Shown piece after piece: positions 1 to 33,115 of a stretch of DNA of 33,115 nucleotides. The stretch is from contig WTCA01000016.1 in assembly GCA_013138805.1 (NCBI GenBank), forward strand, positions 1 through 33,115. Direction: 5' to 3'. A program made the position numbers and the translations under genes. The DNA is from an archaeon (GTDB taxonomy: Archaea > EX4484-52 > GLR71). The notes beneath the pieces are model-generated. The model had not been told where the DNA came from, made no database searches, and saw nothing but the letters and a program-made list of their open reading frames with translations. The stretch's first letter is position 1; the number at the start of each line of letters is the position of its first letter.

Positions 1-33
1 AAGTTTTAAAAAATTATACCTCAAACAATAAGC

Positions 34-1125
34 ATGAACAAAAACCTGACTGAATTATACAGCAACAAAAATCTTTATCCCGCAGGCATAGATTTCTACC
101 CGCCCGCAGAAAGAGTGCCTCATTCTATAATATTTGAATTAGATACCGGCTGCAGTTATAACAGATGCACATATTGTGAAGGATTTAAAGGTGTCCCGCA
201 CAAAATAAAGACTCTGGAAGAGTATCAGCAGCATGTTGATGACATCTTTGAACAGTTGGGAGATTACACAAAATATCTGAGAAAAATATTCATAGGCGGT
301 GCAGATGCAATTGACACAGAGACTGAACTGCTGCATGAAGCAACCGATTATACAATTTATCAGTTTATTGAGCATACCGGAAGAAAACCGGACAGAGTAT
401 CATTATACGGCCGGACAGACAGCATAAAGAAAAAAGGGCCAAAAGATATGAAATACCTGTATACAGGCTACAGAAATAAAGGCATTTCAGGGTTTCTGAA
501 AGATACCGGCCTGACAGTGATGAGCCCGAAAAGAATAGTGCCAAGATTGATATACTGGGGTGTGGAGAGCGGCTCAGATGAAGTCCTGGACTATGTAGAC
601 AAAGGATATACAAAAAATGATATTCTGGAAAGTGCAGAAATTTTGAATAAGATAAGGCTCCCTTACATATTTACAGACTTTGGCACTCTTTTTAATACAT
701 CTGTCATGATCATGCCAGGCCTTGGCGGCAAAAAATTCTATGATGAGCATATAGACGGCACAGTAGAGGTTATTAATGCTATCAATCCCAGGTATTTGAC
801 ATTTATGGGTATAAATCCTCCGGAAAATTCAGCATATGCACAAAAGATGGAAGAGGAAATAAAAACCGGCGCAAACAGGCCGCTGACAGAAAGAGAGATG
901 AGTGAGCAGATGATATCTATGATTGAAAATGCACATCTGTTCCCCTGCACAATCGGATGTTTCGGAGAGGATATAGATGCTGTCGGTCACAATCCATTGC
1001 CATTTGGTTCAGTCTATCATAGTTACGGACGTTTTTATTCAACTAAAAAAAACCTTGTCAAATCTCTGAAATTCAAGTTATTTAATGCAGATGATGATGA
1101 TGCCGGTGCAATAAAGTTGATTTGA
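34..1125 (+). CDS. Radical SAM protein, unknown substrate
   Basis: This 363-residue protein carries a radical SAM iron-sulfur motif of the spaced form C-x4-C-x2-C (C40, C45, C48, in GCSYNRCTYC), followed by an FIGGADA segment that fits the SAM-binding glycine motif and a YWGVESGSDEVLDYVDKG segment typical of the COG1032-like branch. In this family a [4Fe-4S] cluster cleaves S-adenosylmethionine to start radical chemistry. I cannot name the substrate. No B12-binding or TRAM domain is visible. The protein is probably cytosolic, with no signal or membrane segment. The ATG at 34 is about 25 bases after a TATA-like stretch at the window edge, so the mRNA may be leaderless. The next gene has its own promoter, so this one is probably monocistronic. 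Confidence 0.85.
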   Translation: MNKNLTELYSNKNLYPAGIDFYPPAERVPHSIIFELDTGCSYNRCTYCEGFKGVPHKIKTLEEYQQHVDDIFEQLGDYTKYLRKIFIGGADAIDTETELLHEATDYTIYQFIEHTGRKPDRVSLYGRTDSIKKKGPKDMKYLYTGYRNKGISGFLKDTGLTVMSPKRIVPRLIYWGVESGSDEVLDYVDKGYTKNDILESAEILNKIRLPYIFTDFGTLFNTSVMIMPGLGGKKFYDEHIDGTVEVINAINPRYLTFMGINPPENSAYAQKMEEEIKTGANRPLTEREMSEQMISMIENAHLFPCTIGCFGEDIDAVGHNPLPFGSVYHSYGRFYSTKKNLVKSLKFKLFNADDDDAGAIKLI

Positions 1126-1154
1126 TATATCCCTTTCTTCTCAATCAACCAAAA

Positions 1155-1172
1155 CCGAAATCTTTATATACT
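1155..1172 (+). promoter_or_regulatory. TATA promoter for the C1A protease gene
   Basis: The stretch ACCGAAATCTTTATATAC matches an archaeal BRE plus TATA box. Transcription would begin near 1190. That lies downstream of the first in-frame ATG at 1122, which rules that codon out as the normal start and supports a start at 1221 or 1233. Confidence 0.6.
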
Positions 1173-1232
1173 ACAAACTATATAAGTAAATACCGGCACA
1201 TCCCAACAAAAGTCTTAAAAATGGTGATAAAA

Positions 1233-3611
1233 ATGATGAAAAAAAATAACAAGATTTCAACAGCATATATTACAGTTATGGTAGTGGCCTGTTTGATAGC
1301 AGGCATATTTATCCTTGATTTTTTTAATGTTTCGAAAGGGGATGGATACCTGGTAGGTCAGGCAACGAAAGTTATGCTTCCTCAGGCAGGGATATCCGAA
1401 TTTACACAGGACGGTTCACCTTCATCATCTGCACTCGACAGGCTGATAGCATCAGATTCAACAATACCTCTTGACATCGGAAAGATCTACAGCCTTTCAA
1501 TAAGCGGAAAAGTTAATCTGGAATCAGACAACAGTCTTGTAAGAGTAATCCTTGTATCCGGGCAGGATGAATACCTTGTCTATGAAGGCTATCCTGATAT
1601 TGCAGCAGGCAAAAGCTCTTTTGTCATAAGCAAATTCTGTGAAGAGACATGCGCACTTGAAAAAGTTCAGGCAGATGCCCTGAAGATACAGGTGGAAGAT
1701 GCAGCAATAGATATCAAAGCAATCAATACTATCAGTTCTTACAAGAATCTGGATGCTTCAGTTAAATCCGAAGGAATCGACAGGTTCAGCAAAGAACTGA
1801 AAGACAAGCAGGATAAATTCAAGATAAAAAAGCTTAATGAGAAAAAGCTCGGCTGGACAGCAGGAGACACTTCTGTATCGCAGCTGAGCTATCAGGAAAA
1901 GAAAAAAGTGATAGGCAATGGTGAGTACCTGCCGAACCTGAACGGTTTTGAATTCTATAAGGGCGGCATCTTTGAGATAAAGCCGAAAGACCAGGCAGCC
2001 AGTACTGAAGAGCCGGACACAGAAAGCGGCGGTTCATCATCACCTGCATCATGGGACTGGAGAGACAGGCACAGTCAGGATTGGGTCACACCTGTAAAAA
2101 GCCAGGGTGCCTGTGGCAGCTGCTGGGCATTCTCAGCAGTCGGAGCCACAGAAGGTGTTATAAACATGTATTACAATCAAAAGCTGGATATCAATCTGGC
2201 AGAACAGGACAGTCTTTGCAGGCATCCGGGAAGCTGCGCAAATGGTGGATATCTTTCATGGACATATAGTGAATTAAGGGCAGACGGCCTGGTAAATGAG
2301 CAGTGTATGCCTTACAAGGCATCAGATACTGTCTGCAATGATATCTGTATCTCACAGCAGCCATGGGAGATAACAAATTACGGTTCCTATGCCAACGATG
2401 ATGAGACAATCAAGAATACTTTGATAAATAAGGGAACTGTATCTTTTGGCGTTCGTTCATGGTGGCATTTCATAACATTGGTAGGCTATTTTGATAATAC
2501 GGACGAGACAGTATGGATAATTAAGAACAGTTGGGGTACAGGATGGGGTGAAGACGGATATGCAAACATGATTGTACCGCAGACTGACAGGTACGGCAAC
2601 ATGTATGCGGAAATGCCGTTCTTCAGTCCCGACCCCGATATGTATCAGGTACAGTGTGTGGATAATGATAATGATACCTACTGCACTTGGGGATTGTCAG
2701 ACAATAAGCCGGCATCATGCCCGTCTGCCTGTAATAAGGAAAAAGATTGTGACGACTCAAATCCTGCATTAGGACCGTTTGACTTAAATTTCAACTGTAT
2801 TGACACCACCACCTGCCATGATTCTGATGGCGGAAAAGTCTATTCAGTCTATGGCCAGGTCACAGCGACTATGGATGAAGGCGTAAACTACGATTATTGC
2901 CTTGATGAATCTACTTTGAGAGAAGTTTACTGCAGCAACGACATAGGAACTTCCCAGACATATGCCTGTCCGGACATTTGCCTGGACGGTGCATGTGTCA
3001 CCCGGTTCTGTGAAGATTCAGACGGCGGAAAAAATTATGATGTCGCAGGAGAGATAACAGGTTACATGATTGATGACAGCCCTGCCTATGATTACTGTAT
3101 TGACAGCACTCAATTGTATGAAGTCTACTGTTTTGATGACCTGGGCTTCCACGAGACATACCAATGCTCTGGTGTATGCCAGGATGATAGGTGCATAGTC
3201 TTAACTCCTCCCGCAATCACAATAACAGATCCTGCAGATGGAATTGCAGTATCTGATAAATTCATAACAGCAGCAACAGTATCCACAAATACAAAGTCAG
3301 TTGACTTCTATATTGACGGAAACTATAAGATGACAGATTCAGCTTCGCCTTTTAAGTATAAGTTCAATACTGGGGCCTATAACGGTGAAACAATCATAAC
3401 AGCAGTTGCCCGGGCAGATAATGGCCTGGATGCCCAGGATTCGGTCAGTGTCATGATTGGAGGAGACGAACCCGCACTTCCTCAATGCAGTGATGGAAAA
3501 GACAATGACCAGGATAAGACATGCGACTATGCAGGATGCCAGAAAAACAAGGTAATCACCTATCCGGGAGATCCGGACTGTACAAGTCCTGAAGATATAT
3601 CTGAATCTTAA
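1233..3611 (+). CDS. Membrane-anchored papain-like (C1A) cysteine protease with Cys-rich repeats
   Basis: I start the protein at the ATG at 1233, because GGTGAT (1223-1228) is a good ribosome site just before it and the promoter lies after the longer frame's first ATG. A hydrophobic segment (about residues 13-33) acts as signal or anchor. A region of about 250 residues follows and may serve as propeptide. The catalytic domain begins near WDWRDRHSQDW and has Cys297 (SQGACGSCWAF, with the oxyanion-hole Gln), His412 (WWHFITLVGY) and Asn432 (IKNSWGTGWGEDGY), so the triad is complete. The C-terminal half has a MopE-like metal-binding stretch (DNDNDTYC, KDCDDSNP), two roughly 60-residue repeats starting CHDSDGG and CEDSDGG, an Ig-like domain, and a tail with CSDGKDNDQDKTCDY. 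The role is probably cell-surface or extracellular proteolysis. The cysteine count suggests disulfides. Confidence 0.9.
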   Translation: MMKKNNKISTAYITVMVVACLIAGIFILDFFNVSKGDGYLVGQATKVMLPQAGISEFTQDGSPSSSALDRLIASDSTIPLDIGKIYSLSISGKVNLESDNSLVRVILVSGQDEYLVYEGYPDIAAGKSSFVISKFCEETCALEKVQADALKIQVEDAAIDIKAINTISSYKNLDASVKSEGIDRFSKELKDKQDKFKIKKLNEKKLGWTAGDTSVSQLSYQEKKKVIGNGEYLPNLNGFEFYKGGIFEIKPKDQAASTEEPDTESGGSSSPASWDWRDRHSQDWVTPVKSQGACGSCWAFSAVGATEGVINMYYNQKLDINLAEQDSLCRHPGSCANGGYLSWTYSELRADGLVNEQCMPYKASDTVCNDICISQQPWEITNYGSYANDDETIKNTLINKGTVSFGVRSWWHFITLVGYFDNTDETVWIIKNSWGTGWGEDGYANMIVPQTDRYGNMYAEMPFFSPDPDMYQVQCVDNDNDTYCTWGLSDNKPASCPSACNKEKDCDDSNPALGPFDLNFNCIDTTTCHDSDGGKVYSVYGQVTATMDEGVNYDYCLDESTLREVYCSNDIGTSQTYACPDICLDGACVTRFCEDSDGGKNYDVAGEITGYMIDDSPAYDYCIDSTQLYEVYCFDDLGFHETYQCSGVCQDDRCIVLTPPAITITDPADGIAVSDKFITAATVSTNTKSVDFYIDGNYKMTDSASPFKYKFNTGAYNGETIITAVARADNGLDAQDSVSVMIGGDEPALPQCSDGKDNDQDKTCDYAGCQKNKVITYPGDPDCTSPEDISES

Positions 3612-3619
3612 CCTCCTAT

Positions 3620-3655
3620 GGTAAGGTGTACCGGCTCATCCTGATACACCTTGCC
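3620..3655 (+). terminator. Strong hairpin after the protease gene
   Basis: GGTAAGGTGTA (3620-3630) pairs with TACACCTTGCC (3645-3655) over 11 base pairs with one G-U, around a 14-base loop. It begins 8 bases after the protease stop codon. A T-rich stretch does not follow closely, so it may act as an mRNA 3' end or stability structure rather than a classical terminator. Confidence 0.5.
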
Positions 3656-3764
3656 TAACTTTTGACCAGAAAAATCAAAGACATGCACATATTTTCAGCC
3701 AGAATCTCAAGAAATATAAAGATTCAGGAAGAAGATAATATATCAAAAAAAGGAATTGATTAAT

Positions 3765-4316
3765 ATGCCGGAACATGTAAAAGTTTCAGAAGTGATGTCT
3801 GATAAAGTGTTTGTAGTTGACATAGATGAGACTGTCCAGATGGCAGCCATCGTCATGAGAGAGAAAGACATATCAGGCCTTATCGTCATTGAAGACAAAA
3901 ATGCTGTTGCAGTAATCGCTCTTGATGACATAGTAAAAAAGGTTGTGGCAGAAAATCTTTCACCAAGAGATGCTAAAGTGCGCGACATAATGAGCTCAAG
4001 CATAATAACGGCGCAGGATGATGAGTCCCTGACAGAAGTCGCAATGAAGATGGCAGCAAACGATATATCAAGAATGCCGGTTCTTGACAGCGAAGGAAAT
4101 CTTTGCGGCATAATCACCAAGACAGACATGCTCAAGACAATGCCGGCACTTGTAAACTACCTGTACGAGAAAGAGACAGAAAAAGAGATAACCCCTGCAC
4201 CCGAAAGAGTCACAGTTGACGGCATGTGCGAAGAGTGCGGCAACCATTCGGACGAATTAAACAAAGTAGACGAGAAATGGATATGCCGGGAATGCGAAGA
4301 GCTAAAGAATGTCTGA
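3765..4316 (+). CDS. Tandem CBS-domain protein with C-terminal zinc ribbon
   Basis: The 183-residue protein has two CBS domains, about residues 7-60 (VSEVMSDKVFVVD) and 72-128 (VRDIMSSSIITAQ), which together form a Bateman module that binds adenine nucleotides in known relatives. A four-cysteine zinc ribbon closes it (C155, C158, C174, C177). No enzyme domain is attached, so it is probably a stand-alone sensor or regulator. I chose the ATG at 3765 over the TTG at 3756 because a purine-rich AGGAATTGAT lies just before it. The promoter is probably AAATATAAAGATT near 3712-3724. It is followed by the UPF0200 kinase gene, which has its own TATA-like element, so coexpression is only possible. The ligand is unknown. 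Confidence 0.85.
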   Translation: MPEHVKVSEVMSDKVFVVDIDETVQMAAIVMREKDISGLIVIEDKNAVAVIALDDIVKKVVAENLSPRDAKVRDIMSSSIITAQDDESLTEVAMKMAANDISRMPVLDSEGNLCGIITKTDMLKTMPALVNYLYEKETEKEITPAPERVTVDGMCEECGNHSDELNKVDEKWICRECEELKNV

Positions 4317-4390
4317 ATATTATCATGAAGCATCAAAAAGCTTTTATCTGTTCTGCTTCAATTTCTCTAAAACAAAAAGAGTGATTCACA

Positions 4391-4927
4391 ATGCCAAAAA
4401 CAATAATAGGTATAACAGGTCTTGCAAGGTCAGGCAAGGACACAGTCGCAGATTACATCGCAGAAAAGCACAGTTTCAAAGTATTCACGATGAGCGACAC
4501 TCTAAAAAGCGAGTGTATGAAACGTAATCTGGACATCACAAAAGACAACCTGTCCCTTGTCGGCGACGCCATGAGAAAAGAGTTCGGCAACGACATAGTA
4601 GCTGTAAAGACGATTGAAAAGGCAGGCCATTTCCCAAGATCCATAATCACAGGTGTCAGGAGCCCCGAAGAGATAGATATCTTCAAAGAGCATTGCCCCG
4701 GTTTCATCCTTCTTGCAGTTGAAGCACCCGACAGCAGCAGATTCGGCAGGCGCACAGAAAAAGACCCGGACACAGAATCAGGCTTCTTCTCCCGCGACGA
4801 GAGAGACATGAAGAACAAAGGCATGGGCGATGTCATAGAGATGGCAGACCAGGCAATAAAAAACGACAGCACCCTTGACGAGCTTTACATAAAAGTTGAC
4901 AGGTTCATAGACAGCATCAACCTGTGA
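4391..4927 (+). CDS. UPF0200-family P-loop nucleotide kinase
   Basis: The 178-residue protein has a P-loop GLARSGKDT (residues 10-18) and a layout shared with the archaeal UPF0200 family and, more distantly, dephospho-CoA and adenylate kinases: FTMSD after the first helix, IITGVRSPEEID in the middle, and SRDERDMKNKGMGDVIEMAD near the end. The family is expected to phosphorylate a small molecule or nucleotide, but its substrate is not established to my knowledge. The ATG at 4391 has GTGATT (4381-4386) as ribosome site and a TATA-like CTTTTATCTG about 45 bases upstream, so the transcript has a short leader. No membrane or signal segment is visible. Confidence 0.8.
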   Translation: MPKTIIGITGLARSGKDTVADYIAEKHSFKVFTMSDTLKSECMKRNLDITKDNLSLVGDAMRKEFGNDIVAVKTIEKAGHFPRSIITGVRSPEEIDIFKEHCPGFILLAVEAPDSSRFGRRTEKDPDTESGFFSRDERDMKNKGMGDVIEMADQAIKNDSTLDELYIKVDRFIDSINL

Positions 4928-4969
4928 TAAAGCAATACCTTTTTTATCTGTAGCACCATAATTAATCTC

Positions 4970-6094
4970 ATGCCAAAAAAAAATATTCTAATGATCGGCT
5001 GGGGCTGGCCCCCGAAGATGGACGGCGGTCTTGACACCCATATACATAATCTTACCCTAAACCTTTCAGCAAAAGATGATATGAAAATAGACCTTTTTCT
5101 CCCAAAGATCAATATGCCAAAAACAACCCAAAAAGGAAACCTCAAGATACATCCTGTAAACATTAAGATACAATGCAATACTATAGACAGCCTCATAGCC
5201 ACAGTAAAAAGATACAACCGTAAGATATCAAAGACTGCCCAAAGACCTGACATCATACATGTCCATGACTGGCTCGGCATAGATGCAGGCATAGCACTTA
5301 AAGAGCAATTAAAAATACCTCTCATCCTTACAGTCCATTCTCTTGAATACATGAGATCTGCAGATGAAAGCAGCAATTCAGAAGGCATTATAGACAATAT
5401 AGAAAAAAAAGGCATGGCTAAGGCAGATATCATAATATCTGTAAGTGATTTCATGAAAAAAGAGATTATCAGAAAATACAATATTTATGAAGACAAGATA
5501 ATAGTCATACCCAACGGCCCGACATTCAAAAACTTAGGCAAACCATCAAAAAGAGAGAAAAATCTAGTCGTCTACTGCGGCAGGCTCACAAGCCAGAAAG
5601 GCGTAGAATACCTGCTTCTTGCTGCAAAAGAGGTCCTGAAAAAAAACAAAAAAACAAAATTTGTAATAATAGGCAAAGGATATCTCGAAAAACAGCTAAA
5701 AGACCTCGCATCTCTTTTAGGCATTGATGACAATGTGAAGTTCATAGGCTTCACAAAAACAGAGAATATCAGAGACTATTACATGAAAGCGGAAGCAGTA
5801 GTATTTCCTTCAGTCTTTGAACCGTTCGGCATAACAGTCCTTGATGCGCTCTCATGCGGCGCGCCTGTAATAACGACTGAAAATGCAGGCATTGCCGAAG
5901 ATCTCAAAGACAGAAAACATCTTCTTAAAGTGAGGGAAAGAGACTCAAAAGACCTTGCAGAAGCAATGATATCTCTGCTTGATACCCCTTCCTTAAGAAA
6001 GACATTGTCAGAGAACGGGAAAAAGGCATCAGAAAAATATTCCTGGAAAAACATAGCATCCAGAACAAGAGACATCTATATAAACCTGCTGTAA
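4970..6094 (+). CDS. GT4-family glycosyltransferase (GT-B fold)
   Basis: The 374-residue protein has both halves of a GT-B enzyme. The N-terminal acceptor domain starts MIGWGWPPKMDGGLDTHIHN, like archaeal glycogen/starch-synthase-like GT4 proteins, and has IIHVHDWLGID. The C-terminal donor domain has VYCGRLTSQKGVEYLL, VIIGKGYLEKQL and FPSVFEPFGITVLDALSCGAP. In the EX7E motif the first residue is Glu284 but the second is Asp292 instead of Glu. The protein would transfer a sugar from a nucleotide donor in the cytosol; donor and acceptor cannot be read. A TATA-like CCTTTTTTATCTG centred about 26 bases before the ATG suggests a leaderless mRNA. Its 3' end overlaps the convergent small gene by 19 bases. 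Confidence 0.9.
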   Translation: MPKKNILMIGWGWPPKMDGGLDTHIHNLTLNLSAKDDMKIDLFLPKINMPKTTQKGNLKIHPVNIKIQCNTIDSLIATVKRYNRKISKTAQRPDIIHVHDWLGIDAGIALKEQLKIPLILTVHSLEYMRSADESSNSEGIIDNIEKKGMAKADIIISVSDFMKKEIIRKYNIYEDKIIVIPNGPTFKNLGKPSKREKNLVVYCGRLTSQKGVEYLLLAAKEVLKKNKKTKFVIIGKGYLEKQLKDLASLLGIDDNVKFIGFTKTENIRDYYMKAEAVVFPSVFEPFGITVLDALSCGAPVITTENAGIAEDLKDRKHLLKVRERDSKDLAEAMISLLDTPSLRKTLSENGKKASEKYSWKNIASRTRDIYINLL

Positions 6095-6426
6095 ATGAAT
6101 TCATCAGACAGCTTCTTGCGCCGTATGAAATTTGCAAGGCTGCCATATTCGCTTTTTATAAAGCCTGCCGTAAGGTTTGCAACAACACCTATTGTAAATC
6201 CGGCAAGAAGTTCATTGTCAGGTATGATATGAAGATAATCCACCCCCGTTTGTGAAATCTCATATATCAGGTCGCCGCATCCTGCAGCATATGCATATAC
6301 GCTTTCAAGCATATCACTTTCAACTCTCCCTATCCCTTCTTTAATCCCTATAATACCCGCACCGACCTTCAGCGTATCTATCATGTGCTTTCTGGCCATA
6401 TCTATATTGGCGCAGATGCCCTGCAT
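6076..6426 (-). CDS. Small conserved-looking protein of unknown function
   Basis: I do not recognise this 116-residue protein. Codon choice (ATA, AGA, GGC-rich) matches the neighbouring genes, which argues that it is real. It contains KVGAGIIGIKEGIGRVES and a hydrophobic stretch LLAGFTIGVVANLTAGFI that might sit in a membrane or a protein core. A second methionine at residue 10 (MARKHM) could be the true start. Upstream on the minus strand an AT-rich CATATAATCC could serve as promoter. It converges on the glycosyltransferase gene with a 19-base overlap; nothing ties the two functions together. Confidence 0.6.
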   Translation of the reverse strand: MQGICANIDMARKHMIDTLKVGAGIIGIKEGIGRVESDMLESVYAYAAGCGDLIYEISQTGVDYLHIIPDNELLAGFTIGVVANLTAGFIKSEYGSLANFIRRKKLSDEFIYSRFI

Positions 6427-6479
6427 ATAAGAAAGAGACCACTATAAGAAGTTAATATAGGATTATATGGTCTGGATTT

Positions 6480-6689
6480 TTGCATCGATCTAGAGGGGAT
6501 ATCTCTTTTGGTGTTCAAAGGGGGATTCATGGAGAAGAAAAAGTATATGTTGTTTCAACCCCTGTCTGGTTTAGCTTATTGACAGATGACCATAAACCAA
6601 TTGTAGAAGAACCGGTTGATTTAATCTTTGTGAATGTCTCCCCATATCACAACAAAAGAGAAACTGAAAGGCAAAGAGTTTTAGCATGA
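6480..6689 (+). CDS. Possible 69-aa small protein, or a gene remnant
   Basis: The frame begins at a TTG and gives a protein-like sequence (EKVYVVSTPVWFSLLTD, IVEEPVDLIFVNVSPYHN) with acidic and hydrophobic residues mixed as in a folded protein. There is no good ribosome site. A TATA-like GTTAATATAGGATTATATGG near 6451-6470 lies just upstream, and a T-rich stretch follows the stop. No family is recognised. A strong purine run AAAGGGGGATTC inside it precedes an ATG (6529) in another frame that stops after 17 codons. It may be a small gene, a decayed fragment or chance. Confidence 0.25.
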   Translation: MHRSRGDISFGVQRGIHGEEKVYVVSTPVWFSLLTDDHKPIVEEPVDLIFVNVSPYHNKRETERQRVLA

Positions 6690-6790
6690 TTAATTTTTAA
6701 GACGCCCATATCTCCTTTTTAGTTTAGCTGTCCAAATTTTATAGAACTGTCATATATCCCACTATACCACTATAATACCAAACCCAAACA

Positions 6791-6900
6791 CTTATAAATA
6801 GTAAAAGTATATAAAGGTTTACGTTAATTTTAGAAAGCTTTATAAGAATTATGACATTTCGCTTATAAAAGCATTTGTTTTTCATCAATAATTTTATAAA
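6791..6900 (+). promoter_or_regulatory. Cluster of TATA-like elements upstream of tfb
   Basis: Five TATA-like boxes lie in 110 bases: CTTATAAATA (6791), AGTATATAAAGG (6806), GCTTTATAAG (6837), GCTTATAAAA (6861) and ATTTTATAAAG (6891). The last predicts a start near 6921 and a leader of about 32 bases ending in the ribosome site GAGGGGATT before the tfb ATG. The others could be alternative promoters or reflect AT-richness. Confidence 0.4.
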
Positions 6901-6952
6901 GTTACTCATGATAAGAAGAATATAAACGATAATTACTGAGAGGGGATTAATT

Positions 6953-7909
6953 ATGGATGAAATGAAATGCAAAGACTGCGGACATGATAAATTCAAGAGA
7001 GACACGACAAAAGGAGAACTTATATGTCTCAGATGCGGCACTATGATGGAGATTGATGATGTTGACAGCTCACCTGAATGGAGAGCTTTTGATGTCGAAC
7101 AGAAGTCCAAGAGAACAAGGACTGGCGCCCCCATAACATTCACAAAGCATGATAAAGGTTTCTCTACAGATATAGGAAACAGCTCAGCCGAGCTCTATAA
7201 GGTTCCGGTAAAGAAAAGGGCGCAGTATTACCGCCTGAGAAAATGGAACAAGAGGCTTACAAAGTCAAAAGACAGGAATCTTTCATATTCTCTTTCAGAA
7301 CTTGTAAGACAGATATCATATCTTGGCCTTAACACCAGCATCCATGAAGAGGTCGCAAGGCTTTACGAGAAAGCTGTCACCATGGGCCTTGTAAGAGGCA
7401 GGTCAATGGAAAGCATAATCACAGCACTAATATATGCCATAGCAAGAGAGCATGGCTCTCCAAGAACTCTGGCCGAGCTTTCAGCAGCATCCGGCATAGA
7501 AAAAAGAGAGATAGGAAGAGCATACAGGTACATCTGCCGTGAGCTTAGCATAAGAATACTTCCTGCAACTGCAAAAGAATACATACCAAGGTTCGGCTCT
7601 CTTTTAGGCCTTTCAGGAAATGTCCATGCTAAGGCAAAAGATATACTTGACAAGGCAGCTGACGAGGACATAATCTCAGGAAAGGGCCCTACAGGCATCG
7701 CAGCATCAGCCCTTTACATAGCGGCTGTGCTCTGCGGCGAGAAAAGGACACAGAGAGACATCGCAGACGTTGTCGGCGTCACAGAGGTCACGATAAGGAA
7801 CAGGTACAAGGATCTTGTCGAGAAGCTGGGCATCGAAGAGGAAGTCGAAAAGAAGGCAGCCGAGAGCGAGAAACGCAACATGCGCTCAGAAGAAGAAGCT
7901 ATGGGCTGA
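6953..7909 (+). CDS. tfb: Transcription initiation factor B (TFB)
   Basis: TFB bridges TBP on the TATA box and RNA polymerase and fixes the transcription start site. The 318-residue protein is complete: an N-terminal zinc ribbon (C6, C9, C25, C28), the B-reader/linker region with SSPEWRAFD and the conserved RTGAPITFTKHDKGFSTDIG, then two cyclin-like repeats (about residues 110-200 and 205-300), the second ending in a helix-turn-helix that reads BRE (RTQRDIADVVGVTEVTIRNRY). A highly charged tail follows. The ATG at 6953 has GAGGGGATT about 6 bases upstream. The gene appears to stand alone between a TATA-rich leader and a T-rich terminator. Confidence 0.97.
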   Translation: MDEMKCKDCGHDKFKRDTTKGELICLRCGTMMEIDDVDSSPEWRAFDVEQKSKRTRTGAPITFTKHDKGFSTDIGNSSAELYKVPVKKRAQYYRLRKWNKRLTKSKDRNLSYSLSELVRQISYLGLNTSIHEEVARLYEKAVTMGLVRGRSMESIITALIYAIAREHGSPRTLAELSAASGIEKREIGRAYRYICRELSIRILPATAKEYIPRFGSLLGLSGNVHAKAKDILDKAADEDIISGKGPTGIAASALYIAAVLCGEKRTQRDIADVVGVTEVTIRNRYKDLVEKLGIEEEVEKKAAESEKRNMRSEEEAMG

Positions 7910-7910
7910 T

Positions 7911-7978
7911 CTTTTAACCTTCTTTTATTCTTTCTTTGACTTTTAATATTTTTTTTCTGATTATTCATCTTTTTCTTT
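7911..7978 (+). terminator. T-rich terminator after tfb
   Basis: Directly after the tfb stop comes a series of T tracts, including CTTTTATTCTTTCTTTG, TTTTAATATTTTTTTTCTG and CTTTTTCTTT. Archaeal RNA polymerase terminates at oligo-T runs without a hairpin, which fits this stretch. Confidence 0.6.
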
Positions 7979-8032
7979 AAAGATCTGCATCAATTATTGA
8001 TATATATATACAGATTTATGCAATTAATAGAT

Positions 8033-8380
8033 ATGGATGCGAAGAATAATAAGATTTCACCAATATCCGCAAAAATATCACAAAAAAAGAAAGATGACGG
8101 AAAAAATGGCATATTCTGGATTAGAGTCTCATTTTTGTTTGCGTTTTACAGTTTGATGTTGATATTGTTTTATTCATATATTTTCAGTTATTTATATTAT
8201 TTTACAAACATGCCGTTCGATAGGATGTGGATATTATTCCAAATATTTTTTACAAATGCAGTTATAGGCATATTATCAGGAATTATAGCAATATTCAAAA
8301 AGAAGAAACTTGCTTGGTTATCAATTCTTTTGAATGTATTATTTTCTATTTTTGGTATGATCATGTCAGTCATAGGATAA
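8033..8380 (+). CDS. Small three-helix membrane protein
   Basis: From the ATG at 8033 the protein has 115 residues. A polar, lysine-rich N-terminus of about 30 residues is followed by three hydrophobic segments (IRVSFLFAFYSLMLILFYSY, ILFQIFFTNAVIGILSGIIA, LAWLSILLNVLFSIFGMIMS). The middle and last helices are joined by a KKKK loop that would face the cytosol. I chose 8033 because the TATA element GATATATATATAC at 7998-8011 puts transcription start near 8030, giving a leaderless message; upstream in-frame TTG 7997 and ATG 8018 would lie before it. I recognise no family. It converges on the MtrA-ThyA gene with 17 bases between stops. Confidence 0.65.
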   Translation: MDAKNNKISPISAKISQKKKDDGKNGIFWIRVSFLFAFYSLMLILFYSYIFSYLYYFTNMPFDRMWILFQIFFTNAVIGILSGIIAIFKKKKLAWLSILLNVLFSIFGMIMSVIG

Positions 8381-8397
8381 AAAATAGATAAAAACCC

Positions 8398-9822
8398 TCA
8401 CCGATTCAGATAAATATGCGCACTGCCGAAGAATATGGTAAGTGTCCCCGGCCGCGTCCCTGTAATAGAACTTATCTTCTCCAGAATCGTAGCAAAAGCA
8501 TAAGCATTGGCAGGAAACGCATTCTTGACATCATGCGACCTCATATGAGCTGTAGCATGCAATTCCCAGACATCATCGTACTTATTGTATCGCGGGAAAA
8601 GCTGGTAATCAATAAAGCACGGCACTTCGCTCACTTTCTTAAATATCTTCGGATCCGGCAGAGATATCAGTATCCTTCTTGACGGCTCCTTATTCCGAAT
8701 GCTCTCCTCAACCTCATTTGCAACCTTCAGTATCTGCTTGACCTCATAATGCTTCTGGATAAAGTACCCGTATGTATATTTCATCCCCTCCTCGCCTGAT
8801 TTCTTCCTGATGTTGGATATCTTCCCGTTGTCAAGACCGACAGTGAGGTCTTCGCTGAAATATGTGTTCGCATACTTTCCAAGATACTGCTGCACCTCTT
8901 TTGAATCTTTCAGCCACGCCTCAGGCTTATACCCGGAAGGCACCATATCCTCAAGCGGGTTCTCTATATGCACAGTGACATTGAGCAATTCCTTTGTAAA
9001 TGACAGCCTCTCATCGAGAAGATCCTGCTCAAGCCCTGCGCACATGACAGCATCCAAAAGCAGGGGATACGCCTTTGCGATAGATGGTACAAGAATAGAA
9101 GTGGAATAATGCGTCAAGGCCTCATACAGCCCGTTTGTCATTAGAGTGTCTGTGATAGATATGTTCATCGGCTTCTTGCCAAATCTCCCGGGATCAAAAA
9201 GGACAAAAGATTCAGCATTACCATCTCTCACAATCTCAAGCCGGACTGCATTTTTCGGCTCCTGGATAGTGAAGCCGACAGCTTTATTAAGCACTTCAGA
9301 ATCATCAATGCCCATCAGGTCAACAACAGCAATAATCTGCTCACGGAACCTCTCAATAGCCTCAATAGAAACATTTTTCAGATATGGTGTCAGACCTTTA
9401 GAGCCGATAACTTTCCTGTTGTCATCAACCCCGCTCCGGTGCAGGTTAAGTATAGTGTTTCCCGACATATGCCCGGAAGAGTCCTTGCCAAAAAGAATTA
9501 TATATCTTATGTTAGGGTTTGATATCGTGTTCAGGACAACTTTCTCCACACCTATATTGGCAGTCACCACAGACCCTGCCATGGCAGCCCCTGCCTCAAG
9601 CGCTGCCTGTATAGCATCCTTATCAGGCATCGGTATCACGACAGATACAGGAGACAGTGGATTTCCCTGGCTATATGTGCCCTTCTCCGGGTAAGAATTA
9701 CCGTCTTTACTGTTGTACTTGCCTTTAAATTCAGCATTTTCAGGCTCTATCCTGAACCGGACCTCAATCTTCCCGTCAGAATAAATTATACCTGACCCTT
9801 TTCCGTCACTTATTCCAACCAC
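8398..9822 (-). CDS. MtrA-like (DUF4346-type) domain fused to thymidylate synthase-like domain
   Basis: Residues about 55-175 resemble methyltransferase subunit MtrA of methanogens: AGSVVTANIGVEKVVLNTIS, NPNIRYIILFG, SGHMSG (His118), HRSGVDDNRKVIGSKG and AIERFREQI. The rest follows the short archaeal thymidylate synthase pattern: KYTYGYFI (about 348-355), catalytic-Cys motif VPCF (Cys402), RSHD (428-431), PAN (Asn439) and AHIY (His469, Tyr471), matching in order the nucleophile, phosphate-binding Arg, dUMP-binding Asn and His/Tyr of ThyA. The protein ends three residues after that Tyr, shorter than bacterial ThyA. It would make dTMP with a methylene-pterin donor, perhaps presented by the MtrA-like domain; that coupling is inference. 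The start is a GTG at 9822. A TATA-like AAATATAAATCC on the minus strand lies near 9868-9880. Confidence 0.75.
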   Translation of the reverse strand: MVGISDGKGSGIIYSDGKIEVRFRIEPENAEFKGKYNSKDGNSYPEKGTYSQGNPLSPVSVVIPMPDKDAIQAALEAGAAMAGSVVTANIGVEKVVLNTISNPNIRYIILFGKDSSGHMSGNTILNLHRSGVDDNRKVIGSKGLTPYLKNVSIEAIERFREQIIAVVDLMGIDDSEVLNKAVGFTIQEPKNAVRLEIVRDGNAESFVLFDPGRFGKKPMNISITDTLMTNGLYEALTHYSTSILVPSIAKAYPLLLDAVMCAGLEQDLLDERLSFTKELLNVTVHIENPLEDMVPSGYKPEAWLKDSKEVQQYLGKYANTYFSEDLTVGLDNGKISNIRKKSGEEGMKYTYGYFIQKHYEVKQILKVANEVEESIRNKEPSRRILISLPDPKIFKKVSEVPCFIDYQLFPRYNKYDDVWELHATAHMRSHDVKNAFPANAYAFATILEKISSITGTRPGTLTIFFGSAHIYLNR

Positions 9823-9975
9823 CAGAGTAAATGGATGCCTGAATATTTTTAAGCATTGCTATTATAGGATTTATATTTGTCAAAGATAGTGTTTGAAAAT
9901 ATACGATTGCCACCTCTTAATCTTTATATACTTAAACTCACAAATAACCTACATCGCCTTTAGGTGTTACTTCTT

Positions 9976-10860
9976 ATGAAATTATGCATAATCGGTCCTG
10001 AAAAGAGGTCAGAGACAGAAATAGAGCTTATGGAGACCGCAAAAGATAAGTTTGATTCTATCCTTTACGCACCGATTGAAATGATAAGGATAGAGACCTG
10101 CAAAAAAAAGGCAGTCCCGTTCCTGAAAAACACAAACCTCCTTGATTTTGATGTAATCCTTCCAAGAGTGGACAAGAAAAATGCAGATTTCTGCTATGTC
10201 CTGCTTAAGATTTTCGAGCAGCACGGCATATTCTCCTCCCTGAGCAGCGAATCAATACTTTACGGCTACAATGAGTTCCTTCTGCCTTTCATGCTCAACA
10301 ACAGGATGATACAGACCCCAAGGACATATCTTGCCATGTCGCGCCCGGCAATTGAGAAAAGCATAGGTACGATGATATATCCGGCCATCCTAAAGCTCCC
10401 TTACAGCAAGGCAGGCACAATAATCCTTGACTCACAGGAATCAGCCAAGGGTGTGGTAGACACACTTGAGACATTGAACCAGCCGATAACCCTGCAGGAG
10501 ACTTTCAGCGATGCCCTTGCAATAAGCGTTCTTGTAATAGGCAGCGATACATATGCAGTGAACAGCAAAAAAAAGAAATACAAGCTGACAAGAGATGAGA
10601 TAAGCACAGTCATGTCAGTCTCACAGCTCCTTAAAGCAGGTATATGCCAGATAAACCTGATGAAAGCCAATGATCAGGTGATGGTCGCAGGATTTAACAT
10701 AAAACCAAAAATAGGGTTCTACAGCGACATATATGAAAAAGACCTTCTTGAAAAAAGTATTTCATATCTTGAAAAGCACGCAGCTATAAAAAAGGAGAAT
10801 CCGGTATTCAACAAGTTCCTGGAATGGGTCCGTGACATGAGGTGGAAAAGCGATGAATAA
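9976..10860 (+). CDS. Degenerate ATP-grasp protein (RimK-like, probable pseudoenzyme)
   Basis: This 294-residue protein aligns along its whole length with the intact RimK-type ligase encoded next, for example DFDVILPRVDKKNADFCYVL against VDYFLPKIDAPRREYGYQV, and RMIQTPRTYLA against NIAVPKTYLF. Key residues are lost. Lys140 remains, but the glycine-rich loop reads PYSKAGT instead of GGSGGKG; the Asp-x-Arg after the strand VLVIG partner is replaced; the metal-binding Asp and Glu of the C-terminal part are Asn227 and Gly239. ATP hydrolysis is therefore unlikely. I start at ATG 9976, with GGTG (9963-9966) upstream, rather than GTG 9964. The TATA box CTTTATATAC lies near 9921-9930. It overlaps the next gene by 8 bases, so the two products are probably made together and may form a heterodimer. 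Confidence 0.75.
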   Translation: MKLCIIGPEKRSETEIELMETAKDKFDSILYAPIEMIRIETCKKKAVPFLKNTNLLDFDVILPRVDKKNADFCYVLLKIFEQHGIFSSLSSESILYGYNEFLLPFMLNNRMIQTPRTYLAMSRPAIEKSIGTMIYPAILKLPYSKAGTIILDSQESAKGVVDTLETLNQPITLQETFSDALAISVLVIGSDTYAVNSKKKKYKLTRDEISTVMSVSQLLKAGICQINLMKANDQVMVAGFNIKPKIGFYSDIYEKDLLEKSISYLEKHAAIKKENPVFNKFLEWVRDMRWKSDE

Positions 10861-11725
10861 AATACTTATAGCATCCCCGGGAAGAAGCTCCCCTACAACA
10901 AGCATGATAATTGACGAGGCAAAAAAAGTCTTCAACGTGATGCATGTTCCGGTAGACAGGATAAACCTCATAGTTGAGACAGGATCTGTCAGCTGTGAAT
11001 ATAACAGGCAGGACCTTACAAAAGTTGATTACTTCCTGCCAAAGATTGATGCTCCAAGAAGAGAGTATGGCTATCAGGTCGTAAAAGCGTTTGACATGAT
11101 AGATGTACCAAAACCATATCGCGCAGAGACAGTCCTTGTGGCTCATGACAAGTTCCTGACAACAGAGCTTCTTGCCCGCCACAATATCGCAGTGCCCAAA
11201 ACATATCTATTCAAGACAGGAGAGCATGCAGAAGACCTTGTTGAAATGATAAACTTTCCTGTAATGGTCAAGCTAAAAGGTGGCAGCGGAGGCAAAGGTG
11301 TCATGTATGTGAGCGACGCGAACGCCATGAAATCCATCCTGAAATCCATGGAAGTGCTCAAGCAGCAGGTCCTTATACAGGAGTTTGTAGATAACCCGGG
11401 AGAGGACATAAGAGTGCTTGTAGTAGGTGATGAGATAGCGGGCGCCTACAAGAGAGTAGCAAAAGAGGGAGAGAAACGCGCAAACATAAAGGTAGGAGGC
11501 TCTGGCGTAAGATACACACCGTCAAAAGAGATAGAAGAGATGAGCCTGAATATTGCAAAAATAATGGATACGCGCATCATAGCAGTCGATATCCTTGAAA
11601 GCAAAGAAGGTCCAGTTGTCCTTGAAGTGAACATAAACCCGGGCATAAGGGGGATGACAGAGGCGACAGATATAAATATAGCGAAAAGGATAATAGATTA
11701 CATAGAGACACAGGTGAAAAAGTAG
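10853..11725 (+). CDS. RimK-family ATP-grasp ligase
   Basis: ATP-grasp ligases of this family join an amino acid, often glutamate, to a carboxylate through an acyl phosphate. The 290-residue protein keeps the working parts: an N-terminal preATP-grasp domain (FLPKIDAPRREYGYQV), Lys140 with the glycine loop KLKGGSGGKGVM, QEFVDNPGEDIRVLVVG (Glu177, Asp185, Arg187), VKVGGSGVRYTP, AVDILES (Asp246) and VLEVNINPGIRGM (Glu258, Asn260). RimK relatives in archaea include LysX, MptN and CofF, which modify lysine precursors, tetrahydromethanopterin and F420; a ribosomal or pterin target cannot be read here. The ATG overlaps the end of the degenerate paralogue, and the stop abuts the start of the MscS-like gene, so the three form one operon. 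Confidence 0.85.
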   Translation: MNKILIASPGRSSPTTSMIIDEAKKVFNVMHVPVDRINLIVETGSVSCEYNRQDLTKVDYFLPKIDAPRREYGYQVVKAFDMIDVPKPYRAETVLVAHDKFLTTELLARHNIAVPKTYLFKTGEHAEDLVEMINFPVMVKLKGGSGGKGVMYVSDANAMKSILKSMEVLKQQVLIQEFVDNPGEDIRVLVVGDEIAGAYKRVAKEGEKRANIKVGGSGVRYTPSKEIEEMSLNIAKIMDTRIIAVDILESKEGPVVLEVNINPGIRGMTEATDINIAKRIIDYIETQVKK

Positions 11726-12520
11726 ATGGTTGACATAAGATTAATAACAGGAATTTATGATTCAAACATAATATTGTTCAATTTTATAGGTGTTCTGCTG
11801 CTCGGTTATCTGGGCGGTTTTCTTGTAAAGAACACAATACTCAGGATATCAAAGATAATGGGCCTTGACGAGATAATGAGATCAAGCAAGATACAGATGG
11901 TCTTCAAAGAGCTTGGATACAAAGGCACAGCTATAAATCTCATAGCTGATGTAGTCAAATGGTTTGTCTACCTTCTTGCCCTGTCATCAGCATTTGAAAT
12001 ACTTAGCATGCATGAAATATCTACTATATTCGCAGTAGTCGTAAGATACATACCCAATATCGCAATATCTATAGCAGTGATTGTCATCGGCATATTCGCA
12101 GCAGACCTTTTCGGGAGAATCGTGTCAGAGCTTGTCTCAACAGGTGACAAGACAGGCGAGATGTCAGGCATTGCAGCCATATCATCATCATTCGCAAGAG
12201 TTGTCCTTTACATAGTCACGCTGATAATCGCACTGAGATTATTAGGTGTTGACCCCACAGCTATAACTGTTGTCATGGCAGTGCTTCTCATGGCAGCATC
12301 CGGCCTTTTTGTCCTTTCTATGCGGGATGTCGCACCGTCATTCATGGCAGGCATACAGATGAAAAAAGTAGGCCTGAAAGAGAAAGATAAGATAACAGTA
12401 AGTGGTATATCGGGCACTATAACCGAATTCGGCACATTATCGACCACAATCAAGTCTGGAAGAAAGACTTTTGTCATCCCCAACAGCCATTTCATAAGAG
12501 ATGGTTTTGAGAAGGTTTAG
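11726..12520 (+). CDS. MscS-like small-conductance channel protein
   Basis: The 264-residue protein begins at the ATG directly after the ligase stop codon. It has about five hydrophobic helices. The region RISKIMGLDEIMRSSKIQMV and following resembles the conserved-TM-helix (PF05552) type found in MscS relatives, repeated in the stretch VVVRYIPNIAISIAVIVIG. The last pore-like helix is followed by a short beta domain (KVGLKEKDKITVSGISGTIT, KTFVIPNSHFIRDGFEKV), as in MscS. The large C-terminal cage of E. coli MscS is missing. It should sit in the cell membrane and may release solutes upon tension. Its tight linkage to two ATP-grasp proteins is unusual. Confidence 0.8.
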   Translation: MVDIRLITGIYDSNIILFNFIGVLLLGYLGGFLVKNTILRISKIMGLDEIMRSSKIQMVFKELGYKGTAINLIADVVKWFVYLLALSSAFEILSMHEISTIFAVVVRYIPNIAISIAVIVIGIFAADLFGRIVSELVSTGDKTGEMSGIAAISSSFARVVLYIVTLIIALRLLGVDPTAITVVMAVLLMAASGLFVLSMRDVAPSFMAGIQMKKVGLKEKDKITVSGISGTITEFGTLSTTIKSGRKTFVIPNSHFIRDGFEKV

Positions 12521-12640
12521 AAATATTCGTATTAAATAGCTAAGACCAGTATGTATAACATATTTAGATAACCAACAAAATATCACTCTATCGTAAATAT
12601 AAAACAAAGATTTATAAAATAAGTAATTTAAATAAATAAT

Positions 12641-13063
12641 ATGGCAAATCAGAGATTACCAGACCGGATAAAATTAATATATGATGGTCATGAACGACCT
12701 CAAAATTGTATCGGTGCCGCATTAACTGTATTTGGAATTAGTGATTTTGAGCATCACATCTCTCCTTATGAAGCGCACAAATTTATATCATGTCTAACAG
12801 AAATAAGTGAATTAAAATCAAAATCTATTTTAGTCTTTGAAAATATTGAGGCCACTAAATTTCTAGAATACCAAATTGTAACCCACATGGCCGTTGTAAT
12901 TGAACAAGAGCCATTAAAGATCATGCACCGGGCATATTCAATGAATTCATATATTAATGAAGGCAAACCGGAATATAATAAAAATGCGCCATTTACTGAA
13001 ACAACTTTAGATGAATTAGACGAACAATATGGTGATTATACGCAAATGAGAATTTATTGTTAG
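12641..13063 (+). CDS. Unrecognised protein, possibly NlpC/P60-like
   Basis: This 140-residue protein comes from an AT-richer gene than its neighbours. An ERPQNCIGAALTVFGISD stretch puts a cysteine (Cys23) at the start of a probable helix, and VTHMAVVIEQEPLKIMHRAY places a histidine (about residue 88) at the start of a beta strand followed by another His. That Cys-then-His arrangement resembles NlpC/P60-type papain-like hydrolases, but the match is by eye and weak. No signal peptide is seen. The TATA element GATTTATAAAAT (12608-12619) sits about 26 bases before the ATG, so the mRNA is probably leaderless. T-rich sequence follows the stop. Confidence 0.6.
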   Translation: MANQRLPDRIKLIYDGHERPQNCIGAALTVFGISDFEHHISPYEAHKFISCLTEISELKSKSILVFENIEATKFLEYQIVTHMAVVIEQEPLKIMHRAYSMNSYINEGKPEYNKNAPFTETTLDELDEQYGDYTQMRIYC

Positions 13064-13107
13064 AATATCCCCTATTTCTTATTGTTTTAATTTCATGTGT
13101 TATCTAT
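13064..13107 (+). terminator. T-rich gap between convergent genes
   Basis: The gap between the stop of the possible NlpC-like gene and the convergent ecfT stop holds CTATTTCTTATTGTTTTAAT, an oligo-T-rich stretch on the plus strand suited to archaeal termination. There is no hairpin. Confidence 0.4.
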
Positions 13108-13830
13108 TCATACAAGAATAATCGAAGAAACAACAGCAACAAAAAAGAGGAACAGGCAATCCTCAAGACCGAACTTCAGCTTTTCAGGATATGTCATCTT
13201 ATTTGCCCGAAAAGCTCTTGAATCAATTGAAAGAGAAAGCTCATGCGACCTTTTCAGCAACAGCATCAACACAGGTATAATGACAGGGATAAAATTCTGT
13301 ACGCTTCTTAAAGGGCTTTTAAAGGAAAAATTAAGCTCATAAGCCCGCGCCCTCTGAGCATTTATGACATTATTTATCTCATTTGAGATAACAGGTATGA
13401 ACCTTATTGCAATCGTAAGCATGAAAGCGAATGAATACGGGACTTTAAGCTTAGTGAGTGCGAAAAGAAGATCTCTTGCAGAAGTTGTCATCGTAAATAT
13501 CACTGCGGAAAATATCAGCACAAGGAACTTGGCACTGAACACAAGCCCGCCTACAAACGCCTCCATATTTATGCCCAAAAGCAAAAAATACAGCAGTATA
13601 TACCCGATAGGCATAAGGACGACAAAAATCTTCGTATTGCTCCATAGCTGTTTTTTCGGCAGCTTTGCAACAAGAGCCACAAGCAGAGTCAGGATAAGAA
13701 GCATTGCAATTGTCTTTGCATCAGATGTCATGAACACCAGTGCTGAAAAGACAACAAGCCAGACCAGCTTTGAACGGGGGTCAAGCCTGTGGATAAGAGA
13801 ATCCCTGTGAACATATTCATAGATTTTCAT
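13108..13830 (-). CDS. ecfT: ECF transporter T component (EcfT)
   Basis: EcfT is the scaffold membrane protein that couples the ATPases of an energy-coupling factor transporter to the substrate-binding S component. The 240-residue protein starts MKIYEYVHRDSLIHRLDPRSK, the usual opening of the CbiQ/EcfT family, and has about five membrane helices. Two coupling-helix motifs are present in slightly altered form: QRARAYEL (canonical ARG is ARA here) and DSRAFRA. The ATG is 2 bases after the ATPase stop, so translation is likely coupled. Confidence 0.9.
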   Translation of the reverse strand: MKIYEYVHRDSLIHRLDPRSKLVWLVVFSALVFMTSDAKTIAMLLILTLLVALVAKLPKKQLWSNTKIFVVLMPIGYILLYFLLLGINMEAFVGGLVFSAKFLVLIFSAVIFTMTTSARDLLFALTKLKVPYSFAFMLTIAIRFIPVISNEINNVINAQRARAYELNFSFKSPLRSVQNFIPVIIPVLMLLLKRSHELSLSIDSRAFRANKMTYPEKLKFGLEDCLFLFFVAVVSSIILV

Positions 13831-13832
13831 AT

Positions 13833-15485
13833 TTATCTACAACACTTATTTTTTTCAATCGCATCCAGACAGTCATCCATTGTGATTATATCTATATCTC
13901 CCACAAGCTTCCCAAACCGCATCAGTTCCGGCAGCATAAGCTGCGCATCCCTGACAAGCTTCTCGTTGTTAAATACATCTCCTGTATTGCCGTCTCCTAT
14001 GACCTCTCCATTTTTCATCACAATCACTCTTTCTGCATAGTCAGAAACAAGCTCCATATCATGTGTTATCATAATTATCGTATGCCCTGAAGAATTAAGC
14101 TTTTTGATAAGCTTCATAAGAGAATTTATTGTCTTTATATCAAGGCCGGTAGAAGGCTCGTCAATTATAATCACCTTCGGTTCCATAGACAATATAGAGG
14201 CAATGCTAACCCGCCTTTTCTGGCCAACAGAAAGTGAAAACGGGTCTTTGTCCCTGAACTTCTCAAGCCCTGTATACCTGAAGATGCTTTCAGCCCTTAA
14301 TTTTATTTCAGAATCCTTAACCCCCAGGTTTCTCGGCCCGAAACTTATCTCTTCTGTAAGGGTGTCTTCAAAGAACTGAATATCAGGATTCTGAAAAGCA
14401 TAACCTACAATTTTTGAAAGGCTTGAGACTTTCTCAACCTTTGTATTTTTTCCGTCAACAATAATATCACCCCGCAACGGCTTCAGCAACCCGTTAAGAT
14501 GCAGCGCAAGGGTTGACTTTCCTGCACCGTTCTGCCCGACAATTGCGACAAATTCACCTTTTTTAATATCAAGATTGATATTTTTAAGCACAGCTGTTTT
14601 ATCTTTGTATTCAAACCACAGATCTTTTATTTCAATGATTGATTCAGATTTTTTCTTTCTTTTCTTTTCACTGGAAAGCCTTCTCTTTAATCTTGTTCTC
14701 TCTGCCAGTTCAGAAGCCTTGGATACTATAGGGAAGATACCTATCTTCTTACTTATCCTGCATATCTTTGGAAGATATAGATATTTGTCAATCATGCTGT
14801 CATTGAGTATTTTTTCAGGAGTTCCCTCAAGAACTATACTCCCTTTATCCATGACAGCAATCATGTCTGAGTACTCCAGCACTTTTCCGATATCATGTTC
14901 AGCTACAAATACAAGCATATTTCGGCTCAGTTTTTTAAGTATCCTGAATATGTCTTCAGTAGAGGCAGGATCAAGGTTTGCTGTCGGCTCATCCAGGACA
15001 AGTATTTCAGGCTCCATAGCCAGTGCAGACGCTATAGCCACTTTCTGCTTCTCTCCCGAGCTCATCTCTTCAGGGCTCTTATCTCGCAGGTGCTCTATCT
15101 TCAGCAGTTTTAAAGCATTGGTCACCCTTTTTTCAATTTCATCCAAAGACAGGGCAAGATTAGAAGGACCGAATGCAATTTCATCCTCAGCAGAAAGCGC
15201 GAAAAGCTGAGATTCCGGATTCTGAAACACCATACCCACATGAGTGGCAAGCTCTTTTATAGGATGCTTTTGCGTATCAAGGCCGTTGACTTCAACTTTC
15301 CCGCTGATTTTCCCGCCAATCTCATGAGGTATCAGCCCGTTCAACGCAAGGCAAAGTGTTGATTTGCCGCACCCGCTCCGACCCACAAGCGAGAAAAACC
15401 CTTTTTTCCCCGTTTTAAGATTTAAGTTTTTAAGAATATTCTCATTGCCTGAATATTCAAATGACAGGTCTTCAATCCAAATCAT
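13833..15485 (-). CDS. ecfA: ECF transporter ATPase, two ABC domains fused (EcfA-A')
   Basis: The 550-residue protein joins two ABC ATPases. Domain 1 has GRSGCGKST, Q-loop QNPESQLF, signature SSGEKQ, Walker B ILVLDEPTANLD and switch AEHD. Domain 2 has GQNGAGKST, QNPDIQFF, signature LSVGQK, Walker B VIIIDEPSTGLD and ITHD. All ATP-binding elements are intact in both. A lysine- and arginine-rich linker of about 40 residues lies between them. I start at the ATG at 15485 because GGAGATT sits 4 bases before it; a further in-frame ATG lies 24 bases upstream. The protein drives uptake together with the T protein (2 bases downstream) and the S protein (about 80 bases upstream). Confidence 0.92.
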   Translation of the reverse strand: MIWIEDLSFEYSGNENILKNLNLKTGKKGFFSLVGRSGCGKSTLCLALNGLIPHEIGGKISGKVEVNGLDTQKHPIKELATHVGMVFQNPESQLFALSAEDEIAFGPSNLALSLDEIEKRVTNALKLLKIEHLRDKSPEEMSSGEKQKVAIASALAMEPEILVLDEPTANLDPASTEDIFRILKKLSRNMLVFVAEHDIGKVLEYSDMIAVMDKGSIVLEGTPEKILNDSMIDKYLYLPKICRISKKIGIFPIVSKASELAERTRLKRRLSSEKKRKKKSESIIEIKDLWFEYKDKTAVLKNINLDIKKGEFVAIVGQNGAGKSTLALHLNGLLKPLRGDIIVDGKNTKVEKVSSLSKIVGYAFQNPDIQFFEDTLTEEISFGPRNLGVKDSEIKLRAESIFRYTGLEKFRDKDPFSLSVGQKRRVSIASILSMEPKVIIIDEPSTGLDIKTINSLMKLIKKLNSSGHTIIMITHDMELVSDYAERVIVMKNGEVIGDGNTGDVFNNEKLVRDAQLMLPELMRFGKLVGDIDIITMDDCLDAIEKNKCCR

Positions 15486-15564
15486 GATAATCTCCAAAAC
15501 CTTAGACATCCAAAATAAACAACAAGAACAAAACCAGAAACTATAGCAAAAAGAAGCACACGCC

Positions 15565-16113
15565 CTACCCTGTAAACTGTTTGATAATCTTTTTGTCCTT
15601 TATCCTGTAAAATAATCTTAGCCCCAGATAAGCACCTATAAGGCTTTCTGAAAGATAGACAACTAATAGTACAGGCAGGAACTTGATCATGTTTTCAACA
15701 GGCAGGCCTGCCAGATAATAAAAAGCAACAAACAAAGGCGGCAAAGCAACAGAGATAACTATGAATGCAATAAAAAAGCTTCGTGTCTTATATTTATCAA
15801 GACGGACTACAACATCATAGAGAAAACCGATAGATAAAGCCAGTATAACCTTCAATATGCCGGGAAGGCCTCCAAGCAAAGTGGTAGGGATGGCAAGAAT
15901 GCCGTAAATGCCCCAGATAGAAGTATTTACCCAGAATTTTTTGACCATCATATTTGTTATGATAATGACTATAGCCTGTATGAATGATGTAATAAGGCCT
16001 GATGCAAGAGGGTTTCCTGTCACCGCATTCAACGCAGTCCCGACCAGAAGGGATAGGCTGAACATCAATGCGCCCATAAGCCCTACAACTGTGAGTTCTT
16101 TTGTTTTAAGCAT
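15565..16113 (-). CDS. ECF transporter S component, substrate unknown
   Basis: This 182-residue, very hydrophobic protein has about six membrane helices and is the first gene of the ECF operon, where the substrate-binding S protein is expected. The pattern of a glycine-rich pair in the middle (IPTTLLGGLPGILKVI) and a basic tail fits S components in general. I cannot assign a vitamin or metal. The ATG at 16113 is about 27 bases downstream of TATTATAAATATG on the minus strand, which suggests a leaderless mRNA. It diverges from the TrmB-type regulator, a likely controller of the operon. Confidence 0.75.
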   Translation of the reverse strand: MLKTKELTVVGLMGALMFSLSLLVGTALNAVTGNPLASGLITSFIQAIVIIITNMMVKKFWVNTSIWGIYGILAIPTTLLGGLPGILKVILALSIGFLYDVVVRLDKYKTRSFFIAFIVISVALPPLFVAFYYLAGLPVENMIKFLPVLLVVYLSESLIGAYLGLRLFYRIKDKKIIKQFTG

Positions 16114-16151
16114 ATATGTTACTTATACCTGACAACATATTTATAATAATG

Positions 16152-16173
16152 TTGTTAGTTAAACTAATAACAA
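16152..16173. promoter_or_regulatory. Imperfect palindrome between ECF operon and TrmB-type gene
   Basis: The core AGTTAAACT (16157-16165) is a perfect 4+1+4 palindrome, and TTGTT on the left is matched by AACAA on the right after a 3-base offset. It lies between the TATA box of the S-component gene and the TTTAAAG element of the regulator gene, so a bound dimer could act on both promoters. Confidence 0.4.
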
Positions 16174-16201
16174 TTTAAAGTTATCTGGAAAAAATATAAT
16201 C

Positions 16202-16921
16202 ATGGATAGCATTTTGAATAAGCTGAAAAAAGCAGGCCTGTCAGGAAATGAGTCCAGGATTTATCTTGCGCTTCTCAAGAGAGGTTCCATATCAGCCAGC
16301 GAACTGGCAAAAAAGATGGGTATGGACCGGACATTGGTATATCAGATATTGAATAACCTGATAGATAAAGGTCTTGTAAATTATATCAATAAAGAAAATA
16401 GGAGATATTATGAAGCTGCAAGTCCTGATTGCCTTTTAGCAGGAATCAAAGAAAGTGAAAACATTGTGATGTCAGTGATACCTGATCTAAAAAAGATAGA
16501 GAAACAGGTTGATGTCGAACAGAAAATAAACATACATGAAGGAAAGAATGGTTTAAGATTGCTTATGGAAAATGTCATGCAGTCAACAGATGTCTGCGTA
16601 TTTGGAGCATCAGGAAAAAGTTTTGACATCATTCCGTATGATATGCCGTCCCTTATCAGAAAATCTCTAAAGACAGATATGAAAGTTAGGATGATAACAG
16701 ATAAAAAATTCAAAGGGCACAGCATGACAAAATTGCCGAACATAAGCGTCAGGTATCTTGAAGAGGTAAAAAGCCCGGCCACAACCACAATCTATGAGGA
16801 TACAGTAGCGATAAATGTCTCAACTGACAAGCCAATCGTAATCTTCATAAAAAACAGGGATGTTTCCGAAAGCTACAGGAATTATTTTGAGTTCCTGTGG
16901 AAAAAAGCAGGAAATGATTAA
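16202..16921 (+). CDS. TrmB-type transcription regulator
   Basis: The 239-residue protein has an N-terminal winged helix (about residues 1-75) with the TrmB signature order: KKAGLSGNESRIYLALLKRG, ISASELAKKMGMDRTLVYQI, LIDKGLVNYI. A short coiled linker is followed by a C-terminal effector region (LLMENVMQSTDVCVFGASGK onward), related to the phospholipase-D-like fold found in many TrmB proteins. TrmB proteins sense sugars or other small molecules and repress or activate uptake genes. The divergent ECF operon is the most likely target. The ATG is about 26 bases from TTTAAAG, so the message is probably leaderless. Confidence 0.85.
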   Translation: MDSILNKLKKAGLSGNESRIYLALLKRGSISASELAKKMGMDRTLVYQILNNLIDKGLVNYINKENRRYYEAASPDCLLAGIKESENIVMSVIPDLKKIEKQVDVEQKINIHEGKNGLRLLMENVMQSTDVCVFGASGKSFDIIPYDMPSLIRKSLKTDMKVRMITDKKFKGHSMTKLPNISVRYLEEVKSPATTTIYEDTVAINVSTDKPIVIFIKNRDVSESYRNYFEFLWKKAGND

Positions 16922-17067
16922 CTTAAACACTAAATCATAGCCATGATATCCATCATCTACTGGGAAACAGCCAGCATCTCCTGCCCTGAAGAACAGGCAC
17001 ATCCGGTTTCATTTCCGTAAAAAGACTCTGTAACTTTTATCCCCCTTCCTCCCGCATACCTTCTGTA

Positions 17068-17230
17068 AAAAATATATATAGAGTCATTCAACAAGACCAG
17101 GATAAGGTATCTGATACATGAGCTAAGGCAGGAGTTTATAGACCTGATTGAGACCTTCAATATTATCGGATTCTACCAATACTATAAAAAGACATTCCTG
17201 CCTGAATCCCTGTTTCTGGCAGACGACTGA
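17068..17230 (+). pseudogene. Probable fragment of a decayed gene
   Basis: About 50 codons after an in-frame TAA read K-I-Y-I-E-S-F-N-K-T-R-I and continue as HELRQEFIDLIETF and YYKKTFLPESLFLADD before TGA. Amphipathic helices and a protein-like composition suggest the C-terminal end of a lost gene. There is no start codon. I do not recognise the family. Chance openness over 50 codons cannot be ruled out. Confidence 0.3.
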
Positions 17231-17277
17231 TCTGGGACTAGATAGAAAAAATAAAGATATTCAGGAATAAATGCAAA

Positions 17278-17288
17278 GATTTATATAG
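17278..17288 (+). promoter_or_regulatory. TATA box of the HTH-NTase/HEPN operon
   Basis: GATTTATATAG is centred about 26 bases before the ATG at 17310, so transcription should begin at the start codon and give a leaderless mRNA. Confidence 0.6.
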
Positions 17289-17291
17289 TTT

Positions 17292-17327
17292 GGTATATAT
17301 TCATACCTTATGGTACGAAATTATACC
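17292..17327. promoter_or_regulatory. Two tandem operators GGTA-N8-TACC
   Basis: GGTATATATTCATACC (17292-17307) and GGTACGAAATTATACC (17312-17327) are both 16-base inverted repeats with the same GGTA/TACC ends and the same 8-base gap. Their centres are 20 bases apart, close to two helical turns. They cover the predicted transcription start and the first six codons, where a bound repressor would block initiation. The product of the first gene has its own helix-turn-helix and could bind here. Confidence 0.6.
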
Positions 17328-17861
17328 TATCTGGAAATATATCTGGATGATCTGAACAAAAAAGTTTCATTAAGCGAATTAGAGAAACACTTCAAAAGAC
17401 CGCACCAGACAGTCAAGAATCAACTAAAAATATTAGTCAAGGAAAAAATACTGTTAGAAGATAAGAGAACAAGGTTTTTATTCTATGAAATAAACAGAGA
17501 TAATCCTGCTTTGAAAGAATACTTGTCAATATGTGAAAAAGAGAAGATGTTTAGAATAATGAATCAAAGGCCCTTAATAAAAAGATTATATACATTGCTT
17601 GCACACGAAGTAGAAAATATGCTGGTTTTTGGTTCAGCAGCGACATCTGAAAAATTCAATGATATAGATCTGCTGGTCATATCAAAAAATAATATTAAAA
17701 AAATAATAGAAGATTTTGAAATAACATATTCTGTAAAGGTTCATATTATTCAGGCAGAAAAAAAAGATTTGACAAAAACATTTATTACAGAAATCAGAAA
17801 AAAACATATGATTCTTAAAGGTCACGATTTTTTTGTGGAGATGTTGTATGGTAGATATTGA
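17310..17861 (+). CDS. HTH-fused MNT-type nucleotidyltransferase (probable antitoxin)
   Basis: The 183-residue protein has an N-terminal winged-helix region (LEIYLDDLNKKVSLSELEKH, RPHQTVKNQLKILVKEKIL, about residues 5-60) and a minimal nucleotidyltransferase domain with VFGSAATSEKFNDIDLLVIS, the GS-x9-DxD motif, near residues 110-129. The third acidic residue expected in the next strand (VKVHII) appears to be His, so activity is uncertain. In known MNT/HEPN systems the nucleotidyltransferase neutralises the HEPN RNase, in some cases by AMPylating it. The fused HTH suggests it also represses its own operon. It overlaps the next gene by 14 bases. Base composition is AT-rich compared with the neighbours. 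Confidence 0.75.
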   Translation: MVRNYTYLEIYLDDLNKKVSLSELEKHFKRPHQTVKNQLKILVKEKILLEDKRTRFLFYEINRDNPALKEYLSICEKEKMFRIMNQRPLIKRLYTLLAHEVENMLVFGSAATSEKFNDIDLLVISKNNIKKIIEDFEITYSVKVHIIQAEKKDLTKTFITEIRKKHMILKGHDFFVEMLYGRY

Positions 17862-18300
17862 ATGGTGCAAAAAGAAAGGCTTAAGACTCATTGAACCCAA
17901 TAGCAATCTGGCAGAAGAATATTATAGAAATGCTGAAGAAACACTTAAAGTCACAAATCTTATCAAGGATTCCGGTTCAAATATGTGGCTTGCAACACAA
18001 AAATATTACACTGAATACCTTGCAGCATATGCTATATTGATGAGAATAGGTATCAAGACTGAGATACATTCATGTACAATAAAGATTATCGAGCTGCTGC
18101 AGGAAAAAGATATAATTGATTTCAATTACACAGAAATTCTTGAGGAAGACAAAGAATTAAGGATAGATAATCAATACTACCTTAAGAACAGGCCTGTTGA
18201 TTTTGATTCAAATAAATTGGCACAGCTCCTGCTAAAGATAAGGCATATTCTTGATACAATTACAGAAGAAAAGATTGATGAGATAAGGAACCTTATATAG
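17848..18300 (+). CDS. HEPN-domain protein (probable RNase toxin)
   Basis: The 150-residue, mostly helical protein resembles the HEPN/UPF0332 group: a stretch NLAEEYYRNAEETLK, then QKYYTEYLAAYAILMRIGIK with H following (R-x7-H), and a later LLLKIRHILDTI helix. The classical toxin motif is R-x4-6-H; here the spacing is 7, so the catalytic assignment is tentative. I start at the ATG at 17848, with GGAGATG upstream, inside the end of the HTH-nucleotidyltransferase gene. The overlap indicates coupled translation, usual for toxin-antitoxin pairs. Confidence 0.65.
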   Translation: MVDIEWCKKKGLRLIEPNSNLAEEYYRNAEETLKVTNLIKDSGSNMWLATQKYYTEYLAAYAILMRIGIKTEIHSCTIKIIELLQEKDIIDFNYTEILEEDKELRIDNQYYLKNRPVDFDSNKLAQLLLKIRHILDTITEEKIDEIRNLI

Positions 18301-18330
18301 GTCAGGCAAAATTAGATGAAAGCATGCAAA

Positions 18331-18341
18331 AATATTTATAT
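18331..18341 (+). promoter_or_regulatory. TATA box of purD
   Basis: AATATTTATAT is centred about 26 bases upstream of the ATG at 18362, predicting a leaderless purD mRNA. Confidence 0.55.
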
Positions 18342-18361
18342 CCCCACATCTCATATATCCT

Positions 18362-19684
18362 ATGAAAAACGCAAAAGTTCTAATAATCGGTGCCGGTGGA
18401 AGGGAGCACACCCTTGCCGATGCTTATCTGAAAAGCAAACATGTCGGAAGAGTCATTATAGCGCCGGGAAATGATTTTATCCCATATTCACTGAAAGAAA
18501 GATACCCGGACAAAAAGATAATAATCGAAAAAGACTGCAATCTCAAAGACCCTGATTCTCTTTTAGATATTGCAGAATTCTATACATCAGACCTGATAGA
18601 TGTCGCACAGGACGATGCATTGGCTTCAGGCCTGGTAGATACATTGAAAGAGCAAGGATACAATGTATTCGGCCCGACAAAAGAAGCATCAAATATAGAA
18701 TCAGACAAGATATGGTCACGTCTTTTCATGGAAAGGCACAGCATCCCATCACCTTCATTTGGATTTTTTGATAATACAGCCAAAGCTGAAGAATATGTTA
18801 GGAACATATATTCAGAAGAACCGGACAGCCTGCTATATATAAAAGCGTCAGGCCTTTGCGGCGGCAAAGGTGCCATAAGAGCAGAAAATATAGATGAGAC
18901 ATATGCTGCAATTGATTTGATGAAAACTTTCGGAGAATCAGGTGAAAGCTTTGTAATAGAAGAAGGTCTCATCGGCGAAGAATTCTCAGTCTTTGCAATA
19001 AGCGATGGAAACAACTATAAGATCATAAATACAGCCCAGGACAACAAGACACTTTATGACGATGATAAAGGCCCTAATACAGGAGGCATGGGAGCGCATA
19101 GTCCGGCCCTTGTCACAGAAGATATCAGATATAAGATTGATGAAGAACTTATCGCTCCTGTAATCAAAGGCATGGCAGAAGAAGGCGTACCATTCAAAGG
19201 TATCCTATACCTCGGCGGCATGCTCACCGATTCCGGACTGAAAGTCATAGAATACAACGCCAGATGGGGCGATCCTGAGGCTCAGGCCATCCTCCCTGGA
19301 TTGCAATGTGATTATTATGAGCTTATCCAGGCCTGCATCAAAGGAGACCTTAAAAATTTCAATCTAAAGACTGATGACAAGACACGGGTATGTATTATAG
19401 GTGCAGCAAAAGGGTATCCTGATAACCCGATAAAAGGCTGCGAAATTACAGGCCTTGACGAAGTGATGGAAACAGACGGCGTCAAAGTCTATGGCGCAGG
19501 AATTAAGGTAAAAGACGGCAAACTTTACACATCCGGAGGCCGTGTCTTCAACATTGTGGCTGAAGGTCAGGACATAGTGACTGCAAGGAAAAAAGGATAC
19601 CCGCTTATGGGAATGGTCACAATAGAAGGAAACAATCTTCATTACAGGACAGATATAGGGATAAAAGATGAAAAAAGATATTGA
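18362..19684 (+). CDS. purD: Phosphoribosylamine-glycine ligase (GAR synthetase)
   Basis: PurD joins glycine to phosphoribosylamine with ATP in the second step of purine synthesis. The 440-residue protein has the N-terminal VLIIGAGGREHTLADAYL, the ATP-grasp domain with YIKASGLCGGKGAIRA (glycine loop), VIEEGLIGEEFSVFAISDG, GPNTGGMGAHSPA and the metal-binding VIEYNARWGDPEAQAILPGL, then a C-terminal domain (VCIIGAAKGYP, VFNIVAEGQDI). All expected catalytic features are there, and the length is normal. No other purine gene lies in the window, so it is isolated. It converges on the SprT-like gene with 17 bases between stops. Confidence 0.93.
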   Translation: MKNAKVLIIGAGGREHTLADAYLKSKHVGRVIIAPGNDFIPYSLKERYPDKKIIIEKDCNLKDPDSLLDIAEFYTSDLIDVAQDDALASGLVDTLKEQGYNVFGPTKEASNIESDKIWSRLFMERHSIPSPSFGFFDNTAKAEEYVRNIYSEEPDSLLYIKASGLCGGKGAIRAENIDETYAAIDLMKTFGESGESFVIEEGLIGEEFSVFAISDGNNYKIINTAQDNKTLYDDDKGPNTGGMGAHSPALVTEDIRYKIDEELIAPVIKGMAEEGVPFKGILYLGGMLTDSGLKVIEYNARWGDPEAQAILPGLQCDYYELIQACIKGDLKNFNLKTDDKTRVCIIGAAKGYPDNPIKGCEITGLDEVMETDGVKVYGAGIKVKDGKLYTSGGRVFNIVAEGQDIVTARKKGYPLMGMVTIEGNNLHYRTDIGIKDEKRY

Positions 19685-19701
19685 AGAATTTATAGAAACA
19701 T

Positions 19702-20424
19702 TTACCCAAACAACCCAAAAACCTTCCTCTTGACAATATTCTTCACAGAGAGCATCTTCAGCCATCTCTCAGCCTCGGAATACTTCTCAAACTTCTTCTC
19801 ATCATCCCTGAAAGCTTTATGATGCGAACGGTTCTGATAATCAGTCTTCCGACAATCATGCATTATATGCAGCATCTCATGGTACAGCACAAACTCAGCG
19901 ACAAACCGCGGCACCTTCTCATTGTCAAGAGTCCTGCTGATAAGTATCGCATGCTTTGACGGGTCGTAATGCCCGTATTTCCGTACAGTAACCTTTGTCC
20001 CCCAGCAGAGAGACGGCATGGAAAGCACACCGGAAAAATACTTCTCATTCAATCCCTCAAAAATCTCGCAAAGATCATAAGCAGACCCGACAGGATTATG
20101 CCTTGCCTTATGCCCCCTGTCCTTCCTGACCTCACGATGCCTGAGATTCATCTCATGCGAGTTCACCCACAGCCTGTATACTTTCTGATAAACCTTAGGG
20201 CACTCTTTCCGCCGGATCTTTGATATCAGAATATAGGCAAGAGCCTTAAGAACCTTTTCAGGCGCATCAGAAAGAAGGTCGGATATCTTTACTTCCAAGA
20301 CGCCATCCTTCAGACGGATAGTGCTTTTAACCCCTGAATACTTGTAGAACCTTGCAGATACAGAGATATCATTTCCTGTAATATCCTTGTAAACATCAGA
20401 AAATATCCCACCGGGCTCAGCCAT
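19702..20424 (-). CDS. SprT-like zinc metalloprotease
   Basis: The 240-residue protein has a zinc-protease motif VLYHEMLHIMHD (HExxH) and a third possible ligand in RSHHKAFRDDEKKFEKY, arranged as in SprT/WLM-like minigluzincins. A conserved DLCEIFEGLNEKYFSGVLSM stretch precedes it, which fits the SprT opening helix (L...fN..yF...L). An N-terminal region of about 110 residues (GVLEVKISDLLSDAPEKVLK) is extra to the core. No signal peptide is seen, so it is probably cytosolic. SprT relatives cleave DNA-crosslinked proteins, but that role is not proven here. A TATTTTAAG element about 26 bases upstream suggests a leaderless mRNA. Confidence 0.8.
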   Translation of the reverse strand: MAEPGGIFSDVYKDITGNDISVSARFYKYSGVKSTIRLKDGVLEVKISDLLSDAPEKVLKALAYILISKIRRKECPKVYQKVYRLWVNSHEMNLRHREVRKDRGHKARHNPVGSAYDLCEIFEGLNEKYFSGVLSMPSLCWGTKVTVRKYGHYDPSKHAILISRTLDNEKVPRFVAEFVLYHEMLHIMHDCRKTDYQNRSHHKAFRDDEKKFEKYSEAERWLKMLSVKNIVKRKVFGLFG

Positions 20425-20522
20425 GCAAAAGTCTTTGTATCAGACCTTAAAATACTTTGCTGAAAACTTAAATATTTGCATTGACATAATCTTATTAGTT
20501 TAACATCATTTGGTGATTAAAT

Positions 20523-21710
20523 TTGAACTACAATTTCTGTACCGACTATGAAGGCGAAATCACACCAATCGATGCTGCTCTTGATGTGCTTGCTAAGCTC
20601 CTTCTTAAGAGAAGGATTGTCAATTCTATAGAAGAAGGAGAAATGATATACAGGATAATAAGCGGCTTTGACGATGTAATAGCAGAGCTTGTCCGAGGCA
20701 CACAATATTCAAATGATCTGATAGAAAAGCTTGATTACACATCAGGAGACACCCTCAGATTAATTCCTGTTTTCTTCAAAGCCCTTGATATCACAGACAA
20801 AGAGCTTGCAGACATCTACAAAGAAATAGGAATACTCTACCCCGGCGCCGAAGAGGGTGCAAGAGATATCCAGGAACTTCTAGATACAGAGCTCAACATA
20901 ATATCTACAAGCTGGAATGGTTTCCTATACAGCATAAATGAAGGTATAGTGCCTAACAAAAATATTTACGGAACCCCTATGGAACTTGATAATGATAAAT
21001 ATACCCTGAATGAAGCAGAGAAAAAAATTATCTTGGATTCATTAGAAAAGATAAAGCCATTAAATGAGATTGTACTTAATGAATCAATCAAACGCATTGA
21101 AGACTTGAATCCTGAATCTTATTTAGATTATCTTATCATGAAAGGTATTTTCTTTATAGATTTCGCAAAGATACCGGCCGTCATGGAAATGTACAACGAC
21201 ATCCGCCCTATAGGAAGCAAAGAAAAGGCAAAGGCAGTGCAAGAAGCTGCAGAAAAAGCGAATGTTGAGCTGAAAGATGTCATATGCGTCGGTGACAGCT
21301 CAACAGACAAAGATATGCTCGAGCTTATCAAAGAAAACGGAGGCATAACCTGGACCCATAACGGCAAGAATTCAATCCTTGACAGCGCACACTTCAATCT
21401 GATGACTGAGAACTATTACACAACAGTGCCTCTTGTTGCAATAGCTAACAGTCAGGGCAAAGAAGGGCTGATAAAGCTGGCCAAAAGCTGGAGCTATGAT
21501 AATCTATTATCTCATCTCAAAGAATCAGTAGATGACGAAATATACAATAAGATGAAAATAACTTTAGATAATATTTTTGTGCAGCAGGAAACCCAATTTT
21601 CCACATTCACTTACCTTCCTGACTTAGACAGCGAAGAGCTCGCATCATTAAAAGATAAAAATGAGGCATTAAGAAAGAAACTCCGCGGCGAAGCAGCATT
21701 AATCCGTTAG
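20523..21710 (+). CDS. HAD-like protein, COG4030 (EhaR-like)
   Basis: The 395-residue protein starts NYNFCTDYEGEITPIDAALD, where the first HAD motif reads DxE rather than DxD, as in the archaeal COG4030 group that includes EhaR beside methanogen hydrogenases. A long helical cap follows, then VICVGDSSTDKDMLELIKENG, which supplies the acidic metal-binding motif IV. GSKEKAKAV may carry the motif III lysine. Phosphatase activity on an unknown substrate is the most likely role. No hydrogenase gene is nearby. The start is a TTG at 20523, chosen because GGTGAT (20512-20517) lies 5 bases before it. Its stop overlaps the convergent xpd stop. Confidence 0.75.
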   Translation: MNYNFCTDYEGEITPIDAALDVLAKLLLKRRIVNSIEEGEMIYRIISGFDDVIAELVRGTQYSNDLIEKLDYTSGDTLRLIPVFFKALDITDKELADIYKEIGILYPGAEEGARDIQELLDTELNIISTSWNGFLYSINEGIVPNKNIYGTPMELDNDKYTLNEAEKKIILDSLEKIKPLNEIVLNESIKRIEDLNPESYLDYLIMKGIFFIDFAKIPAVMEMYNDIRPIGSKEKAKAVQEAAEKANVELKDVICVGDSSTDKDMLELIKENGGITWTHNGKNSILDSAHFNLMTENYYTTVPLVAIANSQGKEGLIKLAKSWSYDNLLSHLKESVDDEIYNKMKITLDNIFVQQETQFSTFTYLPDLDSEELASLKDKNEALRKKLRGEAALIR

Positions 21711-23593
21711 ATCTTATAAAATTCCTCAAGCTCGCCAGATAGGTTCCCGCTCACATATATCTGTGCATCGCGCGGCAGAAGATCCTTGTAAGTGTTCCAC
21801 AGAAACCTCTTGTCCATAAGTATGATGACGCCCCTGTCAGTCTCAGACCTGATGCATCTTCCTGCAGTCTGCATCACCTTATTCATCGCAGGATAAGTAT
21901 ACCCATACTCCCAGCCTTTCTGAAACTTAAGATCATAATAATTTATCAGTGCCTGGTTCTTTATGTCCGGCTTCTCAAGAGGAAGGCCGACAACGATGAC
22001 CCCGTTCATAAGCTCTCCGGGAAAATCCACACCCTCGCTGAAATTAGCGCCGACGACAGCAAAAAGCGCAGCCCCATTACCTTTTTTAGCATAGGATGAA
22101 AATCTGTCAAAAAACCTTTTCTTGTCAGCCTTTGTCATGTCCCTCCTTTCAGCCATGATCTCCTTATCCACAGTGCTGTGTTCCATAAGGTCATAGATAG
22201 AGCCCATCATGCCGTAAGACGGGAAGAAGACGCCGATGTTTCCGGGAATATTGTTCATCACCTTTACAATGTTTCCGGCAATCTTATAGGACTGGTTCTC
22301 ACTCCTTTCAGTAAACTTGGTAGTCACATCATCCTTTATCAATATAAGCCTGTTCTCCCTCGGAAAAGGCGAGTCAAGTACAAGGCTTTCTGTAGTCTTT
22401 TCATCAAGGCCCAAAACATTCATAAACATGTCAACAGGCGTTAGAGTCCCTGACATCAGCACCACAGAATGAAGCTTTTCAAAAAGGTCTTTGGTCAGCA
22501 TGGACGGGTCAAGGCAGTCATAGCAGACATTAAATCCCGCACTTCCGTCAATATTTCTTTTCGCCCTGACAATTCTTACAAAACCTTCATCTCTTCCGCA
22601 CCATGCCGTAAGAAATCTGCCGACGCTCTCAATATAAGACACTTTCCTTTCATTTGTGACTATATCACCCGCTATAAGAAGCTCATTTATGAACTGGTTG
22701 AAATCATCAGATACATTCTTTACAATCTTTACCAGAAACTCTTTCCTCGCAAGCTTTTCCTCTTCTTTTCCTATATGCTTGATGCAGTAAGACCCTATAT
22801 CTTTTTTTAGATGCTTAAGGTCATCATAGATATCCCTGAAATTGAACTTTTCAGCCTCTTTTATCGCCTTGTCCATAAGCTCGGATGTCAGCTGTGATGA
22901 CAGAAGCTCGCGCACCCGCCCCGGAACATTATGCGCCTCGTCAATGATAAGTATTATATCTTTCATGTCACGCTCAAGCTTTGACAGGAACATCTTCTGA
23001 ACAAAAGGATGCAGCATATGATAATAATCTGCTATGACCACATTCGCCTCCTTAAGGTGCAGCATAAGCATCTCATATGTGCACAGCCCTTTCCCTTCGC
23101 ACAGGTCTTTTGCATCTTCAGATGTCATGATATCATCCTTAAGATCCCCTAAGACAGACTGGCATATATCAGATATATCGCCCGACTTCCGAAACATCTT
23201 CTTGTAGTATATGCACTTGCCGCTCTCCTTCATCTTTTTGCAGAATTCAGACACATTTTCTGAGCTCATCATCTTGACATCATCAAACCTGCACAGCCAC
23301 CTCTTCCCCACAATGTTTGCGACATGGATGTCAGCTTCAGTATTCTTTTCCTTTATCGACTTCAGTGTCTCAATAACAATCCTGTGCTGCATATGCCTGG
23401 GTGTAAGAAAGACGACAGTCTTGCCGTTCTCGGCAGCATATTTCACAGCCGGAGCAAGCGCAGATACAGTCTTGCCTATCCCTGTCGGCGCCTGGACAGC
23501 AAGATTCTTCTCTTCTTCAAGCGCTTTTGAAAGCATGTCCATGAACCTGTCTTGACCTTGCCTTTTGGTGTCAAACGGGAAGAAATTATGCAT
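21707..23593 (-). CDS. xpd: XPD/Rad3-family iron-sulfur DNA helicase
   Basis: XPD is a 5'-3' superfamily 2 helicase. The protein has a Q-motif region (FPFDTKRQGQDRFMDML), P-loop APTGIGKT, four cysteines suited to the [4Fe-4S] cluster (KRWLCRF, SGKCIYYKK, DLCEGKG, LCTYEM), DEAH box IIDEAHN, and motif VI QTAGRCIRSETDRG. Two ATGs compete: 23602 and 23593. I prefer 23593 (MHNFFPFDTK), as the TATA-like CATTTAAAT is about 28 bases before it, giving a leaderless mRNA; the first would leave only about 19. The 62 bases spanning this start and promoter occur again at 24312-24373. Confidence 0.9.
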   Translation of the reverse strand: MHNFFPFDTKRQGQDRFMDMLSKALEEEKNLAVQAPTGIGKTVSALAPAVKYAAENGKTVVFLTPRHMQHRIVIETLKSIKEKNTEADIHVANIVGKRWLCRFDDVKMMSSENVSEFCKKMKESGKCIYYKKMFRKSGDISDICQSVLGDLKDDIMTSEDAKDLCEGKGLCTYEMLMLHLKEANVVIADYYHMLHPFVQKMFLSKLERDMKDIILIIDEAHNVPGRVRELLSSQLTSELMDKAIKEAEKFNFRDIYDDLKHLKKDIGSYCIKHIGKEEEKLARKEFLVKIVKNVSDDFNQFINELLIAGDIVTNERKVSYIESVGRFLTAWCGRDEGFVRIVRAKRNIDGSAGFNVCYDCLDPSMLTKDLFEKLHSVVLMSGTLTPVDMFMNVLGLDEKTTESLVLDSPFPRENRLILIKDDVTTKFTERSENQSYKIAGNIVKVMNNIPGNIGVFFPSYGMMGSIYDLMEHSTVDKEIMAERRDMTKADKKRFFDRFSSYAKKGNGAALFAVVGANFSEGVDFPGELMNGVIVVGLPLEKPDIKNQALINYYDLKFQKGWEYGYTYPAMNKVMQTAGRCIRSETDRGVIILMDKRFLWNTYKDLLPRDAQIYVSGNLSGELEEFYKI

Positions 23594-23633
23594 AGAAAAC
23601 ATCTATAAGGAAAATGATTTAAATGTATTGAAC
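23572..23633. repeat. 62-bp direct repeat, copy 1 (native xpd start region)
   Basis: This stretch covers the first codons of xpd, its start codon and its TATA element. It is identical to 24312-24373, exactly 740 bases away, with mismatches on both sides. It flanks the toxin-antitoxin module on the left. Confidence 0.9.
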
Positions 23634-23708
23634 AACTGCAATGATAAAGTATCTATATCTATACAAAAAACGCGAATCTATTGTCTGCACTGCAGTATTT
23701 AAGAATCT

Positions 23709-23969
23709 CTATAAATATGCGATGTCATGGTGCTCAATGTCAATGAATTCAATTAGGTTCTTGCTTTCATGTACTCTGTATGTCAGAATAAAGGAATTGC
23801 CTACATGTACCCTAAAACGGTTTTCATATTTTAAGTGTTTGTAATGATAAGGGTTTTGTATGATTTCCATAATTTTTTTACGGCATGAACGCAAAAGAAC
23901 CGGGTCTCTCTTTCTTAACTTGCTAAATTTCCTTTCAAGTGTCTGCGTCAACTCGAATTCATAAGGCAT
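23709..23969 (-). CDS. RelE/ParE-family toxin
   Basis: The 86-residue protein has the RelE/ParE fold order: MPYEFELTQTLERKFSKLRK, DPVLLRSCRKKIMEIIQNP, YKHLKYENRFRVHVGNSFIL and a C-terminal FIDIEHHDIAYL, the HHDxxY ending common in archaeal members. RelE toxins cut mRNA on the ribosome. I start at MPYEFEL (ATG 23969), 13 bases after the antitoxin stop; the frame is open further upstream but inside the antitoxin gene. Antitoxin first, toxin second, close together is the standard order. Arg and His residues are present for catalysis, but which ones act is not clear from sequence. Confidence 0.85.
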   Translation of the reverse strand: MPYEFELTQTLERKFSKLRKRDPVLLRSCRKKIMEIIQNPYHYKHLKYENRFRVHVGNSFILTYRVHESKNLIEFIDIEHHDIAYL

Positions 23970-23982
23970 AAGAAACACAGCC

Positions 23983-24198
23983 TTATAGACCAAAGCGTTT
24001 ATCAAAATCCTCGATATTTTTGAAATGAACGCGCTTGTCTTCTTTTTCAATCTTTTCCAATTTTTTGATGTACTCAGGGTTTAATGTCTTATGTATATCT
24101 GTGTCTATCTCGTTTACTGTGGCTTCAATCTGAAGTATCTTATCTTTCAGAAAGTCCAGATCATTTTTTATATCATTCATCGTGGTTGCCTGAGACAT
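23983..24198 (-). CDS. Antitoxin partner of the RelE-type toxin
   Basis: The 71-residue, mostly helical, charged protein begins MSQATTMNDIKNDLDFLKDK and ends HFKNIEDFDKRFGL, a layout seen in archaeal antitoxins paired with RelE: an N-terminal dimerising coiled segment and a C-terminal toxin-binding tail. A clear ribosome site AAGGTGAT lies just before the ATG, and ATATATAAAG (about 24231-24240, minus strand) is its TATA element. No DNA-binding helix-turn-helix is obvious. Confidence 0.75.
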   Translation of the reverse strand: MSQATTMNDIKNDLDFLKDKILQIEATVNEIDTDIHKTLNPEYIKKLEKIEKEDKRVHFKNIEDFDKRFGL

Positions 24199-24237
24199 TA
24201 TATCACCTTATTTTTATATTGCTTTTAAATCTTTATA

Positions 24238-24315
24238 TATTATTCTTTGTGATTTACTCGGTATCTTCCCGCCAAATATTATTCTTTGTGATTTACTCGG
24301 TATCTTCCCGCCAAA
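24238..24315. repeat. Perfect 39-bp tandem repeat, two copies
   Basis: The units 24238-24276 and 24277-24315 are identical; each starts TATTATTCTTTG and ends CTTCCCGCCAAA. They lie between the antitoxin promoter and the second xpd-start copy. Their length, a multiple of three, keeps the chimeric frame open. Confidence 0.95.
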
Positions 24316-24322
24316 CGGGAAG
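24304..24322. other. Perfect 7-bp hairpin at the repeat junction
   Basis: CTTCCCG (24304-24310) pairs with CGGGAAG (24316-24322) around CCAAA. One arm belongs to the 39-base unit and the other to the copied xpd sequence, so the inverted repeat exists only at this junction. Confidence 0.6.
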
Positions 24323-24373
24323 AAATTATGCATAGAAAACATCTATAAGGAAAATGATTTAAATGTATTGAAC
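24312..24373. repeat. 62-bp direct repeat, copy 2 (duplicated xpd start region)
   Basis: Identical to 23572-23633. It shares CAAA with the end of the 39-base unit, which may be the microhomology where the join occurred. Beyond it lies the RNase P operon promoter region, probably the original neighbour of xpd. Confidence 0.9.
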
Positions 24374-24473
24374 TGTTAATATCTAAATAATCTCTCTATT
24401 TCCTTTTAAATCCTCACACCCATGTCATCTATTTAAAAAGAAAAATGCAAATATTTATCAGACAGTGATACCT

Positions 24474-25226
24474 ATGGAGCGAAAATTCTGCGACCTGCAC
24501 ATATATTCAGACCTGTCCATAGGCGAAAGCAGCATCAAAGATATCATAAGCATGGCCGAAAAACTTAACCTCTCATCAATCTGCATAATTGACCATGTCA
24601 AAGACAAGAACAAGGACAATATCAGCAGGCTCAAAGAAGAGATAAAAAAACAGAAACCCAAGATAGAAGTCCTTGCAGGGGTAGAGATAAGCACAGAAGA
24701 CACAGAGATTCTCAAAAGGCAGGTAAGCCGCCTAAGAGAAACAGCAGACATTGTGATAGTCTCCGGCGGCTCCTCAAAGATAAACAGGGCAGCTGTCGAA
24801 GACGCAAGAGTTGACATACTTGCGCATCCTGAAAGAGGAAGGCGCGATTCAGGTCTTGACGATGTCATGGCAAGACTTGCCGCAAAGAATAATGTGGCAA
24901 TCGAGCTCAATTTCAAGATGATCCTTAACACTTACAGAAAGATAAGGTCACACATGCTTGCCCATATGAGAGACAATGCAGAGCTTGCACTAAAATTTAA
25001 CGCACCGATTGTAATATCCGGCGGCGCAGAAAAAGCTTTTGAGATGCGCACAGGCAGGGAGCTCGCATCCCTTGGCACTCTTGTCGGCCTCGAGCTTGCG
25101 AAATCTCTTGACTGCATCTCATCAGTGCCTGAAAGCATGATAGCTCATATAAGAAAAGTAAAAAGTGAAAACCATATAATGCCGGGCGTAGAAATAATAG
25201 GAAAAAAGAACAGCAAAAAGAGATGA
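24474..25226 (+). CDS. rnp3: RNase P protein Rpp30 (p30, PHP-like fold)
   Basis: Rpp30 pairs with Pop5 and helps the RNase P RNA process tRNA 5' ends. From the ATG at 24474 the protein has 250 residues with the family's TIM-barrel-like pattern: KFCDLHIYSDLSIGESSIKD, NLSSICIIDHV, IEVLAGVEIST, DIVIVSGGSSKINRAAVED, VDILAHPERGRRDSGLDDV, VAIELNFKMIL and APIVISGGAEKAFEMRTGRE. A GTG at 24465 is an alternative start, but the archaeal family usually begins close to the first strand. The stop overlaps the next start (ATGA), so Rpp30 and Pop5 are made from one message. An AT-rich ATTTAAAAAG or AAATATTTATC upstream can serve as promoter. Confidence 0.9.
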   Translation: MERKFCDLHIYSDLSIGESSIKDIISMAEKLNLSSICIIDHVKDKNKDNISRLKEEIKKQKPKIEVLAGVEISTEDTEILKRQVSRLRETADIVIVSGGSSKINRAAVEDARVDILAHPERGRRDSGLDDVMARLAAKNNVAIELNFKMILNTYRKIRSHMLAHMRDNAELALKFNAPIVISGGAEKAFEMRTGRELASLGTLVGLELAKSLDCISSVPESMIAHIRKVKSENHIMPGVEIIGKKNSKKR

Positions 25227-25606
25227 TTATAATGCCATTGAAGAGACTGCCCCCTGATATAAGAATCCGTGAGCGATACATAGTCTTCAGCATAATCTCA
25301 GAAAAACATTTTTCACTTGAAGAGACTGTCAGGACAATCTGGTCTTTAGCGCTCCAGCTTTTCGGAGAGGCAGGCACATCAAGATTCCATATATGGATTC
25401 CGTCCAACCTATACAATGAAAAAAGAGGCATAGGCATCATAAGATGCAGCCATGACCATGTCCAGGATATCAGGGCAGCTCTGGCCTTCATAAAGAAGAT
25501 AGATGACGAACCGGTAATAATAAGGACATTAGGTGTCACAGGTACGATAAAGGCAGCAAAGACGAAATTCCTTGATAAGAAGACTCTTGAGGACTTCAGC
25601 GATTGA
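25223..25606 (+). CDS. rnp2: RNase P protein Pop5
   Basis: The 127-residue protein matches archaeal Pop5: an opening KRLPPDIRIRERYIVFSIIS, then ETVRTIWSLALQLFGEAGTS, FHIWIPSNLYNEKRGIGIIR, and VIIRTLGVTGTIKAAKTKFL at the end. Pop5 forms a dimer with Rpp30 that binds the catalytic domain of the RNase P RNA. The start ATG overlaps the Rpp30 stop by the ATGA arrangement; a second ATG lies 9 bases later. Gene order Rpp30-Pop5 is seen in other archaea. Confidence 0.9.
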   Translation: MIIMPLKRLPPDIRIRERYIVFSIISEKHFSLEETVRTIWSLALQLFGEAGTSRFHIWIPSNLYNEKRGIGIIRCSHDHVQDIRAALAFIKKIDDEPVIIRTLGVTGTIKAAKTKFLDKKTLEDFSD

Positions 25607-25729
25607 TATGATACCAGTCATAAGTTATAGTGCATGATATCGGTTTTTATCACACTCCAAAACAAAACCTTTTTATAATAACCCCGTCAATATAATTATA
25701 TCCTGATTTTCAGGACATGGTGATTTTAT

Positions 25730-26230
25730 TTGTTGAACTTTTTTAATAGATTGATGAAAAATATTTCAAGACCAAGAATTGCCCTTTTTCTGGACGGCCC
25801 GAACCTGCTGAGAAAGGAGTTTGAAATTGACCTCAACCAGATAAAATCTTATCTCTCAGAATACGGCTCTCTAAGGGAAGCGAAAGTGTTTCTCAACCAG
25901 TTCGCACCTGACAAGCTTATAGAGGCTGTAGCAAACCAGGGCTTTGAACCTATAATAGGCGTCGGAGAAAAAAAAGACGACATAGCAAGCGATGTAGACG
26001 TATATGTCGCCACAGCAGCAGTTTCGGCAATCTATAGCCCGCACATAGACATAATAGCTCTTGCGACAAGAGATGCGGATTTCCTGCCAGTCGTCCAGCT
26101 TGCCAAGAGGATGGGCAAAAAAGTCATCATTATAGGCATAGAGCCGGGCTTCTCAAAAGCTCTTCAGCATGCAGCTGACAATGTCATAATACTCCAGACT
26201 AAAAAAGAACGCAAGAAAGCAAAGAAGTGA
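25730..26230 (+). CDS. NYN-domain (LabA/DUF88-like) ribonuclease
   Basis: NYN proteins have a PIN-like fold and often cut RNA. The 166-residue protein has the acidic residues expected: RIALFLDGPNLLRKEF (first Asp), KDDIASDVDVYVATAAVSAI (DxD) and IIALATRDADFLPVVQLAKR (D..D), followed by GKKVIIIGIEPGFS. A lysine-rich tail KKERKKAKK may contact nucleic acid. The start is a TTG at 25730 with GGTGAT (25719-25724) 5 bases upstream; a second TTG follows directly. Its stop lies one base from the convergent AAA+ stop. It follows the RNase P genes by 123 bases but has its own TATA-like element. Confidence 0.85.
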   Translation: MLNFFNRLMKNISRPRIALFLDGPNLLRKEFEIDLNQIKSYLSEYGSLREAKVFLNQFAPDKLIEAVANQGFEPIIGVGEKKDDIASDVDVYVATAAVSAIYSPHIDIIALATRDADFLPVVQLAKRMGKKVIIIGIEPGFSKALQHAADNVIILQTKKERKKAKK

Positions 26231-26231
26231 A

Positions 26232-27347
26232 TCAGGACCGTTTTGTTGGATTGACTTCAACAAGACTGTATTTATCTAAAAACCCAACATTTCTATTGAT
26301 TATATCAATCATTTGACCTTCAATAAACATATCACTACTCCCACAAACTCTGATATCCTGTTCAAATCTTCTGAATAATTTATCCAAATCCCTTCCGGAA
26401 GCTCCCTCTGTTTTGTCAAAAATATATTTAATTTCAGAGTCTTGAAGCGTAAATACAGTATTTTTTTCACTCATCTTTTTAATTATTTCAAGTCTCTCAT
26501 TATTATCTGGAGACGATAATCCTATAATCTGTGCCATCCCTAAAATATCCTTATCAAGGTAAGATATATCATCTGCCGTGTTAATGATAAGAGTCACTAT
26601 GTTAGCATGTTTATGCATATCTATATTTGTAGCCAAAGAGGCCATGAAATAAGAATATGAAGTATCCTTAATATCAAATAACTTTTTATCCTTTTTCAGG
26701 TTTACCTGATCTATGACCACAAGTGCTATATTTCCATTATCCGAATCAGTATGGGCTTCATCATATATCTTGTTCAATATTGCATTGTTCTGAAGCATGA
26801 ATGCCTGCAGCAGATCAAAATAGTTATGTGGAGACCATTCCACAGTTTCATCATAATTATCCCTGCACTCCTTTTTAATAGCTTCCGTCAACATAGTCTT
26901 CCCGATACCTGACGGCCCGTACATCTGAACAATATGCGGAAAGTTTGAATATTCATCAGTTATTTCTCCATAGTCCTTATGTGACTTAAACATGCCGAAC
27001 AGGTCTTCAATAAATAATTTTGCCTCCGAATGCCCGACAACATCATCAAGAGTTGTATTTAATGGATAATTCTCTATAAGGTTTTCAGGAAAACAAATTG
27101 CAATATCTGTATCATAATCTATAGTACCTTCTTCTGATTCTTCAACATTTATCTGAAACATATGATCAGATAGTCCTTCAGCTACCTTGATAACTCTTGA
27201 AGACACTTCTTTTCCATATAATTCATTTAATAAGTATGAAGTAATAGCAGGATTACTAAAATCTAATTTTGGACCGGAAATAGGTCCATTATAGTTTAGA
27301 ACAAGATATGTACACTTTTCTTCATTACCCATACTACTGCTCACCAT
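26232..27347 (-). CDS. AAA+ ATPase with a Walker B Gln (DQ)
   Basis: The 371-residue protein has an unfamiliar N-terminal domain of about 95 residues and an AAA+ core starting LDDVVGHSEAKLFIEDLF. The P-loop is GPSGIGKT (144-151). Walker B reads ALVVIDQV, with Asp213 followed by Gln214 rather than the catalytic Glu; the codon is CAG. Sensor 1 is IINTADD (Asn256), and a sensor 2-like GASGRDLDKL follows. The RPGRFDR region with arginine fingers is not recognisable. It may bind ATP but hydrolyse it poorly. It could start at 27347 or 27332, the latter with GGTGAG upstream. Two paralogous small genes diverge from it. All are AT-rich. It ends one base from the NYN stop. Confidence 0.75.
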   Translation of the reverse strand: MVSSSMGNEEKCTYLVLNYNGPISGPKLDFSNPAITSYLLNELYGKEVSSRVIKVAEGLSDHMFQINVEESEEGTIDYDTDIAICFPENLIENYPLNTTLDDVVGHSEAKLFIEDLFGMFKSHKDYGEITDEYSNFPHIVQMYGPSGIGKTMLTEAIKKECRDNYDETVEWSPHNYFDLLQAFMLQNNAILNKIYDEAHTDSDNGNIALVVIDQVNLKKDKKLFDIKDTSYSYFMASLATNIDMHKHANIVTLIINTADDISYLDKDILGMAQIIGLSSPDNNERLEIIKKMSEKNTVFTLQDSEIKYIFDKTEGASGRDLDKLFRRFEQDIRVCGSSDMFIEGQMIDIINRNVGFLDKYSLVEVNPTKRS

Positions 27348-27546
27348 ATATCAAACCAATAGATACCAGAAATAATGCATAAAGTTTTAAAAATCAATCG
27401 CTTTTACTATTATTTAAGGATTAACATATATACATAGGGATATATCAATTAAGGACATGGCAGAATCCCATACATAAAGACAAAAGATGTATCTTTAAAA
27501 ATATTAATGTTTTTATAGTAATTAAAAATAACTTAAAGTGAATGCT
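27348..27546. promoter_or_regulatory. Divergent AT-rich promoter region of the AAA+ cassette
   Basis: This gap separates the AAA+ gene (minus) from the first small paralogue (plus). TGTTTTTATAGT (27508-27519) predicts transcription of the plus gene from about 27541. A weaker AT-rich element near 27375-27385 could serve the minus strand. No long inverted repeat is seen. Confidence 0.4.
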
Positions 27547-27936
27547 ATGGTATCATCAGATAATCCGGAGATAAGCCTGGAAGAATTCTTGAAATTTATA
27601 AAAAATAAAGCTGCCAATAAAAGAAAAAATACCGCACGAGGTACTAACTATGTCTATAATTTTGGGAATGATCTGAAATCATATCTAAACGATAAAGATT
27701 CTATACCCGAAGCGGATTATAATAAGATGGATACGATATATTCCGGACTATTACAAAATATGAAGGATAGCAGTATTTTAGACGATTCTGAAAACAGCCT
27801 TGATAACTGGGCATTCTATTTCTATAATAAAAAGAAGGACGAATTAGGATTTAATTTTAAACTGGTCAATAATTTTGTTAACACGACATTAAAAAAATAC
27901 ATTGAAGAGTATCTAGACACTAAAAAAAAGGTGTAA
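27547..27936 (+). CDS. Small helical protein of the AAA+ cassette, paralogue 1
   Basis: I do not recognise this 129-residue protein. It is lysine-rich and predicted helical. The opening ISLEEFLKFIKNKAANKRKN faintly recalls the core-binding domain of tyrosine recombinases, without a catalytic domain. Shared elements with the next gene include IYSGLLQNMKDSSILD / IYDSIVEEMQQGTIFD, an NSLDNW / KSLEAW motif with a downstream NK, and LKKYIEEYL / IKSYIEKYQ at the end, so the two arose by duplication. The ATG at 27547 is preferred over GTG 27538 since AAGTGA lies just upstream. The stop is 4 bases from the next start. Confidence 0.65.
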   Translation: MVSSDNPEISLEEFLKFIKNKAANKRKNTARGTNYVYNFGNDLKSYLNDKDSIPEADYNKMDTIYSGLLQNMKDSSILDDSENSLDNWAFYFYNKKKDELGFNFKLVNNFVNTTLKKYIEEYLDTKKKV

Positions 27937-27940
27937 TAAA

Positions 27941-28339
27941 TTGGTATTTGAGTATAAATTTACAGATGATGAGCTTGAAAAGATTACTCTTGAATCATTT
28001 AGATTATATCTTGAAAACAATAAGAAAACAGTAACAGAATCAAGATGGGATCATACATTAAATATAATTGAAGATATAGATCTTATACTGAAGCATGAAA
28101 GAGAAGAATATTGCTCCGATAATATATCGTATATAAAAAGCATATACGACAGCATTGTAGAAGAGATGCAACAGGGCACAATCTTTGATGGTAAAAGTCT
28201 TGAGGCGTGGAAGACATATTGCCTGAACAAGCACAATGGTGAAGAAAAAAATGGGAAGAGGTTAAATTCAAGAAAGATCGATGATTTCTTAAAAACTTTC
28301 AGACTAAAAATTAAAAGCTATATCGAAAAATATCAATAA
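27941..28339 (+). CDS. Small helical protein of the AAA+ cassette, paralogue 2
   Basis: This 132-residue protein is a diverged copy of the preceding gene product, sharing its I-Y-x(6)-M core, S-L-x(2)-W motif and K-x-Y-I-E-x-Y ending. It opens VFEYKFTDDELEKITLESF and has KTVTESRWDHTLNIIEDID in the middle. No known domain is recognised. The start is a TTG at 27941 with GGTGTA upstream that overlaps the previous stop region. It is probably cotranscribed with paralogue 1 and converges on the aRF1 gene 30 bases away. Two similar subunits suggest a hetero-oligomer, perhaps handled by the AAA+ protein. Confidence 0.65.
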   Translation: MVFEYKFTDDELEKITLESFRLYLENNKKTVTESRWDHTLNIIEDIDLILKHEREEYCSDNISYIKSIYDSIVEEMQQGTIFDGKSLEAWKTYCLNKHNGEEKNGKRLNSRKIDDFLKTFRLKIKSYIEKYQ

Positions 28340-28369
28340 TTATTAAAGACACAAAAATATCCCAGACTC

Positions 28370-29569
28370 TCACATCTTATACCTAAGCACAGCCCCGATG
28401 CCGCCAAGCTGAAGAAACTGCGCGCCTTCAGGCGTCTCAGAGCTCACTTCCACAAAAGCAGAACCCATGTCTTCAGCCATCTTCTCCAGCTCTTCAACAA
28501 GGTCAGCCTTCTCAGAGACAATTAGTTCCCCCGAACACTTAGGGCACTTGTCAGGCAGGCTCTCTCTCTTTGCAGCCTTCTCCTCAGAAAAGCTGCAATG
28601 CTTACACTTCAGCTCAAAATGGCGCAGAGGTATATCCTCAGAAACTATAAGCTTTTTGACAGCACCAATCTTGAGCGCATTGACAACATCAATATGCCCA
28701 TACGACGCAAGGCCGTCCTCTTTCTTCAGGTGATCAAAAAAATCCTTTATGATATCTCTTTCAATAGTGGCAGACGCCTCTTTAAGCACATCATCAGACC
28801 TCTCAAGAAGCTCTTTAAGTCCCGGCTCGCCCGAATATGATAAGTCCTTTATGCCTATAATCTTCTTCTTCAGCGCCTCAGAGAGAAAGTCGCCGTCAGC
28901 AAAAGTCTCTTTCACAGGCCCCGGGCCGCCTATCAGCACACCTTTAAGGTTCCTGTTCTGTTCAAAAGTTTTGGTGGCAGCTTCACCCACCATCTTCATA
29001 AAACTCAGCAGAAGCCCGGCACGTACCCTCTCAAACCTCTGTGCACTCTGCCCGCCCTTACCTGTCTTTCCGGGAACCATAGAATTAAAATTATGCGAGA
29101 CCTTTATTGCTTTTCCCAGAAGAAACCCGACACTGGCCTCAGACTTATCTATAGTCACAAGGCCGTATACCTCTTTTTCCTCGACAAGCTCTTTCAGGTG
29201 GTCTATAAGGAATGTCTGCTCACACCTGTATGTCCTCAGGTTTATAGGCTCAGGAGGCTCAAACATCCACAGCTTTATATCAGATGTCCCTTCATTCTCA
29301 GACACATTTCCGCTGTATATGCACAGGCCGTTGGGCGGTGTCACCTTAAACACCCTCAATGCCTGATCTATCCTTGCAAGTGCTCCGGCAACATTTTTCC
29401 TTGTAGTCTTAGACTTGATATTGGCAACAGTTCCTGCTTCCTGCCGGACCATATTGTTTATCTCATTTATATTGTATCCGGAAGGCACGCTTATAGAGAC
29501 AAGTTCAGTATGCCGCCCCCTGTAAGAGCCAAGCTCTTTTATAAGAGTCTTGAGCTGCCTTTTTGACAT
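28370..29569 (-). CDS. prf1: Peptide chain release factor aRF1
   Basis: aRF1 reads all three stop codons and releases the peptide. From the ATG at 29569 it has 399 residues, close to usual archaeal length. Domain 1 has the conserved LGSYRGRHTELVSISVP, NIKS (50-53) and YxCxxxF (114-120) stop-decoding motifs. Domain 2 has GKGGQSAQRF with GGQ at 172-174, the peptidyl-transferase trigger. Domain 3 carries a zinc ribbon (CKHC and CPKC) and ends GGIGAVLRYKM. A GTG at 29593 would add eight residues; the family rarely extends so far. The TATA-like region near 29620-29635 would start transcription around 29600. It lies downstream of the 646-aa gene in the same direction. Confidence 0.96.
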   Translation of the reverse strand: MSKRQLKTLIKELGSYRGRHTELVSISVPSGYNINEINNMVRQEAGTVANIKSKTTRKNVAGALARIDQALRVFKVTPPNGLCIYSGNVSENEGTSDIKLWMFEPPEPINLRTYRCEQTFLIDHLKELVEEKEVYGLVTIDKSEASVGFLLGKAIKVSHNFNSMVPGKTGKGGQSAQRFERVRAGLLLSFMKMVGEAATKTFEQNRNLKGVLIGGPGPVKETFADGDFLSEALKKKIIGIKDLSYSGEPGLKELLERSDDVLKEASATIERDIIKDFFDHLKKEDGLASYGHIDVVNALKIGAVKKLIVSEDIPLRHFELKCKHCSFSEEKAAKRESLPDKCPKCSGELIVSEKADLVEELEKMAEDMGSAFVEVSSETPEGAQFLQLGGIGAVLRYKM

Positions 29570-29660
29570 AGTAATATCGTTAAATAAGAACACCTTTCAT
29601 TTCTTGACTGCAGATGCAGTATATTATCTTATGTATAGCAATTTTAAAAAGATTATAGCC

Positions 29661-31592
29661 TTACCAGGGAATATTTATCTTCCTATAGAGAGTGCTTACT
29701 ATTTCCCCGCCCCAGAAAGCGCTTCCTGCAAGCTTGAACATACCCTGCGTAAGCTCATCAAACATGTCTGTCTGATACGGTCCCGGATCAACTCTCCATC
29801 TAAGCTCTATACCAAAATTATCCATAGTCTCTATAAAACTCTTTACTGCCTTGCTCTCTTTCTTGGGAGCAGACTCCCTCTGAAGAACAATATCCCTGTG
29901 GTCATTGAACTTGATAAGTTTTGCCTGAGCTTCCTTTTTTATCACTTCCAGTGCAGCTTCACGGGATTTCGGATCATCCGGACTGCCCGGTATGATTATA
30001 TCAACACTAGATTTTATGCCTGCATTTTTACCTTTCTTTTTAAGTTCATTAAGTTTTTCCTCGCTAAAAAGTACAAAATCATCTTCCTTGTATTTCTTCC
30101 CGTCAATATCAATATTTCCCTCTTCATCAGCATCTTTCTTAAAAGTTTTGCTGCCGAGAATATCATTTTTCTTCTTATATATTATATCATCTTTCTTTAT
30201 CCTGTAAGGCCCGTCCTCTGACTTAAGATAGTATTGTATATAATATTTCTCACGACTCATATTTATTATGTTATCCATCTCAATTTCAGTTTTCTTGTCC
30301 TCGCAGTTTCTTTCTATAAGCTTCAGCAGCATCATATTCTTTGTTACGATATAGCCATGTATCACCCAAGTCCCGTCTTCAAGAGGTGTTGGCTGACCGT
30401 TATCCACCACATTGAATACGCACTTACTATAGTCAATAGTCCAGGCAGTATAGTACCACTCATCTTCCTGCAGGTCAGCAACCCCAAATTTAGCATCTCT
30501 ATCTGATATGCCTGTCCTATCGGAAACATAGCCCTCAATCTGCTTTTCAGTTATCCATGGGTATTTACCGAGAAGCAGTTTACGGCCTTTACCATCTTTT
30601 TCTTTATATATAAAATTCTCCTGTATATAGTAATCATATGCCTTTACACCCTTACCTACATGTTTCGGGCTCTTATATAGCTCGTCAGGCGTCCTCTGAA
30701 GTTTATGCCTCATCCTTATAGGCTTCCAGAGCCAGATTGACTGGTCTGTAAAGCTTCTCGCCTCTCCCGGCCTGTCAAAGAAGTCGCCTGCAGTACCTGC
30801 ACGCCCACCGTCTGACGAAAGCGCATTCTTAAGCATCTTATGCTGCATCACATGCGGCTTTAGCCATTCGCGCCTCTCTTCCAGATATTTTTCCTTAGAC
30901 ATGGACAGGGATTTCACTGTTTTGTACCTCTGATCAATCCCTTCCTTAAAAAGCATCTTCCATTGCGCATATGCAGACCATTTGGCTTTCAGAAAATTCT
31001 TTTCCACCTGCGGCAGTTTCCCGAAAGTTCCGCCCTCTTTCAGATCATCAATTGAAGCCATGCTCAAAAAATCTTCAACAATTGTAGGCATTATGTTTGA
31101 CTTGCGCATGAAAGCCATGCTGAGCCGTCCCTCACCCTGCGCACCTCCTCCGCCTGTATAATAATCCACCTGGTCCACAAACATTGTCTTGAGTGCCGCC
31201 TCATCGCTCTCGCTGAAATAATTCAGCATCTCTTCAGCTTTCCTCACATCATGTTCAAGAAGCTGCCACTGCCCGACCTCATTGCCAATATCTGTAAGCG
31301 TTGTGCTTATTATCCTCTCAAGCTCGCCTCTCTGTACTTTCGCATTCTGGTAGAAAGGATTCTGTGTGCTTGGCGTCACATGGAAACTTTCGTCAACCTT
31401 GAGTACTTTATACTCATTCTGCAAAAGATTAAAAAGAAGGCTGTCATACATCCCCTGTGTCGCCCCAAGAGTAGATGTCACATTTATCTTTCTGTAAGTA
31501 TTCAGGCCTACAGCTACCCAACCTTTCCGTATTACAGCATCAGGACGCCCTGTTGTAATGCCTCCTGCCTGCCAGTCTAAAGCGTCAACCAT
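29661..31592 (-). CDS. Large soluble protein of unknown function
   Basis: I do not recognise this 643-residue protein. It has no signal peptide, membrane segment or clear nucleotide-binding motif. It is rich in Trp, Tyr and Lys, has a glycine run YYTGGGGAQGEGRLS near residue 145, an aromatic DEWYYTAWTIDY stretch, a highly charged segment (about 475-540) and ends YRKINIPW; the same words appear at its start as TYRKINVTSTLG. An ATG at 31592 is preferred to a GTG 9 bases upstream. An ATTTAATATAC element lies near 31630-31640. It is 91 bases before aRF1. Nearby are a 4-TM protein and two Trp/Tyr-rich paralogues that are also unrecognised, so the four may act together. Confidence 0.7.
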   Translation of the reverse strand: MVDALDWQAGGITTGRPDAVIRKGWVAVGLNTYRKINVTSTLGATQGMYDSLLFNLLQNEYKVLKVDESFHVTPSTQNPFYQNAKVQRGELERIISTTLTDIGNEVGQWQLLEHDVRKAEEMLNYFSESDEAALKTMFVDQVDYYTGGGGAQGEGRLSMAFMRKSNIMPTIVEDFLSMASIDDLKEGGTFGKLPQVEKNFLKAKWSAYAQWKMLFKEGIDQRYKTVKSLSMSKEKYLEERREWLKPHVMQHKMLKNALSSDGGRAGTAGDFFDRPGEARSFTDQSIWLWKPIRMRHKLQRTPDELYKSPKHVGKGVKAYDYYIQENFIYKEKDGKGRKLLLGKYPWITEKQIEGYVSDRTGISDRDAKFGVADLQEDEWYYTAWTIDYSKCVFNVVDNGQPTPLEDGTWVIHGYIVTKNMMLLKLIERNCEDKKTEIEMDNIINMSREKYYIQYYLKSEDGPYRIKKDDIIYKKKNDILGSKTFKKDADEEGNIDIDGKKYKEDDFVLFSEEKLNELKKKGKNAGIKSSVDIIIPGSPDDPKSREAALEVIKKEAQAKLIKFNDHRDIVLQRESAPKKESKAVKSFIETMDNFGIELRWRVDPGPYQTDMFDELTQGMFKLAGSAFWGGEIVSTLYRKINIPW

Positions 31593-31658
31593 GATAAACA
31601 CTAACCGATACTATTATTTTCTCTCAGCTAGTATATTAAATTTAGCGGAAAAGACCTT

Positions 31659-31991
31659 TTAGAAAATAAGCACTATAAGCCCGACAATAAGTATGATAAC
31701 ACCGAAAAAGATGCCTGTGACCTCAAATCCCCTATTATATTCATTCATATAAGGAAACTTGAACACTAAAAAGAACCCGAGTAAGGTAAGTATAAGTCCT
31801 ATAAGCTTCTTCATAAGCACTGCCGAAGATATGGATGAAAATAACAGATAACCGCCTACACCGATAAGTATCAGGGCAAATATAACATTTTTTGGAACCC
31901 TGAAATCATCAAATGTTTTATGATTCTTTATCACGATTATATAAATTAAGAAAAGGCCTAAACCTATCATCAATGCAGGAATCAGTTCCAT
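31659..31991 (-). CDS. Small four-helix membrane protein
   Basis: The 110-residue protein has four hydrophobic segments (IPALMIGLGLFLIYIIVI, VIFALILIGVGGYLLFSS, LIGLILTLLGFFLVFKF, GIFFGVIILIVGLIVLIF) separated by short loops with Lys and Arg. No family is recognised. CTATTTAAACAT on the minus strand lies about 26 bases before the ATG, so the mRNA is probably leaderless. It precedes the 646-aa-class gene in the same direction by 67 bases. Confidence 0.7.
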   Translation of the reverse strand: MELIPALMIGLGLFLIYIIVIKNHKTFDDFRVPKNVIFALILIGVGGYLLFSSISSAVLMKKLIGLILTLLGFFLVFKFPYMNEYNRGFEVTGIFFGVIILIVGLIVLIF

Positions 31992-32102
31992 AACAGATTA
32001 TTCTGCCTCTATGTTTAAATAGGTTTTCTTTATCCTAAAAAAAGGCTGTCTTCAGTTTTCATCGCGAAAGAACCGTCAATATATTTCACCTCACAGAACC
32101 GC

Positions 32103-32116
32103 TAATATATATATAC
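32103..32116 (+). promoter_or_regulatory. TATA promoter of the WW-paralogue operon
   Basis: TAATATATATATAC predicts transcription from about 32136, leaving a leader of about 25 bases that contains CAGGGATTG just upstream of the ATG at 32161. Confidence 0.5.
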
Positions 32117-32160
32117 GACAGATTTCAATATTACAGTAAGGATATCAATCAGGGATTGCT

Positions 32161-32682
32161 ATGGTTTTTGCAAGGACAAAGCTTACGATATACGACGATG
32201 TCTTCGACAAGTCAAAATACAGGAAAGACATAACTATAAACTACTCAGGCCCAAACCCCCAAAAATTCTACAATAAGGTGCGAGAGCTTATGGTCACAGT
32301 CTTCAAGGTCCCTGAAGAGCATATACAGGAAGTCACATACACCTGGGAGAAATCGGGCGACAAGCAGAAATTCAAGTTTACATGGATAGTATCAAGAGTG
32401 TATGACATATACACTTTCGCAAAGATTGAGGTTGCTCTTGAAGGCTTTGTCGAAAGCGGCAAAGGTACGGCAAAGATAAAGTTTGAGCCCCAGCTGTGGA
32501 GTGAGTTCCCGCAGGATACATTATTCCAGCAGAGCATATTCTACCAGTTATGGTGGCGCCTTTGGATGACACTTTTCTACCAGAAGAAAAGAGACAGGTA
32601 TCATGAGTTCACAAAGAAGATAACAAACGACTTTGCTGAAGGCCTGAAACAGTATGCAGAGGAGTTGAGGCAGGGTGGCTAG
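32161..32682 (+). CDS. Trp/Tyr-rich protein of unknown function, paralogue A
   Basis: This 173-residue protein is not recognised. It appears to be an alpha/beta fold: strands TKLTIYDDVF, VTYTWEKSGDKQKFKFTWIV and AKIEVALEGFVESGKGTAKI, then an aromatic helix FQQSIFYQLWWRLWMTLFYQ with a basic end. It shares with the next protein a G-x(n)-G-x-x-I core, an EFP segment and the closing W-W/Y-x-x-LFY helix, so the two are distant copies. The TATA box at 32103 and AGGGATT before the ATG support the start. Its stop overlaps the GTG of the next gene. Confidence 0.7.
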   Translation: MVFARTKLTIYDDVFDKSKYRKDITINYSGPNPQKFYNKVRELMVTVFKVPEEHIQEVTYTWEKSGDKQKFKFTWIVSRVYDIYTFAKIEVALEGFVESGKGTAKIKFEPQLWSEFPQDTLFQQSIFYQLWWRLWMTLFYQKKRDRYHEFTKKITNDFAEGLKQYAEELRQGG

Positions 32683-33115
32683 TCCTGATAAGATAAAGAT
32701 AAAAGATTATGTCCTGTCGCCTGTAGAGAAAATATGGATAACATACAAAGGACAGAAACCCCTGTCCATCGTAAAGCAGGCAGAAAACATAATGAAGATT
32801 GGCGTCGATGTATCCGCGAGTGCTCTTTTCAACTCAATATTTAAGTATGACGCTACAGACGGCTCATTCTACAACAAGCTATATGCAACAAGAGGTTTTG
32901 ACAAGTTCACAAAAGCTTTTTTCTATGTCGAATTTAACGGCCAGCAGAACCTTAAGACCGGCGACGGAAATATAAGGATAACAATATACGCGATTCTTGA
33001 GACAGAATTCCCCTACGCAAACTCATGGCAAAGATCTATGTGGTGGTCATATTATCATCTCTTCTACAAGATATACAGGAGCAGATGCAGGATAGCGGCA
33101 GAAAAGTATGTCTAT
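32675..33115 (+). CDS. Trp/Tyr-rich protein of unknown function, paralogue B (cut by the window end)
   Basis: The gene starts with GTG at 32675, overlapping the previous stop, and stays open for 147 codons to the window edge, so the C-terminus is missing. It opens MASPDKIKIKDYVLSPVEKI, continues WITYKGQKPLSIVKQAENIM, and has NIRITIYAILETEFPYANSW followed by QRSMWWSYYHLFYKIYRSR, parallel to paralogue A. No known domain is recognised. The overlap and shared promoter indicate one operon; a heterodimer is possible. Confidence 0.65.
   Translation, partial: MASPDKIKIKDYVLSPVEKIWITYKGQKPLSIVKQAENIMKIGVDVSASALFNSIFKYDATDGSFYNKLYATRGFDKFTKAFFYVEFNGQQNLKTGDGNIRITIYAILETEFPYANSWQRSMWWSYYHLFYKIYRSRCRIAAEKYVY

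Follow-up and report, generated by a model that had tools for sequence, protein, structure and literature searches.

A predicted RelE/YafQ-type toxin-antitoxin module between long direct repeats of the xpd gene start in a DPANN archaeon

Insertion with long target duplication is known for restriction-modification (RM) systems from the work of Nobusato et al. (2000, Gene 259:99) and Furuta et al. (2010, NAR 38:2428), as cited in PMC3874152, PMC3031569 and PMC1643837. According to these later texts, the phenomenon was first seen on comparing two H. pylori genomes (PMC1643837) and is associated with RM genes (PMC1643837, PMC3031569); the flanking duplications are described as long and variable, "in the order of 100 bp" (PMC3874152). 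Toxin-antitoxin (TA) modules spread although they lack obvious vehicles, by means still to be explained. Our literature search, with most subscription journals outside its scope, returned no report of long target duplication for TA modules or for DPANN archaea.

We have analyzed a 33,115-nucleotide stretch of archaeal DNA (the window), which is contig C42 of a 1.33-Mb metagenome-assembled genome (MAG) in 103 contigs; the relatives used for comparison are MAGs of Candidatus Aenigmatarchaeota. Our preferred explanation, which we consider probable, is that insertion with long target duplication brought a mobile RelE/YafQ-type TA module to its place immediately upstream of xpd. As far as the later citing texts describe the RM cases, the two share a small addiction-type module, the lack of a transposase and long, variable duplications of host sequence. 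They differ in cargo, here a type II TA module, and in host, here a DPANN archaeon; in addition, the search for a clean single-copy empty site for the window yielded none. Since a TA module is an addiction module analogous to an RM system and it is the cargo that differs, the window is treated here as a variant of long target duplication. Classical insertion sequences and MITEs also combine insertion with target duplication, but the duplication in the window is far longer, no transposase accompanies it and no terminal inverted repeats were detected.

The repeat pair and the segment between its copies

A repeat search of the whole window identified a 62-bp direct repeat with copies at 23572-23633 and 24312-24373, 100% identical and offset by 740 bp. 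An exact repeat of this length cannot have arisen by chance in 33 kb. Half of the repeat (31 bp) precedes the xpd ATG (23602, minus strand) and the other 31 nt are the beginning of the coding sequence, so that the host's own xpd promoter and start immediately flank the gained TA genes. Copy 1 (23572-23633, minus strand) carries the native promoter, the ATG and the first 10 codons and is attached to the body of xpd (21707-23602, minus strand), an intact ORF for an XPD/Rad3-type helicase of 631 aa (Pfam Helicase_C_2, E=2e-46; DEAD_2, 1e-20; HBB, 1e-15) whose 5' end is the duplicated target. Copy 2 (24312-24373, minus strand) is an orphan xpd 5' end. It faces rnp3 (RNase P p30; 24465-25226, plus strand, with a likely ATG at 24474; PF01876, E=9e-41), the first gene of the RNase P operon, and a short spacer (24374-24425) lies between it and the conserved rnp3 promoter.

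The inserted segment that bears the TA unit (23634-24311) is 678 bp long and, with one 62-bp repeat unit, makes up the 740 bp; its G+C content is 33%, against 44% for xpd. It holds no transposase ORF, no integrase gene and no inverted repeats at its ends. Further copies of the insert or of the 62-mer were not found in the same genome, nor was the core of the 62-mer found in viral contigs. A 77% match to the 62-mer in one other genome (G026) was weak and was left as chance. In about 267 kb of the same genome (the window and 20 other contigs), every further exact direct repeat of at least 44 bp falls within a gene for a repetitive protein or next to a hairpin repeat element.

Both TA genes lie between the repeat copies, on the minus strand as is xpd. 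The toxin gene (23709-23969) encodes 86 aa and is placed by profile matches in the RelE/ParE superfamily as YafQ-like; its scores against TIGR00053 YafQ (E=1.5e-11) and RelE_StbE (E=0.004) both fall below the curated cut-offs. Most of its homologues match PF05016 ParE_toxin, and a profile built from its relatives finds the solved RelE-superfamily toxins 4nrn, 2otr and 3g5o. Residues K17, K31, K44, H55, H81 and D82 are invariant. The predicted antitoxin gene (23983-24198, 71 aa) is located 13 bp upstream of the toxin gene and is DUF2683-like (PF10884, E=2.9e-5, below cut-off). Homologous ORFs with a recognisable C-terminal motif are found upstream of toxins in several other genomes, at loci L066, L067, L069, L076 and L085. 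On this sequence evidence the pair is a predicted RelE/YafQ-type type II TA module. It resembles known members in toxin family, antitoxin-toxin order, the 13-bp spacing and the conserved His, Asp and Lys positions, and appears to depart from them in its DUF2683-like antitoxin, with a score under the Pfam cut-off. A putative TTTAAAA promoter-like box and a ribosome site precede the antitoxin gene; the pair thus apparently has signals of its own, and the copied xpd promoter need not serve it.

A first-pass annotation of the window had described a RelE toxin-antitoxin module flanked by a perfect 62-base repeat of the xpd start at an offset of 740. The repeat is confirmed, and the profile and structural-relative matches support a two-gene module of the predicted type. 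The same annotation took a 62-base duplication to be far longer than most transposon target duplications and to point to recombination; the length indeed fits a recombination or repair event. Beyond that account, the present analysis adds a 39-bp tandem duplication and an inverted repeat near copy 2, a longer gapped alignment of the two copies, the recurrence of the architecture at other archaeal TA loci and its match to a published phenomenon.

The locus in related genomes

The closest relative compared (G002) has about 94% nucleotide identity to the window genome, an xpd protein that is 96-98% identical and the same order of xpd and rnp3. The repeat occurs there once, in the same place relative to xpd as copy 1 and with 1 mismatch in 62 bp, and the TA module is missing. 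Between xpd and rnp3 this genome carries instead an unrelated gene of 135 aa (L032, G002:C141, 809-1216), and because this gene occupies the spacer, G002 does not offer a clean empty site. The 135-aa gene is absent from the other genomes of the order that were searched and shows only weak similarity to YunG. Beyond the repeat (about 67 bp) the flanks align weakly with G002, neither being significantly similar; the spacer to the right of copy 2 has no significant homology to the G002 spacer (p about 0.1-0.2), and alignment resumes at 24426, in the rnp3 promoter.

Elsewhere in the group, xpd and rnp3 are not adjacent (G001, G003, G005 and G006), and no relative other than G002 was found in which the two genes adjoin. 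Different genes in the spacer of two sister species, together with the separation of xpd and rnp3 elsewhere, indicate that the spacer is young and gained different genes in each species; it looks like a site of recurrent gene gain. The TA module is absent from the six same-genus genomes searched (G001-G006), where the insert has no similarity either. The best toxin homologue, 67% identical, is found in a genome of a different family in the same order (G019), whereas xpd is 45% identical between the same two genomes. This closer match of the toxin points to horizontal transfer of the module, as judged from sequence comparison.

Three suggestions of the first-pass annotation bear on this history. 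That the module had been inserted agrees with its absence from the same-genus genomes and with the toxin match in G019, which support a foreign and recent origin. That the RNase P operon was the native neighbour of xpd holds for the pair formed by the window genome and G002, but not for the four genomes in which the genes are apart. The proposed comparison of the xpd-rnp3 region in relatives yielded, in G002, a single repeat copy and no TA module, but at a site already taken by another gene.

Long direct repeats at other archaeal toxin loci

With one toxin profile, 83 toxins of the RelE/YafQ-type family were collected in 79 archaeal DNA stretches (1.04 Mb). In this survey, which is post hoc and was designed after the first cases, 15 of the 83 toxins lay between direct repeats with a length of at least 40 bp and an identity of at least 80%; among random intervals drawn from the same DNA the share was 1.8%. 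Stricter limits, applied to the 82 toxins outside the window, left 6 with such repeats; the mean under random placement was 1.2, and none of 2000 permutations reached 6. Long, near-identical direct repeats therefore flank archaeal TA loci of this family at a frequency above chance. More than 80% of the TA loci have no bracketing repeat. Repeats at L189, L226, L228, L237 and L240 were not counted as clean, since they belong to repetitive or paralogous genes or adjoin another TA unit.

An automated screen of 1.28 Mb for duplications with one copy at a gene end and the other an orphan returned 10 events. Six of them surround a RelE toxin, one of these (L228) being doubtful for its repetitive sequence. 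In the clear cases a housekeeping gene supplies the repeat from its end; the gene body is intact, and the far copy is an orphan. The duplicated 3' ends are those of purB (L112, G012; 168 bp, 95% identity), hisG (L211, G237; 96 bp, 98%, on a contig of 151,756 bp), ftsY (L239, G197; 52 bp, 94%, on a contig of 1,390,915 bp), an ABC permease gene (L184, G381; 70 bp, 89%) and pcn (L190, G195; 56 bp, about 91%), the last of which was missed by the filter of the screen. Of the two copies at purB, the attached one is intact and the orphan has a frameshift. An empty site for this locus was sought in sisters of G012: G017 has purB with a different downstream sequence, and G022 and G025 gave no match. 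The two purB copies are about 95% alike and both are far from the G017 sequence, which points to local duplication followed by decay.

Toxins of another type show a related arrangement. Among VapC-type PIN loci, 2 of 24 were bracketed (L272 and L266). L272 (G034:C99) illustrates the principle best: the repeats at 1342-1425 and 2298-2376 (79-84 bp) on either side of vapBC each span an entire intergenic region, beginning at the 3' end of the first neighbour and reaching the start of the second, so both neighbouring genes stay whole. By locus, the duplications measure 52, 56, 62, 70, 79-84, 96, 168 and about 218 bp. They vary not only in length but also in G+C content and in sequence, with no core common to them.

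Gene-end duplications also enclose non-TA sequence, at L186, L188 (a repetitive family) and L232, and the route is thus not exclusive to TA modules. At L186 (G239:C1), the 3' end of a phosphoesterase gene is duplicated (637-704 and 1293-1360) around a predicted membrane protein of 76 aa, and no TA module was recognised there.

The shared signature around other archaeal TA pairs suggests that a route already described, though not explained, allows such modules to spread while a long part of the target is duplicated. If the association holds, the signature could serve in any genome to locate TA modules that were recently inserted, to fix the exact boundaries of each insertion and to recognise the empty sites, and the mechanism of insertion would become testable.

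Possible routes to the duplication

Under our preferred explanation, incoming DNA with just the two TA genes would have been joined into the chromosome, leaving about 62-67 bp of the target (the xpd promoter, the ATG and the first codons) on both sides. One copy would keep xpd whole while the other was stranded as an orphan beside rnp3. The product of such an event can be seen directly in the duplication, the intact xpd, the sister genome with a single copy and no module, and the same architecture at other TA loci; from this product we infer the molecular route. The duplication would have formed during the insertion itself, for example through repair of a break whose nicks were widely staggered, or by template switching during capture of foreign DNA. 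The version we prefer has DNA with the TA genes captured at a break and the ends of the break copied on both sides. Selection may then allow only those insertions to survive whose duplication preserves the neighbouring gene, and the addiction property would presumably hold the module in place thereafter.

A different route to the same arrangement starts from a small circle, integrated through one crossover or with the help of an integrase acting in trans, the attachment site being a gene end, as for a minimal cis-mobilizable element; the repeats would then be attL and attR. The outcome would be equal, an intact gene body with an orphan gene end on the far side, and the insertions are located at gene ends, which integrases prefer. 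Cis-mobilizable and integrative elements with att repeats are likewise flanked by directly repeated gene ends and leave the gene reconstituted. We nevertheless judge this route rather unlikely. The window insert has no integrase, and the repeats vary widely in length across loci and have no common core. The resemblance of the purB copies to each other and their strong divergence from G017 argue for local duplication and against an end imported from another lineage, and at L272 the duplication spans a whole intergenic region.

The inner edge of copy 2 has several features that bear on how the copies arose. An exact 39-bp tandem duplication (24237-24314, minus strand; units 24237-24275 and 24276-24314) abuts the copy, and an 8-bp inverted repeat, TCTTCCCG-CCAAA-CGGGAAGA (24303-24323, arms 24303-24310 and 24316-24323), crosses the junction between insert and copy. 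A predicted chimeric ORF of 42 codons (24214-24342, minus strand) starts at the copied xpd ATG and continues through the two 39-bp units in frame. The 7 bp that follow copy 1, AACTGCA, also follow the single repeat copy in G002, although a strict target-duplication model assigns them to the insert. When a 3-bp gap is allowed (one AAC gone from copy 2), the alignment of the copies extends 5 bp more, to ...AACTG. As AACTGCA is native in G002 and the copies align through AACTG with one 3-bp slip, the duplication was probably about 67 bp long, with a small later loss in copy 2. Either the duplication was slightly longer and copy 2 changed afterwards, or the event was other than a simple duplication.

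These features could also be read as a sign that the xpd 5' end was copied in a separate event, by template switching at the junction palindrome or by local duplication, independently of the arrival of the TA module. The tandem duplication and the inverted repeat would then be local copying errors, and the G002 sequence supports AACTGCA as native next to copy 1. We find this quite improbable, since two independent events would have to bracket the module exactly, and the excess of gene-end duplications at other TA loci would be left unexplained. Assembly error is an unlikely source of the repeat and, although the locus is known from the assembly of a 103-contig MAG, an artefact or a merging of strain variants is very improbable, since other genomes have the same architecture with diverged copies (86-98%), beyond what an assembler can make, and two such loci (L211 and L239) are on contigs of more than 150 kb.

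Insertion with long target duplication may extend beyond the window. We propose, tentatively and with less than even confidence, a general route that needs no transposase and by which TA modules of archaea travel as nothing more than their two genes, with duplication of 50-200 bp of the target; it would be tolerated only where the neighbouring gene stays intact. Long target duplication would then be a hallmark of selfish addiction modules, both TA and RM, generally.

A duplication of similar length was observed around a different kind of element. At L102 (G000:C15), a short hairpin repeat element lies between two copies (10566-10631 and 10678-10744; 66-67 bp, 97%) of 3'-terminal sequence from a methionine aminopeptidase gene, and about ten related hairpin elements are dispersed across the genome. 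Long target duplication may therefore also accompany a MITE/REP-like element in this genome.

What the first reader, a model, noticed from the sequence alone, without database searches (positions are those of the whole stretch)
26232..28339. AT-rich cassette: AAA+ protein with Walker B DQ and two tandem paralogues of unknown type
A Glu-to-Gln change in Walker B is the laboratory trap mutation of AAA+ enzymes; here it is natural. The two divergent small helical proteins are duplicated copies with no known domain. The set looks like a horizontally acquired module between housekeeping genes, with a faint resemblance of the small proteins to recombinase core-binding domains.
Basis: partly seen in the sequence, partly recalled or inferred. 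Interest (0 to 1): 0.65.

Follow-up and report, generated by a model that had tools for sequence, protein, structure and literature searches.

The report
Hydrolysis-dead AAA protein with paired helical proteins
Two related, uncultured archaea carry an extra three-gene block between two housekeeping genes, in which an ATP-binding motor protein has lost the parts needed to burn ATP and to grip its substrate, while two small fast-changing helical proteins sit beside it; it is probably an accessory switch-and-effector module, but its function is untested.

Summary
The window holds a 371-aa AAA protein (26232-27347, -) with Walker A GPSGIGKT and Walker B VVID-Q, and two divergently transcribed 132-aa proteins that are true paralogues (25% identity, E 2e-7). 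The Gln is not an isolated natural trap mutation. In an alignment with 44 archaeal AAA domains, the catalytic Glu, the arginine finger and the pore-loop Gly (all 44/44 in controls) are replaced by Q, G and L; the sensor-1 Asn is probably lost too, but that depends on the alignment. Walker A is intact. The second known copy (same genus, Candidatus Aenigmatarchaeota RS_11_38; 82-84% identical) has the same changes. The segment that bears them (202-273) shows 1 nonsynonymous to 6 synonymous codon changes, so it is maintained rather than decaying. The AAA tails and the N-terminal halves of the small proteins change fast. The block was not found in 392 other archaeal genomes; at the same site (NYN gene / release factor aRF1) four congeners have 12-17 bp and two relatives have other orphan genes. 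Best reading: an accessory, probably conflict-type module with an ATP-binding, hydrolysis-dead switch or scaffold. The function is inferred. The recombinase resemblance is not supported. No established family applies beyond the classical AAA superfamily.

The parts
26232..27347 (-). AAA protein, 371 aa; Walker A GPSGIGKT at aa 144-151, Walker B VVIDQ at aa 210-214, no arginine finger (LDKDILGMAQ, aa 264-273), pore-loop Gly replaced by Leu185
27348..27537 (.). shared divergent promoter region, 190 bp, A+T-rich, with small indels between the two genomes
27538..27936 (+). small helical protein 1, 132 aa; GTG start (ATG in the second genome); N-terminal half diverges fast
27941..28339 (+). small helical protein 2, 132 aa; paralogue of protein 1, 4 bp downstream; all-helical low-confidence model
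25730..26230 (+). left neighbour, NYN-domain protein; ends 1 bp from the cassette; present in all 9 family genomes
28370..29593 (-). right neighbour, archaeal release factor aRF1; lies next to the NYN gene in congeners without the cassette

Best explanation
It is a lineage-restricted accessory cassette that entered the tail-to-tail gap between the NYN gene and aRF1 in a common ancestor of two congeneric Aenigmatarchaeota. Shown: three genes, paralogy, empty sites in congeners, loss of the catalytic Glu, arginine finger and pore Gly with Walker A intact, constraint on the altered segment, and fast change in the tails and small proteins. Inferred: the AAA protein binds ATP but hydrolyses it poorly or not at all, so it acts as a nucleotide-bound switch or scaffold rather than a motor or unfoldase. 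It assembles with the two helical proteins through their conserved C-terminal halves (helices 4-6), while the fast-changing N-terminal halves and AAA tails face a variable partner, most likely a virus, another mobile element or a competitor. The module is then of the conflict type (defence or counter-defence), with assembly gated by ATP binding.
For: Catalytic features: E, arginine-finger R and pore G are 44/44 in control domains and Q, G, L here; Walker A is unchanged. Same changes in the second genome. AAA 202-273 has 1N/6S against 61N/26S elsewhere, Fisher p 0.006; AAA 1-97 has 27N/6S and 337-371 has 11N/0S; small protein 1 has 21N/4S in codons 1-65 and 3N/3S in 66-132, with a density difference of p 2.8e-5 (clustering also). 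Neighbours have omega 0.03-0.12, the cassette genes 0.4-1.0. The NYN-to-aRF1 gap is 12-17 bp in G001, G003, G005 and G006; other orphan AT-rich ORFs lie there in G004 and G007. Absent from 392 other archaeal genomes and from phage records.
Against: No interaction, ATP-binding or phenotype data. Only two genomes, so selection rests on one pairwise comparison. As a whole, the small proteins cannot be told from neutral change, so relaxed constraint could explain their divergence. No defence gene or mobile-element gene is directly adjacent. The AAA structure model failed (pLDDT 32), so the structural roles come from alignment only.
Confidence: 0.4

Rival explanations
1. Dominant-negative regulator: the degenerate AAA co-assembles into rings of a host AAA machine (Cdc48, PAN or a Vps4-like protein) and slows or redirects it, with the small proteins as adaptors.
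For: The core is a recognisable classical AAA domain close in score to PRS2, PAN and Cdc48 D2 models (53-58, 53 and 44 bits). Losing the arginine finger and catalytic Glu while keeping ATP binding is what a poison subunit would look like. G000 has a 767-aa Cdc48-type protein.
Against: Identity to the AAA proteins it was compared with is only about 21-25%, and the branch is extremely long, so interface compatibility is doubtful. The N-terminal domain has no detectable counterpart.
Confidence: 0.2
2. Selfish or relic orphan genes: a decaying or nearly neutral insert kept by chance since the common ancestor, with no function for the host.
For: Small proteins have omega 0.7-1.0, and their N fraction matches a neutral simulation (0.77 against 0.77; 0.88 against 0.74). 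Absent from every other relative.
Against: No frameshift, stop or length change in three ORFs at about 10% divergence. AAA N fraction is below neutral (p 0.03), and the 202-273 segment is clearly constrained.
Confidence: 0.15
3. Mobile-element module: an ATP-bound AAA regulator (as in IstB or TnsC, which work through ATP-bound assembly) with recombinase-like DNA-binding helpers.
For: Insertion at a precise site, with empty sites in congeners; weak phrog_1 integrase hint.
Against: No catalytic recombinase, no terminal inverted repeats or target duplication seen at the ends; fold searches show no core-binding-domain match (weak model).
Confidence: 0.08
4. The AAA is an active ATPase in which another acid replaces the catalytic Glu and the small proteins supply the missing arginine finger.
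For: Arginines and lysines are plentiful in the small proteins, and trans-activation is known for AAA proteins in general (own knowledge).
Against: Loss of Glu, Arg and pore Gly together is hard to compensate; no acid lies at 214-216.
Confidence: 0.12

Closest known systems
PRS2-type archaeal AAA proteins (Pfam PF23900/PF23902; about 380 aa)
   Same: Similar length, AAA core followed by a short lid; best core score of the models built here together with PAN (52.7-58 bits); the alignment runs through the DDVVG.EEAK motif before Walker A
   Different: All 15 PRS2 proteins have DE, ATN and an RxRF arginine finger; the N-terminal domain match is no better than shuffles (3.4 against up to 5.6 bits); the tree does not place the query
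Cdc48/VCP, AFG2 and PAN AAA ATPases
   Same: Best PDB sequence matches are to the AAA cores of AFG2 and VCP (E 3e-10 to 1e-8)
   Different: No second AAA domain; catalytic Glu, arginine finger and pore Gly absent
IetA, the ATPase of the IetAS anti-phage system
   Same: AAA core hit in PADLOC (E 8e-7)
   Different: The NCBIfam model of this ATPase hits PRS2 proteins far better (E 3e-42); no subtilase partner here; the match is to the C-terminal part of the AAA core only
Vps4/ESCRT-like set of a congener (L064, G005)
   Same: One AAA protein next to two helical-looking proteins in the same genus
   Different: That AAA has an intact DE and LLSRF; its partners are 227 and 244 aa and were not picked up by any search with the small proteins; different locus

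Membership tests
Classical AAA superfamily (PF00004) | Walker A and AAA core above the Pfam gathering score | tested here: met
   28.3 bits against a cut-off of 21.2; GPSGIGKT with the invariant G, G, K and T
Classical AAA superfamily (PF00004) | Catalytic Walker B glutamate | tested here: not met
   Q214 in both genomes; E in 44/44 controls
Classical AAA superfamily (PF00004) | Arginine finger in the second region of homology | tested here: not met
   G270, with R in 44/44 controls; no Arg in aa 264-275
Classical AAA superfamily (PF00004) | Sensor-1 asparagine | tested here: inconclusive
   Aligns with D259 (N in 44/44), but N256 lies near and a shifted register is possible
PRS2 family | PRS2_N domain (PF23900) and lid (PF23902) | tested here: not met
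   No hit at E up to 1 in the query, while 6/6 PRS2 proteins hit; N-terminal score within the shuffle range
IetAS defence system | IetA above its cut-off and an adjacent subtilase IetS | tested here: not met
   19.5 bits against a cut-off of 510; no protease gene beside it
Tyrosine recombinase core-binding domain (small proteins) | SAM-like fold or sequence match | tested here: inconclusive
   No Pfam match; model pLDDT 64.5; Foldseek best E 1.6 against PDB

The most novel reading that the evidence does not exclude
A new kind of archaeal immune or counter-immune module in which a naturally hydrolysis-dead AAA protein, held in the ATP state, serves as a one-way switch or scaffold for a pair of rapidly evolving helical effectors.
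Probability: 0.15. Interest if true: 0.75.

Novelty: new variant of a known kind. Interest (0 to 1): 0.4.

Why it matters
Natural AAA proteins that keep ATP binding but lose the catalytic glutamate, the arginine finger and the pore loop together, as stand-alone genes under constraint, would show a AAA core re-used as a switch. Laboratory E-to-Q traps are used to freeze AAA machines; a natural, conserved version would test whether the frozen state has a function of its own. The NYN/aRF1 gap is also a usable marker for accessory orphan genes in a poorly known archaeal phylum.

Tried and rejected
Recombinase core-binding domain: phrog_1 E 0.98; Foldseek and VIA hits are generic helical bundles with Z below 5. 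FliS match of the small proteins (E 0.04) is taken as coiled-coil noise. PRS2 membership: first suggested by the alignment of whole sequences, then rejected for the N-terminal domain by the shuffle test and left open by the tree (branch length 4.84, long-branch warning). Searches are superseded: the HMM set was contaminated with Cdc48 rows, and searches failed on a file name. Weak small-protein hits in other genomes (G009, G153) lie inside a coiled-coil-like protein and what looks like topoisomerase VI subunit B. Viral contigs: three scans, no relative; the patterns came from near-identical pairs, so only close relatives could be found. Plasmids: the rows shown were FtsH-like AAA cores. Literature: nothing on a natural DQ AAA of this type was found. 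AAA structure prediction with two sequences failed (pLDDT 32). Terminal repeats: none convincing.

Full report
Observation. The AAA gene (26232-27347, minus strand) ends one base from the NYN gene stop; the two 132-aa genes (27538-27936 and 27941-28339, plus strand) are transcribed away from it, 4 bp apart, from a shared 190-bp A+T-rich region. The block has lower G+C than its neighbours. The small proteins are paralogues. The AAA domain passes the Pfam cut-off. Walker B is VVIDQ.

Who else has it. The window belongs to a Candidatus Aenigmatarchaeota-type genome; the second copy is in JAGLUQ010000029.1, Candidatus Aenigmatarchaeota archaeon RS_11_38 (= G002, judged from the identical sequence and contig length), at 83, 82 and 84% protein identity. 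Profiles of the AAA protein and of the small proteins found nothing else convincing in 394 archaeal genomes, the 34 genomes of the order, viral contigs, or, for one small protein and the AAA, phage records.

Insertion site. The NYN gene and aRF1 are present in all nine family genomes. In G001, G003, G005 and G006 the matched ends of the two genes lie only 12-17 bp apart; in G004 a 186-aa orphan ORF and in G007 a 242-aa orphan ORF occupy the gap, neither with a Pfam domain. Both copies of the cassette share the same junctions, so a single insertion in a common ancestor is simplest (inference). No terminal repeats were seen.

Catalytic residues. In an alignment with 44 AAA domains of archaea (PRS2, Cdc48 D1 and D2, and a few PAN or Vps4-like ones), the catalytic Glu, arginine-finger Arg and pore Gly are invariant in the controls and are Q214, G270 and L185 here; the Walker A residues and the Walker B Asp are retained. 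HMMER alignments to AFG2 show the same gap at the arginine finger. The sensor-1 Asn aligns with D259, but the register is uncertain. Loss of hydrolysis and of classical pore-loop threading follows from established AAA biochemistry and was not measured.

Selection. Between the two genomes the AAA core segment 202-273, which contains Walker B, sensor 1 and the former arginine finger, has one nonsynonymous and six synonymous codon changes, against 61 and 26 elsewhere (p 0.006). The segment limits were chosen after seeing the pattern, so the p value is somewhat optimistic. Residues 1-97 have 27 and 6, and residues 337-371 have 11 and 0. Small protein 1 has 21 nonsynonymous and 4 synonymous changes in codons 1-65, and 3 and 3 in 66-132 (clustering tested by permutation). 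Taken whole, the small proteins match a neutral expectation; the contrast along the protein is the stronger signal. One pairwise comparison cannot separate diversifying from relaxed selection.

Family. The core scores 52.7-58 bits with PRS2 models, 53 with PAN, 44 with Cdc48 D2 and 36 with D1. The N-terminal 97 residues do not match the PRS2 N-terminal region beyond shuffles. A tree puts the pair on a very long branch with an explicit long-branch warning. I therefore file it only as a divergent classical AAA protein. The IetA and PRS2 labels fail their tests.

Small proteins. AlphaFold with four sequences gives an all-helical model of modest confidence (pLDDT 64.5, best of five, the others under 50). 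Fold searches return only generic helical bundles. The core-binding-domain idea has no support, but it is not excluded.

Mechanism. The most likely reading is an ATP-binding, hydrolysis-dead AAA switch or scaffold that assembles with the paired helical proteins, in an accessory module of the conflict type. The accessory location, restricted distribution and uneven evolution are shown. Assembly, nucleotide state and target are inferred.

Noticed in passing
window 17310-18300 (+): AT-rich pair: a 183-aa protein that looks like a nucleotidyltransferase with an N-terminal winged helix, overlapping a 155-aa protein that looks like a HEPN protein; resembles an MNT/HEPN toxin-antitoxin pair (by eye only).
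   Followed up: no
window 23709-24198 (-): Small overlapping pair, 113 aa (RelE/ParE-like by eye) and 71 aa (weak DUF2683), probably a toxin-antitoxin pair; no Pfam hit for the larger protein.
   Followed up: partly
NYN/aRF1 gap, L051 1230-1790 and L052 2315-3043: The same intergenic gap holds different orphan AT-rich ORFs (186 aa in G004, 242 aa in G007), so it may be a recurrent landing site for accessory genes.
   Followed up: partly
L064 1789-4362 (G005, same genus): AAA protein with a helical-looking N-terminus beside two proteins of 227 and 244 aa without Pfam matches; may be a divergent Vps4/ESCRT-III-like set (by eye).
   Followed up: partly
window 29661-31601 (-): 646-aa protein without a Pfam domain, next to aRF1 and with a similar C-terminus at the same place in G002 and G004.
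   Followed up: no
window 1122-3611 (+): 829-aa protein with an N-terminal hydrophobic stretch and a papain-like cysteine peptidase region (by eye), unusual in a small archaeal genome.
   Followed up: no
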